A stretch of 64,000 nt of DNA from Deltaproteobacteria bacterium (GTDB lineage: Bacteria; JAGRBM01; JAHCIT01). Within the stretch, counting starts at the first letter, position 1. Each line of letters begins with the position of its first letter. Positions 1-64,000 of this stretch are shown one piece after another. A program made the translations under genes and the position numbers. Location: positions 1 through 64,000 of the forward strand of contig JAHCIT010000007.1 in assembly GCA_026129095.1 (NCBI GenBank). The letters run 5' to 3'. The notes below the pieces were generated by a model, which saw only the letters and a list, made by a program, of their open reading frames with translations, searched no databases and was not told the origin of the DNA.

Positions 1-1665
1 TCCCGCACGCGAAAGATCATCAAGGAGCCCTTCCTCTGCCTTGCTGGCCTTCCGGCTTCCGTCCTTCACATAGGCACCAAGTCCGTACCGGGGGAGTTCC
101 AGCTTATTGATGATGTCGACGATTTTTACCGAATAGAGCTGGGCGTACTGATCGTTGATCTCGAACTTCTGTGTTTTTGGCATCCGGTCCGGGAAATACG
201 ATCTCGTGCCGTCACCCATCTCCAGATACTTTCTGCCGTTCTTGGGATCGGTTTTGGCGTAATGCTCTTTCACGAACCCGCGAGTACGGCGAATCAGGAA
301 CAGCCGCATGAGGTTGCGCCAGTCTTCGGAATACTCGCTCTTGTCGAACGCCTTCAGCGTCGTCGGATGGCACGAGTGCCTGGCGACAAATGCCTTATCG
401 CCGCCGATCTGCCGGATCGCCCGCTCCGGCCGGATACCAAGATCATCCGTCTCGTTCATGAACAGACCGAGTTGGCTGGAAAGATCCCGGTATTCCTTGT
501 TGTATGGTGTCGCGGTCAGTAGAACGCAGCGGCTCCCGTTCTCATGGATATATTGCTGAAGCCTTTTGAATCTTTTGCCTTCTCGATTTCTCAGATTATG
601 GCTTTCGTCGATGATGACGAGATCGTAGACGTGGTTGATTTCGTCCAGTTGCGTCAGGATTTCGCTCTGGGAGAGCACGCGCGCGGCAATCTTGAAATGC
701 TCCGCGTACTCCTCCCACATTTTCTTCAGGTTTTTCGGGCAGACAATCAGAATTCTCGACCGCTGATCTTCCTGGAAGACCTTCGCAAGTGCCGACGCGA
801 CCATCGTTTTGCCGAGGCCGACCACATCCCCGATCATCACCCCGCCGTATTCGTTGACGTGATAGGCGGCTATCTGAACGGCTTTCTCCTGAAACGGCAG
901 CAGGACCCCGCGGAATTCCTGCGGCAATGAAAACGTCCGGACGCCCTCACGCGCCAGCTCCGACAGGTGGTAGGCCATTTTGAGGTAGATGAAGTAAGGG
1001 GGGACGATCTCTTCACTCGCCCAGCTATCCTCGATTGCCTGAATCAGCTCTTCCGAAACATCAAAGCATTTCGGATCATTCCATCGATCATTGAACCACT
1101 GAAGAAGTTCGGCGCATGCGCCGTTCTCTTCGACCGTAACGTTTAACTCGCCCTGTTTCTCAAGCCCGGACCGGGTGAGGTTGCTGCTGCCAACGACGGC
1201 ATGGAACGGCTTCACGGAGTGGTCATAATGGAAAAGGTAGAGCTTCGCGTGCAGCCGGTGAGGGTAAAGCTTTACCGAAACCTGCTTATTCTTGAGTTGC
1301 CGATAGAGCTGCCGAAGTCCCGCTTCGTCGACGTTGCTGAACGAACCGTAGGAAAGCTGCTCCCGTAAGCTCTTCGCCATCTCCCGACGGAGTTCTTTCA
1401 ACTCCTCCAGGCCGAGCAGACTTTTCTTCGACATGCCATCGCCAATGATCTCGTCGATTTCCGCAGCGGCGCTGACGTGCATCCCGATCAGCAACCGGCA
1501 TCGGTTTTCATCGGTGCCAGTCCATGCATCTAATGGTCCCGCGATCCCCCTCCATCCGCGCAGGTTAAAGTAACCCACACAAAAATCCGCTCGCTTTGCG
1601 GATTTCAGCCAATCGTTCAGGTTCGGGAGGAGCTTCTTGTCGATATTGTCGAGAATTGTCGGCAC
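1..1665 (-). CDS. PLD-domain SNF2-type helicase, truncated by the window edge
   Basis: This is the N-terminal 555 residues of a larger protein; the C-terminus lies off the left edge. A GTG at 1665 is preceded by GGAGG about 6 nt upstream. Residues ~1-230 form a phospholipase D-like domain, with the HAK motif at 139-141 followed by GSSNLTRSG. Residues ~255 onward are an SF2/SNF2 ATPase: GLGKT with K286, DESH at 353-356 and LLTATP near 382. PLD plus SNF2 helicases occur in restriction-like and anti-phage loci, where the PLD part may be a nuclease or DNA-binding module. No partner methyltransferase is visible, because the neighbouring gene would lie off the edge. The family call is strong; the defence role is inferred. 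Confidence 0.85.
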   Translation of the reverse strand, partial: MPTILDNIDKKLLPNLNDWLKSAKRADFCVGYFNLRGWRGIAGPLDAWTGTDENRCRLLIGMHVSAAAEIDEIIGDGMSKKSLLGLEELKELRREMAKSLREQLSYGSFSNVDEAGLRQLYRQLKNKQVSVKLYPHRLHAKLYLFHYDHSVKPFHAVVGSSNLTRSGLEKQGELNVTVEENGACAELLQWFNDRWNDPKCFDVSEELIQAIEDSWASEEIVPPYFIYLKMAYHLSELAREGVRTFSLPQEFRGVLLPFQEKAVQIAAYHVNEYGGVMIGDVVGLGKTMVASALAKVFQEDQRSRILIVCPKNLKKMWEEYAEHFKIAARVLSQSEILTQLDEINHVYDLVIIDESHNLRNREGKRFKRLQQYIHENGSRCVLLTATPYNKEYRDLSSQLGLFMNETDDLGIRPERAIRQIGGDKAFVARHSCHPTTLKAFDKSEYSEDWRNLMRLFLIRRTRGFVKEHYAKTDPKNGRKYLEMGDGTRSYFPDRMPKTQKFEINDQYAQLYSVKIVDIINKLELPRYGLGAYVKDGSRKASKAEEGLLDDLSRAG

Positions 1666-2485
1666 AGGTCCCCTCCAACCGCCCATTAACCATTTATGCC
1701 AGATCAGATTTTATAACCGAGTAACGCAATGCCTTCAACGATTTCGAAAATTCTTTGGGCTATCCGTTTTTGATTGAGACGGCGGGAGCATCACTTCCGC
1801 CCGTGACAGGAGGTGTGTCGGTAAAGACGGGCTTCCGCAGAAAATGGCCTGACCCGTCCAAAGCAACCGGCCCTAGTCTATCAATTAGGACTCGGCTCTA
1901 ATGTTCGGTCCCAATAACCCGGAAGCGCGACAACCCATGCACCACCTCATGGCGGCTGCCGTGCCGTCTCATATGCCGCAGATAGGCCGGTGACGGGAGT
2001 CCGCCGCCACGGAGACGACCCGTCGCCGACAAAAAGCGGAACCGGAACCGGGCCGACGACGAATCCGAGAGGCAGCCTTCAATTTTATCAATCGGTTAAG
2101 GGCTAATCAGTGGTACCACCACCCACCACCGACGGAAGCGGCCAGATCCCAAGAAGCTTGGAACCCCTTGAAGCTGCAAGCCTTTCGGCGATCCTGGTTT
2201 TAGAGACTTCGGGGGAAAGCAATTTTACCGGCCAAAAGCCCCGACCTCAGCAACACCTGATACCCACCGTGCCCAAACCCAAGCCCCCACCCTCCAACCA
2301 TTTATTTCTATTGGGGAAAAACTGAAAAGTGGGGGTTAGGTGGGGGCTTTGTGAGTTTTACATCCCTTGGACCCCGGAGTTCTATCGAAGCCGGAAGCCC
2401 CCGGACACAATTGTGCCCTTTTCAGGGACACTGATGTGCAAAGGGTCTGACGCTTGAGCGGCAGCTAACTTATGGAAATTACAAA
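1666..2485. other. 820-bp stretch without a convincing gene
   Basis: Neither strand shows a reading frame with plausible start, length and codon use. The text is more AT-rich and irregular than the metabolic genes to the right. It contains one clear inverted repeat (2281-2349), annotated separately. I found no tRNA end, integrase or duplicated target site that would mark an island boundary. It separates the helicase gene from the conserved metabolic genes. Confidence 0.5.
2281..2349. repeat. 11-bp perfect inverted repeat with 47-bp spacer
   Basis: AAGCCCCCACC at 2281-2291 is repeated in reverse complement, GGTGGGGGCTT, at 2339-2349. The arms match exactly and enclose an A-rich middle. The spacer is too long and lacks a following T-run for an ordinary terminator. 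It could be a remnant end of a mobile element or a protein-binding site; nothing nearby decides between them. Confidence 0.45.
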
Positions 2486-2647
2486 TCAGGCCGCTTCGTC
2501 AGCTGTCACAAGAAACTCTTTGATGAGTGCATCGGTTTCGTTGATTTCACCCTGATGATCCAGATACAGGGTTCGAAGGTCGTCACCGACGGCCCGCCAA
2601 AATTTCAGTATCGAAATCAGAACCCGGCGATTTTCTCCTCGCCCTGT
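2486..2647 (-). pseudogene. start-less reading frame overlapping the end of the lipocalin-like gene
   Basis: This minus-strand frame is open from about 2647 to a TGA at 2486-2488. It encodes a protein-like, acidic tail ending in KEFLVTADEAA, with coding-like codon choice. It contains no ATG or TTG, and its only GTG lies near the 3' end. It overlaps the last ~10 codons of the upstream gene in the -1 frame. It may be a gene remnant, the missing C-terminus of a frameshifted gene, or an assembly indel. I cannot name a family. Confidence 0.3.
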
Positions 2648-3705
2648 TTATCGCGGAAGCCGACAGGGGTGCCGTCCTCGTCGATCTGGTCGAGAAACTC
2701 GGATATTCCAAAACCCGACCGCTCCGCCGGAGCGGAAACACCCGGAGTCACCTCGCGGCACCGGTATTCGGTGAGTCCTTCGGTGATGCGGGTAAGGTAT
2801 TTCGTGCCGTCGGGTGCTGTCCGCCGGTGCCGCAGCGGGATGAGCGACAGCACCCTGCCTTCCATCTCGTATTCCCGGTCGTCATCGGTTCTTACCCAGA
2901 CCTTGAGCGAGGTCTGGTAGAAGCTGCTGTCCCATTCGGGCAGAACCCGGGCCTGCCCGATCCGCTGGTAGATCCCGTTTTCGAGAACCATTCCGGTGGC
3001 GACCTTGGGCCCCGCGCCGAGCTTCACGACCGACACCATGGCGCCGAAATCGCCGCCGAAATTCATCGGCAGCCAGCGGTACCAGTGGATATTGGACCAG
3101 TGGCGCGGTCCCCAGGAGTGGTCCCGGAGGCCGAAGCCCTCGATCTTCCAGGTGCTGCCGCCGATCCGGACCGTGCCGGAGCCGGACATGTGCTGCTCGG
3201 TGTGCCCCTTTGCAAATCCGGCGACGTCCGGCAGTGGCGAACCGTTCGCCAGGACGCGGATGCCGCCGTGCATCGGGGAGATGCCGGTGAAATCCAGGCT
3301 GATTCCGGCGTCCTCGACCGGATTGTTCTTGAACGCATGGGAGGGGTCCGCCATTTCATGGGGCCGCTCCATGACGTAGAGCTTTCCCTGATAGCCCAGC
3401 GTGAGCCTCCTGAACGGCTCGACTACCTGGAACCGCATGCCGCCCGCATTGAACGATTTGTTGTCCGCGATCTTCGGCTTGTCGTGCATGAAGGCCACCC
3501 GGCCATCGGGCAGGTAGACGCAGCAGGACATCTCCGCGTGTCCCTCGTTCACCCGGTTGCCGAGCCGGAACCACCCGCCGATCCGCTGCCGCGGATCGAT
3601 CAGGTTGAAATACATGCTTTCGTTGTAGTTGGGCTTGCCCTCGTCGGGGTGCATGAAATCGTCGTCGGGGTTGATGACGAACTTTGTGAAATGCTGCCGC
3701 GCCAT
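2617..3705 (-). CDS. lipocalin-like (CrtC/AttH-type, DUF7064/7065-like) protein
   Basis: The product has 362 residues. The order of Trp/Gly-rich beta segments, including WFRLGNRVNEGHAEM, the MHGG motif near the middle and the later DHSWGPRHW segment, fits two lipocalin-like domains of the kind found in hydroxyneurosporene synthase-like and AttH-like proteins. Such proteins are thought to bind or modify hydrophobic molecules. The start at 3705 has AGGAG 6 nt upstream, inside the stop region of the preceding phosphotransferase gene 9 bp away, so the two form an operon. The substrate is unknown, but pairing with an ACAD10-type kinase suggests acyl or lipid chemistry. No signal peptide is evident. 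Confidence 0.65.
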   Translation of the reverse strand: MARQHFTKFVINPDDDFMHPDEGKPNYNESMYFNLIDPRQRIGGWFRLGNRVNEGHAEMSCCVYLPDGRVAFMHDKPKIADNKSFNAGGMRFQVVEPFRRLTLGYQGKLYVMERPHEMADPSHAFKNNPVEDAGISLDFTGISPMHGGIRVLANGSPLPDVAGFAKGHTEQHMSGSGTVRIGGSTWKIEGFGLRDHSWGPRHWSNIHWYRWLPMNFGGDFGAMVSVVKLGAGPKVATGMVLENGIYQRIGQARVLPEWDSSFYQTSLKVWVRTDDDREYEMEGRVLSLIPLRHRRTAPDGTKYLTRITEGLTEYRCREVTPGVSAPAERSGFGISEFLDQIDEDGTPVGFRDKQGEEKIAGF

Positions 3706-3714
3706 GCCTGACTC

Positions 3715-4809
3715 CTAGTTTCCGATCCGGTCCGCTACCTGGCGGTAGGCCAGATCGGCGAGCAACCGGACCGCCGGGCCGAACATGGCCGCCCGCGACG
3801 AACTGGCGTTGCCGTCCAGATGCCGCCTGACGATGCCCTGGATGATCGCCGCCCCGCGAAACATTCCGAAGGCCATGAAATACCTGTAGTCAGGGATCGC
3901 CTCGAGCCCCATCTCCCAGGCGTAGAGACCAATGTATTCGGCCTCGGTCGGGATGCCGAGTTCGGCAAACTTCACGCCCATCAGCCCCGACTGGCCGCCC
4001 ATCTTGCCGGCCATCGGGTTGTTCGGCACGTAGTAGAGCATGGTGTTTGCCGTGAGATCGACCAGCGGATGCCCCAGCGTGGAGAGTTCCCAGTCGAGCA
4101 CGGCGACGATCTTCGGTTCCACCGGGTGGAACACCACGTTATCGAGCCGGTAGTCGCCGTGCATGATCGTGGTCCAGTCGTCCTTGGGGAGGTGATCCGG
4201 GAACCACGCCATGAGCCTGTCCATCGATTCGATGTCGTGGGTCTTTGTGCGGGTGTACTGGTCCTTCCAGAGCGCCACCTGACGGCCCATGTAGTTGGCC
4301 GGCTTGCCGTAGTCGGCCAGCCCCGCCGCGTTCCAGTCGATCCGGTGGAGCCTCGCCAGAACCCGGACCATGTCGGAATACATCTCCCGGCGCTCCTCCG
4401 GTGCCGCAACCTCCGGCATCGCGGGGTTCCGGAATATCCGTCCCTGTACCGCTTCCATGACGAAGAACGGGGTTCCGATGACGGAATTGTCCTCACAGAG
4501 GGCAAAGGTTCTGGGAACCGGCACGCCGCTCGACTGGAGCGCCGTGATGATCCGGTATTCCCGCTCGACGGCATGGGCCGATTTTTCCAGCTTGCCTGGC
4601 GGCTTCTTGCGGATGACGTAGTTCCGTCCAGGCGTCAGGGCGGCGAAGGTGGGGTTCGACTGGCCGCCTTCGAACTGCTGCACTTTCAGCGGACCGTGGT
4701 AGCCATCGACGTGGGCGGCCATGTACCGGTCCAGCGAGTCCGCATCGAATCTCTGCGACTCCCGCACATCGACCAGTTCTCCGGGCAAGCGTCCCGCCGG
4801 TTCTGTCAT
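3715..4809 (-). CDS. phosphotransferase family protein (APH/ACAD10-11 N-domain type)
   Basis: The 364-residue protein has an aminoglycoside-phosphotransferase-like kinase fold. The catalytic loop is HGDYRLDN (217-224) and the metal-binding motif DWE lies at 239-241. The N-lobe carries GGQSNPTF (glycine loop) near 48-55 and a Lys pair near 68-69. This subgroup matches the kinase domains of eukaryotic ACAD10/11, which phosphorylate 4-hydroxyacyl-CoAs, rather than antibiotic resistance enzymes. Bacterial relatives usually sit among acyl-CoA genes, as here. The ATG has GGAGG about 11 nt upstream. A perfect 22-bp palindrome 36 bp upstream of the start probably controls it. It is the first gene of a two-gene operon. 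Confidence 0.85.
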   Translation of the reverse strand: MTEPAGRLPGELVDVRESQRFDADSLDRYMAAHVDGYHGPLKVQQFEGGQSNPTFAALTPGRNYVIRKKPPGKLEKSAHAVEREYRIITALQSSGVPVPRTFALCEDNSVIGTPFFVMEAVQGRIFRNPAMPEVAAPEERREMYSDMVRVLARLHRIDWNAAGLADYGKPANYMGRQVALWKDQYTRTKTHDIESMDRLMAWFPDHLPKDDWTTIMHGDYRLDNVVFHPVEPKIVAVLDWELSTLGHPLVDLTANTMLYYVPNNPMAGKMGGQSGLMGVKFAELGIPTEAEYIGLYAWEMGLEAIPDYRYFMAFGMFRGAAIIQGIVRRHLDGNASSSRAAMFGPAVRLLADLAYRQVADRIGN

Positions 4810-4844
4810 AAGGTGCCGTCCTCCGTCGCCGGGGAACCTATCAT

Positions 4845-4866
4845 ATTGACTGACATGTCAGTCAAT
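4845..4866. promoter_or_regulatory. perfect 22-bp palindrome, TetR-type operator candidate
   Basis: The site reads ATTGACT, GACATGTC, AGTCAAT and is exactly self-complementary over 22 bp. It lies 36 bp upstream of the phosphotransferase start, and the left arm contains TTGACT, which resembles a -35 box. Length and symmetry fit a TetR-family operator. The same 7-bp arms recur at 38883-38900. Confidence 0.6.
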
Positions 4867-5071
4867 CACGGAGCCAGGAATACGAGGAAAATCAGGCTAG
4901 GGGAAAAGGGCTGAAAATGGGCCCGTTACCAATTTTACTGCGGGGAACTCGGTTCCCGTGTTCGCAGAGGCCGTCTACCATTGATTTCCCCGCCGCAATG
5001 CAGATACACGGAGTCCACAATAATCAGGCCTGCTTGTCCGCAACCGGACGAAAACCACGGGGAATCACGGC

Positions 5072-6100
5072 ATGACCGCACCTCTCGATCCTTCTCACAT
5101 ACTCCAGACCGGATTCGGATTCTGGCCCGCCCGGACGCTCTTGAGCGCCGTGGAACTGGAACTGTTCACGAAGCTGGGCGATGAGGCCCTGACGGCTCCG
5201 GAACTGGGCAAACGGCTGGGGCTTCACCCCAGGGGGTTCCACGATTTCTTCGATAGCCTCGTCGCCCTCGGCCTGCTGTCGCGGGATGGCGACGGGGAAA
5301 GCAGCCGCTATAAAAACACGCCCCAAACGGCGCATTTCCTCGACAAGAAGAAGGCCGAAAACTACGTCGGCGGAATCCTGGAAATGGCCGGGGCCCGTTT
5401 GTACCGATTCTGGGGCGATCTCACCGAGGCGCTCCGGACCGGCAAGCCCCAGAACGAGATCAAGCACACGGGCGCACCGATGTTCGAGGAACTGTACCGG
5501 TCGCCGGAACGGCTCGAACAGTTCATGTCCGCCATGGCGGGAATCTCCCGCGGGAACTTTCAGGCGCTCATGGAGAAGTTCGATTTCTCCCCCTACAAGA
5601 CCCTCTGCGACGTGGGCGGAGCCACCGGCCTCCTGTCCATCCTGGCCGCCAGACACCACCCGCATCTTGAGTGCCTCAGCTTCGACCTGCCGGTCGTTCA
5701 GCCCATCGCCACCCGGCATATCGAAAAGGCCGGAGTCGCCGGGCGCGTGAAAGCCGTAGCGGGGGATTTCTTCAAGGAAGGTCTCCCGAAAACTGACGTG
5801 ATCACGATGGGGATGATCCTGCATGACTGGAATCTCGAGGGTAAAATGCGGCTGATCCGGCTCGCCCATGACGCCCTGCCCGAAGGCGGTGCCTTCATCG
5901 CCATCGAAAACCTCATCGACGATGCCCGCCGTGAAAACGCATTCGGCCTGGGCATGTCGCTCAACATGCTGATCGAGTTTGGCGACGCCTTCGACTACAC
6001 CGGCGCCGATTTCTCCCGCTGGTGCAGGGAGGCCGGATTCCGCCGGACCGAAGTCCTGCACCTGAACGGTCCCTGCAGCGCGGCCATCGCCTACAAGTAG
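5072..6100 (+). CDS. SAM-dependent O-methyltransferase (Methyltransf_2 type)
   Basis: The 342-residue protein begins with a winged-helix dimerisation domain (~10-95) and continues with a Rossmann methyltransferase domain. The SAM motif DVGGATG is at 180-186, the acidic loop FDLP at 204-207, and HILHDW-like MILHDW at 248-253, where the His is the usual general base in plant-type and acetylserotonin-type O-methyltransferases. The substrate cannot be read from sequence; small phenolic or polyketide hydroxyls are typical for the family. It is a single gene between the divergent APH operon and the symporter pair, with a 43-bp gap downstream. Confidence 0.85.
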   Translation: MTAPLDPSHILQTGFGFWPARTLLSAVELELFTKLGDEALTAPELGKRLGLHPRGFHDFFDSLVALGLLSRDGDGESSRYKNTPQTAHFLDKKKAENYVGGILEMAGARLYRFWGDLTEALRTGKPQNEIKHTGAPMFEELYRSPERLEQFMSAMAGISRGNFQALMEKFDFSPYKTLCDVGGATGLLSILAARHHPHLECLSFDLPVVQPIATRHIEKAGVAGRVKAVAGDFFKEGLPKTDVITMGMILHDWNLEGKMRLIRLAHDALPEGGAFIAIENLIDDARRENAFGLGMSLNMLIEFGDAFDYTGADFSRWCREAGFRRTEVLHLNGPCSAAIAYK

Positions 6101-6143
6101 AAGGTTGCCACGGGGCCTGCCCCAAGGTACGACCCTGTTCCTG

Positions 6144-6452
6144 ATGACAGGCCAGCCACCTCCCGATACCCGCTCCTACTGGCGCGAGCATTTGAGACTG
6201 ATCGCCCTGCTGCTGGCGGTCTGGTTCACCGTGTCGTTCGGATTCGGCATCCTGCTGGCCGACTGGCTCGACCAGTTCCGCTTCTTCGGCTTCAGGCTCG
6301 GATTCTGGTTCGCCCAGCAGGGATCAATCTACCTGTTCGTCGGCCTGATCGCCTTCTATGCCGTACGGATGAACCGCCTGGACCGGAAGCACGGCGTGGA
6401 CAGGTTCGAAACGCCCGCCACACGGCCCCCTGACGGAGGCCCCGCCCACTGA
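6144..6452 (+). CDS. DUF4212 small subunit of sodium/solute symporter
   Basis: The product is a 102-residue membrane protein with two hydrophobic helices (about 18-40 and 58-76) and the YWREHLRLI entry typical of DUF4212. Proteins of this family are encoded directly before large sodium:solute symporters of the VC_2705 subfamily, and probably form a two-part transporter. The ATG at 6144 was preferred over an in-frame TTG at 6105, because the extension adds no conserved sequence. Its TGA overlaps the ATG of the next gene (ATGA), so translation is coupled. Confidence 0.8.
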   Translation: MTGQPPPDTRSYWREHLRLIALLLAVWFTVSFGFGILLADWLDQFRFFGFRLGFWFAQQGSIYLFVGLIAFYAVRMNRLDRKHGVDRFETPATRPPDGGPAH

Positions 6453-8203
6453 TGAGCGTCCAGACGTGGACATACATCATCGTGGGCCTGTCGTTCGCCC
6501 TCTACATCGGCATCGCCATCTGGTCGAAAGTCGCCTCGACCCGCGAGTTCTACGTTGCCGGCCGTGGCGTCCATCCCGTCACCAACGGACTTGCCACCGC
6601 CGCCGACTGGATGTCGGCGGCATCGTTCATCTCGATGGCGGGCCTGATCGCCTTCGATGGCCGGGACGGCTCCAGGTATCTCATGGGGTGGACAGGTGGC
6701 TACGTGTTACTTGCCCTTCTGCTCGCCCCGTATCTTAGGAAATTCGGCAAGTTCACGGTGCCCGACTTCGTGGGCGACCGGTATTACTCCACTACCGCAA
6801 GGCTCGTGGCCGTGGTCTGCGTGCTGTTCGTCTCCTTCACCTATATCGCCGGCCAGATGCGCGGAGTGGGGATCGTCTTTTCCCGGTTCCTGAACGTCAG
6901 CATCGACAATGGCGTCATTGTCGGAATGATCATCGTTTTTTCCTACGCCGTGCTGGGCGGAATGAAGGGGATCACCTACACGCAGGTCGCGCAGTATTGC
7001 GTGCTGATCTTCGCGTTCATGGTCCCGGCCGTTTTCATTTCGCTACTACTGACGGGCCACCCGGTACCGCAGACCGGCTTTGGCGGGAGGCTGCTTGGGA
7101 GCGGGGAGTATCTCCTCGACCGGCTGGACGGCCTCACCACCGAACTGGGCTTTGGCGAATATACTGCCGGCAGGAAATCCACCATCGACGTCCTGTGCAT
7201 TACCGCCGCCCTGATGGTGGGGACCGCGGGCCTGCCTCATGTCATCATCCGGTTCTTCACGGTGCCGAGCGCCAGGGATGCCCGTGTCTCGGCCGGATGG
7301 ACACTGCTGTTCATCGCCATCCTCTATACCACGGCTCCGGCTGTGGCGGCTTTTGCCCGCGTGAACCTGATCGAGTCGGTCAGCAACACCGCCTACACGG
7401 AAACCCCGGACTGGTTCCGCCGCTGGGAGACGACCGGGCTGGTCGCCTGGATGGACAAGGACGCCGATGGCCGCATCGCCTATGTCGCCGGTGACCCGTT
7501 TGCCGGGAAACCGGTATTCACCGGTGAAACCGGCAGAAACGGAGAGCGGTTGCTGTCCAACACGGCCAGTCCGGGCCGCAACGAACTTTATATAGATCCT
7601 GACATCATGGTGCTGGCAAATCCCGAAATTGCCCACCTGCCGGCATGGGTCATCGCGCTGGTGGCGGCCGGCGGTCTTGCCGCCGCACTCTCGACGGCGG
7701 CAGGGCTTCTGCTCGTCATCTCGACGGCGATCTCCCACGACCTGCTGAAGAAGGCGCTCCTGCCCGAGATCACCGACGAGCGCGAACTGCTGTTCGCCCG
7801 TGTGGCGGCCGGTGCGGCAGTACTCGCCGCCGCCTGGTTCGGCATTCACCCCCCGGGCTTCGTGGCCCAGGTGGTTGCCTTCGCCTTCGGTCTGGCGGCG
7901 GCGACTTTTTTCCCGGTGCTGGTTCTGGGGGTTTTTTCGAAACGGGTGAACCGCGAGGGCGCCATCGCCGGCATGGTAATGGGCCTCGTATTCACCTTCG
8001 GCTATATCGTGAAGTTCAAGTTCGTGAGCCCGGAGCTGAACACCCCCGCCCACTGGTGGCTTGGCATTTCACCGGAAGGAATAGGCACCGTCGGCATGCT
8101 CATCAATACGGCAGTCATGATCGCCGTCAGCGCCCTGACGCCGCCGCCACCGGACGATGTTCAGAAGATGATCGAGGAAATCCGGCTGCCCGGAGAGCGT
8201 TAG
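6452..8203 (+). CDS. sodium:solute symporter, VC_2705 subfamily
   Basis: The 583-residue, multi-helix inner membrane transporter belongs to the SSS family. Family marks include the early REFYVAGR motif and GLATAADWMSAASFISMAG (about 45-65). The large periplasmic-type insertion around residues 305-380 (WFRRWETTGLVAWMDKDADGRI) is characteristic of the subfamily that travels with DUF4212. Relatives are related to acetate permease ActP, so a short-chain carboxylate is the likeliest substrate, but this is inference. It overlaps the preceding gene by 1 bp and ends convergently, by 4 bp, with the hydroxylase gene. Confidence 0.88.
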   Translation: MSVQTWTYIIVGLSFALYIGIAIWSKVASTREFYVAGRGVHPVTNGLATAADWMSAASFISMAGLIAFDGRDGSRYLMGWTGGYVLLALLLAPYLRKFGKFTVPDFVGDRYYSTTARLVAVVCVLFVSFTYIAGQMRGVGIVFSRFLNVSIDNGVIVGMIIVFSYAVLGGMKGITYTQVAQYCVLIFAFMVPAVFISLLLTGHPVPQTGFGGRLLGSGEYLLDRLDGLTTELGFGEYTAGRKSTIDVLCITAALMVGTAGLPHVIIRFFTVPSARDARVSAGWTLLFIAILYTTAPAVAAFARVNLIESVSNTAYTETPDWFRRWETTGLVAWMDKDADGRIAYVAGDPFAGKPVFTGETGRNGERLLSNTASPGRNELYIDPDIMVLANPEIAHLPAWVIALVAAGGLAAALSTAAGLLLVISTAISHDLLKKALLPEITDERELLFARVAAGAAVLAAAWFGIHPPGFVAQVVAFAFGLAAATFFPVLVLGVFSKRVNREGAIAGMVMGLVFTFGYIVKFKFVSPELNTPAHWWLGISPEGIGTVGMLINTAVMIAVSALTPPPPDDVQKMIEEIRLPGER

Positions 8204-8880
8204 GACTCCTGCCCCCGCTTCCACGTCCCGTATATCCAGTCGAACACCGGATAGGTAATGTTGAAATTCCACCGGTGCATGAGTGTGGGATCATGGTGAC
8301 GCGTGTGCATCTGGCGGAGCGTATTCATGAACGGAAGTTTTCTCAGCCATGAATCTTCCGGCAGATGATAGGCGAGGTGTAGCCACTCGTAGTTGAGGTA
8401 GTAAGCCGTGATAGTGAAGAGCAGCAACCAGCCGGCGTTCGAGGAAACAGTGAAGCCCGCCGCCAGCGCCAGTGGCACGCCGAAAACGACGATCACGACC
8501 ACAAGAAACCACCAGGGGAACAGGACCATGTGGTAGTCCTGCGTCGATTCGGCCGCCATCGCATCATGCCGGTAGAAATGATGGTGCCTGACTGTATGGC
8601 GCAGGAAACCCGCCTCAAGGCACTTCGTCTTGTGGTGCATGGGACCGCGATGAAAATGGTACTCGCCATAGTTTCCGATCAGGAATCCGGCCGGGACGAT
8701 CATCCATTCCCACCACCGGACATTTTCGAGCCGCGAGAGGCATAGGGCCATTGTCCCGAGCCCAATCGAATTGCTGATGATGAGATGCCGGATGCCCGAG
8801 TAGTTTTTCGGCAATACCTCGCGCCGGTATTCCTCGCGGAACCGGGCGACAGCTTCCGGGATGGCGGATAAACGCTCCAC
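8200..8880 (-). CDS. fatty acid hydroxylase/sterol desaturase superfamily protein
   Basis: The 226-residue membrane enzyme has the di-iron histidine boxes of this superfamily: HFHRGPMHH (75-83), HTVRHHHFYRH (95-105), HLAYH (168-172) and HTRHHDPTLMH (192-202). Hydrophobic helices lie at ~35-70, ~120-142 and ~150-165. It should insert oxygen into, or desaturate, a lipid at the inner membrane; the acceptor is unknown. The start is a GTG at 8880 with no clear ribosome site, so the exact N-terminus is uncertain. The neighbouring TetR gene lies upstream on the same strand. Confidence 0.8.
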   Translation of the reverse strand: MERLSAIPEAVARFREEYRREVLPKNYSGIRHLIISNSIGLGTMALCLSRLENVRWWEWMIVPAGFLIGNYGEYHFHRGPMHHKTKCLEAGFLRHTVRHHHFYRHDAMAAESTQDYHMVLFPWWFLVVVIVVFGVPLALAAGFTVSSNAGWLLLFTITAYYLNYEWLHLAYHLPEDSWLRKLPFMNTLRQMHTRHHDPTLMHRWNFNITYPVFDWIYGTWKRGQES

Positions 8881-8943
8881 GGCTAGTATTCTATCAGCGC
8901 CCGCCGTCCCACTGGAAGCGGGAAAAGTGAACCGGTTTCAGGC

Positions 8944-9825
8944 TCAGCCCACCAGTATTTTCGTCACGACGTCCATCGCCTTCTGGAATTCGGCCGGCGG
9001 AGTATGGGAGTTGAGGCGTATCTCCAGTACGGCGCCCATGACGGCGATGAGCCGCACGGCGATCCAGCGTTTCCGCTCGGCATCGGAGAGTTCCTCCTCC
9101 GGTGCAGGCCGGCCCTGAAGCCGCTCGCGCTCGGCCAGCACCGGGGCCAGCATTTCCGTCACCTCGGACCGGAACTGTTCGTACAGAGGCGACAGTGGAC
9201 CGGATGGCCTCAACGCCTCACTCACCACGACAAGCGCCATCCGGTCGATCACGGCCATGCCGCCCACGAGGATCCGCGCAAACCGCTGGAGCTTTTCGTC
9301 CGGTGAGCCCTCGCGCTCCAGGTCGCGGCGCATCAGTTCGAACACCACGGTCAGGAACAGCTCGCTGTGTGCGGCCAGCACCTCGTTCTTGTTCCGGAAG
9401 AACTGGTAGAAAGTGCGTGGGGATACGTCCCCCGCCTTCAGGATGTCTTCTATCCGGGCGTTTTCGAACCCTTTGGCCACGAACACCCTCGCCGCCCCGC
9501 GCAGGCTCCGCGCATAGCCAGATGAACTCCCCACTCCCTCCGAGAGGCGCAGCAGAAGGTCGAGCACGTCCGTGGCGTCCGCTTCACCCTGTCCGGTGCC
9601 CTCCCGCAGCCGGGGCTGGAGTGCCATGAATTTGAAGATTGCTTCCGGCCCCAGCGGCAGCAGACTGCCGAACGCGACAAGTGCCTGGTGCTTGAGTTCC
9701 TCAAGGTGCCGGGCACCCTCGCCCGCCCTGGGGCGCCCTGCAGCCCCGCCTTTTGCATCACGGTCACGCACCAGTTTTTCGCCGCGACGGGCAATATCGA
9801 GCAGGGGTTTGGGAAGACGGGCCAT
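8944..9825 (-). CDS. TetR/AcrR-family regulator with long N-terminal extension
   Basis: The 293-residue protein has a TetR DNA-binding domain only at ~108-155: FVAKGFENARIEDILKAG, then the recognition helix VSPRTFYQFFRNKNEVL. The C-terminal helices form the ligand domain. About 105 residues precede the HTH, far more than usual; either this is an extra domain or the true start is internal. The gene faces the SCP2-led lipid operon across 230 bp containing at least two palindromes, so it most likely represses that operon and itself. Confidence 0.8.
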   Translation of the reverse strand: MARLPKPLLDIARRGEKLVRDRDAKGGAAGRPRAGEGARHLEELKHQALVAFGSLLPLGPEAIFKFMALQPRLREGTGQGEADATDVLDLLLRLSEGVGSSSGYARSLRGAARVFVAKGFENARIEDILKAGDVSPRTFYQFFRNKNEVLAAHSELFLTVVFELMRRDLEREGSPDEKLQRFARILVGGMAVIDRMALVVVSEALRPSGPLSPLYEQFRSEVTEMLAPVLAERERLQGRPAPEEELSDAERKRWIAVRLIAVMGAVLEIRLNSHTPPAEFQKAMDVVTKILVG

Positions 9826-9931
9826 CGACCATACTTATAAGCCGATTTTACCTTCAGTTCCAGCCAGAAGGCATGTATAAAGTTAGATAACTAGCTGTAA
9901 ATAAAAGGACTAATTCCGTCATACGAATTAT

Positions 9932-9956
9932 TTGTCTATAAAGACAATATTGTCTT
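9932..9956. promoter_or_regulatory. three overlapping operator half-sites (TTGTCT/AGACAA)
   Basis: Half-sites TTGTCT (9932-9937), AGACAA (9942-9947) and TTGTCT (9950-9955) alternate. Positions 9941-9956 form the perfect 16-bp palindrome AAGACAATATTGTCTT. The cluster lies between the TetR gene and the SCP2 operon, next to the -35 element. It is the best candidate for binding by the adjacent TetR protein. Confidence 0.6.
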
Positions 9957-9993
9957 GACGCAAATTGGCATATTGGTAAAAATAGTTTTTACC
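9955..9993 (+). promoter_or_regulatory. promoter with second palindrome over the -10 region
   Basis: TTGACG (9955-9960) is followed after 16 bp by TAAAAA (9977-9982), a reasonable sigma-70 promoter. The sequence GGTAAAAATAGTTTTTACC (9975-9993) is an inverted repeat with perfect 8-bp arms covering the -10. Repressor binding there would block transcription of the lipid operon that starts at 10056. Confidence 0.5.
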
Positions 9994-10055
9994 TTAGGGT
10001 GCAGGAACTCCGCCGATTGCAGAGTCGTGACGCCCCGCTGGGAGGAGAAAGACCA

Positions 10056-10631
10056 ATGACCCCGAAACAACTGCTCGATGAAGTGATCCCGAAGAAGATC
10101 GCCGAACTGGCCGGCATCGAGGTGCCAAACCTGGACGCCGAGATGCAGGTAACGATTGAAGGCGATAGCGGCGGCACCTGGACGCTGAGCGCCAAGGGCG
10201 GAAAACCGCAGGTAAAGTCAGGTGCGCCCGCCCAGCCGATCGTCGTCGTCAAGACCAACCGCCAGGCCTTCGACCTGGGATTCCAGCGCGGTGGCCAGCA
10301 GGCCCTCGAAATGGACATCACCGGACCGGTGCAGATGGCCCTGAAGCTGCTGCCGGACGGCGACAAGATCAACATGATCCGCGAGCAGATGTCGGGCACC
10401 CTTCTTTTCAAGGTGACGACAACCGGCGGGGAAGCCCTCATCGGCCTCGGTTTCAACGGCGATGCCGATCTCGCCAACCCCCGCTGCTCCATCGAGACGT
10501 CGGAAGCCGAACTGCTTGAGATGCGCGATGCGAGGATGCCGCCACAGCAGGCGTTCATGGCCGGCAAGATCCGCCTGTCGGGCGACCTGTCCCTGGCAAT
10601 GACGGCCGGCATGCTGCTCGCCCCCATGTGA
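10056..10631 (+). CDS. SCP2 sterol-binding domain protein
   Basis: The 191-residue product carries an SCP2-type lipid-binding fold through most of its length. Segments such as ITGPVQMALKLLPDGDKINMIREQMSG match the core of this family. SCP2 proteins carry or present fatty acyl-CoAs and sterols. The ATG at 10056 has GGAGGA 9 nt upstream and is preferred over an upstream GTG. It is the first gene of a five-gene plus-strand run and follows the operator-rich intergenic region. Confidence 0.75.
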   Translation: MTPKQLLDEVIPKKIAELAGIEVPNLDAEMQVTIEGDSGGTWTLSAKGGKPQVKSGAPAQPIVVVKTNRQAFDLGFQRGGQQALEMDITGPVQMALKLLPDGDKINMIREQMSGTLLFKVTTTGGEALIGLGFNGDADLANPRCSIETSEAELLEMRDARMPPQQAFMAGKIRLSGDLSLAMTAGMLLAPM

Positions 10632-10686
10632 CCTGGCCATCCCGTTTTCAGTCCCCGAGAGACACACGCTCCTTGGAGGAAGCCAT

Positions 10687-11568
10687 ATGAATACCCAGAC
10701 CATGCAGTCCCGCTCCCGTCCCAAACCCCCGCCATTCGCCGGCAGCCCGGTCCGTCAGGCCAGCCCCCTTCCTGACGGCGTAGACATCACGGTTCGCCAC
10801 CCGCGGTTCGATCTTGCCAGGGACCGCAAGCACTGGATGGACGGCGACCCGCTCATGAGCCGTGTCGTGGACGCGCTTTCCATGTTCTTTCCCGACGGCG
10901 AGAAGTTTTTCATCGACTCGGTTGTCCGGTTTCGCAATGAAATCACCGACCCGGAGCTGAAAAAGCAGATTTCCGCCTTCGCCGGACAGGAAGCCGCTCA
11001 CACAGCGGAACACCGCAAATACAACGTCCATGCCGCCGGGAACTTCGCGCCGAAGGCGGAATACGTAGCCGCGTTCCTGCTCGGTATTGCCCGCCGGTTC
11101 GGTTCGCGCAGACGCCAACTGGCTGTAACCGTCGCGCTCGAACACCTGACGGCTACGCTGGCAGACATTATCCTGAACGATCCGGAAACCGCTGCCCGGA
11201 TGGACGCCGAGCATCGGAAACTACTGCTCTGGCATGCCGCCGAGGAAACCGAGCACAAGTCGGTAGCATTCGATGTCTACAATGCCACTGGCGGCGGGTT
11301 CCTGCGCCGCACAGTGCTCATGATCGGGGCAACCGGATTTCTGGTTGCAGCCACCACCGGCGTCGCCGCCGTGCTCCTATGGCGGGATGGCGAACTGCTC
11401 AGGCTCCGCAATTTCAGCAGCCTTTATAACCTGTTTTTCGGTTCGCCAGGACTCATTCGCAAGGGAGCGAGAGAATATCTCCGCTACTTCCGCCGGGACT
11501 TCGAGCCATGGGGCCACGACAACTCGGCCCTGCTCGCCGCCTGGAAAAACCAGTACGCAAAAGCCTGA
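10687..11568 (+). CDS. PF10118-type metal-dependent hydrolase, first paralogue
   Basis: The 293-residue protein matches the 'predicted metal-dependent hydrolase' family PF10118. Likely metal ligands follow a ferritin-like pattern: E72, E102 and H105 (EAAH), E152-H153 (ALEH), and E186/E187 with H190 (HAAEETEH). A hydrophobic segment near 207-232 suggests membrane attachment. Its biochemical reaction is not established; the helix-with-ExxH layout would also suit a di-iron oxygenase. A strong GGAGG site precedes the ATG. It is 30 bp upstream of a close paralogue, so the pair arose by tandem duplication. Confidence 0.75.
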   Translation: MNTQTMQSRSRPKPPPFAGSPVRQASPLPDGVDITVRHPRFDLARDRKHWMDGDPLMSRVVDALSMFFPDGEKFFIDSVVRFRNEITDPELKKQISAFAGQEAAHTAEHRKYNVHAAGNFAPKAEYVAAFLLGIARRFGSRRRQLAVTVALEHLTATLADIILNDPETAARMDAEHRKLLLWHAAEETEHKSVAFDVYNATGGGFLRRTVLMIGATGFLVAATTGVAAVLLWRDGELLRLRNFSSLYNLFFGSPGLIRKGAREYLRYFRRDFEPWGHDNSALLAAWKNQYAKA

Positions 11569-11597
11569 AATCCGGCAAAATCACCGGGGAGACCACC

Positions 11598-12449
11598 ATG
11601 ACTACAACTGCTGCCGCCACCATGCCCGCAAAACAGGCCACCCCGCTTCCGGAAGGCGTGGACATCAAGGTCCGCCACCTCAAGTTCCAGTTCCCCGAGA
11701 AGCGGTACTGGCTGGACAACGATCCGTTCGCCACACGGTTCATCGAATCCCTGTCGATGTTCTTTCCCGACGGCGAGACCTTCTTCGTCAAGTCGGTTCT
11801 CCACTACCGGGACCGGATTACCGACCCGGAGCTGAAGAAGCAGGTGGCCGCGTTCGCCGGGCAGGAACACATCCACTCGACCGAACACCAGAAGTACAAT
11901 GCCCGCGCTGCCGGCAGGCACCAGAAGCAGTACGAAAAGGTCGCCGGTTTCCTGCTGAACGGCCCGCACTCCCGGTTGGCCTCTCCACTGGACAAGCTGG
12001 CCGTCACGACCGCATTGGAGCATTTCACTGCGATCCTCGCCGATGAGTTCCTCAAGAACCCCGCCTATTCCAGCAAGATGGAACCCGCCCATGCCAAACT
12101 GTGGCTCTGGCATGCAGCCGAGGAAACCGAGCACAAGGCCGTCGCTTTCGATGTCTACAAGGCCGTCGGCGGCGGCTATTTCCGCCGGGCTTTCTTCATG
12201 CTGGCCGCGACGATGTTTATCCTGCTCGCCGCGATCGGCGTGACCTCGGTAATGCTCTGGCGCGACCGGATGCTGTTCCGCCTCAAGACCTTCACCAGCT
12301 TCCTCATGTGGGGCTTCATCCGGCCGGGGCTGTTTGTCCGGGTGCTGGGCAACTGGTTCGACTACTTCAAACCCGGTTTCCATCCCTGGCAGCACAACAA
12401 CGCCCACTTGCTCGCCGACTGGAAAAAGCAATACGCTGAAGCGGCGTAA
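11598..12449 (+). CDS. PF10118-type metal-dependent hydrolase, second paralogue
   Basis: The 283-residue product is a paralogue of the preceding protein along its length. It keeps the same candidate ligands: E60, E90/H93, E141-H142 and E175/E176 with H179, plus a hydrophobic segment at ~198-222. The ATG at 11598, behind GGGGAGA, was preferred to an upstream in-frame start inside the first gene. The motif ITDPELKKQ and the block HAAEETEHK are identical or nearly so in both proteins. The two may act as a heterodimer or on related lipid substrates; this is inference. Confidence 0.75.
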   Translation: MTTTAAATMPAKQATPLPEGVDIKVRHLKFQFPEKRYWLDNDPFATRFIESLSMFFPDGETFFVKSVLHYRDRITDPELKKQVAAFAGQEHIHSTEHQKYNARAAGRHQKQYEKVAGFLLNGPHSRLASPLDKLAVTTALEHFTAILADEFLKNPAYSSKMEPAHAKLWLWHAAEETEHKAVAFDVYKAVGGGYFRRAFFMLAATMFILLAAIGVTSVMLWRDRMLFRLKTFTSFLMWGFIRPGLFVRVLGNWFDYFKPGFHPWQHNNAHLLADWKKQYAEAA

Positions 12450-12548
12450 GTCGCAGGATTCCGGCCCGTCCCACAGTGGAAACGCCCGCTCCTTACGCTC
12501 CTTGCGGGGACTCCAGCAAACGGGAGCCCCGACTGAAAGGGCCCGTCC

Positions 12549-13619
12549 ATGAAGTTCTCCCTCTTTTTTGAAATGCAGATGTCGGACCCCACCCCGGAGT
12601 CGGAGGCACGGTGCTTCCACGACTGCGCCGACCAGGCAATTCTGGCCGACCAGATCGGGTACCATGGCATATGGGAAGTGGAGCACCACGGCCTGCGCGA
12701 ATACTCCCATTCGTCGGCACCTGAAGTATTTCTCGCCTACGTCGCCGCCAAAACCAAGAACATTCGGCTGGGGCACGGCATCACGCTCACGCCCAAGTGC
12801 TACAACCATCCGATGCGGATCGCCGAGCGGGTGGCGACGCTGGATATCCTTTCAAACGGCCGGGCCAACTGGGGGTCGGGCAAGAGCAACTCGCTAACCG
12901 AACAGAAGGCATTCGAAGGCGACATTCCCAGGCTCCACGACCAGTGGAAGGAAGCCCTCCAGATCATTCCGCGCATGTGGCAGGAGGAAGTGTTCGAGTT
13001 CAGGGGCGAATTCTGGAACATCCCGCCGACACAGGTAGTGCCGAAGCCGGTCCAGAAACCCCACCCGCCCCTGTTCGCCGCCTGTTCAAAACCGGATTCG
13101 GCCGTCGAGGTCGGCAGGCAGGGAATTGGCGCGCTCAATTTTGCCGTCGGTAACGATGAATACCTGACAAAAAAGGTGAAGGAGTACCGCAAGGCGGTGG
13201 AGGGTTCCAGCCCAAAGCACTATCAGAAAAACAACTGGTTCGCCTGCACGCCAGTGGCGCACTGCCAGGACAACGACCGCACCGCCTGCGAAATCGGGAT
13301 GCGCGGAGCGAGATTCTTCGCGCAGTCGCTCGGCATCTACTACACGCCGCTGAACCGGCCCATCGGAAGGCTTGCCGTTCAGAGAGGTGAGATACCTCCC
13401 GACGAACTCACCGAGGCGATGGAAGCGCGGCTCATGCCGGATGCCCCGGCCATGAACGTCGTGGGCGATCCCAGCCACTGCAAGGAGATCGTCTCCCGGT
13501 TCCGAGACGCGGGCATCGATGAGCTCATTCTCGTCATGCAGGCTGGGACAGTGCCTCACGAGGAAATCATGCGGTCTATCAAGACCTTCGGCGAAAAGGT
13601 CATGCCGCACTTCGCATGA
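12549..13619 (+). CDS. LLM-class flavin-dependent monooxygenase (luciferase-like)
   Basis: The 356-residue protein has the bacterial luciferase-like TIM-barrel sequence pattern: the N-terminal MKFSLFFEMQ strand, EHH near 45-47, RLGHGITLTP near 73-82, and ERVATLDILSNGR near 92-104. Enzymes of this class use reduced flavin and O2 to oxidise long-chain aldehydes, ketones, sulfonates or other small molecules. Placed after SCP2 and the PF10118 pair and before an SDR-SCP2 fusion, it probably oxidises a lipid-like intermediate. A partner flavin reductase is not encoded nearby. Confidence 0.85.
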   Translation: MKFSLFFEMQMSDPTPESEARCFHDCADQAILADQIGYHGIWEVEHHGLREYSHSSAPEVFLAYVAAKTKNIRLGHGITLTPKCYNHPMRIAERVATLDILSNGRANWGSGKSNSLTEQKAFEGDIPRLHDQWKEALQIIPRMWQEEVFEFRGEFWNIPPTQVVPKPVQKPHPPLFAACSKPDSAVEVGRQGIGALNFAVGNDEYLTKKVKEYRKAVEGSSPKHYQKNNWFACTPVAHCQDNDRTACEIGMRGARFFAQSLGIYYTPLNRPIGRLAVQRGEIPPDELTEAMEARLMPDAPAMNVVGDPSHCKEIVSRFRDAGIDELILVMQAGTVPHEEIMRSIKTFGEKVMPHFA

Positions 13620-13644
13620 CGGCAGGGCCCGGGAGCAAGAAATC

Positions 13645-15057
13645 ATGGCGGCAGCCGTACCGTTGAAAATCGCGATTACCGGAGCATCCGGAAGCCTCGG
13701 CGAGGCCATTCTCGACATTCTTCTTCCCGATGACGAAATCGGCGAAATCGTGGCGATCGACCTGGCCCCGCCCCGGCGGAATGCAAGCGCGGCGAAACTC
13801 CACCATGTCCGGATGGACGTGCGCGACGCGAAACTGGCGGAAACGTTCAAGGGCCTTGATGCCGTCATCCACCTGGCGTTCATCGTGGAGAAAACCGGCG
13901 GCAAGCCACCGGAAGAGGTGGAGTCGATCAACGTCGGCGGGACACAGAACGTGTTTCGCTGCGCTGCCAGCGCCGGGGTCCCTCATGTGGTGTACGCCTC
14001 GTCGGTAGCCTCATACGGCATTCATCCCCACAACCGGGGCAAGCTGCTCACCGAGGACACTCCCCGCGTAGCCAGCGAGAACTTCTACTACTCCCGGCAC
14101 AAGACGGCCGTGGAACTGTGGCTCGACGGGTTCGAGAAAGAGCACCCGGAGATAGCCATCTGCCGCCTGCGTCCGTCGATCTTTCTCAGCGAACGGTCCC
14201 ATACGCGCAAGGTCCAAACCCTGTTTGCCGCCCCCGTCCAGATCAAGATGACTGGCGTCGATGTGCGGATGCAGCTGACGCATGAAGACGACGTGGCACA
14301 GGCGTTTGTGCTGGCGCTGAAGAAGAAGGCGAAAGGTGCCTACAACGTCGCCGCCGAGGGGACAGTGCCGCTCGGTGATCTTGGTTCGGAACTGGGCCGC
14401 CCGTCGGTTCCCGTTCCGGGCAACCCGCTGAGACTCGCCAAGGTGGCGGCCAAGTCAGGCTATGCCCCCATGGATCCGGTCTGGTTCGACGTGATGGAAG
14501 ACGGCGAAGTTACGGTGTCCGGCGCGAAAATCCACAAGGAACTCCGCTGGCAACCGCGGTTTGAGACTTCCGGGGATGTGCTCCGGCAGGTCGCCGGCCG
14601 GCCGAATGCGAAAGCCTCCCATGCCCTCAAGTGGTACTGGGGTTCCATGGCCCGCCTCTCGTCCGCCGTTCGCAGGATTCCCATGCCAGCCGACATCGCG
14701 GGGCAGGCGCGGGGCTTCGAGGGCGACATCAACCTGGTATTCACTGGCGACCAGCCGGGTGCCTACCGGATCCACATCGGGACCGGCAGCTTTTCCATTC
14801 ATGAGGGAACGGTCCCGGATGCACGGGCGACAATTCTCATGAAGACGGAAACCTTCCACGACCTGCTGCTGGGGAAGTTCAACAGCCAGTCGGCCATGTT
14901 TACCGGAAAGATCCGTGTCCGGGGCGAGGGAGAAACCGTGCTGATCGCCATGGGCTCGATTGACACCTTCCGGCGGCTCCAGAGACTGAAAAGTCCGCTC
15001 GGCGCGGGCGCACGGATATACGGAAAATTCCTGCTCCGCGAACTGCCGGCATCCTAG
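13645..15057 (+). CDS. NAD(P)-dependent epimerase/dehydrogenase fused to SCP2 domain
   Basis: The 470-residue protein has two parts. Residues ~5-310 are an extended SDR: the nucleotide motif TGASGSLG (12-19), YASSVASYG (117-125), and catalytic YSRHK with Y149 and K153. Residues ~335-450 resemble an SCP2 lipid-binding domain, including GDINLVFTG and FTGKIRVRGEG. The fusion implies oxidation or reduction of an SCP2-bound lipid or sterol-like substrate. The ATG at 13645 follows GGGAGCAAG. It is the last gene of the lipid operon and overlaps a convergent methyltransferase gene by 4 bp. Confidence 0.8.
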   Translation: MAAAVPLKIAITGASGSLGEAILDILLPDDEIGEIVAIDLAPPRRNASAAKLHHVRMDVRDAKLAETFKGLDAVIHLAFIVEKTGGKPPEEVESINVGGTQNVFRCAASAGVPHVVYASSVASYGIHPHNRGKLLTEDTPRVASENFYYSRHKTAVELWLDGFEKEHPEIAICRLRPSIFLSERSHTRKVQTLFAAPVQIKMTGVDVRMQLTHEDDVAQAFVLALKKKAKGAYNVAAEGTVPLGDLGSELGRPSVPVPGNPLRLAKVAAKSGYAPMDPVWFDVMEDGEVTVSGAKIHKELRWQPRFETSGDVLRQVAGRPNAKASHALKWYWGSMARLSSAVRRIPMPADIAGQARGFEGDINLVFTGDQPGAYRIHIGTGSFSIHEGTVPDARATILMKTETFHDLLLGKFNSQSAMFTGKIRVRGEGETVLIAMGSIDTFRRLQRLKSPLGAGARIYGKFLLRELPAS

Positions 15058-15893
15058 GGCCCAATTCGCGCTTCCAACAGCCGGTAGGGGCAATACTGGA
15101 GTGGCGGGTGTCTGCCGGTCGTGTTCAGCGACGCCAGTTCCAGAACCTCCACAGAGTCAAAGCCACAGGAGACGGCAAACCGGCGCGCTTCGTCAATCGT
15201 CTCGAACAGCCGGTCGTCGAACCTGGCGCCCACCAGAAGTCCCAGCGCGGATGTGAAGAACCTCGCCATCTGGCGATATGCCCCGTAGAGCTCCCTCGCG
15301 TGAACCTCGAACAGGTAGCGGCCGCCGCCGTGCGCCCTGAACAGGCTGGCGATGTTGCCCATCGCCTTCCGCTTTTCGTCCATGCTGAGGTAGTCAGTAA
15401 CCCCTTCGGTGATCGCGGCAATCTTCTGGCCAGCCCTGAAAACCGGCGGAAGCGTATCGAGAAACCGGCTTCCCAGCAGGTCTACGGTCCCCAGATGATA
15501 GTTCGGCGGCAACTCAACACCAGCCAGCGCACGCCGCTTGGCCGCCACCATGTGGGGCAGATCCCCTTCGATATAGATCAACCCGGGGTTCCGGCGGGTG
15601 AAGGAGAGGCCCCGTGGAGAGAGTCCGGCGCCGATCTCCACCACGACATCCGGCTGGAGTTGCCGAAGCCGCTCCTCGTATGCCGCGTGACGGATCCAGA
15701 GGTAGTCCAGATGATGCTGGACATGCGGCCCAAGTGCTCCCGCCATCGGTGTCAGCCGTTTTACCGCATTGAACATCACCCGGCCCTGGAATGTGTCGAA
15801 GTAGCCTGCATGCTCAAAGCCTGCCTGCACCCATGCCTGTGCAGTAAAATGGGCCGTCGGCGCGATGCGTGGATTTCCCTTGGGCTCCGCCAT
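15054..15893 (-). CDS. LCM-type SAM-dependent methyltransferase (PF04072-like)
   Basis: The 279-residue protein shows the leucine carboxyl methyltransferase-like fold. The SAM-binding motif is VVEIGAGLSPRG (84-95), followed by YIEGDLPHM (107-115). Bacterial members methylate diverse small molecules, and the substrate is not predictable. The start at 15893 was chosen because the longer in-frame version runs into the divergent YfhO-like gene without adding conserved sequence. Neighbouring genes do not form an operon with it. Confidence 0.7.
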   Translation of the reverse strand: MAEPKGNPRIAPTAHFTAQAWVQAGFEHAGYFDTFQGRVMFNAVKRLTPMAGALGPHVQHHLDYLWIRHAAYEERLRQLQPDVVVEIGAGLSPRGLSFTRRNPGLIYIEGDLPHMVAAKRRALAGVELPPNYHLGTVDLLGSRFLDTLPPVFRAGQKIAAITEGVTDYLSMDEKRKAMGNIASLFRAHGGGRYLFEVHARELYGAYRQMARFFTSALGLLVGARFDDRLFETIDEARRFAVSCGFDSVEVLELASLNTTGRHPPLQYCPYRLLEARIGP

Positions 15894-15990
15894 ACAGGGA
15901 GTATGCACGCCGGCAAAAGCGGCTCCAAGCGCGGCGTTCGCCAATTTCACGGGAGCAGTCGCCTCTGGCCAGTTTCCGGAGTTAGAGTAA

Positions 15991-18384
15991 ATGCCATCGA
16001 TGGCTGGCACCGCTTCCCCCACCCCTCCGGTCACTGCCGGCGAACGGCTAATCCTGCTCCTTGCCGGGTTTGCAGCCATCAACTGGATGGCGTTCGGCCG
16101 CATCTACCTCGGCGAAGACGCCCTGTATTTCCGGGACGCCCTCATCAACCACATTCCGTACAAATCATGGTTCCTTCAGCGGATACTGGCTGGCGAACTG
16201 CCGCTCTGGAGCGAGAACATCCGCAGCGGCATACCCTATCTCGCCGATCCGGTTCAGGGATTTTTCTATCCGGGGCAGATCCCGCTGCTGTTTTCCGGCG
16301 GACTGCACCCGGTTCACGCCTACGGAATTCTCGCGGGCTTCCAGTTTCTCATCGCCCACGCAGGGTATCATCACCTCACCCGGACCCTCGGCGCGGGCCA
16401 TTTCAGCGCTTTCACCGGCTCGGCGCTGCTTGCGTACGGACCGATTGCCCTTGAGCTCACCTCGGTAATCCAGTTCCTGTCGATGTTCGCGATCACCGGC
16501 TGGCTGTGTGCCGCCCTTGTGCGGCTGCTCCGGAATCCGGGGCGGCTGGCAACTATCAGGCTGGCCCTGTGGACCGCCATCGCCGTCACGACCGGCGACC
16601 TGCAGGGGGTTTACCTGTTTGGACTGGTCACCATTACCGCCGCCCGCCCCTGGCGGCGGGCCCAGTGGCGAACTATCGCCAGTGTTTCGGCCGCTCTGGC
16701 AGCCGGCATCTTCCTTTCCGCCTGTGCGATCCTTCCCGGCCTTGAACTGTCGGCCCACTCCTACCGGCGTTTTGAAAACACCGAAGACCTTGCCCTTCGC
16801 TGGTCATGGAATCCACGTCGCGTGATCGAGTGGGCTGCTCCCGGGCTGTTCGATCCTCCGGCCGAGATACCGGTTCCGTTTGGCAAGCTGGAAACCGGCC
16901 CCGGAAGCGGCCACCAGAAATACTGGTTCCCAAGGGGAAGCCCCGGCCTCCTGTTTACAGCACTGATCCCGCTCGCCCTCGCCGCTCTCCGGAGGCGAAA
17001 GGAAATTCTGCCACTTACAGGAATGACCCTGCTTTTTCTCATCGCTGCCGCGGGAACCCACACGGGGCTTTATCAACTGCTTCGTACGATACTTCCTGGA
17101 TGGGACCAGTTCCGCTTCCCCGAGCGGCTTCTTCTCCCGGCTTTCATCTCGCTTGCCGTTGCAGGAATCCTCGCGCTCGACCAGTTGATTGAGCGGCAGA
17201 AATCGGATGAACCGGATGGCGGCTGGATACCCCCGCAATGGGTTCTCGCCGGGCCGCTCTTGCTGACGGCCGCCGCCCTGTGGGGAGCGGTCAACACCCG
17301 CGGTGCTCTGGCGATGGTTACAGGCATCAATGCCAACGGCGTCTGGGCTGGCTGGGCCTCGGACTGTTTCCGGCTGGCCCTTGCTCCCGTCGTATTGTGC
17401 CTGGCCGGGCTCACCCTCTGGCGGAACGTAAGGTGGGCGCGGGGGCTCCTGGCCGGAGCCGTGGCGGTTGAACTGCTCGTCATCTCGCTCCCCGGCCTTA
17501 AAACCGTCCCGCTGTCCACTTTCCGCGCCGAACCGGAACTGGTCCGTGCCATCCGTGAAATCCATGCCGCTGGCGCAACTCCCAGCCTCGCGCCCCAGAT
17601 CCATGTCCAGCTTCCACCTCCGCCCGGCAATGGGGCATTCGAGGAAAACACGGCCCGTCACCAGTGGGAAACTCTTGCGCACAACATCGCCCTCGCCTTC
17701 GGCCTGAACAACCCGGAGGGCTACAACTCCTCCGCCCCCGCCGACCGGGAGATGGCAAACCGTCAGGTGCCCGCCCCGGTGATGGCCAGAATCCTCGCCC
17801 TTGATTTCGCTGTGCTCCCGCAGGCGGTTTCGCCGGGAAGCGGCTGGACCTGCGGGACTCTCCTTGCCCGTCTCGATGCCCATATCTGCCGCCCCAATGC
17901 CCCGCCGGGAGCCGTCCGAGCTCCGCCCCGCTGGGTATTCGAATCAGACCCGGACAAGCTCCGCGAGCGGATGCAGGAGCCCGGATGGAACCCTGCCTCG
18001 CTGGAGTTCATCGGCCGTTTTTCCGGGCCATGGAAAGACGCGCCGCCTGTTCCTTCGGGAGAAAGTGGCGAAACGGCTATCCGGGTCATTTCCTGGACAC
18101 CCGAACGGCGGGTGATCGAAGTCGAACGGGAAAAGGAAGGCCCCACTGTCTTCCGCGACAACTTCTTCCCCGGCTGGAAAGCATTTACCGGGGGGCGGGA
18201 AATATCCGTCATCCCGGCCAACGGATTCCAGATCGCTGTCTGGACGCCAGCCGGAAAAAACACCATCGAACTCGTGTACCAGCCCCGAAGTGTTGCCGCC
18301 GGCGCTGTCGTAAGTATCGTCACCGCCCTTGGACTTCTGGTCTGGGCAGCCGCCGGGCATCGGCGGAAGGAAATCACCGCCTGA
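15991..18384 (+). CDS. YfhO-family membrane protein
   Basis: The 797-residue polytopic protein has about a dozen hydrophobic helices over residues ~15-490. Then comes a long soluble domain and a final helix near 770-790. Family marks are the loop WSENIRSGIPYLADPVQGFFYPGQI (around 65-95) and the C-terminal DNFFPGWKAFTGGREISV segment. YfhO-like proteins are GT-C-fold relatives, probably moving sugars onto envelope lipids or teichoic acids. Function here is only inferred. An Shine-Dalgarno-like GGAG lies about 10 nt before the ATG. It is transcribed divergently from the methyltransferase gene. Confidence 0.75.
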   Translation: MPSMAGTASPTPPVTAGERLILLLAGFAAINWMAFGRIYLGEDALYFRDALINHIPYKSWFLQRILAGELPLWSENIRSGIPYLADPVQGFFYPGQIPLLFSGGLHPVHAYGILAGFQFLIAHAGYHHLTRTLGAGHFSAFTGSALLAYGPIALELTSVIQFLSMFAITGWLCAALVRLLRNPGRLATIRLALWTAIAVTTGDLQGVYLFGLVTITAARPWRRAQWRTIASVSAALAAGIFLSACAILPGLELSAHSYRRFENTEDLALRWSWNPRRVIEWAAPGLFDPPAEIPVPFGKLETGPGSGHQKYWFPRGSPGLLFTALIPLALAALRRRKEILPLTGMTLLFLIAAAGTHTGLYQLLRTILPGWDQFRFPERLLLPAFISLAVAGILALDQLIERQKSDEPDGGWIPPQWVLAGPLLLTAAALWGAVNTRGALAMVTGINANGVWAGWASDCFRLALAPVVLCLAGLTLWRNVRWARGLLAGAVAVELLVISLPGLKTVPLSTFRAEPELVRAIREIHAAGATPSLAPQIHVQLPPPPGNGAFEENTARHQWETLAHNIALAFGLNNPEGYNSSAPADREMANRQVPAPVMARILALDFAVLPQAVSPGSGWTCGTLLARLDAHICRPNAPPGAVRAPPRWVFESDPDKLRERMQEPGWNPASLEFIGRFSGPWKDAPPVPSGESGETAIRVISWTPERRVIEVEREKEGPTVFRDNFFPGWKAFTGGREISVIPANGFQIAVWTPAGKNTIELVYQPRSVAAGAVVSIVTALGLLVWAAAGHRRKEITA

Positions 18385-18629
18385 CCGAAGGTTGTGCAGG
18401 CTCCGATCGAGACGAAGGCGGCAAACTACAATGACCAAGGTGGAAACCTCCAGCTGCATGCGCCACAATATCCAGAAACCGGATACTACCAGCGAGAGAT
18501 GAAAATTCGCCGACGTTTCAGGGTTACTTCGTCTCTGGATACTCGCTGCGCTATATCACATCTTGTGTTATTCACTCCACGACGTGAAGAGGACATTGGT
18601 TTGACGATAATCCCACTGGAGGCAGAGGT

Positions 18630-19574
18630 ATGAGTGAGGATAGAAATGAGCGGATAACCCATCAAAAACCAGATCCCCGAGCTGGCCTCCGGTCGCTACT
18701 CATTGCAATCGATTTCACGGCCGCATCTGATCGAATTATTGGTAGGCTTACGCGGCTACCTCTCGCAGAGGATGCGACCATTACGCTGGCACATGTCGTT
18801 CCGGTGGGCTTGCATCCGGGTGAACAGCACAATGCCGAACTTGACGCAAGGAAAGCCCTATCGGATGAGGTACGACACATCGCCGAGTTACTACCGAAGT
18901 CCATTCGAATCCGGTCAGTCATAAAAACCGGCAATGCAGCATACGAAATCACGCAGATCGCGAAGCGGCAGGCAGCCGACCTGATTGTCATGGGGCGCAG
19001 TAGCGGACGTGTCCTTAGAGACACGTTCTTAGGATCGACGGCGGAACGGGTTATCAGAACAGGAAAACTCCCGGTGCTGACGGTACGGTTGGCCCCCCGT
19101 ACGGCTTACCGGAGACCAGCAATTGCAGTCGATCTCGACGAGACTTTACCCGGTATTTTTACGTGGCTACTGCGAATCCTGCCACCGCCACGCCCACCGG
19201 TCGAAGTCATTCATGCCCTTAATTCTCCGTACGAAAGCCTGGCGTACTCCCGCCTTCCCGACGAAGCAGTCACTGCACGCCGTATCCAGCTGCGACAGAG
19301 TGCCCTGCGCAAACTTGAAAGCACATTAGCTACCGCCATTACCAAGAAAGGGATTCCGGCGAAAGATGTACCGTGGCGGTTCCATGTCCAGTATGGTTCT
19401 CCAAGGACCGTAGTCACGAAGGCTATCAAGCACTGCAACACGGATATCCTCGTACTGGGTACGCACGGCTATTCAGGTCTCGCACATCTATTCATCGGTT
19501 CCATCGCCGGCAACCTTCTGCGGGAAGCAGGTTGCGATGTGCTGGTCGTACCACCTGGTTCCGAGTCAGCCTGA
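18630..19574 (+). CDS. tandem-domain universal stress protein
   Basis: The 314-residue product contains two Usp domains, ~18-155 and ~160-312. Each ends in an ATP-binding-type motif: GRSSGRVLRDTFLGSTAE in the first and GTHGYSGLAHLFIGSIA in the second (G-x2-G then ~9 residues and GS). Such proteins help cells endure starvation, redox or membrane stress. GGAGG stands 8-12 nt before the ATG. The stop overlaps the next gene's ATG by 1 bp, so it is co-translated with a cation antiporter. Codon choice is more AT-tolerant than in flanking genes, suggesting transfer. Confidence 0.88.
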   Translation: MSEDRNERITHQKPDPRAGLRSLLIAIDFTAASDRIIGRLTRLPLAEDATITLAHVVPVGLHPGEQHNAELDARKALSDEVRHIAELLPKSIRIRSVIKTGNAAYEITQIAKRQAADLIVMGRSSGRVLRDTFLGSTAERVIRTGKLPVLTVRLAPRTAYRRPAIAVDLDETLPGIFTWLLRILPPPRPPVEVIHALNSPYESLAYSRLPDEAVTARRIQLRQSALRKLESTLATAITKKGIPAKDVPWRFHVQYGSPRTVVTKAIKHCNTDILVLGTHGYSGLAHLFIGSIAGNLLREAGCDVLVVPPGSESA

Positions 19575-21241
19575 TGGAGTACGGCGGACTTATCGTTCAT
19601 CTTGTCACTGCCCTCGGCGCAGCGCTTCTTGGTGCGGCACTGGCATTGCGCCTTCGCCAGCCGCTCATCCTCGGCTACATTGTAGCAGGGATCGCAATCG
19701 GCCCTTTCACTCCGGGCTTTATTATGAAGACCGAAGCGATCGCCGAACTTGCCGAGATTGGCATTGTCTTCCTGATGTTCGTCATTGGCGTGCAGCTCTC
19801 CCTGCGTGAGCTAGTCCAGGCCAGCAGGATTGCCGTCATTGGCGGTCTTGCTCAGGTCATCACCATGATCGGACTTGGGTATCTGGTGGGGCTGGCTCTG
19901 GGCTGGAGCGATATCCAGGCGTATGCCTTTGGTGCAGTCATATCGAATTCTTCCAGTACCGTGCTCGGAAAGATTCTTTCCGATAGGGGTGAAATCGAAA
20001 GTCGCCATGCCCGTCTCGGGCTGGCATGGTCGTCCGTACAGGACATCTCCAGCGTTCTCCTCGTGGCGGTCCTTGCCTTCGCGTCTCCCAGTGCCCAGAA
20101 AATGGGGTTTCTGCTTGGCAAGACAGCCGTTTTCTTTTTTGTCGTTGTGCCACTGTCCTTCTGGGTACTGCCATGGATATTGCGCCGTGCGTCTGCATCC
20201 CGTAGCCGCGAATTCTTTGCACTCGCCGTCATTACGCTGGCACTCGCGATGGCGGGTGGAGCCGCACTTCTCGGAGTCTCACTCGCCCTCGGAGCATTTC
20301 TTACGGGTGTGGTTGTCGGTGAATCAGATCTCGCCCATCGTATCCTGGGTGACGCGACACCAATTCGGGATGTTTTTTCCGGAATCTTTTTCGTTTCGAT
20401 CGGGATGCTGCTTGATCCCCATTTCCTGATCGATTCGCTGGCTCTTGTTCTTCTTACCGTCATAATGATCGTCGTCGTCAAGGGTGGTGTAACCGTTCTG
20501 ATTGCACGGTGGATGGGATGTTCCCTGCGGCTGTCGGTACTAGTCGGTGCCAGTCTCGCGCAGTCGGCAGAATTTTCTTTTCTGCTTGCGCGCATCGGGC
20601 TGGAAGAAGGCGCACTTACCACACCCATCTTCAACCTACTCCTGAGTGCAACCGTGATCACCATCCTGCTGTCACCGCTCGTCAATAGTGCGGCGCCAGC
20701 ACTGTTGAGACACATCCTGGCCAGACGGCCGGCGAGCGCGGACGATCAGCCTGTTCCACCCTTGGCTCCTTATGTAAATCACGCGATCGTTTGCGGGTAC
20801 GGCCGTGTTGGCAGCATTGTCTGCTCGCTTCTCGAGAGGCACAAGAAGCCATTCGTGGTCATCGAAGAGGACTTGAGGATTGTCGAGTCCTTACGAGCAC
20901 GGGGTACCAATGTGTTGTTAGGGGATGCTGGACTACCTGCGGTGCTTGATCACGCATATCTCCGTTCGGCCAGACTCCTTGTTCTCTGTATGCCGGAGAG
21001 AATGGCTGCCCGCCGGGCCCTTGAGCACGCACGCGTGACGAGTGAGGCCATCGTCGTGCTTGCGCGATCCCATAGCTACGAGGACCGCCGTTATCTTCAG
21101 GAAAAGGGGGCCAAGGAAGCCGTTATCGGAGAGCTTGAGCTGGCGTTTGAGCTTGGCCGTGCAGCTCTTGAACATTTCGAAATAGCTGGCGAAGCAATCG
21201 AAAACAGCATTGACGATGCCCGCCGCAGCGTGGACTCGTAA
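19574..21241 (+). CDS. CPA2 monovalent cation:proton antiporter with RCK domain (YbaL/KefB-like)
   Basis: The 555-residue protein has an Na/H-exchanger-type membrane domain with about 12 helices (~5-395). Characteristic segments are GYIVAGIAIGPFTPGF, GIVFLMFVIGVQLSLRE and the discontinuous-helix region SNSSSTVLGKIL. A cytoplasmic TrkA-N (RCK) domain follows, with nucleotide motif IVCGYGRVGS near 416-425. It should export K+ or Na+ in exchange for protons, gated by nucleotide or redox state. The ATG at 19574 overlaps the stress-protein stop, which suggests the Usp protein may regulate it. Confidence 0.88.
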   Translation: MEYGGLIVHLVTALGAALLGAALALRLRQPLILGYIVAGIAIGPFTPGFIMKTEAIAELAEIGIVFLMFVIGVQLSLRELVQASRIAVIGGLAQVITMIGLGYLVGLALGWSDIQAYAFGAVISNSSSTVLGKILSDRGEIESRHARLGLAWSSVQDISSVLLVAVLAFASPSAQKMGFLLGKTAVFFFVVVPLSFWVLPWILRRASASRSREFFALAVITLALAMAGGAALLGVSLALGAFLTGVVVGESDLAHRILGDATPIRDVFSGIFFVSIGMLLDPHFLIDSLALVLLTVIMIVVVKGGVTVLIARWMGCSLRLSVLVGASLAQSAEFSFLLARIGLEEGALTTPIFNLLLSATVITILLSPLVNSAAPALLRHILARRPASADDQPVPPLAPYVNHAIVCGYGRVGSIVCSLLERHKKPFVVIEEDLRIVESLRARGTNVLLGDAGLPAVLDHAYLRSARLLVLCMPERMAARRALEHARVTSEAIVVLARSHSYEDRRYLQEKGAKEAVIGELELAFELGRAALEHFEIAGEAIENSIDDARRSVDS

Positions 21242-21309
21242 ACAATTAGGCGTCTGGACAATTGAAGGGTTCTTTTCTGGACCTGGAAGAAGACGCCGGA
21301 CGCAGCGAC

Positions 21310-21975
21310 CTAGCCCTTCAGCATCTTGTAGAGGAAATAGAGTGCGACCATCGCCGCGCCGCCGCCCCAGACGATCCGGTTGAAGTGGCGGTCCATGATC
21401 GTCTGGACCTTTTCGCCGAACCAGTAGGTGATCCCGCCCAAGATGAAATACCGCGCCCCGCGGGAGGCCAGTGAGGCGAGGAAAAACACCGGCAGGTTCA
21501 TCTGGACCACGCCGGAAGCGATCGTGAATACCTTGTACGGGATCGGCGTGAACCCGGCGAGCAACACGATCACCGCCCCGTTTTCGTTGTACATTCCGCT
21601 CACCCGCTCGAACAGCTCCGGCGTGAACCCCGGTATACGGAAGAAGTAGCCGCTCAGGGCGTCCCAGAACCAGTAACCAAGGAAGTAGCCAAACACGCCG
21701 CCGAGCGCGCTCATCACCGTGCTCACCCCCGCATAGTAGAAAGACCGCTTCGGCTGCGCCGTGCCCATCGCCAGAATGAGCAGATCCGGCGGCACGAGGA
21801 AAAAACTCGACTCGGTGAACGCGGTCGCAGCCAGAACCGGCACCGCGTATTTCGTTCGCGACTGGGCGAGCGTCCAGTCGTACATCCGGCGGACAATGTT
21901 GGGCCGCTCGCCACCCCGCGTGGCGACATGCGCGGGACTGGAGCCGGACTCTGCCGGGATTTCGGGTAGCGTCAT
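21310..21975 (-). CDS. YqaA/DedA-type VTT-domain membrane protein
   Basis: The 221-residue inner membrane protein carries the VTT (SNARE-associated) fold: TAFTESSFFLVPPDLLILAMG near 50-70, the GYFLGYWFWDALSGYF stretch, and the conserved loop LAGFTPIPYKVFTIASGV near 135-152. Relatives move phospholipids or undecaprenyl phosphate across the membrane, and YqaA forms its own branch. The ATG at 21975 is one of several in-frame choices; a longer form would begin in the divergent promoter region. It is a single gene. Confidence 0.82.
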   Translation of the reverse strand: MTLPEIPAESGSSPAHVATRGGERPNIVRRMYDWTLAQSRTKYAVPVLAATAFTESSFFLVPPDLLILAMGTAQPKRSFYYAGVSTVMSALGGVFGYFLGYWFWDALSGYFFRIPGFTPELFERVSGMYNENGAVIVLLAGFTPIPYKVFTIASGVVQMNLPVFFLASLASRGARYFILGGITYWFGEKVQTIMDRHFNRIVWGGGAAMVALYFLYKMLKG

Positions 21976-22060
21976 GGGACCGGTGGTATAGCCGGTGGGC
22001 AGGTAACGGGGGAAGAGGCGCTTCCCCCTTCGCTTCCTCACCGGCTAGGATCGGCGCGCC

Positions 22061-23005
22061 ATGAACGCACCGCGCGATCCCGATGCCATTTCAACCACCA
22101 GCGGCGAGGCCCACTATCTTTTCGAAGACCTGACCGAGCACGGCGCGGTCAAGCTGGACTCGCTGCTCCGTATCTGTGCGCCCGTGCACTGGCCGCTGTT
22201 CCAGAAGTCCCTGTTCAGCGCCGACTACCGTGCCCGGACCGGCATGGCGGGGATTATCTATTTCATGGAGCTGGAGGCGAGCGACCGGCGGGCCGCCATG
22301 CCGCGCTCGGCGCCGGCCACGGTGGATGTCACGATGACTCTCGGCCGCTCGGCGGGCGACGACCCGCGCATCATCAGCCGGGGCGAGATGGTGCTCACCT
22401 GCGCGGGCGCCACCGGACGGTTCGATCCGCGCCCAGATATCCGGAATCCCGTCACCGCCGGCCGCATGCGGCTCGACCATGTGCTGACGCGCATTACCGC
22501 CCCTCCCGACCAGCGGCGGGTAAGGGAACTGCCTCCAGACCTTGGATTCACCAGGAATCTTCCCGATCGCATCCTGCCGTTCCATACGGCCGAGGAGATT
22601 CTCCGCCCACCGGAGCCGTTCTCGTTGAAAGGCAGCGAATACCGGGATCTCCGGGCGAAGTTCTGGGCCTACAACCGCACCGATCCGAACGAGCATGTGC
22701 ATGCGATGGATTACATCCGTGCCGCCGAAGACCTCGCCACAGACGCGCTGGCCCTGGAAGGCGAGCCGCCGGAAAAATGGTTCTTCAGCCGGGCCTCAGT
22801 TCTCTACAAGCGGCCCATGTTTACCGGGAATGCCCATATCCGCGTGGCGCAGGTCTGGCGGACACCGGCAAAAGAACCGGGCGTCTCGGCCGTGACGCTC
22901 GCGTTTTTCCCGCTGAAAGCCGCCCGCGATCTCGCGTCCCACGATCCCGGCAAGCCGTCCGTCTGTGTCCGGCTCGTCACCATGCCGAAGCAACCGGCGG
23001 CCTGA
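22061..23005 (+). CDS. putative double hot-dog-fold protein, possible acyl thioesterase
   Basis: No family is certain for this 314-residue protein. Two regions look like hot-dog domains. The first has a long central helix around VKLDSLLRICAPVHWPLFQ; the second contains DPNEHVHAMDYIRAAEDLA (about 208-226), which resembles the 'HvN...Y' helix of 4HBT and FAT thioesterases. It then has a strand pair FSRASVLYKRPMFTG. A double hot-dog acyl-CoA or acyl-ACP thioesterase is therefore a fair guess. It is divergent from yqaA and ends 4 bp before a convergent response regulator gene. Confidence 0.45.
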   Translation: MNAPRDPDAISTTSGEAHYLFEDLTEHGAVKLDSLLRICAPVHWPLFQKSLFSADYRARTGMAGIIYFMELEASDRRAAMPRSAPATVDVTMTLGRSAGDDPRIISRGEMVLTCAGATGRFDPRPDIRNPVTAGRMRLDHVLTRITAPPDQRRVRELPPDLGFTRNLPDRILPFHTAEEILRPPEPFSLKGSEYRDLRAKFWAYNRTDPNEHVHAMDYIRAAEDLATDALALEGEPPEKWFFSRASVLYKRPMFTGNAHIRVAQVWRTPAKEPGVSAVTLAFFPLKAARDLASHDPGKPSVCVRLVTMPKQPAA

Positions 23006-23008
23006 CCG

Positions 23009-23377
23009 CTATTTCATCGCCAGGACGTGTTTGAAAGCGACGACAAAGCCATCGAGCGTGGATGGCTTCTGGAGGAACACCGCACAGGGGATCCGCGAGA
23101 TATCCCGCTTGAGATCAAGTGCGCTGTAGAACAGCACTGGCGTCCGCTTGCCCCAGTCGCTCTTGCGGATTTCCTCAAGATAACGCCATCCGTCCAGCTT
23201 GGGCATCATGTGATCGAGCACAACTGCATCGGGGCGCCACTCGGCCGCCTTTGTCCGCGCATCTACTCCGTCGATGGCCGTATGCACTTCGGCGTCCGGA
23301 ACGGCACGCTTGACCGCCATCTCCGCGAACCGCCGGGCCGAACTGTCATCATCCACCACCAGTACTTTCAGAGCCAT
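23009..23377 (-). CDS. stand-alone CheY-like response regulator receiver
   Basis: The 122-residue single-domain receiver has the acidic pocket VVDDD (7-11), phospho-acceptor Asp in VVLDHMMPKLDG (near 55), Ser in the switch position (FYSA) and Lys in QKPS. There is no output domain, so it must act through protein contacts, as CheY or a phosphorelay intermediate does. No histidine kinase is encoded nearby. The gene lies upstream of, and on the same strand as, mscS but 94 bp separates mscS from its end. Confidence 0.88.
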   Translation of the reverse strand: MALKVLVVDDDSSARRFAEMAVKRAVPDAEVHTAIDGVDARTKAAEWRPDAVVLDHMMPKLDGWRYLEEIRKSDWGKRTPVLFYSALDLKRDISRIPCAVFLQKPSTLDGFVVAFKHVLAMK

Positions 23378-23470
23378 GCCGGAAGTCTAGTCATCATCCG
23401 TGTCACGAACAGGGGAACCGCCCGGAAAAAACCGTGTGCCGGTTTGAAACGGCCTGCCTCCAGCCCCGCG

Positions 23471-24532
23471 TCAGGATGCCGCCACAGGTTCCCTGTGTAC
23501 AAAAAGGGTCTGGGTCGGGAAGGCGAAGTCGATCCCCATCTCGCCGAACTTGCGGTAGAGCGCGAGATTGATCTGCTCCTGGATGTCGAGATAGATCTTC
23601 ATGTCCCGGTCGAGCACGTAGTAGACGGCCTCGAAGTCGAGCGAGAAGTTTCCGAACGCCTTGAAGTGGGCCCGGTCGAACCGCGTCCGGGGGATCGACT
23701 CGACGATCTGCTGGATCACCTTCGGGATCTCCGCGAGCTTGTCTGCCGGGGTCGAGTAGACCACGCGGACGCCAAACACGGCGCGCCGCTCCTGCATCCG
23801 CCGGTAGTTGTTGATACGGCTCCCCACAAGATCGGCGTTCGACATCACCACTTCCTGGCCCTGCAGGCTTTTGATGCGGGTCGTCTTGATACCGACCTGC
23901 ATGACCTCACCAGCAACATCGCCCACGACGATGAAATCGCCCACCTCGAACGGCTTGTCGAGCAGGATCGTGATCGAGCAGAAGATGTCACCCAGGATGT
24001 TCTGAAGGGCGAGTGCGACGGCGACACCGCCCACACCAAGACCCGCCACCAGCGCCGTGATATTGATGCCGAGGTTGTCGAGCGTCAGCAACAGGACGAT
24101 CGACCACAGAACGATCCGGCCGATAACGCCAAGCACGCGGAATCCCGTGGCGCTCGTCCCGCCTGCCAGCGGCCGCCGGGACTTGGCGACCACCCAGTGC
24201 CGGATCACCATGCTGCCCCACAATCCGACCTGCAGGAACATGAGCAGCGTGGCCGCCGTCGTGACGATCTGCCCCACACGGTCCGGAACTGCTGTCGTCC
24301 GGATTGCCACGAAGGCGGAAAAGACCAGCAGGAACCAGTGCCGGGTGTCCAGCACGAGGTCGGCGACAAGATCGTCCCACTCGGTGTCGGTGTTCTGGGC
24401 CAGCCCCTTCAGGCGGCTGCCCACCATCTTGCGGGCGAACTCCAGAACGCTGAACAGAACCACCCATACCGGGACGGTCACCGCGAGGTAGTCGTGCTGG
24501 GTGCCGGGAAGCAGGTCTTTCAGGAAATCCAT
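23471..24532 (-). CDS. MscS-family mechanosensitive ion channel
   Basis: The 353-residue protein has about four N-terminal helices, then the pore helix LVAGLGVGGVAVALALQNILGDIFCSI (around 163-189) with the Gly/Ala pattern of MscS TM3. The beta domain motif PFEVGDFIVVGDVAGEVMQVGIKTTRI follows. It opens on membrane tension to release solutes during hypo-osmotic shock. A strong GGAGG precedes the ATG at 24532. It reads away from the msrP gene. Confidence 0.92.
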   Translation of the reverse strand: MDFLKDLLPGTQHDYLAVTVPVWVVLFSVLEFARKMVGSRLKGLAQNTDTEWDDLVADLVLDTRHWFLLVFSAFVAIRTTAVPDRVGQIVTTAATLLMFLQVGLWGSMVIRHWVVAKSRRPLAGGTSATGFRVLGVIGRIVLWSIVLLLTLDNLGINITALVAGLGVGGVAVALALQNILGDIFCSITILLDKPFEVGDFIVVGDVAGEVMQVGIKTTRIKSLQGQEVVMSNADLVGSRINNYRRMQERRAVFGVRVVYSTPADKLAEIPKVIQQIVESIPRTRFDRAHFKAFGNFSLDFEAVYYVLDRDMKIYLDIQEQINLALYRKFGEMGIDFAFPTQTLFVHREPVAAS

Positions 24533-24681
24533 CGGTTATCCTCCAAGAATGCCGGGTGAATTGACCCTTACCCAAACAAGAGGCAACGGGCCCTGTCATG
24601 GACGTCCATTCTTATAGACAATACCTGTGAAGATGTCCGCAGTTTAAGGCCAGGCTCTCCCGGTATTAAGGAAACATCACG

Positions 24682-25620
<939 letters not shown>

Positions 25621-25622
25621 AC

Positions 25623-26216
25623 GTGTCCGCCCCTTCTCCCGCGTTCCAGAACCGGCTCCGCTGGTTTATTCATGCTGGCTCGCTTGCCCCACTCATATGG
25701 ACCGCCGCCGGCGCATTTGCCGGTTCGCTCGGCGCGAACCCCATTGAAACCATCACCCACCGGACCGGACAGTGCGCGCTCATTTGGCTCCTCCTGTCGC
25801 TGGCCGTGACACCAGCACGCCGGTTCCTCGACTTGCCGTGGCTGATGCGACTCAGGAAGTCTATCGGGCTGTGGGCCTTCGCATACGCTGCCCTGCACTT
25901 TTCCACCTACGTGGTGCTTGATCACTTCTTCGACATGGACCGGATAGTGAAGGATATCGTGAAGCGTCCATTTGTTACCGCAGGCACGGCAGCTCTTGTG
26001 CTGTTGGTACCGCTCGCCGTCACCTCAACCGCCAAGTGGATGCAACGCCTGGGGAAACAGTGGTCCCGGCTGCACCGGCTCACCTACCCGGCCGCGCTGC
26101 TCGGGGTCGTGCACTACTGGTGGCTGGTGAAGGCGGATATCCGCGGGCCGCTTGTCTATGCAGCGGCTCTGGCCCTGCTGCTCGGCCTCCGCATGCTGCC
26201 GCACAAGAACGCCTGA
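25623..26216 (+). CDS. msrQ: MsrQ, haem-binding membrane subunit of the MsrPQ system
   Basis: The 197-residue protein has five to six membrane helices with the conserved haem-ligand-type histidines, for instance HRTG near 46, YAALHFSTYV near 100 and HRLTYPAALLGVVHYWW near 150-166. It passes electrons from the quinone pool to MsrP. The GTG at 25623 gives the normal family length and starts 2 bp after the msrP stop. Longer in-frame starts lie inside msrP and are rejected. It ends 3 bp from a convergent hydrolase gene. Confidence 0.93.
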   Translation: MSAPSPAFQNRLRWFIHAGSLAPLIWTAAGAFAGSLGANPIETITHRTGQCALIWLLLSLAVTPARRFLDLPWLMRLRKSIGLWAFAYAALHFSTYVVLDHFFDMDRIVKDIVKRPFVTAGTAALVLLVPLAVTSTAKWMQRLGKQWSRLHRLTYPAALLGVVHYWWLVKADIRGPLVYAAALALLLGLRMLPHKNA

Positions 26217-26219
26217 CGG

Positions 26220-27419
26220 CTATTGCTGGCCTTCCCGCTTGAGGGCACTTTCCAGCACAGCGCCCCCCATCTGCGGCATCCGGAGGTCGGCCAGCAGGTT
26301 CGTCCCGACGCCGCCATTCAGGATCAGCGCGGCGGCGAGTTTCCGTTTCGGATGGGCAAACGCGCCCGATCCGCCAAATCCATAATGCCCGAACGCCCCG
26401 CGAGGAATCCCCTTGGTCGTTCCGGCCATGTGGTATCCAAGCCGCCACTGCATGTCGAGCGGCACCACCTTGTCGGTCCCGCGAACCTGAATCTGCGAAA
26501 TCTTGCTGATGGTGTCCTCCGAGAGCAGGCGCACACCATCGAACTCCCCGCCGTTGGCGAGCGTGGCGTACAGTTTTGCCAGCGACCGGGCGGTGAACAC
26601 GCCGTTCGCGCCGGGGATCGACGCCTTTACCGCCTCGGGCGAAGAGAAGTCGAACTTGCCGACGCCCCTTGGAGCCAGCGCCTGCGCCATCCGGACGACC
26701 TGTGGTATCCGGCCCAGTATCTGGCGCCGCAGATCGGGGCCTTTTTTCTTTCCGCGCTTCCCCTTGGGCTTCGGCGTGGCGGATTTCATGGCCGACACGA
26801 GCCGGGACACTCGCAGCAACTCTTCTTCCGGCACGCCGATATAGAGTCCATCGAGCTTGAGCGGATCGGCGATCTCGGATTTCAGGAACTCCGGCATCGT
26901 CTTGCCCGAAACGCGCCTGACCAGTTCCCCTACCAGCCATCCATAGGTGAGCGCATGGTAGGCGCTGCCCCGCCCCGGCTTCATCTGGGTTTCGGCGGCA
27001 GCGAGTTTCTCGACCATATGCTCCCAGTCGAGCATGTTTTCGGCCCGGTCGATAAGCCGCCGGATGCCGAACAGGCCGGCCTGGTGTGTAAGCACATGAC
27101 GGACCGTAATGTCCTGCTTCCCTTTCTGCGAGAACTCCGGCCAGTACCTTGAAACCGGCGTGTCGTAGTCGATCAGCCCCCGGTCCGCACAGATGTGCAG
27201 CGCGGTCGAGGCGACTCCCTTGGTCGTCGAGAACGAGACCGCCATCGTATCGGCGTGCCAGGGAGTCCCCTTGTCGTCCATGACGCCACCCCAGATGTCC
27301 ACGACCTTTTCCTTGCCGTGATAGACACAGACAGCCGCGCCGCCCGGAAAATCCTTCAGCATCTTCTCAAGCGTCTGTCCGACGCGCCAGAAGTCCGGAT
27401 GCAGGTGTCCGTGAATCAT
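26220..27419 (-). CDS. serine hydrolase, beta-lactamase/EstB family, paralogue A
   Basis: The 399-residue protein belongs to the class C beta-lactamase-like hydrolases. The nucleophile motif is STTK with S64 and K67; the second motif is the Tyr in YGW (159-161); GHYGFGGSG near the C-terminus replaces the KTG box. This pattern fits esterases or D-stereospecific peptidases better than true beta-lactamases. No signal peptide is seen, so it probably acts in the cytoplasm. GGAG precedes the ATG. It lies just downstream of a paralogue, with a 33-bp gap. Confidence 0.88.
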   Translation of the reverse strand: MIHGHLHPDFWRVGQTLEKMLKDFPGGAAVCVYHGKEKVVDIWGGVMDDKGTPWHADTMAVSFSTTKGVASTALHICADRGLIDYDTPVSRYWPEFSQKGKQDITVRHVLTHQAGLFGIRRLIDRAENMLDWEHMVEKLAAAETQMKPGRGSAYHALTYGWLVGELVRRVSGKTMPEFLKSEIADPLKLDGLYIGVPEEELLRVSRLVSAMKSATPKPKGKRGKKKGPDLRRQILGRIPQVVRMAQALAPRGVGKFDFSSPEAVKASIPGANGVFTARSLAKLYATLANGGEFDGVRLLSEDTISKISQIQVRGTDKVVPLDMQWRLGYHMAGTTKGIPRGAFGHYGFGGSGAFAHPKRKLAAALILNGGVGTNLLADLRMPQMGGAVLESALKREGQQ

Positions 27420-27452
27420 GATTGTCTCCTCATTCCCATTGCCCGGTGGATT

Positions 27453-28703
27453 TCAGGCGGACTGCCTCAAGGCGCCCAGCCGGTCCTGATTCTCGCGCAC
27501 GGACTGGCCGCGTGCCTTCACGCTCTCTACTGCCGCGCCGCCAATCCGGCCGATCCGCAGGTCGCCCAGCAGGTTCGACCCCACGCCGCCGTTTACGACC
27601 ATGCCGACCGACAGCCGGCGCCGCGGGCACATGAATCCGCCCGACCCCCCGAAACCAAAGTGGCCAAAACCGTCGCTCAGGGTGCCCTTCGTCGTGAAAG
27701 CCGCGTGGTATCCGAGCCGCCACTGCATGTCGAGCGGGATCACCCGGTCCCTGCCGCGAAGCTGGATACGGCTGATCTTGCCGATTGTCTGGTCCGACAG
27801 GATCCGGCCGCCTTCCAGATGTCCCCCATTGGCCATCGCCGCATAAAGACGGGCCAGCGACCGGGCGGTGAACACGCCGTTCGCCGCCGGGATCTGGGCG
27901 CGGACGATCTCGGGTGCGGAAAAGTCGTAGTGGGCAACCCCCCGGGCAGCCAGCGCATGAAGTATCCGCCTGAACACCGGCACGCTTTCGATCAGCCGGT
28001 GCTGGATCGGTGGGCCGCCATCGCGCTTCACGCCGGGCCGGGTGTCGGGCACCACCTTCTTCATGGTGCCCATCGTATCCACCAGCCGGGCAACCCGCGG
28101 CAGTTCTTTCTCGGGGACTCCGATATAAAGGCCGTCGAGCTTCAGGGGTCCGGCCACCTCTGACTGGAGAAATTCGCCGATCGTCTTCCCCGATACCCGG
28201 CGCACCAGTTCGCCGATGATCCACCCGTAAGTGAGTGCGTGATAGGCGCTCCCCGCACCCGGCTTGATCTGGGTACCGGCGGTCGCCAGCTTATCGACCA
28301 TGTGGTCCCAATCGAGCATGTGGTCCGCATGCTCAATCAAACGACGGATGCCGAACAGCCCTGCCTGATGGGTCAGCGCGTGGCGGACGGTGATTTCATG
28401 CTTTCCGTTCTGGGCGAACTCGGGCCAGTATTTCGCTATGGGAGCATCGTAGTCGATGAGCCCCCGGTCGGCGCAGACGTGGAGCGCCGTCGAGGCAATC
28501 CCCTTCGTCGTGGAGAACGACACGGACATCGTGTCCTCCCGCCAGGGCGTTCCCTGCACGTCCATCGTTCCGCCCCAGATGTCGGCAACTTTCTCGCCTT
28601 CATGGTAAACACAGACGGCCGCACCGCCCGGAAACTGCTTCAGAATCTTGCCAAGGGTTTCACCCACCCGCCAGAAGTCCGGGTGCAACTGTCCCTGAAT
28701 CAT
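27453..28703 (-). CDS. serine hydrolase, beta-lactamase/EstB family, paralogue B
   Basis: The 416-residue protein parallels paralogue A along its length. It keeps STTK (S64, K67), YGW in the second motif and HFGFGGSGG near the C-terminus. N-termini are nearly identical (HPDFWRVG). The ATG at 28703 with GGGGAG upstream gives the same N-terminus as A; a longer start exists at 28742 but adds unrelated residues. The pair is a tandem duplication with some divergence in the central loop (residues ~195-225), which may change substrate range. Confidence 0.88.
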   Translation of the reverse strand: MIQGQLHPDFWRVGETLGKILKQFPGGAAVCVYHEGEKVADIWGGTMDVQGTPWREDTMSVSFSTTKGIASTALHVCADRGLIDYDAPIAKYWPEFAQNGKHEITVRHALTHQAGLFGIRRLIEHADHMLDWDHMVDKLATAGTQIKPGAGSAYHALTYGWIIGELVRRVSGKTIGEFLQSEVAGPLKLDGLYIGVPEKELPRVARLVDTMGTMKKVVPDTRPGVKRDGGPPIQHRLIESVPVFRRILHALAARGVAHYDFSAPEIVRAQIPAANGVFTARSLARLYAAMANGGHLEGGRILSDQTIGKISRIQLRGRDRVIPLDMQWRLGYHAAFTTKGTLSDGFGHFGFGGSGGFMCPRRRLSVGMVVNGGVGSNLLGDLRIGRIGGAAVESVKARGQSVRENQDRLGALRQSA

Positions 28704-28884
28704 GTTCGCCAACTCCCCGCTCCATACATGCCAGCCGGTCACCGTAACATCACCGCTGCATCAGCCCGCCTGTCGTGCTATTGTTAACCTGTATTGACGC
28801 GTCTCGGCAATCCAGAATTTTACGCCGTTTTACCAAGCAAAACGATTACTGGCTGGAGTCTGAAAGGCAGGAGCTACCCATAAA

Positions 28885-29166
28885 ATGAGCAGTTCCGCAA
28901 AAGATTACTTCGTCTCACGGGTAAACACGCTGGCACTGGAACGGACCCGGGAAATCGAACGCAGGCACAACTCCTGCGTGAGCGCCGATGCCGGAGTGAA
29001 GGCTCTCGCCAGCCTGTTCCGCCCCGAGCGACTGCCCGCCTCAACCGGAGATCTGGACCGGCTGGCAAAGTCCCTCGTTGACTGGTCGCTTCCACTCGAC
29101 CGCGATGCTCCGCCCATACAGCGCCCCTACCGCGATGAAGATATCGAAGGCGACTGGAACCAGTGA
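28885..29166 (+). CDS. small hypothetical protein
   Basis: The 93-residue, charged, soluble protein has predicted helices in its first half (YFVSRVNTLALERTREIERRHNSC) and a proline-rich acidic tail. No known family is recognised. An AGGAG-like site lies 12 nt upstream, and the coding bias fits its neighbours. It is the first of three small plus-strand genes that include two lipoproteins, so it may be co-transcribed with them. Confidence 0.55.
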   Translation: MSSSAKDYFVSRVNTLALERTREIERRHNSCVSADAGVKALASLFRPERLPASTGDLDRLAKSLVDWSLPLDRDAPPIQRPYRDEDIEGDWNQ

Positions 29167-29222
29167 ACTGTTTTTCATTTTGAAACGGCCTTTCCGGCAG
29201 TCACAATCCGAACACAACGACG

Positions 29223-30011
29223 ATGCAACAGGCTCATACGATCTCCCCATGGCGGCTTTTCCCTTTTGCGCTAACGGCGCTCCTCATCCTGTCCGCCTGT
29301 GGTTCCAAGCCGGCTTCCAAGGCTCATGCCGTGCCAACGATTTCTACGCAGAAGCCCACCGATCTGAAAGGCGAGGAAACGCTCTCCATCGACGTGGAAG
29401 CGCCGCCAGTGACGGCTCCCCACGGCGGGTTTCTGTTCCATGCGGGTGGAGCCATGCTGGAACTGGTCCTCGCACCGGATATCCAGCGGCTCTATCTTCT
29501 CGACAAGACGGGCCAGCCGGTAAAGCCGCCCGATGACTGCATCCGGTTCTCCCTGATGATGGAATCGGGCGACGTGGCGGATTTCCGGCGCAAGGAGGGC
29601 ACCTTCGAAACCAGGGAACTGGGGGCCGCAGCCTCCGACGGACTCAAGGGACGGCTGTTTTTTGCCCAGTGCCCCATCGAAGGCGTGAGTTCCGTTCCGG
29701 TCGAGATCAATCCGGATGTGCAACGGTTCGCCGCTCACGGCGGACGTATCTTTTACCTTTCAAACATCATCGTCGAGGTTGCTAGTGAGCCAGGCACGCT
29801 CAAGCTGTGGGTTTCCAGCCGTGAAACACCCCAGGGACCGGCCGTGCAGATCCGGAGCGTTTCCCTCACGGATGCAGGGGGCACCGACATCCCACTCAAA
29901 CCGGCGGGCAAGGCGGCATTCACCGCCGTTCGCCCCGAATCCGGTACCGATGGCGTAATCACCGTGGGCACTGCCAGGGAGTCCGTGTCCATCGAAGTCG
30001 GCTGGGAATAG
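29223..30011 (+). CDS. putative lipoprotein of unknown function
   Basis: The 262-residue protein begins with a signal peptide ending in the lipobox LSAC (Cys near 26), so it should be lipid-anchored. The mature part is beta-rich with an APHGGFLFHAGG segment resembling metal- or copper-associated export proteins, but no family can be assigned. It is followed 4 bp later by a second lipoprotein gene. The two may form an envelope-associated pair. Confidence 0.7.
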   Translation: MQQAHTISPWRLFPFALTALLILSACGSKPASKAHAVPTISTQKPTDLKGEETLSIDVEAPPVTAPHGGFLFHAGGAMLELVLAPDIQRLYLLDKTGQPVKPPDDCIRFSLMMESGDVADFRRKEGTFETRELGAAASDGLKGRLFFAQCPIEGVSSVPVEINPDVQRFAAHGGRIFYLSNIIVEVASEPGTLKLWVSSRETPQGPAVQIRSVSLTDAGGTDIPLKPAGKAAFTAVRPESGTDGVITVGTARESVSIEVGWE

Positions 30012-30015
30012 CGTG

Positions 30016-30405
30016 ATGAGAAGCCGCACCCTCGCATTGTTATTCGGGCTCATTCTGGCCACTGCCTGTGATCGCGGCCAGGCAAAACCCCCTGAAACCT
30101 GCCCGGAACTGTCCCGGGCTCTCGCCAGTGAACTTGCCCGGCTCCAGTCCTGCACAGCGGACAGCGAGTGTGGCAAGCCGGTCCCGACCTTCGGGAGCTG
30201 CGGATGCACCTATGATCATGTGGTCCGGAAGGATGCCGACACCGCCACCTATGAGAAGCTCTATGGCGAAATGCAGGCAAAGGAGTGCGCCGAGTCCGGC
30301 CTCATGGGCATCTGCGACTGCAAGCCATCGAGCGGTTTTGGCTGCAGCGCCGGCAAGTGCGCCTGGAAGATGAGCGGCACTGCCGGGGGCCTGATCGCCA
30401 ACTAG
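30016..30405 (+). CDS. small Cys-rich lipoprotein
   Basis: The 129-residue product has a short signal with lipobox ATAC (Cys near 18). The mature protein has at least ten cysteines, including CTADSECGKP, GSCGCTY and GICDCKPSSGFGCSAGKC, probably all in disulfides. Such Cys-rich lipoproteins are common in Myxococcota and relatives. Its role is unknown. It follows the previous lipoprotein gene by 4 bp, and a GTG 3 bp upstream is an alternative start. Confidence 0.7.
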   Translation: MRSRTLALLFGLILATACDRGQAKPPETCPELSRALASELARLQSCTADSECGKPVPTFGSCGCTYDHVVRKDADTATYEKLYGEMQAKECAESGLMGICDCKPSSGFGCSAGKCAWKMSGTAGGLIAN

Positions 30406-30409
30406 CAGC

Positions 30410-31246
30410 TCATCCGCCCGCGACTTTCTGCCTGAGCACCGAGATACCGTCAGATGGTCCGGCCCTGCCGCCTCCGGTAAGCATCGCCTCTATGTCGCGG
30501 TGATCCTGACGGACACCATCGTAAACCACGACGATCGATTCATCTCCCGGCACAAGGAAGTTCGTCTCGCCGAACTCCGTGTAACGGGTCGCCCCCGCCG
30601 AAATCACCGCCCACCGGGGCCATTGGGCGAGTGCCAGCAGATCGCCGATGCACTCCAGCGGACCTTCGTCCTGCTGGCTGTTCAGTTTTTCCACAAGCCA
30701 CCGCTGGAGGCCTTCGTAGAAATAGCCGTAACCCAGGACCGGGCTGTCGATGCCATAGGTATGCAGCCTACCGTCCCGGTACAGGTACGAAGCGATCCGG
30801 TAGCTGTCCATCACGCCGCCACGCGCAAAGCGGTCTATGTCGATCCAGTCGCGGCTCAGGCCCTTGGTCGAAATACCCCAGTTCTTCTTCTCGCTGATCT
30901 TGCGTGCCCCCGGGCGGCGGATCGAACAGTCGTTGTAGGCGGCAAACCGGCGTGGCACGACCGCCGAAACCTTCTTACCCTCGTAAACGAGATCACAGAT
31001 AAGCGCGACTTCCGGCTCGATCTGGACATTTCCGCCCCCTTCAGGAAGCACGATCCGGTCATGCGACACAGGGAACTGCCCCAGCCGGTGCCCCGGTGCC
31101 CCCGGCAGGTAAAAGGGGAAAACCCCTTTGGGGGAGTTTTCATCCGTTATCCTGAGGTGTGCAAAATCGGCCGCCTCACCCGCCTGCTTGAGGTGACCCG
31201 CAAAGTTCCCGGCCACACCCAGCCCGATCGCCTTTTCCAGTTCCAT
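30410..31246 (-). CDS. DUF5718 family protein (FAH-like fold)
   Basis: The 278-residue protein opens with LGVAGNFAGHLKQAGEAADF, a mark of DUF5718. The later segments NVQIEPEVALICDLVYE and FAAYNDCSIRRPGARKISEKKNWG resemble fumarylacetoacetate-hydrolase-like enzymes, which cleave or isomerise carboxylic intermediates with a divalent metal (E/E/D ligands). Its actual substrate is not known. The start at 31246 removes an unrelated N-terminal extension. It is convergent with the Cys-rich lipoprotein gene (4-bp gap). Confidence 0.75.
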   Translation of the reverse strand: MELEKAIGLGVAGNFAGHLKQAGEAADFAHLRITDENSPKGVFPFYLPGAPGHRLGQFPVSHDRIVLPEGGGNVQIEPEVALICDLVYEGKKVSAVVPRRFAAYNDCSIRRPGARKISEKKNWGISTKGLSRDWIDIDRFARGGVMDSYRIASYLYRDGRLHTYGIDSPVLGYGYFYEGLQRWLVEKLNSQQDEGPLECIGDLLALAQWPRWAVISAGATRYTEFGETNFLVPGDESIVVVYDGVRQDHRDIEAMLTGGGRAGPSDGISVLRQKVAGG

Positions 31247-31322
31247 GTGAAAATGCTCCGCGCCTGTTATAGAGAGTCCTGCATGGGCCGTCCAACGGCC
31301 GCCAGTACAGGGAGCCCTGCCA

Positions 31323-32174
31323 ATGCCCAATACGATCCAGACCGACCTGTCGGAACGCATTTTCACGATCACGCTTCACCGCCCCGAACGGATGAATGCC
31401 TTTACGCTTGAGATGGCCGATGAACTGATCGCCGCCTTCGACGAGGCAGATGCCAACGATGACGTTCGCGCCGTGATCGTCACCGGCAGCGGCAAGGCAT
31501 TTTGCGCGGGGGCCGATCTCGGGATGGGCGGAAACTCCTTCAATTCCGCAGGCCGGGACACGCTGGAGACGCATCGTGACTCGGGAGGGCGAGTTACCTT
31601 GAGGATTTTCGAATCGAGAAAGCCCGTCATCGGCGCCATCAACGGTGCGGCGGTGGGCGTCGGCGCAACCATGACACTCCCGATGGACGTCCGGCTCGCC
31701 AGCCGCGACGCCAGATTCGGCTTTGTCTTTGCCCGCCGCGGCCTAGTGCCCGAGGCGTGCAGTTCATGGTTTCTCCCCCGCATCGCGGGCATCGCGCAGG
31801 CCATGGAGTGGGTAGCCACCGGGCGCGTATTCCCTGCACAGGAAGCGCTCGATGGAAAGCTCGTGTCGCGCCTTTATGACGCTCCCGACCTCATCCCGGC
31901 CGCAAGGATGCTGGCCAGGGAGTGCGCCGACAATACCAGTGCCGTTTCCATCGCCGTTTCCCGCCAGCTCCTGTGGCGGATGATGGGTGCCAGTCACCCG
32001 ATGGAAGCGCACCGGATCGATTCGAAGTGTATTTTCCATATGGGCCAGACCGCCGATGTCGCCGAAGGCGTCACCAGTTTCCTCCAGAAACGCCCGCCGA
32101 ACTTCCCCCTCAAGGTGTCCAGGGATATGCCGCCCTTTTACCCGTGGTGGAAGGATGAGCCATTCCGGCCATAA
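31323..32174 (+). CDS. enoyl-CoA hydratase/isomerase family protein
   Basis: The 283-residue crotonase has HRPERMNAFT (18-27), the oxyanion-hole segment GSGKAFCAGADLGMGG (around 55-70) and INGAAVGVGATMTLPMD (105-121). Glutamate in GLVPEACSS is at the usual catalytic position. It should hydrate or isomerise enoyl-CoA in beta-oxidation or a related route. It overlaps the following rsgA gene by ~20 bp, suggesting coupled expression. Upstream lies the divergent DUF5718 gene. Confidence 0.88.
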   Translation: MPNTIQTDLSERIFTITLHRPERMNAFTLEMADELIAAFDEADANDDVRAVIVTGSGKAFCAGADLGMGGNSFNSAGRDTLETHRDSGGRVTLRIFESRKPVIGAINGAAVGVGATMTLPMDVRLASRDARFGFVFARRGLVPEACSSWFLPRIAGIAQAMEWVATGRVFPAQEALDGKLVSRLYDAPDLIPAARMLARECADNTSAVSIAVSRQLLWRMMGASHPMEAHRIDSKCIFHMGQTADVAEGVTSFLQKRPPNFPLKVSRDMPPFYPWWKDEPFRP

Positions 32175-33270
32175 TGCCCCTGGACCCATGACTGCCGGAA
32201 AATCACAACTCGAACCACTCGGATGGGGGCCGTTTTTCGCAAACGCGGTTCCACCCGCAGGTGTCCGCTTCGACCGGCCCGCCCGGATCACCGGTGTCGA
32301 AAAAGGCTACTGGTTCGCCGATTCCGGCGAAGGCGAGCCACACCTTGCCACACTGACTGGAAAATTCCGCGAAACTGCCGTGACTCAAGATGCCCTTCCC
32401 GCCGTCGGCGACTGGATCGGCATGGACATTCATCCCGGTGGCGCGAACATTGTCTGGCTTTTCCCGCGACGCACCATGCTCATCCGGAAAGCAGCCGGCA
32501 GGGATTCAGCTCCCCAGCTTCTCGCCGCCAACGTGGACACGGCCCTTGTCGTCACCTCGATGGATGATGATTTCAGCCCGGCGCGTCTGGAGCGCTATCT
32601 CGCCGTCATCCGTGAAGGCGGTGTCCGGCCGGTCATTCTCCTGAGCAAGGCAGATCGGTGCGATGACCCTGCACCTTTTGAAAAGGCTGCGAAGGAAGCT
32701 GCCAGGAACGTGCCGGTACATCTCATCAGTGCGAAAACCGGCTCAGGCCTGGATGACGTGGCAGTGTATCTCACACCCGCCAGCACTACCGTGCTGATTG
32801 GTTCGTCCGGTGTCGGCAAATCGACGCTGATGAACAGACTGGCTGGCTCATACATTGCAGCCACCCGCGAAGTGCGCGAGAGCGACCACAAGGGCCGTCA
32901 CACCACCACCTCACGCAATCTGTACAAACTTCCTTCGGGTGCGCTCATCATCGATACACCCGGCATGCGTGAGCTTGCATTGTGGGAATCAGCCAGCGGG
33001 TTGAAGGAAACCTTCGAGGATATCGAACGGCTCGCCTCCGGATGCCGTTTCACTGACTGCACCCATGATACCGAGCCCGGCTGCGCCGTGAAGGCCGCCA
33101 TCGAGAGCGGGGCACTGGACCGGCGGCGCCTCGAAAGCTGGCACAAGCTCCGGCGCGAGGCCGCCCGTTCCGGTCCGGACGCGAAACAGAAGGCGAAGCA
33201 ACGTGAAAAGCAGATATCGAAACGGATCAGGCAATTCTACAGGGACCGGGACCAGCGTGACGAGGAGTAG
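32155..33270 (+). CDS. rsgA: RsgA, ribosome small-subunit maturation GTPase
   Basis: The ~371-residue protein has an N-terminal OB domain and a circularly permuted GTPase: G4-like LSKAD comes before G1 GSSGVGKS, followed by DTPGMRE. A C-terminal zinc site is formed by CRFTDCTH and the later Cys (GCAVKAA). It checks late 30S subunit assembly. The ATG at 32155 has GGTGG upstream; an alternative ATG at 32188 is also possible. It overlaps the enoyl-CoA hydratase stop. Confidence 0.93.
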   Translation: MSHSGHNAPGPMTAGKSQLEPLGWGPFFANAVPPAGVRFDRPARITGVEKGYWFADSGEGEPHLATLTGKFRETAVTQDALPAVGDWIGMDIHPGGANIVWLFPRRTMLIRKAAGRDSAPQLLAANVDTALVVTSMDDDFSPARLERYLAVIREGGVRPVILLSKADRCDDPAPFEKAAKEAARNVPVHLISAKTGSGLDDVAVYLTPASTTVLIGSSGVGKSTLMNRLAGSYIAATREVRESDHKGRHTTTSRNLYKLPSGALIIDTPGMRELALWESASGLKETFEDIERLASGCRFTDCTHDTEPGCAVKAAIESGALDRRRLESWHKLRREAARSGPDAKQKAKQREKQISKRIRQFYRDRDQRDEE

Positions 33271-33356
33271 CAGCACCCCTTCCTATCCGTTATCACGAAA
33301 GGATAGGTAACGGGTTTCGTTGTTCCTCCCGACCTCCAATCGGTTAGTCTCTTCCC

Positions 33357-33788
33357 ATGACGCTCCACCTCGGCACCATTCCGGTCCGCGAGATGCGCAC
33401 GCATGCGGAACAGGCCTATCCCCATGAGTGCTGCGGCGCACTCGTCGGGAAACGGAATGAAACAGTGGCAACGATCATACGCGCCGTTCCAATGCAGAAC
33501 CTGGATACCGAGCGCGCCCACGACCGGTTCACGCTTGACCCCAGGGAACTGATGCAGGTCGAGCGGGCCGCCGACCGGGACGGCCTCGAATTGATCGGTT
33601 TCTACCACTCCCACCCGGACCACCCCGCCCGCCCCAGCCAGACCGATCTCGCTTTCGCCGGGCCCTGGCCGGGGTTAAGCTGGATCATCATGAGCGTCCA
33701 GAAGGGCACGATGGCCGATATCCGAAGCTGGGTAGTGACTCCCGGCGGAGACCGTTTTGAGGAAGAACCGGTGGAGGCCCCGAAGTGA
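33357..33788 (+). CDS. JAMM/MPN+ metallopeptidase (M67 family)
   Basis: The 143-residue protein carries the complete JAMM zinc site: Glu in HECCGALVG and HSHPDHPARPSQTD, with the second His and the Asp ten residues apart. Bacterial JAMM proteins cleave isopeptide or C-terminal bonds of ubiquitin-like sulfur carriers such as ThiS, MoaD or CysO. Its stop overlaps the next ATG by 4 bp, so it is translated with the LplA-like gene, and an E1-like gene follows. No ubiquitin-like carrier is encoded in this operon. Confidence 0.88.
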   Translation: MTLHLGTIPVREMRTHAEQAYPHECCGALVGKRNETVATIIRAVPMQNLDTERAHDRFTLDPRELMQVERAADRDGLELIGFYHSHPDHPARPSQTDLAFAGPWPGLSWIIMSVQKGTMADIRSWVVTPGGDRFEEEPVEAPK

Positions 33789-34906
33789 GAGTGATCCAGC
33801 CGGTCCGGTGGAGATATATCGTCGAGGAACGCCCCTCGGCGAGCTGGTCATCGGCTGCCAGCGCCTGGCTTCTGGAACGGATGAACGAGGGGTCGCAGCC
33901 GGTGGTCCGCCTGTACGATTTCGCATCGCCCGTGTGCCTGCTCGGCCGTTACCAGCCGGCGGATGTCGAGGTGGACCTGGCCATCTGCCAGCGGAACGGC
34001 GTCGAGATCGGGCGCCGGCTTTCGGGCGGGAAGCTCCTGCGTCTTGGCCCGCAGGCAGTGGGCATGGCGATCCTCGTTCCACCGAAAAAGAAGGGTGGCC
34101 GGGGCCGGACGCCCCGTGAATGGGCCGAACGGGTATCTACCGAGGTCATCGGCGTCATGAATGGCGCGGGTCTGCCAGTAACGGCGGGTGAGCGGGGGCA
34201 AGCGGTGTTCGTCACAAAAGAAGGTGGCCGCGATATCCGCTATCCAGTGGCATCATTCGGCATCCTGGGGACATTGCCGGGCGGCCTTCTCATAGAGACA
34301 TTCATCATCACGCGAACGGCGACCCCATCGCTATCGCCCAACCGCCGTGCCGAGATGGAGTCAATCGGTGATTTCTGGGGCGACCCGGCGGCGATGCCGC
34401 CCGCACTCCAGAGCCGTCTTGATACGCTGGACCGGCCGGCATTTCTCTCGAACCTCGCCCGCGCACTGGAACGTATTCTCGAAGGACCGCCGGACGCCCG
34501 CCCCTGGACCGGTTCCGAGCGCGAAGCAGTGCAGCAGATGGAACGGGAGCAGTTCGACTGCGACAACTGGCGGATCGGCCGCAGTGCCCCGGCAAGCGTG
34601 AACGGCGTCGTCACGGCGCTCACCCGGTCCGGAGCGCTCCGAGCAGCCGTCGAAATCCGCGAGGGCCGCATCTGGGATATCGTCGTGTCAGGTGAGTTTC
34701 GCCTGCCCGAGGGAACTATCGAGAATCTTCACCGGGCACTACGGGGAGAAGCGGCACAGCGGGACCGTGTTGGCCGTATCGTCCATCGCGTTCTCGATCC
34801 TGTACCCGATGGCTACAGCGATCTTGAGCCCAACGAAGCGATTGACGTCATCACTCTCGCCTGCGAACGGGCGCGTCCCGTCCCCGTGCCACGGGGAAGA
34901 GAATAA
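33785..34906 (+). CDS. lipoate-protein ligase A-like protein with altered active site
   Basis: The 373-residue protein matches the LplA fold in both parts. The N-terminal ligase domain has LLGRYQPADVE and GRRLSGGKLL where LplA has RRxSGGG. The C-terminal accessory domain has NWRIGRSAPASVNG and EIREGRIWDIVVSGEF. The catalytic lysine normally found in a GDRKVSG-like loop appears to be replaced (GGRDIRYPV). It may therefore bind lipoyl-AMP without transferring it, or act on another acyl group. It sits between JAMM and E1-like genes, an unusual place for a ligase. Confidence 0.7.
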   Translation: MRVIQPVRWRYIVEERPSASWSSAASAWLLERMNEGSQPVVRLYDFASPVCLLGRYQPADVEVDLAICQRNGVEIGRRLSGGKLLRLGPQAVGMAILVPPKKKGGRGRTPREWAERVSTEVIGVMNGAGLPVTAGERGQAVFVTKEGGRDIRYPVASFGILGTLPGGLLIETFIITRTATPSLSPNRRAEMESIGDFWGDPAAMPPALQSRLDTLDRPAFLSNLARALERILEGPPDARPWTGSEREAVQQMEREQFDCDNWRIGRSAPASVNGVVTALTRSGALRAAVEIREGRIWDIVVSGEFRLPEGTIENLHRALRGEAAQRDRVGRIVHRVLDPVPDGYSDLEPNEAIDVITLACERARPVPVPRGRE

Positions 34907-34955
34907 CCCACTCTTTTCGGCCAGCCCGGGACGGTGTGCTACGCTCCCCTCCGGT

Positions 34956-35768
34956 ATGTTGCCGCGTCCCCTCCACGATACCGCTGAAACGGCCCTGCCG
35001 CTGGCCGGTCTCGAAAAGCGGCTCGCGGAGAAGTCGGTTTTGCTGGTCGGCGCGGGTGGCCTCGGGAGCCCGGCTGCGATGCTGCTCGCCGCTTCCGGTG
35101 TGGGCCGCCTCGGCATCGTGGACAGCGATGTGGTGGACCGCTCAAACCTTCAGCGGCAGATACTCCATAAGGACTGGCTGGTAGGACGGCCCAAGGTGGA
35201 GTCGGCCCGGCAGATGCTCACCCGGCTCCGCCCTGACCTCACGGTGGACACCCACAACCTCTGGCTCAACGCCTCGAACATCGGCGGGATTATCAATGCC
35301 TACGATGTGGTCATCGAGGGGTCGGACAACTTCGCCACCAAGTTTCTCGTGAACGACGCCTGTGTCATCGCGGAAAAGCCGTTCGTCATCGCCGGTATCC
35401 TGCGCTTTCACGGCCAGCTCATGACCGTCCTGCCGCACCGGTCGGGGTGCTACCGCTGCCTGTTCGAGGCACCGCCACCTCCCGGCGAAGTGCCCGGCTG
35501 CTCGGAGGCCGGAGTCTTGGGCGTCGTGGCTGGCCTGATGGGCGCACTGCAGGCGACCGAGGCGGTGAAGCTGCTGCTCGGCATGGGTCAGCCGCTCGCC
35601 GGAAGGCTCCTTACCTGGGATGCCCTCCGGGCGAGCTTCCGCGAGGTCCCGGTTCCACGCAACCCAAACTGCGCCGTCTGCGGCGAGAGCCCCACGATCA
35701 GGGAACCCCGCGATTCCGAACTTCACTGCGAAGTCCTGGCGGCGCGGATGGGAGAAACAGCGACGTGA
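34956..35768 (+). CDS. ThiF/MoeB-family E1-like adenylyltransferase
   Basis: The 270-residue protein has the ATP-binding loop GAGGLGSP, the DSDVVDRSNLQRQ motif and Asp in EGSDNFATKFLVND. Zinc-type cysteines occur as GCYRC and CAVC. GCSEAGVLG holds the candidate transfer Cys. It should adenylate the C-terminal Gly of a ubiquitin-like sulfur carrier for cofactor or thio-modification synthesis. No rhodanese domain is fused. It begins 49 bp after the LplA-like gene without a clear ribosome site, and its TGA overlaps the GTG of the next gene. Confidence 0.88.
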   Translation: MLPRPLHDTAETALPLAGLEKRLAEKSVLLVGAGGLGSPAAMLLAASGVGRLGIVDSDVVDRSNLQRQILHKDWLVGRPKVESARQMLTRLRPDLTVDTHNLWLNASNIGGIINAYDVVIEGSDNFATKFLVNDACVIAEKPFVIAGILRFHGQLMTVLPHRSGCYRCLFEAPPPPGEVPGCSEAGVLGVVAGLMGALQATEAVKLLLGMGQPLAGRLLTWDALRASFREVPVPRNPNCAVCGESPTIREPRDSELHCEVLAARMGETAT

Positions 35769-36757
35769 ACAGAACTCCGAAAGCCCGTGTCCGTACCGGT
35801 ACCCTTGCGAGCCTCCTCGTCTTTTTTCTGTCTGTAGCGCTTTTTTCCGCCGCCGCGGCAAGTCTGAGCGAGCCGAGCGGACAGGGCTCGATCGACTGGA
35901 CGGGCGGCTTCATTCACGCGGGCGGCATGGCATTTCCGCCAGAAACCGCCGCCAATGCGGCACAAGCGCGGCTCATGGCCATCCGCGCAGCCAAAAACGA
36001 TGCACAGCGGAACCTTCTCGAAGTAACGCAAGGGGTGCGCGTCTCCTCCGGCTCCACGGTGAGGGAGTTCATGGCCGAGAGCGACAAGGTAACAGTGACA
36101 GTCAATGGCGTCGTGAAGGGCGCGATCGTCCTGGAGGAAACTGTCACTGATGACGGTGCTGCCGTCGTCCGCCTCAAGGCCCCCATCTGGGGGAACATGG
36201 CCGAAGCCCTTTACGATCACCTTTCGGGCCGCAAGTCCCGCCGATATCCGCTACGCGACGAAAAAACGGAACCGGGCGAGTGGCCACTGCTGCGCGATCT
36301 CGTACGCCACGCGCTCCTGCGGCTGGTTGGCCCCGCAACGGCGCGGGCCGACGTGCCCCCACCCGGCGGTACGCCAGTTCGCCCGGAGCCACTTCCGGGC
36401 ACCAAGACCGGGATCGTGCTCGACCTTTCCGACATCATGGTGAAACCGGAGCTTTATCCCGAGATCAGCGACCAGTCAGGGCAGCCGATCGTTTCCCCAC
36501 GGCTCCTTGACAGGCAGGTGGCGGTGAGCCGGGGCGGCGTGTCGTATATCCACAACATCGGGGATGCGGCGAATCTGGGGCGCTCCGGGGACGACCCGCT
36601 GGTCATGAAAGCCGTTAATTTTGCCGCCGGCACTGAGGCCGGGATCAAGGTTCAGCTTGCCGATGGCATGGGGATGGAAACAGCCCGCAAGGCCCTCAAG
36701 GATCCTACCCAAGTGCTGAAAAGCGGGATCACGGTAGCCTACCGCGTGACGTGGTAG
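35765..36757 (+). CDS. LPP20-family-like secreted protein
   Basis: The 330-residue product has a signal peptide (SLLVFFLSVALFSAAAAS) with no lipobox, so it is probably periplasmic. The region ~40-150 resembles the LPP20/FlgT-N-type envelope domain: repeated AIRAAKNDAQRNLLEVTQGVRV and VTVNGVVKGAIVLEE. The second half contains GIVLDLSDIMVKPELYPEI and repeated beta segments of unknown role. A GTG at 35765 overlapping the E1 stop fixes the start. Being co-translated with E1 does not imply shared function. Confidence 0.7.
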   Translation: MNRTPKARVRTGTLASLLVFFLSVALFSAAAASLSEPSGQGSIDWTGGFIHAGGMAFPPETAANAAQARLMAIRAAKNDAQRNLLEVTQGVRVSSGSTVREFMAESDKVTVTVNGVVKGAIVLEETVTDDGAAVVRLKAPIWGNMAEALYDHLSGRKSRRYPLRDEKTEPGEWPLLRDLVRHALLRLVGPATARADVPPPGGTPVRPEPLPGTKTGIVLDLSDIMVKPELYPEISDQSGQPIVSPRLLDRQVAVSRGGVSYIHNIGDAANLGRSGDDPLVMKAVNFAAGTEAGIKVQLADGMGMETARKALKDPTQVLKSGITVAYRVTW

Positions 36758-36970
36758 CCGCCACGGCTGAACACGCTTCACCACGGCTCACCACGCCTCA
36801 AAACACTCCGCAACGCAAGGCCCACCTCAACGCACCGCATTATAAAGCGCCCGCCACCAAGGGCTGGCCGAACCTATTAATTCTTTCTAATATACTGATA
36901 TTATTAAACTTTACTCACCGCGTCGAATCTTTATTGACGCAGTTGACGCGACGTGTTAGTGATTCATTAC
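36758..36970 (+). promoter_or_regulatory. AT-rich upstream region with TTGACGC repeats
   Basis: After the LPP20-like gene, a 100-bp AT-rich tract appears at ~36870-36960, unlike its GC-rich surroundings. TTGACGC occurs twice, 2 bp apart (TTGACGCAGTTGACGC), about 30 bp before the next gene. These could be two overlapping -35 elements or operator repeats. The tract is likely the promoter region of the HTH gene at 36971. No other gene is visible. Confidence 0.4.
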
Positions 36971-37240
36971 ATGAGGTCACCGGATACAGAGACATCACTG
37001 GCCGAAACGGCCGATGACTCCGTGCCGGAGCCGATCACACCCCCCGGTTCCGCCATCTTCAACACCAAGCAGTTGATGGAGAAGCTGGACCTGGAAGTGA
37101 CTCCCGACTTCGTGACCGAACTGGCCCGTGACCACCGTATCCCGGCCTTCAAGGCAGGGGCCCGCTGGCGGTTCCGGAGCGAGGATATCGGCAGGATCCG
37201 TCAGGAAATCCGCAAATACCTGGAACGCCAGGGCGGCTGA
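36971..37240 (+). CDS. small helix-turn-helix DNA-binding protein (excisionase/MerR-type)
   Basis: The 89-residue protein has an acidic N-terminal tail and an HTH_17-like domain: IFNTKQLMEKLDLEVTPDFVTELARD, then the substrate-contacting strand IPAFKAGARWRFRSEDIGRI. Such domains bind DNA in excisionases and small regulators. No integrase is nearby, so a chromosomal regulator is more likely. The ATG at 36971 is preferred over an upstream GTG. The AT-rich promoter tract just upstream may include its own operator. Confidence 0.7.
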   Translation: MRSPDTETSLAETADDSVPEPITPPGSAIFNTKQLMEKLDLEVTPDFVTELARDHRIPAFKAGARWRFRSEDIGRIRQEIRKYLERQGG

Positions 37241-37310
37241 CGGGACCGGCAAGAGGACTGATATAGCGGCAACCCGGACTTGTCCGGACCGGCCGCGAAC
37301 ACAAGTTAAG

Positions 37311-37392
37311 CCTGTGCGGGGTGAATGGCCCGAAATCCCCACTACCCAGCCGGGGGCCAAAACCCCCGGTCCCACATCAAACCCCGCACAGG
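37311..37392 (+). ncRNA. nested inverted repeat, candidate structured RNA
   Basis: CCTGTGCGGGG (37311-37321) pairs perfectly with CCCCGCACAGG (37382-37392). Inside, CCGGGGG (37350-37356) and CCCCCGG (37363-37369) form a second perfect 7-bp stem with a CCAAAA loop. The 11-bp outer stem, inner hairpin and conserved-looking unpaired stretches suggest a folded RNA rather than a terminator, since no T-run follows. No riboswitch class was recognised. Confidence 0.4.
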
Positions 37393-37516
37393 GCCGGCTG
37401 CCGCAAGGCGCGCCGGACCCGCCATAAAACCGCAGGACCCCTCACAGGGGATCTGCCGGATCAAAAACCAAGCACACCTGTAAAACTGTCTCCGGGCCAT
37501 CTCATGTCTGGCGGAT

Positions 37517-37547
37517 GCGGTGGATATCTACGAAGATGTCTCCCCGC
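37517..37547 (+). promoter_or_regulatory. leader hairpin with ACGA loop, guanidine-II (mini-ykkC)-like
   Basis: GATATCT pairs with AGATGTC around an ACGA loop (37530-37533), extended by GCGG/CCGC outer pairs. The hairpin ends 1 nt before the Shine-Dalgarno AAGGAG (37549-37554) of a Gdx-type guanidinium exporter. Guanidine-II riboswitches have two such hairpins with ACGR loops in this position. I found only one convincing hairpin, so the assignment is tentative. Confidence 0.4.
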
Positions 37548-37562
37548 TAAGGAGCACAACTC

Positions 37563-37883
37563 ATGGCCTGGACCTATCTGTTTGTCGCCGGAATACTCGA
37601 AATAGCGTGGGCCGTCGGCCTCAAATATTCGGACGGCTTTACCCGCCTGAACGTGACCATTCCCACTGTGACCGCCATGGCAGCCAGTTTCTATTTCCTC
37701 GCACAGGCGATCCGCGTGCTCCCGATCGGCACCGCCTATGCCATCTGGACCGGCATCGGCGCCGCCGGGACGGCGGTGGCGGGCATGATCCTCTGGCAGG
37801 AGTCCCGTGAAGTGGCGCGCCTTCTGTGCCTGCTGCTCATCATTACCGGGATCATCGGACTGAAACTGACGGCGAAGGGATAA
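37563..37883 (+). CDS. gdx: SMR-family guanidinium exporter (Gdx/SugE)
   Basis: The 106-residue, four-helix membrane protein closely follows Gdx/SugE. It has W-x2-LFVAGILEIAWAVGLKYS with the essential Glu (near 13), FTRLNVTIPT, and the signature LPIGTAYAIWTGIGAAGT. It works as a dual-topology dimer that exchanges guanidinium for protons. AAGGAG is 8 nt before the ATG. The structured leader upstream fits ligand-controlled expression, and a strong bidirectional terminator follows the stop. It is a single-gene unit. Confidence 0.92.
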   Translation: MAWTYLFVAGILEIAWAVGLKYSDGFTRLNVTIPTVTAMAASFYFLAQAIRVLPIGTAYAIWTGIGAAGTAVAGMILWQESREVARLLCLLLIITGIIGLKLTAKG

Positions 37884-37888
37884 GACAG

Positions 37889-37924
37889 AAAACCCTCCGG
37901 GCCGTTTCCGGCGCGGAGGGTTTT
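37889..37924. terminator. bidirectional intrinsic terminator
   Basis: AAAACCCTCCG (37889-37899) and CGGAGGGTTTT (37914-37924) form a perfect 11-bp stem with a 14-nt loop. The A-run before and T-run after serve both strands. It lies between the convergent gdx and MaoC-like genes, ending both transcripts. Confidence 0.85.
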
Positions 37925-37944
37925 CCTTGAAAGAGCAGCGGTGC

Positions 37945-38832
37945 TTACGCGAAGAGCTGCACGCGGGCGTTCGAGACGACGACAAGCTCGCCGCCGTCGG
38001 GGCCCTTGCGCTCCTTGATCTTCGCCTGGCAGATGATCTCGGTGGGCGATTCCTTCCACATTTCGACCTTGATCGTCTCGCCGGGGTAAACGGGCGAGGC
38101 AAAGCGCACCTTGATCGACTTGAACTTCTCCGGGTTGTTGTCGGCGCAGGCCTCGATCACGGCTCGGCCCACGTTACCGAAGGTGCACAGGCCGTGGAGG
38201 ATCGGCTTGTCGAACTTGCCCATCTTCGCCATCATCGGGTCGATGTGCAGCGGGTTCTTGTCCCCTGACAGCCGGTAGAGGATCGCCTGGTGCCCCATCG
38301 TCGGGTATTCGATCACGGCATCGGGAGCACGGTTTGGCGCCTCATTGCCGGGCTCCGGGCCCTTCTCGCCGCCAAAACCGCCTTCGCCGCGGATGAATGC
38401 CGAGAAGGTGTTTTTGAGGATTTCCGTCCCGCTCTCGTCCTTGGTGATCGCGTCAAGGACGAGCAGCGCGCCCTTGCCCTTGTCATAGACGCCGGTGACC
38501 GTGCCGATCGTGGTCGTCTTGGCCTTGACGGGAAGCGGGGCCTTGAGGATTTCAGTGTACTGCTCGCCGTGGAGCAGCATCATCGGGTTGAACGACAGGC
38601 CGGGCATGCCCATGAGGCCGCCCATCGCAGGGAAGGCCGGGACGACGCCGTAGGTCGGCAGCACCTTGAGGCCGTTCTCGTAGGTGTACTGGAGAACCTT
38701 CTTCTTGTCGACCGGGTCCTGCTGGTAGCCTACCCCCACACCGAGGGCGTAAAGGATGATCTGGTCCTGACCCCACGAAAACTCGACGGGCTTCGTCTGG
38801 GCGCCTTTCACTTTGGCTGCATCAATCGGCAT
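37945..38832 (-). CDS. MaoC-type enoyl-CoA hydratase 2
   Basis: The 295-residue protein has an N-terminal hot-dog half (~10-150) and a C-terminal MaoC hydratase half. The motif YRLSGDKNPLHIDPMMA (about 185-201) supplies Asp and His of the hydratase-2 site, followed by ILHGLCTFG. This is the double hot-dog form seen in the hydratase part of peroxisomal MFE-2, which makes (3R)-hydroxyacyl-CoA. GGAGG precedes the ATG. It is divergent from an acyl-CoA ligase across an operator-like palindrome. Confidence 0.88.
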   Translation of the reverse strand: MPIDAAKVKGAQTKPVEFSWGQDQIILYALGVGVGYQQDPVDKKKVLQYTYENGLKVLPTYGVVPAFPAMGGLMGMPGLSFNPMMLLHGEQYTEILKAPLPVKAKTTTIGTVTGVYDKGKGALLVLDAITKDESGTEILKNTFSAFIRGEGGFGGEKGPEPGNEAPNRAPDAVIEYPTMGHQAILYRLSGDKNPLHIDPMMAKMGKFDKPILHGLCTFGNVGRAVIEACADNNPEKFKSIKVRFASPVYPGETIKVEMWKESPTEIICQAKIKERKGPDGGELVVVSNARVQLFA

Positions 38833-38882
38833 GAGCGGTTCCTCCAGGAATGTTTTTTGGTGCCTGATTGCTGCCGGTCGAT

Positions 38883-38900
38883 ATTGACTGGCGAGTCAAT
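38883..38900. promoter_or_regulatory. 18-bp operator-like palindrome between MaoC and acyl-CoA ligase genes
   Basis: ATTGACT (38883-38889), GGCG, AGTCAAT (38894-38900) has perfect 7-bp arms. It lies in the 140-bp divergent gap and could control both genes. The arms are identical to those of the 22-bp palindrome before the APH-like gene, but the central spacing is 4 rather than 8 bp. Confidence 0.55.
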
Positions 38901-38972
38901 CGGCGGGCATGGTCATACCCCGTGACGGGGAGATTGTAAAGCAGTTTCCCCGCCCGGTCTGGAGGAGCCCCC

Positions 38973-40622
38973 ATGTCCCAGTTCAACTTCGCCAACACCT
39001 GTGAAGCCGTCGCCGATGCCTTCCCGGAGCGGGATTTCATCCATTTCCGCGACCGGGTGGTCACTTATGGGGAGTTCCGCAGCCGCTCGCGGAAACTGGC
39101 CAACTATCTGCGTTCCAGGGGTCTCGGGAAGGTCCGCGAGCGCAAGGAACTCCAGCTCTGGGAGTCCGGGCAGGATCATGTCGGGCTCTATCTCTATAAC
39201 GGCAACGAATATCTCGAAGGAATGGTTGGTTCCTATATGGCCCGGTGTGCGCCATTCAACGTGAACTACCGTTATGTCGCGGACGAACTGGAATACCTGC
39301 TCAATGATTCACGGGCAAAGGCGCTCGTCTATCATGCCCGGTTTGCCCCGGTGCTCTCGCAGGTACTGCCGAAACTGCCAGACCTGAAGGTCCTTCTTCA
39401 GGTTCCTGATGACAGTGGCAACAAGCTCCTGTCGGGAGCCGTTGATTACGAAGAAGCGCTCGCCCTTGCACCGGACACAAAACCGGACTGCACTCCATCG
39501 CCGGATGACCTGTACATCCTCTACACGGGCGGCACGACCGGCATGCCCAAGGGCGTCATGTGGCGGCAGGAGGATATCTTCTTTGCCGCGATGGGTGGCA
39601 CGCTTCCCACCGGTCAGAGAATCGAGTCGATCGCCCAGATGGTCCAGCTTGCCAAGGGACTGGGCCCGATGCTCCGGGCCCTGCCAGCACCACCGTTCAT
39701 GCACGGCGCTTCCCACTGGGTCGCCTTCACGACCCTGCATGGCGGCGGGACCGTGGTCATTCAGGATAGCCCGGAGCGTTACGACCCAGACGAGATCCTT
39801 ACCCTGATCGAGCGGGAAAAGGTGACTGTGACGCTCATCATCGGCGATGCCTTTGCCGTGCCACTGGTCGAACAGATGGACAGGAAAGCCTACAACCTGA
39901 AAAGTCTCAAGATCATCGGCTCCGGCGGGGCTATTCTTTCGCCGAAGTGGAAGGCGGAACTGAAAGCCCGCTTCCCCGGCACCATGATCCGCGATGCAGT
40001 GGGATCTTCCGAAAGCGGAGCCCAGGGCATCGTGGTCGAATCGAAAAACCCCGAGGACGGAAACCGCTTCCAGCTCGATCCCCTGTCGGGCATCGCCAGC
40101 GAGGATCTGAGTCGCATCCTGACCCCCGCTGACCGGGAAACAGGCTGGATGGTACGCAGGGGTCTCATTCCGCTCGGCTATCTCAACGACGAAGCCAAGA
40201 CGAAAAAGACCTTCGTCACCATCAACAATGTCCGCTGGTCGGTGCCTGGCGACCATGCTGCCTATGAGCCGGATGGCACGGTACGCCTGTTCGGCCGCGG
40301 ATCCCAGTCGATCAATTCGGGCGGTGAAAAGATCTATCCCGAAGAGGTCGAAAAGGCCCTGAAATCCCATCCCGCTGTCTACGATGCCGTGGTGGTTGGA
40401 ACTCCACACCCCAAGTGGGTCGAGCAGGTGACCGCCGTTATTCAGCCTCGTGGCGACGGGCGCCCCTCTGTGGATGAGCTCAATACCCACTGCGCCAGCC
40501 AGCTTGCCAAATACAAGCTGCCCAAGGCCGTTGTTTACGTGAACGAAATGGTGAGAAGCCCCGCAGGGAAAGCTGACTACCGCTGGGCGAAAAAAACCGC
40601 CCTGGAAAAACTCGAGACCTGA
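38973..40622 (+). CDS. acyl-CoA synthetase (fatty-acid-CoA ligase, AMP-forming)
   Basis: The 549-residue ANL-family enzyme has the P-loop-type motif YTGGTTGMPKGVMW (about 184-197), a GSSESGAQG adenine-binding segment and the hinge region GRGSQSINSGGEKIYPEEVE. The C-terminal Lys is in SPAGKADYRWAKK. It activates a fatty or related acid to acyl-CoA. GGAGG precedes the ATG. Pairing with a MaoC hydratase and the shared palindrome indicate a beta-oxidation-type or lipid degradation unit. Confidence 0.9.
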   Translation: MSQFNFANTCEAVADAFPERDFIHFRDRVVTYGEFRSRSRKLANYLRSRGLGKVRERKELQLWESGQDHVGLYLYNGNEYLEGMVGSYMARCAPFNVNYRYVADELEYLLNDSRAKALVYHARFAPVLSQVLPKLPDLKVLLQVPDDSGNKLLSGAVDYEEALALAPDTKPDCTPSPDDLYILYTGGTTGMPKGVMWRQEDIFFAAMGGTLPTGQRIESIAQMVQLAKGLGPMLRALPAPPFMHGASHWVAFTTLHGGGTVVIQDSPERYDPDEILTLIEREKVTVTLIIGDAFAVPLVEQMDRKAYNLKSLKIIGSGGAILSPKWKAELKARFPGTMIRDAVGSSESGAQGIVVESKNPEDGNRFQLDPLSGIASEDLSRILTPADRETGWMVRRGLIPLGYLNDEAKTKKTFVTINNVRWSVPGDHAAYEPDGTVRLFGRGSQSINSGGEKIYPEEVEKALKSHPAVYDAVVVGTPHPKWVEQVTAVIQPRGDGRPSVDELNTHCASQLAKYKLPKAVVYVNEMVRSPAGKADYRWAKKTALEKLET

Positions 40623-40631
40623 CTGGGCGGC

Positions 40632-43571
40632 CTACAGCTGGTCCATGTCGCCGGGAAGAGCACTTTCCGTCCGCACACCCGCCGGACGTACAAGGCCGGG
40701 GCCGAGTGCCTCGCCACCCTGCCCCCCGCTGTCCTCCAGCACGAACTTGAGCTGGTTCATGATCTTCGTGATCCGTTTCTGATCCCGTATCTTGTGTCCA
40801 AAGATGTCGGTGACATAGAAAGCGTCATCCACCCGCTCTTTCTTGGTGGTGATCTTGGCAAGGTGGATGGACAGCCCCAGATCGGTCATGGCCTGGGCAA
40901 CGGCATGCAGCAGCCCCAGCCGGTCGCCTGCCGTAATGTCGATGATCGTATGCTCACGGGATGAGTCATTGTCTATTTTTATCTTCACCGGAATCTGGAA
41001 CGGTATCGGGCTTGATCTCATCCCCTGCTGGCTCTGCGAAAGCATGCTGGCCACGCGCCTGCGGCCGGTGATGGCCTCATCTAGCATCGTTTCCAGCCTG
41101 TCCCAGCGTTTTGGATCACCCGCGTATTTTCCATACGGATCGCGCACCCAGAATACGTCGAATACGGTGCCATCCCGGCGGGTATTGATGTTTGCCGTGA
41201 GAATCGACAGCCCCGCTGCCGAGAACACGCCCGTCACTTTGGCAAACAATCCCTTGGCATCCAGCGTAAAGATGGCGACCTCAGTATATGGCGTGCCAGC
41301 GATCTCCTTGCGGTATAGCCAGAAACTCCGTTCGCGGAATGGCGCACCGGGATTTTCATCTCCGCGGGCACTTGCCCTTGTCTTGGCATCCAGCACGAAC
41401 TGGACATGCTCGGCGATCTGCTCGGTCCCGGTGGCAAAAAAATACCGGGTCGGAAAGAGCCCCAGTTCCGTTTCAACCTCCGGACCCGAAAACTGCTCAT
41501 GCAGAAGGTTGAGCACGGCGGATGACGTGCGGGCTATCTCGCGCTGCACGTCCGATTCGTCATACCGGCCCTTGTCGATGGCAACCGCCGTAATGTCGTG
41601 GAGACGTTTGGTGAGCTGGTGCTTCCACTCGGTCCACAGGTCTGGCCCGGTACCCCGGATATCACAAACCGTCAGCACATAGAGCATGTCGAGCATCTCG
41701 CGCCGCCCGCACATGGCGGCAAAAAGCGAAATCTGGTGCGGATCGTTGATATCCCGCTTGAGTGCCACATGCGGGTAATCCAGATGCTTGAGAACAAGCC
41801 ACTCGATATCATCCACGTCCTGAGGCGGCAGGCCCATGCGACTGCATGCCGCGCGGGCTTTCGCCGCCCCCTTCACGGCATGGTTTCCACCCATATTCTT
41901 GCCAATGTCGTGGAAAAACAGGCCCAGCGACAGGACATGAGGCCGCTCACAGGACTGGGCCAGTTCACACAGCTCAGGATAATCCTGCCGGTAATGACCA
42001 AGCGTGAAGTGGCGCAGATCCTTCATGCAGAACAGCGTGTGCACATCGGTCGTGTAGACATGATAGGCGTCATGCTGGACGTGACAGGCGATAGTTCGCC
42101 ACTCGGGCAACACGCGGCTTAGCAGCCGCAACATGTGCATGTCCTTCAGGATGCCGTGAAGCCGGGTTTGTCCGGTAAACAGGTCGCGGAAGGCATACTG
42201 CGCCGCCTGGTTCATCGAAAGGTCCGCTCCGCCGGTCAGCGAGTTGAGATAGATCATCTCTTTCGCCACTCGGGAAACGTCCTTGTTCAGCAGCTGCGAG
42301 TGCCGGAAAATCTCGATCATTGCCTCCGGCCTGCGTTCGAGCACATCACGGCTGGTAAAGGATAGCTCTCCGTTCACCAGATGGATGCCATCAGCAATAT
42401 CCTTTGGCCGGCTCAGCTTGGCCTTGAGACGGGAGCGTATGGTGGGGGTACGGCCATATTCGGCAATCCGTTCCACCGTTCGACTGACAACGTCGTTCAC
42501 CGTGTTTGCCATGAGGTAGAAGCGGCGCATGAACCGTTCCACCCCCCGCCGTCCGTCCTTGTCCGAAAAACCGAAATACCGGGCGACGCCTTCCTGGAGT
42601 TCAAAACCGAGACGGTCGGATTTCCCGGAACCACTTAGGTAGTGAAGTTCGTTACGTGTCCGGAGCATGAAATCATAGGCACGCTGAAGCTGGACCAGTT
42701 CTGTCTGGTTGAGAAAACCGCGCCCGGCCAGTTCTTTCAGGGTATGGGTTCCAAACTTCACAAAGCTGAGCCACGAAAGCACCTGAATGTCCCGCAGCCC
42801 GCCCCGGCCCTCCTTCACATTGGGCTCCAGCAGGAATACCGAATCTCCGAACTTCTCATGCCGCTGCCGCATCAGATCAATCTGGCGCTCCACGAACTTG
42901 TCAGGTGCCTCACGAAGGACTTTCTGCAGGATTCTGCTTTCATACTGCCGGTAACAATTCGGATCGCCTTCCAGAAACCGCGACGCACACAATGCCGTCC
43001 GCACTGTCTCATCGGATCGGACCATCTCTTCGCACTCGGTAATCCGCCGGACCGAGTAACCGACCTCGAACTTCAGATCCCACAGCCAGAAGACGATCTT
43101 TTCGACCAGTTTTGCCAGGGGGCCGCTATCCTTGTCGGTACCGACAAACTGGATATCAATATCGGAAAGCGGGCTCCGTTCGTTGCGGCCATAACCACCA
43201 ATCGCCATCAGGCACCATGACAGGGGGGGCTCCGTAACGGTTTTTCTCGCCTCGGTCACCAGAAAACCCAGCAACTGGTCGATGGTTTCCGCGTGGAGAC
43301 GGGTGACAAAGCGGCCCGAGGCACCTTCATCATGTGCCTTGCGAATCAGCATCCGGCTTTCCTGCAGAAACCGGCTCACGACCGGAACCGGTCCGCCGCC
43401 ATTCAGCTCACCCGTCTCGATGGAAGGCAATGCGACCTGCGGATCAGAGGCCGACCGCTCGGGATCATCCTGATCGAGATCCCGCCAATCGATCGGAAGG
43501 CCAACTGCGGTATCTACCGGCAGATCGGCCTGCACCGCTCCGGAACCACTGATTTCTGTTTTTTCTTTCAT
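40632..43571 (-). CDS. glnD: GlnD, bifunctional PII uridylyltransferase/uridylyl-removing enzyme
   Basis: The 979-residue protein has the nucleotidyltransferase motif GGYGRNERSPLSDIDI (125-140), a GlnE/D helical domain, an HD phosphohydrolase domain with LFFHDIGKNMGG, and two C-terminal ACT domains that sense glutamine. It modifies PII to set nitrogen status. The ATG at 43571 has AAGGA just upstream, and longer in-frame starts overlap the divergent amidase promoter. It is convergent with the acyl-CoA ligase gene (10-bp gap). Confidence 0.95.
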   Translation of the reverse strand: MKEKTEISGSGAVQADLPVDTAVGLPIDWRDLDQDDPERSASDPQVALPSIETGELNGGGPVPVVSRFLQESRMLIRKAHDEGASGRFVTRLHAETIDQLLGFLVTEARKTVTEPPLSWCLMAIGGYGRNERSPLSDIDIQFVGTDKDSGPLAKLVEKIVFWLWDLKFEVGYSVRRITECEEMVRSDETVRTALCASRFLEGDPNCYRQYESRILQKVLREAPDKFVERQIDLMRQRHEKFGDSVFLLEPNVKEGRGGLRDIQVLSWLSFVKFGTHTLKELAGRGFLNQTELVQLQRAYDFMLRTRNELHYLSGSGKSDRLGFELQEGVARYFGFSDKDGRRGVERFMRRFYLMANTVNDVVSRTVERIAEYGRTPTIRSRLKAKLSRPKDIADGIHLVNGELSFTSRDVLERRPEAMIEIFRHSQLLNKDVSRVAKEMIYLNSLTGGADLSMNQAAQYAFRDLFTGQTRLHGILKDMHMLRLLSRVLPEWRTIACHVQHDAYHVYTTDVHTLFCMKDLRHFTLGHYRQDYPELCELAQSCERPHVLSLGLFFHDIGKNMGGNHAVKGAAKARAACSRMGLPPQDVDDIEWLVLKHLDYPHVALKRDINDPHQISLFAAMCGRREMLDMLYVLTVCDIRGTGPDLWTEWKHQLTKRLHDITAVAIDKGRYDESDVQREIARTSSAVLNLLHEQFSGPEVETELGLFPTRYFFATGTEQIAEHVQFVLDAKTRASARGDENPGAPFRERSFWLYRKEIAGTPYTEVAIFTLDAKGLFAKVTGVFSAAGLSILTANINTRRDGTVFDVFWVRDPYGKYAGDPKRWDRLETMLDEAITGRRRVASMLSQSQQGMRSSPIPFQIPVKIKIDNDSSREHTIIDITAGDRLGLLHAVAQAMTDLGLSIHLAKITTKKERVDDAFYVTDIFGHKIRDQKRITKIMNQLKFVLEDSGGQGGEALGPGLVRPAGVRTESALPGDMDQL

Positions 43572-43687
43572 TTCCTTAATGCTGGTGACCCATCTGGTCG
43601 AACCCAGTGTGGTACCGGCAAGGCTCGGCTGTCCATGAGCCGGAAAACCCTGTCCTGACCATTCAAACATTCTACACTGTTCATTCA

Positions 43688-44980
43688 ATGGCATCGGACC
43701 GGCGACAAATCCTGAAGCTGCTGGGGTTCTCCAGCGCGGCATTTGCCTTCCGGAATGGACTCTGGACACCACAGGTCCATGCCCAAACACCCTCGGCAAC
43801 CGGGAAATCTGGCGGCCCACCCCGCCCAGTTTCGGTGGAAAAGCTGACCTATACCCAGTCGGCCGGGTATTCACGAATCGTCATCGAGTGCAGTGGCGAG
43901 GCGGAGCTTGCCATGCAGGAACTCCCCGCCGACCCTGAACACCAGAAGTCCGACCGTGTGCTCGTGGATATCAAGCCCGCCAGACGCGGGAAGGCCCTTC
44001 CCGCCGAATTCAAGATCGAAAATGGCATCCTGCTGGGAGTCCGGACCGGTCAGTTCGACCGTGATACCGTCAGGGTTGTGCTCGACTTCCGGACACTGAA
44101 CAGGGTCGGCATGACCAGGATGTTTGATCCGTTCCGCGTGGTGCTCGATATCGACGGCCGCAACATGGAGGATTTGCTCGCTGGCCCCGCCAGTCACGAA
44201 CCACCGGCCGACATGGACGGCGAGGGCCTCTCGGCCCTTCTGGGTGGAAGCGGAAAGGCCATCTCTCCCGCAGCAACCGGGAGCGCCCGCCCTCCCCGGA
44301 TCATCCTGGATCCCGGTCACGGAGGGAAGGATCCCGGTGCAGTCGGGCCCGCAGGACTCCAGGAAAAGGAAGTCGCTTTGCGTGTGGCTGACGAGACGGG
44401 CGAGCTGCTCACCCGTGCCGGGTACCGCATCAACCTGACACGCGAGAATGACCGGTTCCTGGAACTCACCGAGCGCACCGCATTCGCCAACAAGCAGGGT
44501 GGGGACCTGTTCGTTTCCATTCACTGCAATGCCGCCAAGAACCGCGAGGCCCGGGGTATCGAGACCTACTACCTGAATCCCAAGGTGGACAAGTCCCGGG
44601 CGCTTCTCATCGCCAAGGAAAACTTCACCAGCCTTGATGCCGTGCAACGGACCGGGAACAGTTTCGCCGATGCCATTCTCTCCGACCTCGCCTTCAGCAT
44701 GAAGGAAGGTGAGTCCAGGTCGCTATCGGAGCAACTGCTCGAAACGCTATGGGACAAGGCATCAGGGTTCCCCGGGACACAGAACCGCGGTCTTGGACAC
44801 GGGCCGCTATATGTTCTGATCGGCGCACGGATGCCGTCATCACTTGTGGAGCTGTCGTTTATCTCGAACCCGGCCGAGGAAAAACTGCTCCGCAGCACGA
44901 CTTACCAGAAGGCACTCGCCGAAGGGCTCGCCAGCGGGATCAGAGGATATATGGATGCAAACCCGGTAAAGGGCGGCTGA
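43688..44980 (+). CDS. N-acetylmuramoyl-L-alanine amidase with AMIN domain (AmiC-type)
   Basis: The 430-residue protein starts with a Tat-like signal (DRRQILKLLG then a hydrophobic stretch to ~32). The AMIN septal-targeting domain is ~48-160, and the Amidase_3 domain begins at ~203. Zinc ligands are H211 in DPGHGGKDPG, Glu in LQEKE, His in VSIHCNA, and the catalytic Glu is in LVELSFISNP. It cleaves peptide stems from peptidoglycan during cell separation. It is divergent from glnD and ends 4 bp before a convergent efp gene. Confidence 0.92.
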   Translation: MASDRRQILKLLGFSSAAFAFRNGLWTPQVHAQTPSATGKSGGPPRPVSVEKLTYTQSAGYSRIVIECSGEAELAMQELPADPEHQKSDRVLVDIKPARRGKALPAEFKIENGILLGVRTGQFDRDTVRVVLDFRTLNRVGMTRMFDPFRVVLDIDGRNMEDLLAGPASHEPPADMDGEGLSALLGGSGKAISPAATGSARPPRIILDPGHGGKDPGAVGPAGLQEKEVALRVADETGELLTRAGYRINLTRENDRFLELTERTAFANKQGGDLFVSIHCNAAKNREARGIETYYLNPKVDKSRALLIAKENFTSLDAVQRTGNSFADAILSDLAFSMKEGESRSLSEQLLETLWDKASGFPGTQNRGLGHGPLYVLIGARMPSSLVELSFISNPAEEKLLRSTTYQKALAEGLASGIRGYMDANPVKGG

Positions 44981-44983
44981 AAC

Positions 44984-45547
44984 CTACGCCCGGTCCAGGT
45001 ATGTCCCCTCGCGGGAGTCCACGGTAATCACGTCATCCACATTGATGAACTGCGGCACCTGGACAACGAGGCCGGTTTCCAGCTTGGCCGGCTTCTTGGA
45101 TGCCGAGACAGTGGCGCCTTTCAGCGGCGGGTCAGTTTCGATCACCTTGAGGTTCACCTTGTTGGGGGCACTGACCTGGATCGCCTTGCCCTCGTGAAGG
45201 GCCACCTGGACCTTGATGCCCGGAAGGAGGTAGTTCACCACATCACCCAGGGTTTCCTTGTCGAAGGAGAACTGCTCGTAGTTCTCCGAGTTCATGAAGT
45301 GGTATTCGCCCTGATCTTCGTAAAGGAACTCCGCTTCGATACGGTCAAGAAAAACCTGCTCCATCCGCTCATCGGGACGGAACCGCTGTTCAAAGGAGTT
45401 GCCATTCACGACGTTGCGAAGGCGGGTCTGGATCATCCCGCGCAGGTTGCCGGGAGTGTGGTGGTGGGTCTTCATCACCAGGCACAGGTTCCCCTCAACC
45501 GTGACCAGCATTCCGGGTCTCAGATCGATCGCTGCGATTACCGACAT
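44984..45547 (-). CDS. efp: elongation factor P with unusual modification loop
   Basis: The 187-residue protein has the three beta domains of EF-P: RPGMLVTVEGNLCLV, the middle RFRPDERMEQV region, and the C-terminal signature KKPAKLETGLVVQVPQFI. It rescues ribosomes stalled at polyproline. The domain I loop reads TPGNLRG, so Asn34 replaces the Lys or Arg that other EF-Ps lysylate, rhamnosylate or deoxyhypusinate. GGAG precedes the ATG. A perfect 16-bp palindrome lies 19 bp upstream of the start. Confidence 0.93.
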   Translation of the reverse strand: MSVIAAIDLRPGMLVTVEGNLCLVMKTHHHTPGNLRGMIQTRLRNVVNGNSFEQRFRPDERMEQVFLDRIEAEFLYEDQGEYHFMNSENYEQFSFDKETLGDVVNYLLPGIKVQVALHEGKAIQVSAPNKVNLKVIETDPPLKGATVSASKKPAKLETGLVVQVPQFINVDDVITVDSREGTYLDRA

Positions 45548-45565
45548 TGCTCTTTTCTCTCCGCT

Positions 45566-45581
45566 CCGGATAATTATCCGG
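45566..45581. promoter_or_regulatory. perfect 16-bp palindrome between efp and acyl-CoA ligase
   Basis: CCGGATAATTATCCGG is fully self-complementary. It lies 19 bp from the efp start and 76 bp before the ligase gene on the other strand. It may be a repressor site for the divergent pair. Confidence 0.45.
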
Positions 45582-45656
45582 CCTGGTAAAACCGGCGGTG
45601 CCCTTAGCCCCCGGCGGCGGGGGGCGTCAACCCCCGCTGGAAGGAGCCGTACGCGC

Positions 45657-47189
45657 ATGCTTCTCAGCGAACTTCCCAGGCGCAGTGCCAGGCTGGAGCC
45701 CAACATCGCAGCCGGGCTGGACCGGGGCCGGCAGATCACGAACCGTCAGTGGCGGGAACGGATGCTCGTCCAGGCCGCATGGCTGCGGGCGCATGGGTCA
45801 GGGCCGGGGAAGCGGGTCGCGGTTCTCTCCTACAACCGTATCGAGATGCTGGATCTCTACTTTTCGATCCCGGCCATCGGCGCAGTTATCGTTCCAGTGA
45901 ACTACCGGCTCAAGGCGTATGAACTGGAATACCAGTTCTCCGATGCCGAAGTGGACATCCTGTTCGTCGAGAAAGCACTGTGGCCCGAGGCAAAGACCGC
46001 TCTATTAAAGATCCCGCGCAAGGTGACTGTGATTGGACTCGATTTCAGCGGAGATGGCGTGCTGCCATATGAGAATACGGTTTCCGGACCACCGCTCACC
46101 GATCTGCCCGTATTCAGCGAGCATGAGACAGCACTCCAGGCATATACCTCCGGGACTACCGGGAGGCCCAAAGGTGTGTTGCTTACCCACCGGAACATGC
46201 TGGCCAACTCATGGACCGGATGCATCGAAAAACGCATCTATCCCGGCGAAAAACTCCTGCACTCGGCGCCACTCTTTCATCTGGCCGCCATTTCGTCATT
46301 CTATTCGACTGCACTTATCGGCGGAACCCATGTCTTTCTGCCTGCGTTCGATCCCAAAGCCGTCGTTGACACCATCGAGAAAGAGCGCATCACCTTCTGC
46401 CTGTTTGTTCCAACAATGATCAACATGCTCCTGGAAATGCCGGGCATCGAGAAGCGCGATTTTTCGAGCCTCAAGATCATCAGCTACGGAGGATCCAGCA
46501 TCCCGGTGGACAGGCTCCGCAAGGCGATCGAGGTGTTTGGTTGCGGCTTCGTGCAGGGCTACGGGCAAACCGAGGCTGCCCCGATCCTGACCACGCTCCG
46601 CCCCGAGGAGCATGTTCTGGATGGCCCGCTGTCGAAACGGCTGGCTTCTGCCGGCCGCGAGGCGGTGGGCTGCGAGGTCCGTGTGGTGCGGCCCGACGGA
46701 TCAGATGTCACTCCCGGTGGTGAAGTGGGCGAAGTCGTCGGCCGCGGCGACAACATCATGAAAGGATACTGGAAGCAGCCGGAGGCGACTGCCGAAACGC
46801 TCCGTGGCGGCTGGCTCCACACGGGCGATCTCGGCTGGATCGACGAGGACGGATACATTTACATCGTTGACCGCCTGAAGGACATGATCATCTCGGGGGG
46901 AGAAAATATCTACCCTCGGGAGATCGAGGAACTGCTCTACACTCATCCGAAGATACTGGAAGCCGCGGTCTATGGAATCCCCGACCCCAAGTGGGGCGAA
47001 AAAGTCATCGCTGCCGTTGTCCCGCGAGCGGGACAGTCCCTGACACCGGAAGAAGTCGGCAGTTTTTGCAAGGACAACCTCGCCAGCTACAAGAAACCCC
47101 GCGAGGTGCTGATCACTGATATCCTGCCACGCAATGCCGCTGGCAAAGTGCTCAAGACGGAACTTCGGGCCCGGCATGGCGGTGGCTGA
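45657..47189 (+). CDS. acyl-CoA synthetase (AMP-forming, long-chain type)
   Basis: The 510-residue ANL enzyme has YTSGTTGRPKGVLLTH (about 160-175), GYGQTEAAP as the adenine-binding A5-type motif, LHTGDLGWIDEDGYIYIVDRLKDMI and the catalytic Lys in NAAGKVLK. It activates a medium- or long-chain acid. AAGGAG lies about 11 nt before the ATG at 45657; a longer start would cross the efp promoter. It heads a long plus-strand run that includes an acyltransferase and other genes. Confidence 0.9.
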   Translation: MLLSELPRRSARLEPNIAAGLDRGRQITNRQWRERMLVQAAWLRAHGSGPGKRVAVLSYNRIEMLDLYFSIPAIGAVIVPVNYRLKAYELEYQFSDAEVDILFVEKALWPEAKTALLKIPRKVTVIGLDFSGDGVLPYENTVSGPPLTDLPVFSEHETALQAYTSGTTGRPKGVLLTHRNMLANSWTGCIEKRIYPGEKLLHSAPLFHLAAISSFYSTALIGGTHVFLPAFDPKAVVDTIEKERITFCLFVPTMINMLLEMPGIEKRDFSSLKIISYGGSSIPVDRLRKAIEVFGCGFVQGYGQTEAAPILTTLRPEEHVLDGPLSKRLASAGREAVGCEVRVVRPDGSDVTPGGEVGEVVGRGDNIMKGYWKQPEATAETLRGGWLHTGDLGWIDEDGYIYIVDRLKDMIISGGENIYPREIEELLYTHPKILEAAVYGIPDPKWGEKVIAAVVPRAGQSLTPEEVGSFCKDNLASYKKPREVLITDILPRNAAGKVLKTELRARHGGG

Positions 47190-47308
47190 CGGCGGGTTGC
47201 CGGTATTCCCTTGCCCCGGCCATCCGGTCCCGATAGTGTACGCCCTCAAGCTATCACTGCCTGCCGCCGTACCAGACGACTGGCAGGAGGCTGAAAGGAA
47301 ATCACCCC

Positions 47309-47590
47309 ATGGCGCGCTTTGACGATCTCCTCAACGGTTTCATGGGACAGGGTGCGGACACCGGAGCCCCCGGCACTGACGCAGGAACGCTTGGAGACCT
47401 GTGGGAACGGATCCGGAGACTGACTCCGGCCAAGGCCATGCTGGCCGCCCCTCTTTTGTTTGCGACTGCCGGCATTGCCGTCCTGGGCCTGCTCGCTGCG
47501 GCGATTTTCGGTGCAGCCGCACTTGTTCTCCTGGAAACGCTGCTTGGGAACAGCCCGGCTCCGGGCCCGGCAGCCCAAACCGTTCACTAA
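47309..47590 (+). CDS. small membrane protein of unknown function
   Basis: The 93-residue protein has a soluble N-terminal ~40 residues, then one or two adjacent hydrophobic helices (about 42-78) rich in Ala and Gly, then a short Pro-rich tail. No family is recognised. AAAGGAA and GGAGG precede the ATG. It may be co-transcribed with the acyl-CoA ligase upstream. Confidence 0.5.
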   Translation: MARFDDLLNGFMGQGADTGAPGTDAGTLGDLWERIRRLTPAKAMLAAPLLFATAGIAVLGLLAAAIFGAAALVLLETLLGNSPAPGPAAQTVH

Positions 47591-47613
47591 GCTTCTGAAA
47601 TAACAGTCAGCCA

Positions 47614-48276
47614 TTGACCTTTGCCTCCCCTTATCCCGGCCTCCAGCCGGACCTGATTGCCCGGCATATCCCGTTTGCCGGGAACGAGCCTGTGCTTGTG
47701 CTGGAGCTGTGCAATACCACGCCGCTCTGGGCGCCAATGATTTCCACGCTTCAACCAGAAGCACGGTTCGTGATTTTCACCCGGCAACCGGAAGCAGAAA
47801 CCTCGGCTCGCGCATCCGCAGACAGTATTGCCGGGAAAACCCGGTTCCTTCGTGCTGACTGGTACACCGGAAGCTGGGAAACGCGGCTCCCGCCGGAATC
47901 TTTTCACGCCATCTGGGTTCCATTCGTGACAACCGGTGCGGCCGTCGCAGCACAGGAGCGTCTGATTGGCCGCCTTGCGTCCAAACTGCGGCCCGGTGGT
48001 GTTCTGCTCTGGGGTGCAGAACTCCGTGCCGCCACACCGGAGCTGGAGAGCGATTACGAGCGGCGGCTGCATGAGTGGCGGCAGGTGCATATGAATATGC
48101 CGGCGGATCACGATCCAGCCGCCAAGGGAACTGGCGAACATCTGGCCGGGAGCGAGGTCTTCCGTCCCCGCTGGGAGCAACTCCGCCATTGGATCGAGCA
48201 GACAGGACTCTCGAATGTCGAACTGCTCTGGAAACAGGAACTGGCTGCCGTCGTCACGGGCATGAAAAGGGTATAA
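47614..48276 (+). CDS. putative class I SAM-methyltransferase-like protein
   Basis: The 220-residue product has Rossmann-like alternating segments: VLVLELCNTTP at the position of the SAM glycine motif but lacking its usual glycines, then LPPESFHAIWVPFVTTGA and LRPGGVLLWGAE typical of methyltransferase motif IV to VI. It could be a degenerate methyltransferase. The likely start is a TTG at 47614, with no good ribosome site, so the N-terminus is uncertain. It lies 24 bp after the small membrane protein gene. Confidence 0.55.
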   Translation: MTFASPYPGLQPDLIARHIPFAGNEPVLVLELCNTTPLWAPMISTLQPEARFVIFTRQPEAETSARASADSIAGKTRFLRADWYTGSWETRLPPESFHAIWVPFVTTGAAVAAQERLIGRLASKLRPGGVLLWGAELRAATPELESDYERRLHEWRQVHMNMPADHDPAAKGTGEHLAGSEVFRPRWEQLRHWIEQTGLSNVELLWKQELAAVVTGMKRV

Positions 48277-48286
48277 GGCCAAGGGC

Positions 48287-49447
48287 ATGACACGGATCGA
48301 GCGGTTGTATGCGGCGGTTGGACTCGCCTGGCTTCTGGTAGCAGCGCTGCTGGGCTTTGCCATTGCACTGTTCGGTCCTGAACTGATCCCTTATCCCGTT
48401 CTCAAGTTCCATATTCATGCAGCCGTGCTCGGCGGAATCCTTCACCTCTGGTTTGCGCTCCTGTCCGAACGGATGGGGGGGCTGTTTCCGGGCCATGGAG
48501 CCGGCTTTACGCTGCTGGTGCTGACACATGGGGCGATTGGCGCATTCACAGCGGGCCTTGTGTGGAAAACGGCCCTCCTTGCACTGGCGGCCATCCTGAT
48601 AATGGCTGCACTCCTTGCTGTTCTTCTGCTCTCATGGCGGGCTTTCCTGAAGCACGGCGGATTCCGGCCTGAAAACGGTGGTCTGCGTCCCCATGCCGGA
48701 GCCCTGCTGCTCGCCACCGGTGCGATTGCCGCATTTTCGGGCGCCGCCTGGATGGGCTGGCGCATGTCGCAGGAAGGTTTCCTGTTTCCGCTCAAAACCG
48801 CCCATACGATGCTCGGGGTATTCGGTGGCCTTGTCATGGCCGCCCTCTCTATTGACCATCTCCCCTCTCCCGGCGATCCGCCCCATGTATGGGGATGGCA
48901 ACCGGTGACAGAACTGGTAATGACCGGTCTTGCCGCCGCCAGTGCCGCCGTGCTTGGCCTCTACGGACAGGCTGGCCGGATGGATATTCCGTTCCTGATG
49001 CTCGGCGGGGTGGCAGTGCTTCATTTCGTATCGCTGCTTCCGCGCAAATCGAGCGAACAGATCACCGCCTGGGCGATCAGCATACTTCTGCTGACCGGAG
49101 TCATCCTGCTCCACCGCTTCCACGACGGCGGCGGCGAGGATGTCCGCCGCGCAGCCCACCATGCGATCGTGACCGGCTTTGTGCTTCCACTGCTTCTGGG
49201 ACACGCTTTTGGCGCTGCAGGAGCATTCGGCCCATCAGCCGTGGCATCCATCCGGCTTGTCACGGGCGGTGCGGGACTCCTCGTCATCGGATTTATTGTG
49301 CGTTCCGCCGGTCTGGCTGGAGCCGAGACCCTGCTCATGGCAGCCGGTTTTGTCACCGCCGCTTCGGTTGCCTTTGGCGCCAAGGTATTTTTCGAGGCCC
49401 CCGGAGATTCCGCGGAGCATGATCTTCCGGCCAGCCGGGGAGCCTGA
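48287..49447 (+). CDS. polytopic membrane protein with conserved histidines, function unknown
   Basis: The 386-residue protein has about 11-12 transmembrane helices. Several hold histidines in places typical of haem ligands: KFHIHAAVLGG (about 40-50), LTHGAIGAF, KTAHTMLGVFGG and HHAIVTGFVLPLLLGH. This recalls NnrS or haem-copper-oxidase-related membrane proteins, but I cannot assign a family. It sits 10 bp after the methyltransferase-like gene, so they share a transcript. Confidence 0.6.
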   Translation: MTRIERLYAAVGLAWLLVAALLGFAIALFGPELIPYPVLKFHIHAAVLGGILHLWFALLSERMGGLFPGHGAGFTLLVLTHGAIGAFTAGLVWKTALLALAAILIMAALLAVLLLSWRAFLKHGGFRPENGGLRPHAGALLLATGAIAAFSGAAWMGWRMSQEGFLFPLKTAHTMLGVFGGLVMAALSIDHLPSPGDPPHVWGWQPVTELVMTGLAAASAAVLGLYGQAGRMDIPFLMLGGVAVLHFVSLLPRKSSEQITAWAISILLLTGVILLHRFHDGGGEDVRRAAHHAIVTGFVLPLLLGHAFGAAGAFGPSAVASIRLVTGGAGLLVIGFIVRSAGLAGAETLLMAAGFVTAASVAFGAKVFFEAPGDSAEHDLPASRGA

Positions 49448-49504
49448 TATGGCTGGTTCCGGCACCTGCGGACCGCTAGACTTTGCCGGCGGAAAGGTTC
49501 GCCC

Positions 49505-50395
49505 ATGAATGACGACGATCCAGTGCGCGACGCCTTGGGACGCCTGAAAGAAATGGCTGGCAAGTGGCTGTCGCCGGAAGTTCCGGTGGATGACAAGCTG
49601 CGCGAGTTCAGCGAAATCCTCGGCGCTCCACTGAATGAGGCAGACGATTCCCGGACCGATCTTATTGACCCCGACTTTGTGAAAGAACAGTACGGCCGTC
49701 TTGAAACCTGGGGGCGTATCTGGTTCCGGCAGGAGCTTTCCGGAACGGAACACATCCCCCCGGCTGGTCAGGGTGCTGTACTGGTATCAAACCACGCAAT
49801 TCTCGCACTTGATTCGCTGTTTCTGTTCGAGCGCATTTACCACGAAACCGGCCGTATCGTCCGGCCCACGGTAGACAAGAACAGCATCCGGGTGCCCTAT
49901 TTCCGCCAGTGGATGCAGAAGCTGGGCGCGGTTTATGGATCCCGCGAGAACGCGGTCCACCTGTGCAAGTCCGGCGAACTGACCCTCTCCTACCCCGGAG
50001 GCGCCCGCGAGGCACTCAAACCCACACGGGACCGCTATGCCCTTTATTGGGAAAAATCACTTGGATTCGTCAAGGTGGCTGTTGAAGCAGGGGTGCCGAT
50101 CATCCCTGTGGCGAGCATTGGCGGTGACGATGCATATGTGAGCCTGCTCGAAGACAATGTGCTGGTGCAGCGGCTGCTCGGCACCGACAAATACAAAATG
50201 CCGCTTTATCTGGGACTGGGCCTCCTGCCGTTACCTGTTAAACTCCGTTTCGTCGTCGGCGAACCTGTCTATCTCAATCTCCCGCCGTGGAAGGCTGACG
50301 ACGACGATGCCCTGTGGGAAATCCAGAACTCCATCAAGGAGAAGCTGGAACTGATGATTGAGGAAGAACTGGTCAGAAGGGGCAGGGGCATCTAG
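49505..50395 (+). CDS. lysophospholipid/MGAT-like acyltransferase family protein
   Basis: The 296-residue protein belongs to the PlsC-like superfamily. The catalytic block is SNHAILALDSL (about 95-105), close to NHx4-5D, and YPGGAREAL (159-167) matches the MGAT/TMEM68-like branch rather than true PlsC. It should transfer an acyl group from acyl-CoA to a glycerol- or wax-type acceptor at the membrane. There is no signal peptide. It lies in the long plus-strand run behind the acyl-CoA ligase. Confidence 0.8.
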   Translation: MNDDDPVRDALGRLKEMAGKWLSPEVPVDDKLREFSEILGAPLNEADDSRTDLIDPDFVKEQYGRLETWGRIWFRQELSGTEHIPPAGQGAVLVSNHAILALDSLFLFERIYHETGRIVRPTVDKNSIRVPYFRQWMQKLGAVYGSRENAVHLCKSGELTLSYPGGAREALKPTRDRYALYWEKSLGFVKVAVEAGVPIIPVASIGGDDAYVSLLEDNVLVQRLLGTDKYKMPLYLGLGLLPLPVKLRFVVGEPVYLNLPPWKADDDDALWEIQNSIKEKLELMIEEELVRRGRGI

Positions 50396-50406
50396 CCTTC
50401 TGATAT

Positions 50407-51012
50407 ATGACTACCAAAACCCGTAAACCGGCTTCCAGGCGGCCCCACAAGGGTCAGGTGGTCCACACAACGGCACTAACTGTTGAGAACGAGCCACTAC
50501 CACGACCTGCGGCCGAGGAAACCGGAGCTGTGGCGGCTGGCGGAGACTTCTATCAGAAATGGCGGGCGAATTTGCGCCAGTGGGTTGCGAAGCGAAATAC
50601 ACCACCACGCCTCGCTGATGTCATTCTCGTTCTGCCCGATTTTGTTCATCTTCTGGTGAGACTGATGGCCGACGAGCGGATGCCCCTGAGGGAAAAGCTC
50701 ATTATCGGCTCGGCACTGGCTTATTTCGCCCTGCCGATTGATCTGGCTGCCGAGATCGTGCTGGGACCAATCGGCTACCTGGATGACATCCTGCTTGCCC
50801 TATTCATCCTCGACCGCATGGTGAACAAGATTGATGCCAGTATCCTGCGCGAGCACTGGGCTGGCGATGGCGACGTTCTGCTGGCGATCCGCTCGGCTAC
50901 CGGAAATGTACAGGAAATCATCGGCCCCGGTTTCCGGGGGAGATTCGCACGGATATTTTCCTGGATCAGTTCCTCTGAAAGGAACAATGGCAGCCGAAAG
51001 GAGCCCGCGTGA
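50407..51012 (+). CDS. DUF1232 (YkvA-like) membrane-associated protein
   Basis: The 201-residue protein has a charged N-terminal ~60 residues and then a DUF1232 core: LPDFVHLLVRLMADERMPLREKLIIGSALAYFALPIDL, followed by GPIGYLDDILLALFILDRMV. The core has two hydrophobic segments. Its biochemical role is unknown; relatives are widespread in bacteria. The stop overlaps the GTG of the next gene by 4 bp, so they are co-translated. Confidence 0.85.
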   Translation: MTTKTRKPASRRPHKGQVVHTTALTVENEPLPRPAAEETGAVAAGGDFYQKWRANLRQWVAKRNTPPRLADVILVLPDFVHLLVRLMADERMPLREKLIIGSALAYFALPIDLAAEIVLGPIGYLDDILLALFILDRMVNKIDASILREHWAGDGDVLLAIRSATGNVQEIIGPGFRGRFARIFSWISSSERNNGSRKEPA

Positions 51013-52331
51013 GCCGGCATGCATTTTCCGGGGTCGTGGTTTTTCCCATTCTTCTCCTCGCCTCCGGCTGCATTCTGGGGTCGGCACGGCCACCACTCGG
51101 TGTCTGGGTTCCGGCCGAGGGGGAAAGCCGCCCCCTCAACTCGGCCGATGAAACGGCACTGCTCGCCGAACGGGCCCGCGAGTCGGGGATTACTGACCTT
51201 TTCGTCCAGGTGTTCCGGGGCGGCCGGGCATGGTGGCCATCCGACCAGTTTGAACGTGGACCATACGCCGGCCTTGATCCGGTCGCCGATCTCATCCAGC
51301 GAACCCGGCCCCACGGAATCCGGGTACACGCATGGATCAATGTCTACAGCCTGAGTACCCGGCCATCGGCAAAAGCCCTGAAACGCTTACCTGAATCCGC
51401 CTGGACCCGCGACAACCTTGGCCGGAGCGTCGTCGCCTACAGCGGCGAATCGCGGGAGTCGCTGGAGGCCGATATCGATTCACCCGGCCTCTGGCTGGAC
51501 CCCGCCTCACCTGACGCACAGGCATTTATTCTGGCCGCTGTGGACGAATTGACAGCACGCTATCCGCAGCTCGCCGGTATTCACCTTGATTTCGTGCGCT
51601 ATCCCTATGCCCTCCCCATGAAGCCAGCCGCGAATCTTGCGCGTGGCATCGAATTCGGATTTGGTGATGCCGCCATCGAGAGATTTGAGAAAGAGACTGG
51701 AATGGAGGTTCCATTCCAGGGAGTAACCGGCGAATCCGCCCGGAAGTTTGCCGACTGGCGACGCGAACAGATCACTCAGCTGGTTCATGAAATCCGCAAG
51801 CGTACAAAAAAGAAGATGCGGCTGTCGGCTGCCGTACTTGCGTGGCAGGACCGGGCATATCTGTCGTCATTCCAGGACTGGCGCCGGTGGCTGGAGGAAG
51901 GTGCAATCGATTTTGCCGTGCCGATGGCCTACTCCCGCGACGACCGGTTCTTCCGGTACCTTGCCACATCCTCCATGGCGACCCGTCCGCCGGGGGAGCC
52001 CCCGCATGCACGGGTCTGGGTGGGGCTCGGCGCATGGGATATCGGTGCTGACCCGGACGCCTTCCACACGCAACTTGATATTGCGGCTGCGGTGCAGCCC
52101 GACGGTGTGGTGCTGTTCTCTTATGACAACATTGCGAAGAGCCCGGCGCTGATCGAAATACTCAGGCGATGGAACCGGGGCGAATCTGCCCCTCCCCCAC
52201 CCGGCACCCCAGAGGAACCCAAGTCCCTCATTGACTACATTGATTGGGACCAGCGGCAATACCGCAAGCAGCAGGAAGCAGAACGGGTAAAATCGGGCAG
52301 CCCGCCATCCAGCCACGAGACACGGCCCTAA
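51009..52331 (+). CDS. glycosyl-hydrolase-like GHL10 family lipoprotein (DUF187-type)
   Basis: The 440-residue protein has a signal ending in lipobox LASGC (Cys near 21). The mature domain has the GHL10 pattern: VWVPAEGES, ITDLFVQVFRGGRAWWPS, GIRVHAWINVYS, LWLDPASPDAQAFILAAVDEL, and GIHLDFVRYPY. It likely binds or cleaves peptidoglycan or another envelope glycan, but the activity in this family is not well established. A GTG start overlaps the DUF1232 stop. Confidence 0.8.
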   Translation: MSRHAFSGVVVFPILLLASGCILGSARPPLGVWVPAEGESRPLNSADETALLAERARESGITDLFVQVFRGGRAWWPSDQFERGPYAGLDPVADLIQRTRPHGIRVHAWINVYSLSTRPSAKALKRLPESAWTRDNLGRSVVAYSGESRESLEADIDSPGLWLDPASPDAQAFILAAVDELTARYPQLAGIHLDFVRYPYALPMKPAANLARGIEFGFGDAAIERFEKETGMEVPFQGVTGESARKFADWRREQITQLVHEIRKRTKKKMRLSAAVLAWQDRAYLSSFQDWRRWLEEGAIDFAVPMAYSRDDRFFRYLATSSMATRPPGEPPHARVWVGLGAWDIGADPDAFHTQLDIAAAVQPDGVVLFSYDNIAKSPALIEILRRWNRGESAPPPPGTPEEPKSLIDYIDWDQRQYRKQQEAERVKSGSPPSSHETRP

Positions 52332-52337
52332 CCGCCC

Positions 52338-53816
52338 ATGTACCCTGAAGAAACCAGCACTCCGGCGGCCAATGCGTCACTCCGGGTGCTGGTGTGCATG
52401 GGAGCCGGAATGTCCGTGTGGCTGCTGGCAGCCACTGCACTTGAGCCATCGGCTGCAAAAATGGCTGGGATCCTCGCTGCGGTCATTCTCCTGTGGATTA
52501 CGGAATCGGTTCCGCTGGCCATCCCGGGAATCGTGGGAACCGCCTTCGCCGCCAGCATTGGCATCGTCCCGGTCCGCGATGCCTTTGGCCCTCTAGCCGA
52601 CCGCAATCTCCTGCTTTTCATAGGCAGTTTTCTGTTGGCACATGCCGTCGAAAAGCACGGCCTTTCACAGCGCATCGCTTACGGAGCCCTCTCCCTGAAC
52701 ATTGTCGGCGGATCGCCACGCCGGGTGTTCTGGACGATTTCGGCAGTCAGTTTCCTGCTGTCAGCCTGGGTGTCGAATACCGCCACCTGCGCCATGATGC
52801 TGCCCATAGCGGTCGGGATCATCACCCGCATCCGGGCCGGCAAGGGAACCCCCGCCGCACGGGACTTCGCCTTCGCACTTGCATTTACCTGTACCTTCTC
52901 GGCCAGCATCGGCGGCCTCATGACCCCCGTCGGCACACCGCCAAACCTCATCGGGCTCGCCCAGCTCGAACGGGTCGCGGGGATCACTGTCACCTTTCCG
53001 CACTGGTTCGCCACGGTTTCGCCGCCCGCAATTGCCATCTGGATGCTCGGTATGCTTGTACTCGAACGGTCATTCCTGAAAAGCCCGGAAAAGCTGGAGT
53101 TGCACCCTGCGTATGCAAGGGAAAAGTTCAACGAACTGGGCCCGATGGGTTCCGGCGAGCGGTGGACGCTTGCCATGCTGCTCTGCACCGTCTCGGCTTG
53201 GGTGATTCCACCCGGGATTGTGGCCACAGGCATCGGCGGCAAGGAGTTCGGGGAGTCGCTTACGCGACTCCTGCCCGAGGCATTTGTCCCGCTTCTTTTC
53301 ACATTTCCGCTGTTCGCAGCCGGCAGCCGGCGAGACAGCCTGGGTTCCAGGCGGCCGGTCCTCGACGCCCGGGATTTCGGCTCGCTCGACTGGAATACCA
53401 TCTTCCTCTATGGCGGCGGCTTGTGTATCGGTGCGCTGATCGACAAAAGCGGACTCGCCAGTGTCATCAGCACCGGGTTTACCCGGCTGCCCATTTCGTC
53501 GCCCCTGCTCATTCTTCTCGCCGGAGTGACTCTCGCGGCCGTTATGAGCGAGTTCGCCTCAAATACCGCATCAGCCAATATCATCGCGCCGATACTTGCC
53601 GTTGCTGCTGGCGCGTTCGATATCCCGGCAGATCACCTGATGCTGGCCGCCACTGCCGCCTGCACCCTCGGTTTTCTGCTGCCGGTATCCACCCCGCTTA
53701 ACGCAATGATCTATGCGACGGGGGAAGTCCCCTTGAGACGGATGATCAGGTACGGTCTCGTCATGGATATTATCGGCATCGTGGTACTGACCGCCTGGTT
53801 CCGGCTGATGATGTAA
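52338..53816 (+). CDS. DASS/SLC13-type anion permease
   Basis: The 492-residue inner membrane transporter has about 11-12 helices and both SNT motifs: SNTATCAMMLPIA (about 145-157) and SNTASANIIAPIL (about 413-425). LLLFIGSFLLAHAVEKHGL lies near 93-111. This family moves di- and tricarboxylates or sulfate with Na+. It follows the GHL10 gene by 6 bp. The substrate is undetermined. Confidence 0.88.
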   Translation: MYPEETSTPAANASLRVLVCMGAGMSVWLLAATALEPSAAKMAGILAAVILLWITESVPLAIPGIVGTAFAASIGIVPVRDAFGPLADRNLLLFIGSFLLAHAVEKHGLSQRIAYGALSLNIVGGSPRRVFWTISAVSFLLSAWVSNTATCAMMLPIAVGIITRIRAGKGTPAARDFAFALAFTCTFSASIGGLMTPVGTPPNLIGLAQLERVAGITVTFPHWFATVSPPAIAIWMLGMLVLERSFLKSPEKLELHPAYAREKFNELGPMGSGERWTLAMLLCTVSAWVIPPGIVATGIGGKEFGESLTRLLPEAFVPLLFTFPLFAAGSRRDSLGSRRPVLDARDFGSLDWNTIFLYGGGLCIGALIDKSGLASVISTGFTRLPISSPLLILLAGVTLAAVMSEFASNTASANIIAPILAVAAGAFDIPADHLMLAATAACTLGFLLPVSTPLNAMIYATGEVPLRRMIRYGLVMDIIGIVVLTAWFRLMM

Positions 53817-53867
53817 CGGTCTGAATGATCTTCAGCCTCGCCAGAGTTCCCGCTTGCCTTGCTCCGG

Positions 53868-53887
53868 CTGAATAGTCATTCATTCAG
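53868..53887. promoter_or_regulatory. FadR-type operator-like palindrome before acyl-CoA dehydrogenase
   Basis: CTGAATAGTCATTCATTCAG has matching arms CTGAAT and ATTCAG. On the minus strand it resembles the TGAATGA-centre-TCATTCA site of TetR-type FadR in Bacillus. It lies 36 bp before the acyl-CoA dehydrogenase start. It is a plausible fatty-acid-responsive operator. Confidence 0.5.
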
Positions 53888-53923
53888 GGGCATAACCGGC
53901 CCGTCCAAGGAGTTTTCAAGAAG

Positions 53924-55078
53924 ATGCACCACCCCCTGCTGACCCCCGACCATGAAACCTTCCGCCAGACAGCACGGCGATTCATCGAGAAGGAAATCAC
54001 CCCCTTCGCCGAGGAGTGGGATGAGGCGGGCTGGTTCCCTTCTGAGATATTCCAGAAACTCGGTTCACAGGGGTTTCTCGGTGCCCATTATCCGGAAAAA
54101 TTCGGCGGCTCTGGACTCGACTTCAGCTACTCCCTCGTGCTGGGAGAAGAGCTAGGAAAGGCAGGACTTGCAGGGCTCTCGATGGCTGTCGCTGTCCATG
54201 TCGGCATGGCAAGCCCACCGATCTACAAGTTCGGCTCCGACTATCTGAAAGAGAGATACCTTCCTCATGTTTGTGCCGGGACCAAGATAGCATGTCTGGG
54301 GATATCCGAACCGGACGCCGGTTCCGACGTGAATGGTATCCGGACCTTCGCCAGGAAGGACGGCGATGATTACGTCATCAACGGCACAAAAATGTGGATC
54401 ACCAACGGAGTCCGGTCGGACTTTGTGCTGCTGGTAGCCCGTACCGAGCAGACGGACAGCCACAAGGGACTGACCCTGTTTGTCGTGGACAAGGACTCAC
54501 CGGGGTTTACCGTATCAAAGCAGATCAAGAAGGTCGGGATGAAATGCTCCGACACGGCGGAACTGGTGTTCGATAACGTGCGCGTTCCCAAGACCCATGT
54601 CGTTGGCGAGGTCGGTAAGGGATTTTACCAGATCATGTGGGAACTCCAGTCCGAACGGATCATTGCCGCCGCGACATCGGTGGGCCGAATGGAAAAATGC
54701 TTTGAATACGCGATCCGGTACGTGAAAGAGCGGAAAGCCTTCGGCAGGCAAGTCATTGACTACCAGGTGACACGCCACAAGCTCGCCGACATGGCGACGA
54801 AGATCGAAACGCTGAAGAACTTCACCTACAACGTTGCACAGGCATGGATAAAGGGAGAATATCCCGTCAAGGAGATATCCATGATCAAGCTGCTGTGCGG
54901 GACGTGGGGCTTCGAAGTCGCCGACATGGCCCTGCAGATGCATGGGGGAAATGGTTATACGATGGAATACCCAATCCAGCGTTACTGGCGGGATTCACGC
55001 CTCACGCGAATCGGCGGCGGTACCGACGAGATCATGCACGAGATCATTTCCCGGGAAATCCTGAAGGAATGGGAGTAA
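53924..55078 (+). CDS. acyl-CoA dehydrogenase
   Basis: The 384-residue flavoenzyme has the N-terminal helix domain HETFRQTARRFIEKEI, the signature CLGISEPDAGSDVNGIRTFA (about 125-144), KMWITNGVRSDF, and the C-terminal MHGGNGYTMEYPIQRYWRD with a Glu near GGTDEIMHEIISREI. It catalyses the first oxidation of acyl-CoA and passes electrons to ETF. A GGAG lies before the ATG. A FadR-like site upstream suggests control by fatty acids. Confidence 0.95.
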   Translation: MHHPLLTPDHETFRQTARRFIEKEITPFAEEWDEAGWFPSEIFQKLGSQGFLGAHYPEKFGGSGLDFSYSLVLGEELGKAGLAGLSMAVAVHVGMASPPIYKFGSDYLKERYLPHVCAGTKIACLGISEPDAGSDVNGIRTFARKDGDDYVINGTKMWITNGVRSDFVLLVARTEQTDSHKGLTLFVVDKDSPGFTVSKQIKKVGMKCSDTAELVFDNVRVPKTHVVGEVGKGFYQIMWELQSERIIAAATSVGRMEKCFEYAIRYVKERKAFGRQVIDYQVTRHKLADMATKIETLKNFTYNVAQAWIKGEYPVKEISMIKLLCGTWGFEVADMALQMHGGNGYTMEYPIQRYWRDSRLTRIGGGTDEIMHEIISREILKEWE

Positions 55079-55125
55079 CCGCCGCTCCCTTCCTTTCCCT
55101 TCTGCCGCCTATACTGGTCACCGGG

Positions 55126-55737
55126 ATGAAGAAACCGATGCTTCTTCTGCTCTGCCTCATTGCAATCCGGCCCGTTGCCGCAGCCGACGGGACATTGCTG
55201 CAGGGGAATGGGGTAGACCTTACGCTCCGTCAATCCGAAGCGCCGCTGACCGACCCTCAGCCGCCGGGCGCACAGGCCCCGAACCTGAGCTTGCGCATGC
55301 AGACGACGGACCGTTTTACCCTTGGGCTCCGTGCGGAACTGGAACGGCTTAACTTCATCGCCCCTGCCACTACCGAGAATCTGGGCTCCAGTTTCACGTT
55401 CATCGAATATCGCCCGCAGTGGACTGAACACAGGCTGTGGGAACATTCCGTGACGCTGCTGGCCGGGAGCCATATCCGGAGCAGTTCACTCTCACTTGCC
55501 CCAGCGCTGAGAGCTGAAACTGGGCTCAACTACCTGGTGTCCGAGAACTGGCGGATCAAAACCAGGCTGGATTGGGATATGGCAGGGGGAAGCCGCTACA
55601 ACGGCCTTTTCGCAACCGACCGGATCACGTTCCGGATCGGGGTCGGTTACCAGTTCTCGCAGCCACCGCCAACGACTCCCCTGCCCGTTACCGGCAGCGG
55701 GCCGCCAGCAGATAACGGCGGTCCTACAATACCTTGA
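55126..55737 (+). CDS. putative outer-membrane beta-barrel-like protein
   Basis: The 203-residue product has a signal peptide (KKPMLLLLCLIAIRPVAAAD, cleavage near 20). It is rich in alternating aromatic/polar strands such as LRMQTTDRFTLGLRAELERLNF and FTFIEYRPQWTEHRLWEHSVTLLAG, and ends in a Pro-rich tail. It could be a small barrel or periplasmic protein; no family is recognised. The ATG at 55126 is 47 bp after the acyl-CoA dehydrogenase stop. It overlaps a convergent arsC-like gene by 14 bp. Confidence 0.6.
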   Translation: MKKPMLLLLCLIAIRPVAAADGTLLQGNGVDLTLRQSEAPLTDPQPPGAQAPNLSLRMQTTDRFTLGLRAELERLNFIAPATTENLGSSFTFIEYRPQWTEHRLWEHSVTLLAGSHIRSSSLSLAPALRAETGLNYLVSENWRIKTRLDWDMAGGSRYNGLFATDRITFRIGVGYQFSQPPPTTPLPVTGSGPPADNGGPTIP

Positions 55738-56074
55738 GCGCGTCTTCCGGCTTCGGCCGTCCCAGCGCCGCCTTCTTCCCGTTCACGACGATCGGCCGCT
55801 GGATGAGGCGCGGGTGCCTTACCATCGCGGCGATGAGTTCCTTGCGGGTTTTCTTCGGATCGGCAAGCCGGAGTTTCGTGTACTCATCCTCCTTGGTCCG
55901 AATGGCCTCGCGCGGCTCCATGCCAAGGAGTTTCAAAAGGCTATCCAGTTCGGTTTCGGTCAGCGGCTCCTTCAGGTAGTCACGGATAACGGGGGCAGCC
56001 CCTTTCGACCGGAGCAGGTCCAGCGTTTTCCGTGACGTGGAGCATTTGGGGTTGTGGTAGATCGTGACCGGCAT
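55724..56074 (-). CDS. arsC: ArsC-family arsenate reductase (glutaredoxin-type)
   Basis: The 116-residue protein has the ArsC active site YHNPKCSTSRKTLDLL (Cys near 12), plus conserved Arg in LRLADP, RHPRLIQRPIVV. It reduces arsenate with glutathione/glutaredoxin electrons, or may serve as a YffB-type relative. AAAGGAG lies just before the ATG at 56074; a GTG 6 bp upstream overlaps the ribosome site and is rejected. No other ars genes are near. It lies 10 bp after the methyltransferase gene. Confidence 0.85.
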   Translation of the reverse strand: MPVTIYHNPKCSTSRKTLDLLRSKGAAPVIRDYLKEPLTETELDSLLKLLGMEPREAIRTKEDEYTKLRLADPKKTRKELIAAMVRHPRLIQRPIVVNGKKAALGRPKPEDALKVL

Positions 56075-56084
56075 GATCACTCCT

Positions 56085-56960
56085 TTATGCTGCTGGCTTT
56101 CTTGCGTGTTGCGCCCTTGCCTCGATCATCAGCACAACCGGCCCGTATTGCTTGCGTTCACCGGGGACAAGCCCAGACGCCCGGAACATGCCGTCCAGTT
56201 CGCTCTCGTCAAAGAACCGGAGGCCGGAGAACCTGCTGGATAGCCGTTCAGCGGCACGGATCCACGGTGTTCTGGAAGTCCGGGTAGTAAGCAGACAGAA
56301 GGCGCCGCCTTTCTTCAGCAAACCACCCACAGCCTGCGTAACGGCCGTTGGATCAGGGAAAAGATGGAATGCCGCCATACAGGTCGCATGACTGAACTGG
56401 GCCCGCTTCCGGAACGGCAGGTTCTGGACGTCGGCACGAATGTAGATGACGTTTCCAATACCATCGGCCGCTGCCAGCTTGACGGCTTCCTTCAGCATGG
56501 GACCGGAAATGTCCACACCTATTACGTCACCTGTAGCGCCCTTGGCGCCGTCCCCGGCCACCAGTTTGGCCAGCGGGCGGGTATACAGTCCCGGCCCGCA
56601 GGCAAGATCCAGCAGACGATCCCCCGGCTCCAGCCTGAGCCAGCGGGTGACAGTGCGAAGCTCTTCGTCGAACGTGAGCCCTGGCGATACAGCCCGGACC
56701 AGTTGCGGACGCCACTGTTCTTCATAAATCCGGGTAATAGGTGCCATCTCCATCAGCCGCTGCGACGGTGATGGACGACGTCTGCCATTCATGACGAAAT
56801 CAGGCACCCCATCCCGTACCGGATAGGCCCGGCTGCAACTGGAGCAGCGAAGCTCTCCGTCAATGAGGCGGCCGTTCCGGGGGAGAGGCGACGGACCCGC
56901 AGCCAGTTCCTGATGCCCACAAGCGGGACAGGCGAATATATCCAGTAGAGAGAGTTTCAT
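56085..56960 (-). CDS. SAM methyltransferase with N-terminal Trm112-like zinc domain
   Basis: The 291-residue protein begins with a zinc ribbon: CPACG (11-15) and CSSCSRAYPV (39-48), the Trm112/UPF0434 type. A methyltransferase domain follows, with LLDLACGPGLYTRPLAK (about 112-128), GVDISGPML and a LLKKGGAFCLLTTR strand. It resembles UbiE/RlmA-like enzymes, acting on tRNA, rRNA or a small molecule. It is co-directional with arsC. The gap upstream contains the candidate ncRNA on the other strand. Confidence 0.75.
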   Translation of the reverse strand: MKLSLLDIFACPACGHQELAAGPSPLPRNGRLIDGELRCSSCSRAYPVRDGVPDFVMNGRRRPSPSQRLMEMAPITRIYEEQWRPQLVRAVSPGLTFDEELRTVTRWLRLEPGDRLLDLACGPGLYTRPLAKLVAGDGAKGATGDVIGVDISGPMLKEAVKLAAADGIGNVIYIRADVQNLPFRKRAQFSHATCMAAFHLFPDPTAVTQAVGGLLKKGGAFCLLTTRTSRTPWIRAAERLSSRFSGLRFFDESELDGMFRASGLVPGERKQYGPVVLMIEARAQHARKPAA

Positions 56961-57055
56961 GGCGCTAAAAGTGTGACCCCGCTTACAACCGGCCTCCCTG
57001 CAACTGTTTCATTCCTGTCATGCAAAAGAAAAGCGCCTGGCACGGGTTTTACCGG

Positions 57056-57080
57056 CCCTTTACGCAGCCCCCGTAAAGGG
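57056..57080. repeat. perfect 9-bp hairpin upstream of ncRNA candidate
   Basis: CCCTTTACG (57056-57064) and CGTAAAGGG (57072-57080) are perfect complements around a 7-nt loop. No T-run follows. The hairpin could be an upstream operator of the candidate RNA or the end of the methyltransferase gene's promoter region. Confidence 0.4.
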
Positions 57081-57106
57081 ACGTAACCTTGCACTGCCTG
57101 TAAGTT

Positions 57107-57279
57107 GGCTCACAGGGTATCCGGAATGGCCGCGCTAGACTGTAAGCAAGTCCGGGCACGAGTGCGGAAGGAAGTCCGCCCACGCAGATACCCCAAGGCA
57201 CTCCGGTCCGGATGGTACCCAAACCCTTCTTCCCTCTACCCGAGCGGTCGTGTTGAGCCACACGGCCGCTCACCTTTTC
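57107..57279 (+). ncRNA. candidate structured non-coding RNA ended by intrinsic terminator
   Basis: The 325-bp gap between two minus-strand genes holds plus-strand structure. GGCTCA (57107-57112) can pair with TGAGCC (57254-57259). GGGTATC (57115-57121) pairs perfectly with GATACCC (57187-57193), and GCGGA/TCCGC (57164-57179) forms an inner hairpin with loop AGGAAG. A strong terminator follows. GGAAGGAAG recalls the SRP RNA loop but the apical stem does not match, and it is too short for RNase P RNA. Class unassigned. Confidence 0.45.
57242..57279 (+). terminator. intrinsic terminator of the candidate ncRNA
   Basis: GAGCGGTCGTG (57242-57252) pairs with CACGGCCGCTC (57261-57271), with one G-T pair and an 8-nt loop, then ACCTTTT. 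The T-run is on the plus strand only. No plus-strand protein gene ends here, so it most likely ends a small RNA. Confidence 0.65.
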
Positions 57280-57285
57280 GGCTGA

Positions 57286-57615
57286 TCAGTACCGGGGCAT
57301 ATCGGGATCAATTTCCCGGGCCCATCGTTCCACACCGCCAGCGAGAGACCATACTTCCTTCATGCCCAGTTGCTGCTTCAGGAAAGCGGCCGCATTCAGC
57401 GACCTCACCCCATGATGGCATATGGTAACAACCGGCAGGCCGGGCGGGATATCCGGCGCGACATCTTCAAACCGGGAAAGCGGGAACAGGCTGGATCCAG
57501 GTATCCGGCAGATATCGAACTCATGCACTTCGCGCACGTCGCAAAGGAATAGTGGCCGCTTTTCCTCAAGCCACGCCTTAAGCTCGGCTGGCGTGATTTC
57601 CCATCCTGAGGCCAT
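57286..57615 (-). CDS. single-domain rhodanese (sulfurtransferase)
   Basis: The 109-residue protein contains the whole rhodanese fold: LFLCDVREVHEFDICRIPGS (22-41) and active-site loop TICHHGVRS, where Cys carries persulfide. The C-terminal VWSLAGGVERWAREI is typical. It transfers sulfane sulfur to cyanide, thiols or sulfur carriers. It begins 3 bp after the cyclase stop, so the two genes are co-transcribed. It is a possible sulfur donor for other pathways, though its partner is unknown. Confidence 0.9.
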   Translation of the reverse strand: MASGWEITPAELKAWLEEKRPLFLCDVREVHEFDICRIPGSSLFPLSRFEDVAPDIPPGLPVVTICHHGVRSLNAAAFLKQQLGMKEVWSLAGGVERWAREIDPDMPRY

Positions 57616-57617
57616 AT

Positions 57618-60137
57618 CTATTTCGACTTCGCCACGTAGGCGCCGTCCCAGTTCTCGGGCGGCGGGGAAACGAGATATTCCTTCGTACGCTTCAGGAAAA
57701 CGCCAGCAGGCCCATCCTTGGGGTTCATGGAGAGAATCTTCTCAAACAACTCGATCGCGCCGGGGAAATCACGCCCCATGTGCCGCTTCATCGCCTCATC
57801 CCAGATTGGCATTATGTCAGCCAGGACTCCGGTTGTCGTTCCCTTTTTCCCAAACAGCTCGTAAACCTTCACCGGCTTGGTCTTCCCCTTGACGACAAGA
57901 AGATCGAGGAACCTGCAATCAATAGCGTCCTTGGCCTGATTATAGGTCTCCTCGCCAATCATCAGATAAATCCCGTACGCCTTGCACTGGGATTCAAGAC
58001 GTGCGGCGAGGTTCACCGTGTCGCCCATCATCGTGTAGTTAAACCGCGACTGGCTGCCCATGTTACCGATGACCATCGGACCGGTATTGAGCCCGATCCG
58101 CATCCGGACCTGAGGGAGCCCCTGCTTGACCCATTCTTCGCGGAGTTCCGCCAGCTTGACCTGCATGTCGATGGCGGAATGGCAGGCGCGGACGGCGTGA
58201 TCCTCGAACGGGATCGGGGCGCCGTAGAACGACACGATGGCATCGCCGATATACTTGTCCACGGTCGCGTCATACTGGTAGGCGATATTGGTCATTTCAG
58301 TCAGAAAGACGTTCAGGAAACTGACCAGCTCTTCTGGCTGCATTTTCTCGGAAAAAGTGGAGAACCCCTCGATGTCCGAGAAGAACGCTGTCAATATCTT
58401 CTTTTCCCCGCCGAGCTTCAGCGCACCGGGATCGTCGGCGAGCTTGGTCACCATCGCCGGGTGCAGGTAGTAGCCAAAGGCGCTCTTGATCTGGCGTTTC
58501 TCCTTCTCCTCCGTGGCATAGCGGTAAATCGTAATGGCCGAGTAGCTCGCCACCACCGAGAACAGCGGGAAAATCAGGTTGAGCCACACGCCGCGCTGGA
58601 AGACATAGAAATTGAGCCAAATGACCCCCGCCATGACGAACACCGTGATCAGGGCGCCCGAAACCGCCGACAGGCGCGGGACAATCACCGCCATCAGGAT
58701 CGCGATCACCAGCATGATGAACAGGTCCTGGACGTAGGTGACCGGATTCGGAGCGAACTTGAAATCCTGGTTCAGCAGGTTGTTGATCACCGCCGCATGG
58801 ATCTCGACACCTGGGAGCGCCTTCTCGAATGGCGTTGTCCTAAGATCGTACACGCCGATAGATGTCGCCCCGAACAGGACGATCTTGTCCTTGAAGGTTC
58901 CTGGCGGGTAGTTCCCCGATACGGCGTCGGCGAAGCTGATGTGCGGATATGTCCCTTTGCCGCCGTAGTAGTTGATCAGAAGCCGGCCGCGATCATCGGT
59001 TGGGATCAGGATATACCGGTCATCCTGATCGGGACCGATCCCTACCTGCGAGATCAGGTTCCCGTAGTTGTCATATTCAAACGCGATCGCCGCCTCCGGA
59101 CTATATCGTTTCAGATAGGTCAGGGTCGTCTCTACAGCCAGCGATGTGAACACATCCTCGTCGTGCCGGAGGAATACCTCATGACGGCGAATGATTCCGT
59201 CCTCATCCTGTTCGGCATTGAAATACCCGAAATGGGCACCCTTGCGTGACAATATTTCCAGGTTCGGAAGCACACCGATGGCGGACGGTATGGCGATATA
59301 GGGGTCGTTCGCGGTGCGTTCCCCCCGTTCGATCGCATTCATCACCCGGCTGGGGTACTGGAGCTCAAATCCCTTGACGATCTGCTCCATCGGCAGATCG
59401 CCGATTTCGGCCTTGTCCTTGAACATGACATAGCCGAGCACAATCCGGTCACGGTATTTCTCAATGATCTGGGCGAATGCCTCGTCCGATCCAAAATTGG
59501 CTGCTTCCTCGATTTCCTTCTGGAGCCGTATCCGGGATTGTTCTACCAGCCCCTGCTGGCGCCTGAGGTCTGCCATCAGCGCCTCGAACTGGCTGCGCGG
59601 CGTCTCATCGGGGAGTTGCTCCAGCAGCCGGTTCATCCGGGCATCCAGGTCGGACGGGAGCAGGATCTTGTCCCTGAAGTAGGTTTTTTCCAGCCGTGTC
59701 ACCAGCTCATGGAATACCGACTTGACCGTCTGGTCATTGGGATCAGGTTCGGCGAATACGGCGTCGAACCCCAGCACGGCCGCGCCATCCTCCATGATGT
59801 TCTCGATGCCCCGGCCGATCACCCGGCGCTGCCAGGGCCACCGTCCCAGTTCCTTGTTGGCCTTCTCGTCGATCGTCACGATCACGATACGCGGATCGGC
59901 CGGACGGGTACCGGTCATGAGGAACCGGTAGTCGTATGCCTTGCTCTCAATCTGGTTGATGAATGAAAGCCCCTGCGTCTGGAACAGATAGTGAAGCGTG
60001 TTGACGGGGTGCATCACCTTGAGCACATAGACCGCCGCCAGAACCAAGAAGACAAAAAATGAGAGTTTGGCGGGAGACAGTCCCAGCCACTTGCGCAACA
60101 CACTCCGGCCGCTGCTGCCGCTACCCTTGTCTGCCAT
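57618..60137 (-). CDS. CHASE2-domain adenylate/guanylate cyclase
   Basis: The 839-residue protein has an N-terminal helix (~25-45), a large extracytoplasmic CHASE2 sensor (~60-410) with DYRFLMTGTRPADPRIVIVTID, then three helices (~450-540). The class III cyclase domain begins near 583. Metal Asp residues are in FFSDIEGFS and KYIGDAIVSFYG, and GLNTGPMVIGNMGSQSRFNYTMMGD is the substrate loop. A TPR-like tail ends it. It senses an envelope signal and makes cAMP or cGMP. GGGGAA precedes the ATG. It is transcribed with rhodanese. Confidence 0.93.
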   Translation of the reverse strand: MADKGSGSSGRSVLRKWLGLSPAKLSFFVFLVLAAVYVLKVMHPVNTLHYLFQTQGLSFINQIESKAYDYRFLMTGTRPADPRIVIVTIDEKANKELGRWPWQRRVIGRGIENIMEDGAAVLGFDAVFAEPDPNDQTVKSVFHELVTRLEKTYFRDKILLPSDLDARMNRLLEQLPDETPRSQFEALMADLRRQQGLVEQSRIRLQKEIEEAANFGSDEAFAQIIEKYRDRIVLGYVMFKDKAEIGDLPMEQIVKGFELQYPSRVMNAIERGERTANDPYIAIPSAIGVLPNLEILSRKGAHFGYFNAEQDEDGIIRRHEVFLRHDEDVFTSLAVETTLTYLKRYSPEAAIAFEYDNYGNLISQVGIGPDQDDRYILIPTDDRGRLLINYYGGKGTYPHISFADAVSGNYPPGTFKDKIVLFGATSIGVYDLRTTPFEKALPGVEIHAAVINNLLNQDFKFAPNPVTYVQDLFIMLVIAILMAVIVPRLSAVSGALITVFVMAGVIWLNFYVFQRGVWLNLIFPLFSVVASYSAITIYRYATEEKEKRQIKSAFGYYLHPAMVTKLADDPGALKLGGEKKILTAFFSDIEGFSTFSEKMQPEELVSFLNVFLTEMTNIAYQYDATVDKYIGDAIVSFYGAPIPFEDHAVRACHSAIDMQVKLAELREEWVKQGLPQVRMRIGLNTGPMVIGNMGSQSRFNYTMMGDTVNLAARLESQCKAYGIYLMIGEETYNQAKDAIDCRFLDLLVVKGKTKPVKVYELFGKKGTTTGVLADIMPIWDEAMKRHMGRDFPGAIELFEKILSMNPKDGPAGVFLKRTKEYLVSPPPENWDGAYVAKSK

Positions 60138-60161
60138 TTCCCCGTATCCCCTTGCCGGTGC

Positions 60162-60938
60162 CTATTGTGGCGCCTTGAGCCCCAGTTCCCGCATGACTGC
60201 CTTCAGATCCTCCCACGCGAACTTCTTCTGGTTCGGATCCCTGAGCAGGTAGGCGGGATGAAATGTGGGCATCACTTTAATACCCCCGTCGAACTTGTGC
60301 CACCGGCCCCGGATCTTGGTAATACCTTCTGCTGTATTGAGCACGAACCGGGTGGACGGCGCCCCCAGGGTGACAATCACCTCGGGACCGATGGCCCGTA
60401 TCTGCCTCAAGAGGAAGGGGGAACAGGCCGCCGTTTCATCGGGCTCTGGGGGCCGGTCCTTCTGGAACCTGAGATCGACCGTCGGACGGCATTTGACGAT
60501 ATTGGCAATATAGACATCTTCGCGTTTTAACCCCATCGCCTCGATCATTTTGGTCAGGAGCTGACCCGCCTTGCCAACAAAGGGGCGCCCTTGCAGGTCT
60601 TCGTCCTTGCCCGGACCTTCACCGATGAACATGAGCCGGGCGCGAGGGTTGCCCTCGCCGAATGCTATCTTTGTCCGTGTCCCGGCAAGCTTGCACCGCT
60701 GGCAATCACCCAGGTCAGTCTGGATATCCTCCAGGGTTTCTCCTCTGGTAGTTGCTCCCGATTCAGTAGATGTCTCCGGCTCGCGCAACTTGTCCATCGT
60801 TTCTGGCTGCCCACGCCCGTCAGATACGGCTAGCCCTGATCCGGACCCGGCTGCCAGCGGAGCCACATGAAGCCAGTCGATGCCGATCGACTGATAGTAT
60901 TCAGCCGTTGCGAGAAGACGCTTTCGGTCAGCGGTCAC
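60162..60938 (-). CDS. type-4 uracil-DNA glycosylase (Fe-S)
   Basis: The 258-residue enzyme matches family 4 UDG. Fe-S cysteines are [10 protein letters not shown] and CRPTVDLR...CSPFLL. The motif [20 protein letters not shown] and [13 protein letters not shown] form the uracil and DNA sites. The N-terminal ~50 residues are low-complexity. A GTG at 60938, 8 bp after the coaBC stop, gives the family N-terminus ([19 protein letters not shown]). It removes uracil from deaminated DNA. It is in the minus-strand unit with coaBC and the cyclase. Confidence 0.9.
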
Positions 60939-60945
60939 CGGTCCG

Positions 60946-62286
<1,341 letters not shown>

Positions 62287-62296
62287 CGGGCCCCGG

Positions 62297-62773
62297 CTAG
62301 CTCTTCACCCGTTCGGCGATGGAGTCGAAATAGCTTTGCACATGGTCGGTGCTTTTCTGTTCCAGCGCACGGCGTATCTGTGACACCGGAAAGATGAAGC
62401 CCTCCTGGGGATGGGCAATACAGAGTTCCTTGAAACCCTCGTTATACCGCCAATCACCGCCGAAGGTCCGCCTGATCACTTCGCCCAGGTAGAAACCCAT
62501 TTCCTCAATTGTCGGATCTGAAAGGGTATTCTTGGCATAGTTGCGTTCCAGCACGGTGTCGATCGCTTTCAGGGTCGCCCGGCCGAAGTCGAGTTTTTCA
62601 CCTGTCGCCTTTTCGTGATCCCGGGCGTAGGCATCGGCTTTCTCTTTCGCATGGGTGGCAAGCCGTTCCGGGCTGGCGGAGGCGAGATCATGCGACTTGC
62701 GGCTGAACATGACTGCCAAAACAGCCACTACCGCTACAATTCCAACCAGGACCAACAGGGTCGTCATGTCCAT
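62297..62773 (-). CDS. membrane-anchored protein of unknown function
   Basis: The 158-residue protein has one N-terminal helix (MTTLLVLVGIVAVVAVLAVMF) and a soluble domain. The segment MGFYLGEVIRRTFGGDWRYN followed by GFIFPVSQIRRALEQ resembles DUF3806-type small domains seen in SUKH-like or TPR-accessory proteins, but the match is weak. It is 10 bp upstream of coaBC on the same strand and probably shares its transcript. Confidence 0.6.
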   Translation of the reverse strand: MDMTTLLVLVGIVAVVAVLAVMFSRKSHDLASASPERLATHAKEKADAYARDHEKATGEKLDFGRATLKAIDTVLERNYAKNTLSDPTIEEMGFYLGEVIRRTFGGDWRYNEGFKELCIAHPQEGFIFPVSQIRRALEQKSTDHVQSYFDSIAERVKS

Positions 62774-62904
62774 AACGGCGAGTTACTCTCCCTCAACTCC
62801 TTGTATCACTGGCCATTTTCACGGGCAATGGGCGTTGGCTACCATGGGCGGGCACCAAAACCGGCCTACCCGCAACTCGGCATGGGAGGCCAGGAGATAC
62901 AACC

Positions 62905-63726
62905 ATGCCTGAATCCATACCGTTTGCATCCACAGTGGTTCTCCTGAGACCGGGAATGGATGTGTTCCTGATGAAGCGGCACGGCAAAAGCGGCTTCATG
63001 GGCGGGGTGCATGTATTTCCGGGCGGCAAGGTGGATGAGGATGACCGCGCTGCGGACTGGACTGAAGTCATCGGGGCGGCAGCCGTCAGCCCGCTCACCA
63101 CAAAAGTTCCCGGCCTCACTGAAACCGACGCACGGGCACTCATTGTCGCCTCCATACGGGAAACCCTGGAGGAAGCGGGAGTGATTCTGGGCGGACCGGC
63201 TCCGACGGGACTGGAGGCAGTCCAGCAGAAACTGAACGCCAGCGAAATGCGGTTCCTGGACTGGGTACGCGAGACAAATGTCCGCCTCGACACTGATCGA
63301 CTGGCCTTTTTCGACCACTGGATCACACCACCCATTGAAAAAAAACGGTTCGATACATTCTTCTTCGCCGCTGCCATCCCTGAAGGCCAGACGGCGACAT
63401 CGGTCAGCCGGGAAACCACCGAAGGAGTCTGGATGCAGCCAGCCGAGGCCGTGGACCGCTATCGCGCCGGAGAGATCACGCTGGCACCCCCCACCTGCAC
63501 GACACTGCTGAGACTCTCCAGGTTCCGTGACCCCGGCGAGGCCATTGAAAGCCTCCGCCGCCGCCCCGTCGCCACCATGCTCCCCAAGGTATCGCAGGAA
63601 AATGGCCAGATGATTCTCATGCTGCCGGGCCACCCCGGCTATGGCCCACATGAAGGCGAACTGGATCCCGAAGGGCCATCCTGCGTCCGCATGAACGGCG
63701 GGAAGTGGTTCCCGGAAACCCGATGA
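62905..63726 (+). CDS. Nudix hydrolase (NUDT19-like)
   Basis: The 273-residue protein has a split Nudix box. GGVHVFPGGKVDEDDRA (33-49) is separated by an insertion from ASIRETLEEAGV (about 87-98), which supplies the REx2EE metal site. This layout matches NUDT19-like enzymes, several of which hydrolyse CoA esters. A strong AGGAG precedes the ATG. Its TGA overlaps the ATG of another Nudix gene, which runs off the window. Proximity to CoaBC makes CoA a reasonable substrate, as inference. Confidence 0.88.
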   Translation: MPESIPFASTVVLLRPGMDVFLMKRHGKSGFMGGVHVFPGGKVDEDDRAADWTEVIGAAAVSPLTTKVPGLTETDARALIVASIRETLEEAGVILGGPAPTGLEAVQQKLNASEMRFLDWVRETNVRLDTDRLAFFDHWITPPIEKKRFDTFFFAAAIPEGQTATSVSRETTEGVWMQPAEAVDRYRAGEITLAPPTCTTLLRLSRFRDPGEAIESLRRRPVATMLPKVSQENGQMILMLPGHPGYGPHEGELDPEGPSCVRMNGGKWFPETR

Positions 63727-64000
63727 AGCTCCAAAAACTCCGGGTGGCACGGAAACCCCATCCGCTCACAAGGCCCGGTTCCTTTTTCACCGTGGAAGGC
63801 TACCGCCTCGTGAACGACTACGGCGGCGGCAAGCGGTCGAAAAGTTATAATTGCGAAAGCGTCCACCGGCGGGGGACCGACGGTGTCGCGATTCTTATCT
63901 ATCGCCGGGGCCGCCGTGGTCAGACCGAAATTCTCCTCAAGGAATGCATCCGGCCGCCAATACTGCTTCGCGCCCCGCGCGTTAGGAAGAACCGACCCAA
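63723..64000 (+). CDS. second Nudix-like (ADP-ribose pyrophosphatase-type) protein, truncated by window edge
   Basis: The first 92 residues show an N-terminal strand and linker, then SKSYNCESVHRRGTDGVAILIYRRG near 43-67, typical of the N-domain of ADP-ribose pyrophosphatase-type Nudix enzymes. The catalytic Nudix box lies off the right edge. The ATG overlaps the preceding Nudix gene (ATGA), so the two are translated together. The call rests only on the N-terminal part. Confidence 0.6.
   Translation, partial: MKLQKLRVARKPHPLTRPGSFFTVEGYRLVNDYGGGKRSKSYNCESVHRRGTDGVAILIYRRGRRGQTEILLKECIRPPILLRAPRVRKNRP

Follow-up and report, generated by a model that had tools for sequence, protein, structure and literature searches.

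A candidate lineage-specific small RNA ending at an orphan terminator-like hairpin in an intergenic gap of a deltaproteobacterial genome

The 325-nt gap at positions 56961–57285 of the window (the whole 64-kb stretch of DNA that was analysed, part of contig C7 of the source genome) appears, on what we regard as the best single reading, to hold a lineage-specific small RNA (sRNA) candidate that would end at an orphan terminator, an assignment that we make tentatively. The reading is favoured by the fact that the terminator-like hairpin stands alone in its class within the window (shuffled sequence averages 0.35 entries), that it folds better on the plus strand and that its T run is present on that strand only, as well as by the lack of any plus-strand gene ending nearby, the lack of a coding signal and an inner stem with a z-score of −3.62. 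It is weakened by the absence of detected relatives, weak promoter candidates, the ordinary fold of the body as a whole, the shortness of the T run (four Ts) and the failure to find Hfq or CsrA, and also by a stretch, 57114–57219, that folds better on the minus strand and by the SRP gene of the same genome, which has no visible terminator. The main competing explanations are that the hairpin forms the 3′ end of the rhodanese operon or that the gap is a methyltransferase mRNA leader on the minus strand.

Genomic setting

The source genome (3.67 Mb in 23 contigs, 96.65% complete) belongs to a phylum that is represented by one other genome in our comparison set. Both neighbours of the gap, a methyltransferase and a rhodanese, are encoded on the minus strand (Table 1), and the nearest plus-strand ORF with a coding signal upstream of the element ends at 55737. 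The initial annotation was therefore right to place the element on the strand opposite both flanking genes, with no plus-strand protein gene to end. The methyltransferase start at 56960 is backed by an alignment from residue 1 with the best match in a genome of the same order (40% identity); a later start is preferred by our in-house codon model. This simple gene caller missed the rhodanese and shortened the methyltransferase, and its list gives the gap here as 864 nt, not 325 nt. The gaps between its calls in the window have a median of 62 nt, and 7 of the 54, the element's gap included, measure at least 325 nt, so that a gap of this length is not rare. No coding signal was found on either strand of the gap, where codon scores are negative. 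A protein gene was considered and rejected, as neither the 107-aa ORF on the plus strand nor the 74-aa ORF on the minus strand has a Pfam match at E ≤ 0.01 or a positive codon score.

Table 1. Features of the gap and its surroundings (positions in the window; a point in the strand column marks a feature without strand)
Feature	Position	Strand	Remarks
Trm112 domain (N-terminal) + class I methyltransferase	56085–56960	−	Flanking gene; domain search
Sigma-54-like site TGGCACGGGTTTTACC	57038–57053	+	Differs from the consensus at two positions, including one in the −12 GC; weak candidate promoter
Inverted repeat TTTACG-N7-CGTAAA	57059–57077	.	Possible operator between divergent units
TGGCTCA	57106–57112	+	Complement of the terminator loop TGAGCC and the next A (57254–57260); possible long-range contact
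Putative sRNA body	57107–57241	+	No coding signal on either strand; fold predictions
Nested stems	57115–57220	+	57115–57121/57214–57220 (7 pairs), 57150–57157/57206–57213 (8 pairs), 57160–57165/57198–57203 (6 pairs)
Intrinsic-terminator-like hairpin and tail ACCTTTT	57242–57278	+	12 pairs, loop TGAGCC
Single-domain rhodanese	57286–57615	−	Flanking gene; domain search
CHASE2-cyclase	57618–60137	−	Precedes the rhodanese in the operon

The terminator-like hairpin

On the plus strand, the stem-loop at 57242–57271 is built of uninterrupted pairs, all 12 of them, including eight G-C pairs and one G.U, around a 6-nt loop, and is directly followed by ACCTTTTC, in which a run of only four Ts comes after ACC. 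With the class defined by minima of 11 perfect pairs, 8 G-C pairs and 4 Ts in the next 8 bases, thresholds chosen after the hairpin had been seen, this is the only such locus on either strand of the 64-kb window. Forty dinucleotide shuffles of the whole window yielded 0.35 entries of the class per 64 kb on average, both strands taken together, with a largest count of 6, although a single hairpin can yield two entries. Taken alone, 57242–57276 has a z-score of −5.61 on the plus strand versus −3.29 on the minus strand, and the energy of the hairpin is −22.9 versus −18.1 kcal/mol; the minus-strand version carries one C.A mismatch in its stem and has a single T among the 8 bases that follow. Even with up to 3 mismatches, the hairpin occurs in one place in the genome, and a repeated (REP-like) hairpin was rejected on this ground.

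The terminator had been described as clean. The hairpin is indeed strong and alone of its class in the window, but the T run comprises only four Ts and the hairpin is missing from the list of a generic consensus terminator scan, so that its interpretation as a putative plus-strand terminator, while sensible, calls for caution. Intrinsic termination seems to be used in the source genome, given that, by eye, a G+C-rich hairpin and then TTTTT come after its 6S RNA gene (L004, G000:C11:15772–15975); the 90 nt behind its SRP gene contain, also by eye, no hairpin with a T run.

As far as sequence goes, a putative terminator without a co-oriented gene, the mark of orphan-terminator intergenic sRNAs, is present here. 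Such terminators are an accepted guide to sRNAs; in S. meliloti, 14 of 18 hand-picked intergenic regions, chosen partly by orphan terminators, were detected, and table rows for candidates give BLAST matches in related genomes (PMC2573895). Trans-acting intergenic sRNAs identified through orphan terminators, the S. meliloti candidates for example, share with the element the intergenic place opposite both neighbours, the rho-independent-type hairpin at the end and the lack of a coding signal. The element differs from them in that it is known from sequence alone and comes without a convincing promoter, relatives or an Hfq gene found in its genome.

Fold of the putative sRNA body

The nested complementary segments of the initial annotation are present as sequence, with 7, 8 and 6 pairs, but the whole body without the terminator (57104–57238) folds on the plus strand like its shuffles (z = −0.19; 115 of 300 shuffles as good). 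The other plus-strand z-scores are −1.61 for 57100–57285 (14 of 200 shuffles as good), −2.28 for 57107–57279 (5 of 300), −1.27 for 57114–57219 (32 of 300), −2.27 for 57114–57222 (8 of 300) and −3.62 for the inner stem at 57148–57213 (0 of 300), the boundaries of the inner stretches having been picked after the folds were seen. On the minus strand, the values are −1.75 for 57100–57285 (10 of 200), −1.36 for 57107–57279 (30 of 300), −0.92 for the body without the terminator (52 of 300), −2.82 for 57114–57219 (1 of 300) and −2.73 for the inner stem (4 of 300), such that certain stretches of the body, 57114–57219 among them, fold better on this strand. When 173-nt stretches were sampled at 213 places of the window on both strands, 15 of the 426 reached a z-score of −2.28 or lower; in this sampling, the element scored −1.99 on the plus and −1.92 on the minus strand. 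The evidence for folding beyond chance is mixed; on the plus strand, only the inner stem is conspicuous within the body.

Comparison with known RNA families

Nowhere in the window did an Rfam family reach its gathering score, and with E up to 10, neither SRP nor 6S RNA was matched at the element on either strand. The four weak local matches at the element, the best of which is to Ysr141 (15.6 bits, E = 0.053; gathering score 196), were taken as chance. The scan for SRP, 6S and other families, which the initial annotation had named as a check on itself, thus matched no known RNA class at the element. The same annotation had noted the hint of an SRP-like loop with a disagreeing stem, a reservation that proved well placed. 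The string GGAAGGAAG is common to the Bacterial small SRP RNA (RF00169) and the element, where it begins the 32-nt terminal loop of the nested stems in the predicted plus-strand fold (57166–57174) and thus lies at the edge of that loop; the stem closing the SRP tetraloop is, by eye, broken in the element. The SRP gene of the genome is located elsewhere (G000:C2:108180–108277, 55.9 bits). 6S RNA (RF00013) resembles the element in length, and the sequence of the element allows for a long nested stem, but the 6S covariance model has no match there, whereas it recovers L004 with 75.7 bits. Given that SRP and 6S genes are found elsewhere in the genome, the element does not fill the place of either housekeeping RNA. 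No tRNA or tmRNA was found, and a CRISPR-linked RNA was not supported, the sole tandem-repeat row of the window being a 2-copy repeat at 36761–36800 and the 1080-aa ORF being GlnD-like.

Promoter candidates and RNA-binding proteins

No sigma-70-like site of 9-of-12 quality was found on the plus strand. The one upstream plus-strand site of 8-of-12 quality is at 56982, with a spacer of 19, and sites of this quality occur 239 times on the plus strand of the window. The consensus of sigma-54 promoters is TGGCACGNNNNTTGCW; sites as close to it as the one in Table 1 number seven on both strands of the window, and a sigma-54 gene is encoded in the source genome. The inverted repeat TTTACG-N7-CGTAAA is found in its exact form in one place in the genome. 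A role as the operator of a regulon was not supported, since, with at most 1 mismatch, there are 4 occurrences in the source genome (G000) versus 3 of the reversed control, and 5 versus 8 in G001.

Searches of the 96.65%-complete assembly at E ≤ 0.001 returned no match to Hfq (PF17209; 5 of 14 controls matched) or CsrA (PF02599; 3 of 14 controls matched). For the candidate RNA, a classical Hfq-dependent or CsrA-sponge mechanism accordingly appears unlikely, with the proviso that the assembly is not quite complete, and an identity as a CsrA-sponge RNA of the CsrB/RsmY kind was considered unlikely for the same reason.

Search for relatives

BLAST against 60 genomes matched only the source genome (1/60). 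The same outcome (1/192) was obtained with a structure-plus-sequence model, R1, in 192 genomes, the 191 others including one genome of the same order; R1 was built from one sequence entered twice, which makes it little more than BLAST with structure, and the filters were stricter in this search. Plasmids and phages yielded no relative at E up to 1, and two scans of genome contigs no close relative; records of the source genome or near-identical ones were possibly excluded from the contig, plasmid, phage and viral 16-mer searches. The methyltransferase (40% identity), the cyclase (47%) and the rhodanese (53%) have their best matches in the same-order genome on three different contigs (C305, C488 and C391, respectively), which leaves no syntenic gap for comparison. 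The methyltransferase start in that genome is directly adjoined by a divergent ORF that, by eye, looks response-regulator-like. More distant methyltransferase loci, 16 in number and 35–38% identical, are presumably all actinobacterial, judging by their titles and taxonomy. Eight of these 16 are included in a set of 39 sources that were compared further, as are all 23 loci with viral 16-mer matches; at E up to 1, the 39 sources yielded only the window, once as itself and once, on the minus strand, through its own hairpin (17.4 bits, E = 0.019). With one other genome of the phylum compared, the absence of relatives would not refute conservation.

Alternative explanations

A possible, if doubtful, alternative is that the hairpin belongs to the 3′ end of the cyclase-rhodanese operon on the minus strand, where it would act as a terminator or block exonucleases, the rest of the gap being ordinary DNA of the methyltransferase's promoter and leader. 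The position of the hairpin right behind the rhodanese stop codon, 14 nt past it, is consistent with this explanation, as are its ability to form on the minus strand (−18.1 kcal/mol) and the presence of a similar hairpin between convergent gene ends at 37888–37925. However, the mismatched minus-strand stem with a single T in the 8 bases after it, and the location of the T run on the plus strand, argue against it. A chance hairpin in non-functional intergenic DNA is unlikely: although the whole body folds like shuffled sequence and neither the 60-genome BLAST nor the 192-genome model search found a relative, the expected number of hairpins of this class is about 0.35 in 64 kb, counting both strands, and far lower in a 325-nt gap.

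It is likewise unlikely that the gap gives rise to a riboswitch- or attenuator-like structured leader on the mRNA of the minus-strand methyltransferase. Such a leader would fit the better minus-strand fold of 57114–57219, where 1 of 300 shuffles is as good, and the 325 nt upstream of the methyltransferase start at 56960. By contrast, neither strand yielded an Rfam match, and a search of 56961–57240 for minus-strand hairpins with 9 or more pairs and 4 or more Ts in 8 bases, thresholds again chosen after the terminator-like hairpin had been seen, returned none. By z-score, both the inner stem and the whole element fold better on the plus strand; furthermore, the best-matching methyltransferase of the same-order genome is 40% identical, and the response-regulator-like ORF lies directly beside its start.

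Proposed mode of action

If the gap does encode an sRNA, plus-strand transcription would start from a promoter somewhere between about 57040 and 57107 and end at the putative intrinsic terminator, yielding a lineage-specific noncoding RNA of ~170–215 nt. Because the terminator is just short of the opposing 3′ end of the rhodanese gene, it would stop the RNA from running antisense into the rhodanese operon. The RNA would most likely act, without Hfq, by base-pairing with target mRNAs through exposed loops, for instance the purine-rich GGAAGGAAG loop. Pairing predictions with five nearby genes gave long interrupted duplexes for all five and are uninformative, since the program ignores within-strand structure. 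It is also conceivable, but highly improbable, that the 5′ end of the RNA pairs with its own terminator loop (Table 1), such that folding, a ligand or a partner RNA could switch termination and allow antisense readthrough into the rhodanese-cyclase operon. The complementarity was spotted after the fact, and the 7-mer TGGCTCA occurs in 13 of 2000 shuffles of 57100–57241, the 6-mer GGCTCA in 86 of 2000.

Of the initial proposal of an sRNA gene with its own terminator, the terminator-like hairpin and the gene layout are upheld, but no convincing promoter and no relatives were found to go with them. The element is an ordinary kind of sRNA candidate. Should the RNA be expressed, a barely sampled lineage in which no Hfq or CsrA gene was found would gain an sRNA that matches no Rfam family, a useful but unsurprising addition, given that unlisted sRNAs are to be expected in sparsely covered lineages.

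Other structured loci in the window

The strongest fold among the sampled 173-nt stretches is found at 38807–38979, with z-scores of −4.79 and −4.55, the lowest two of the 426. This stretch is located at the divergent gap between ORFs 37945–38832 (−) and 38973–40622 (+) and contains a palindrome, ATTGACT-GGCG-AGTCAAT (38883–38900), which we take to be operator-like, as well as a hairpin at 38924–38954. The long hairpin at 37888–37925, with 16 pairs and one mismatch on the plus strand, lies between gene ends that, according to the codon-model caller, converge at 37883 (+) and 37945 (−), and is possibly a bidirectional terminator.
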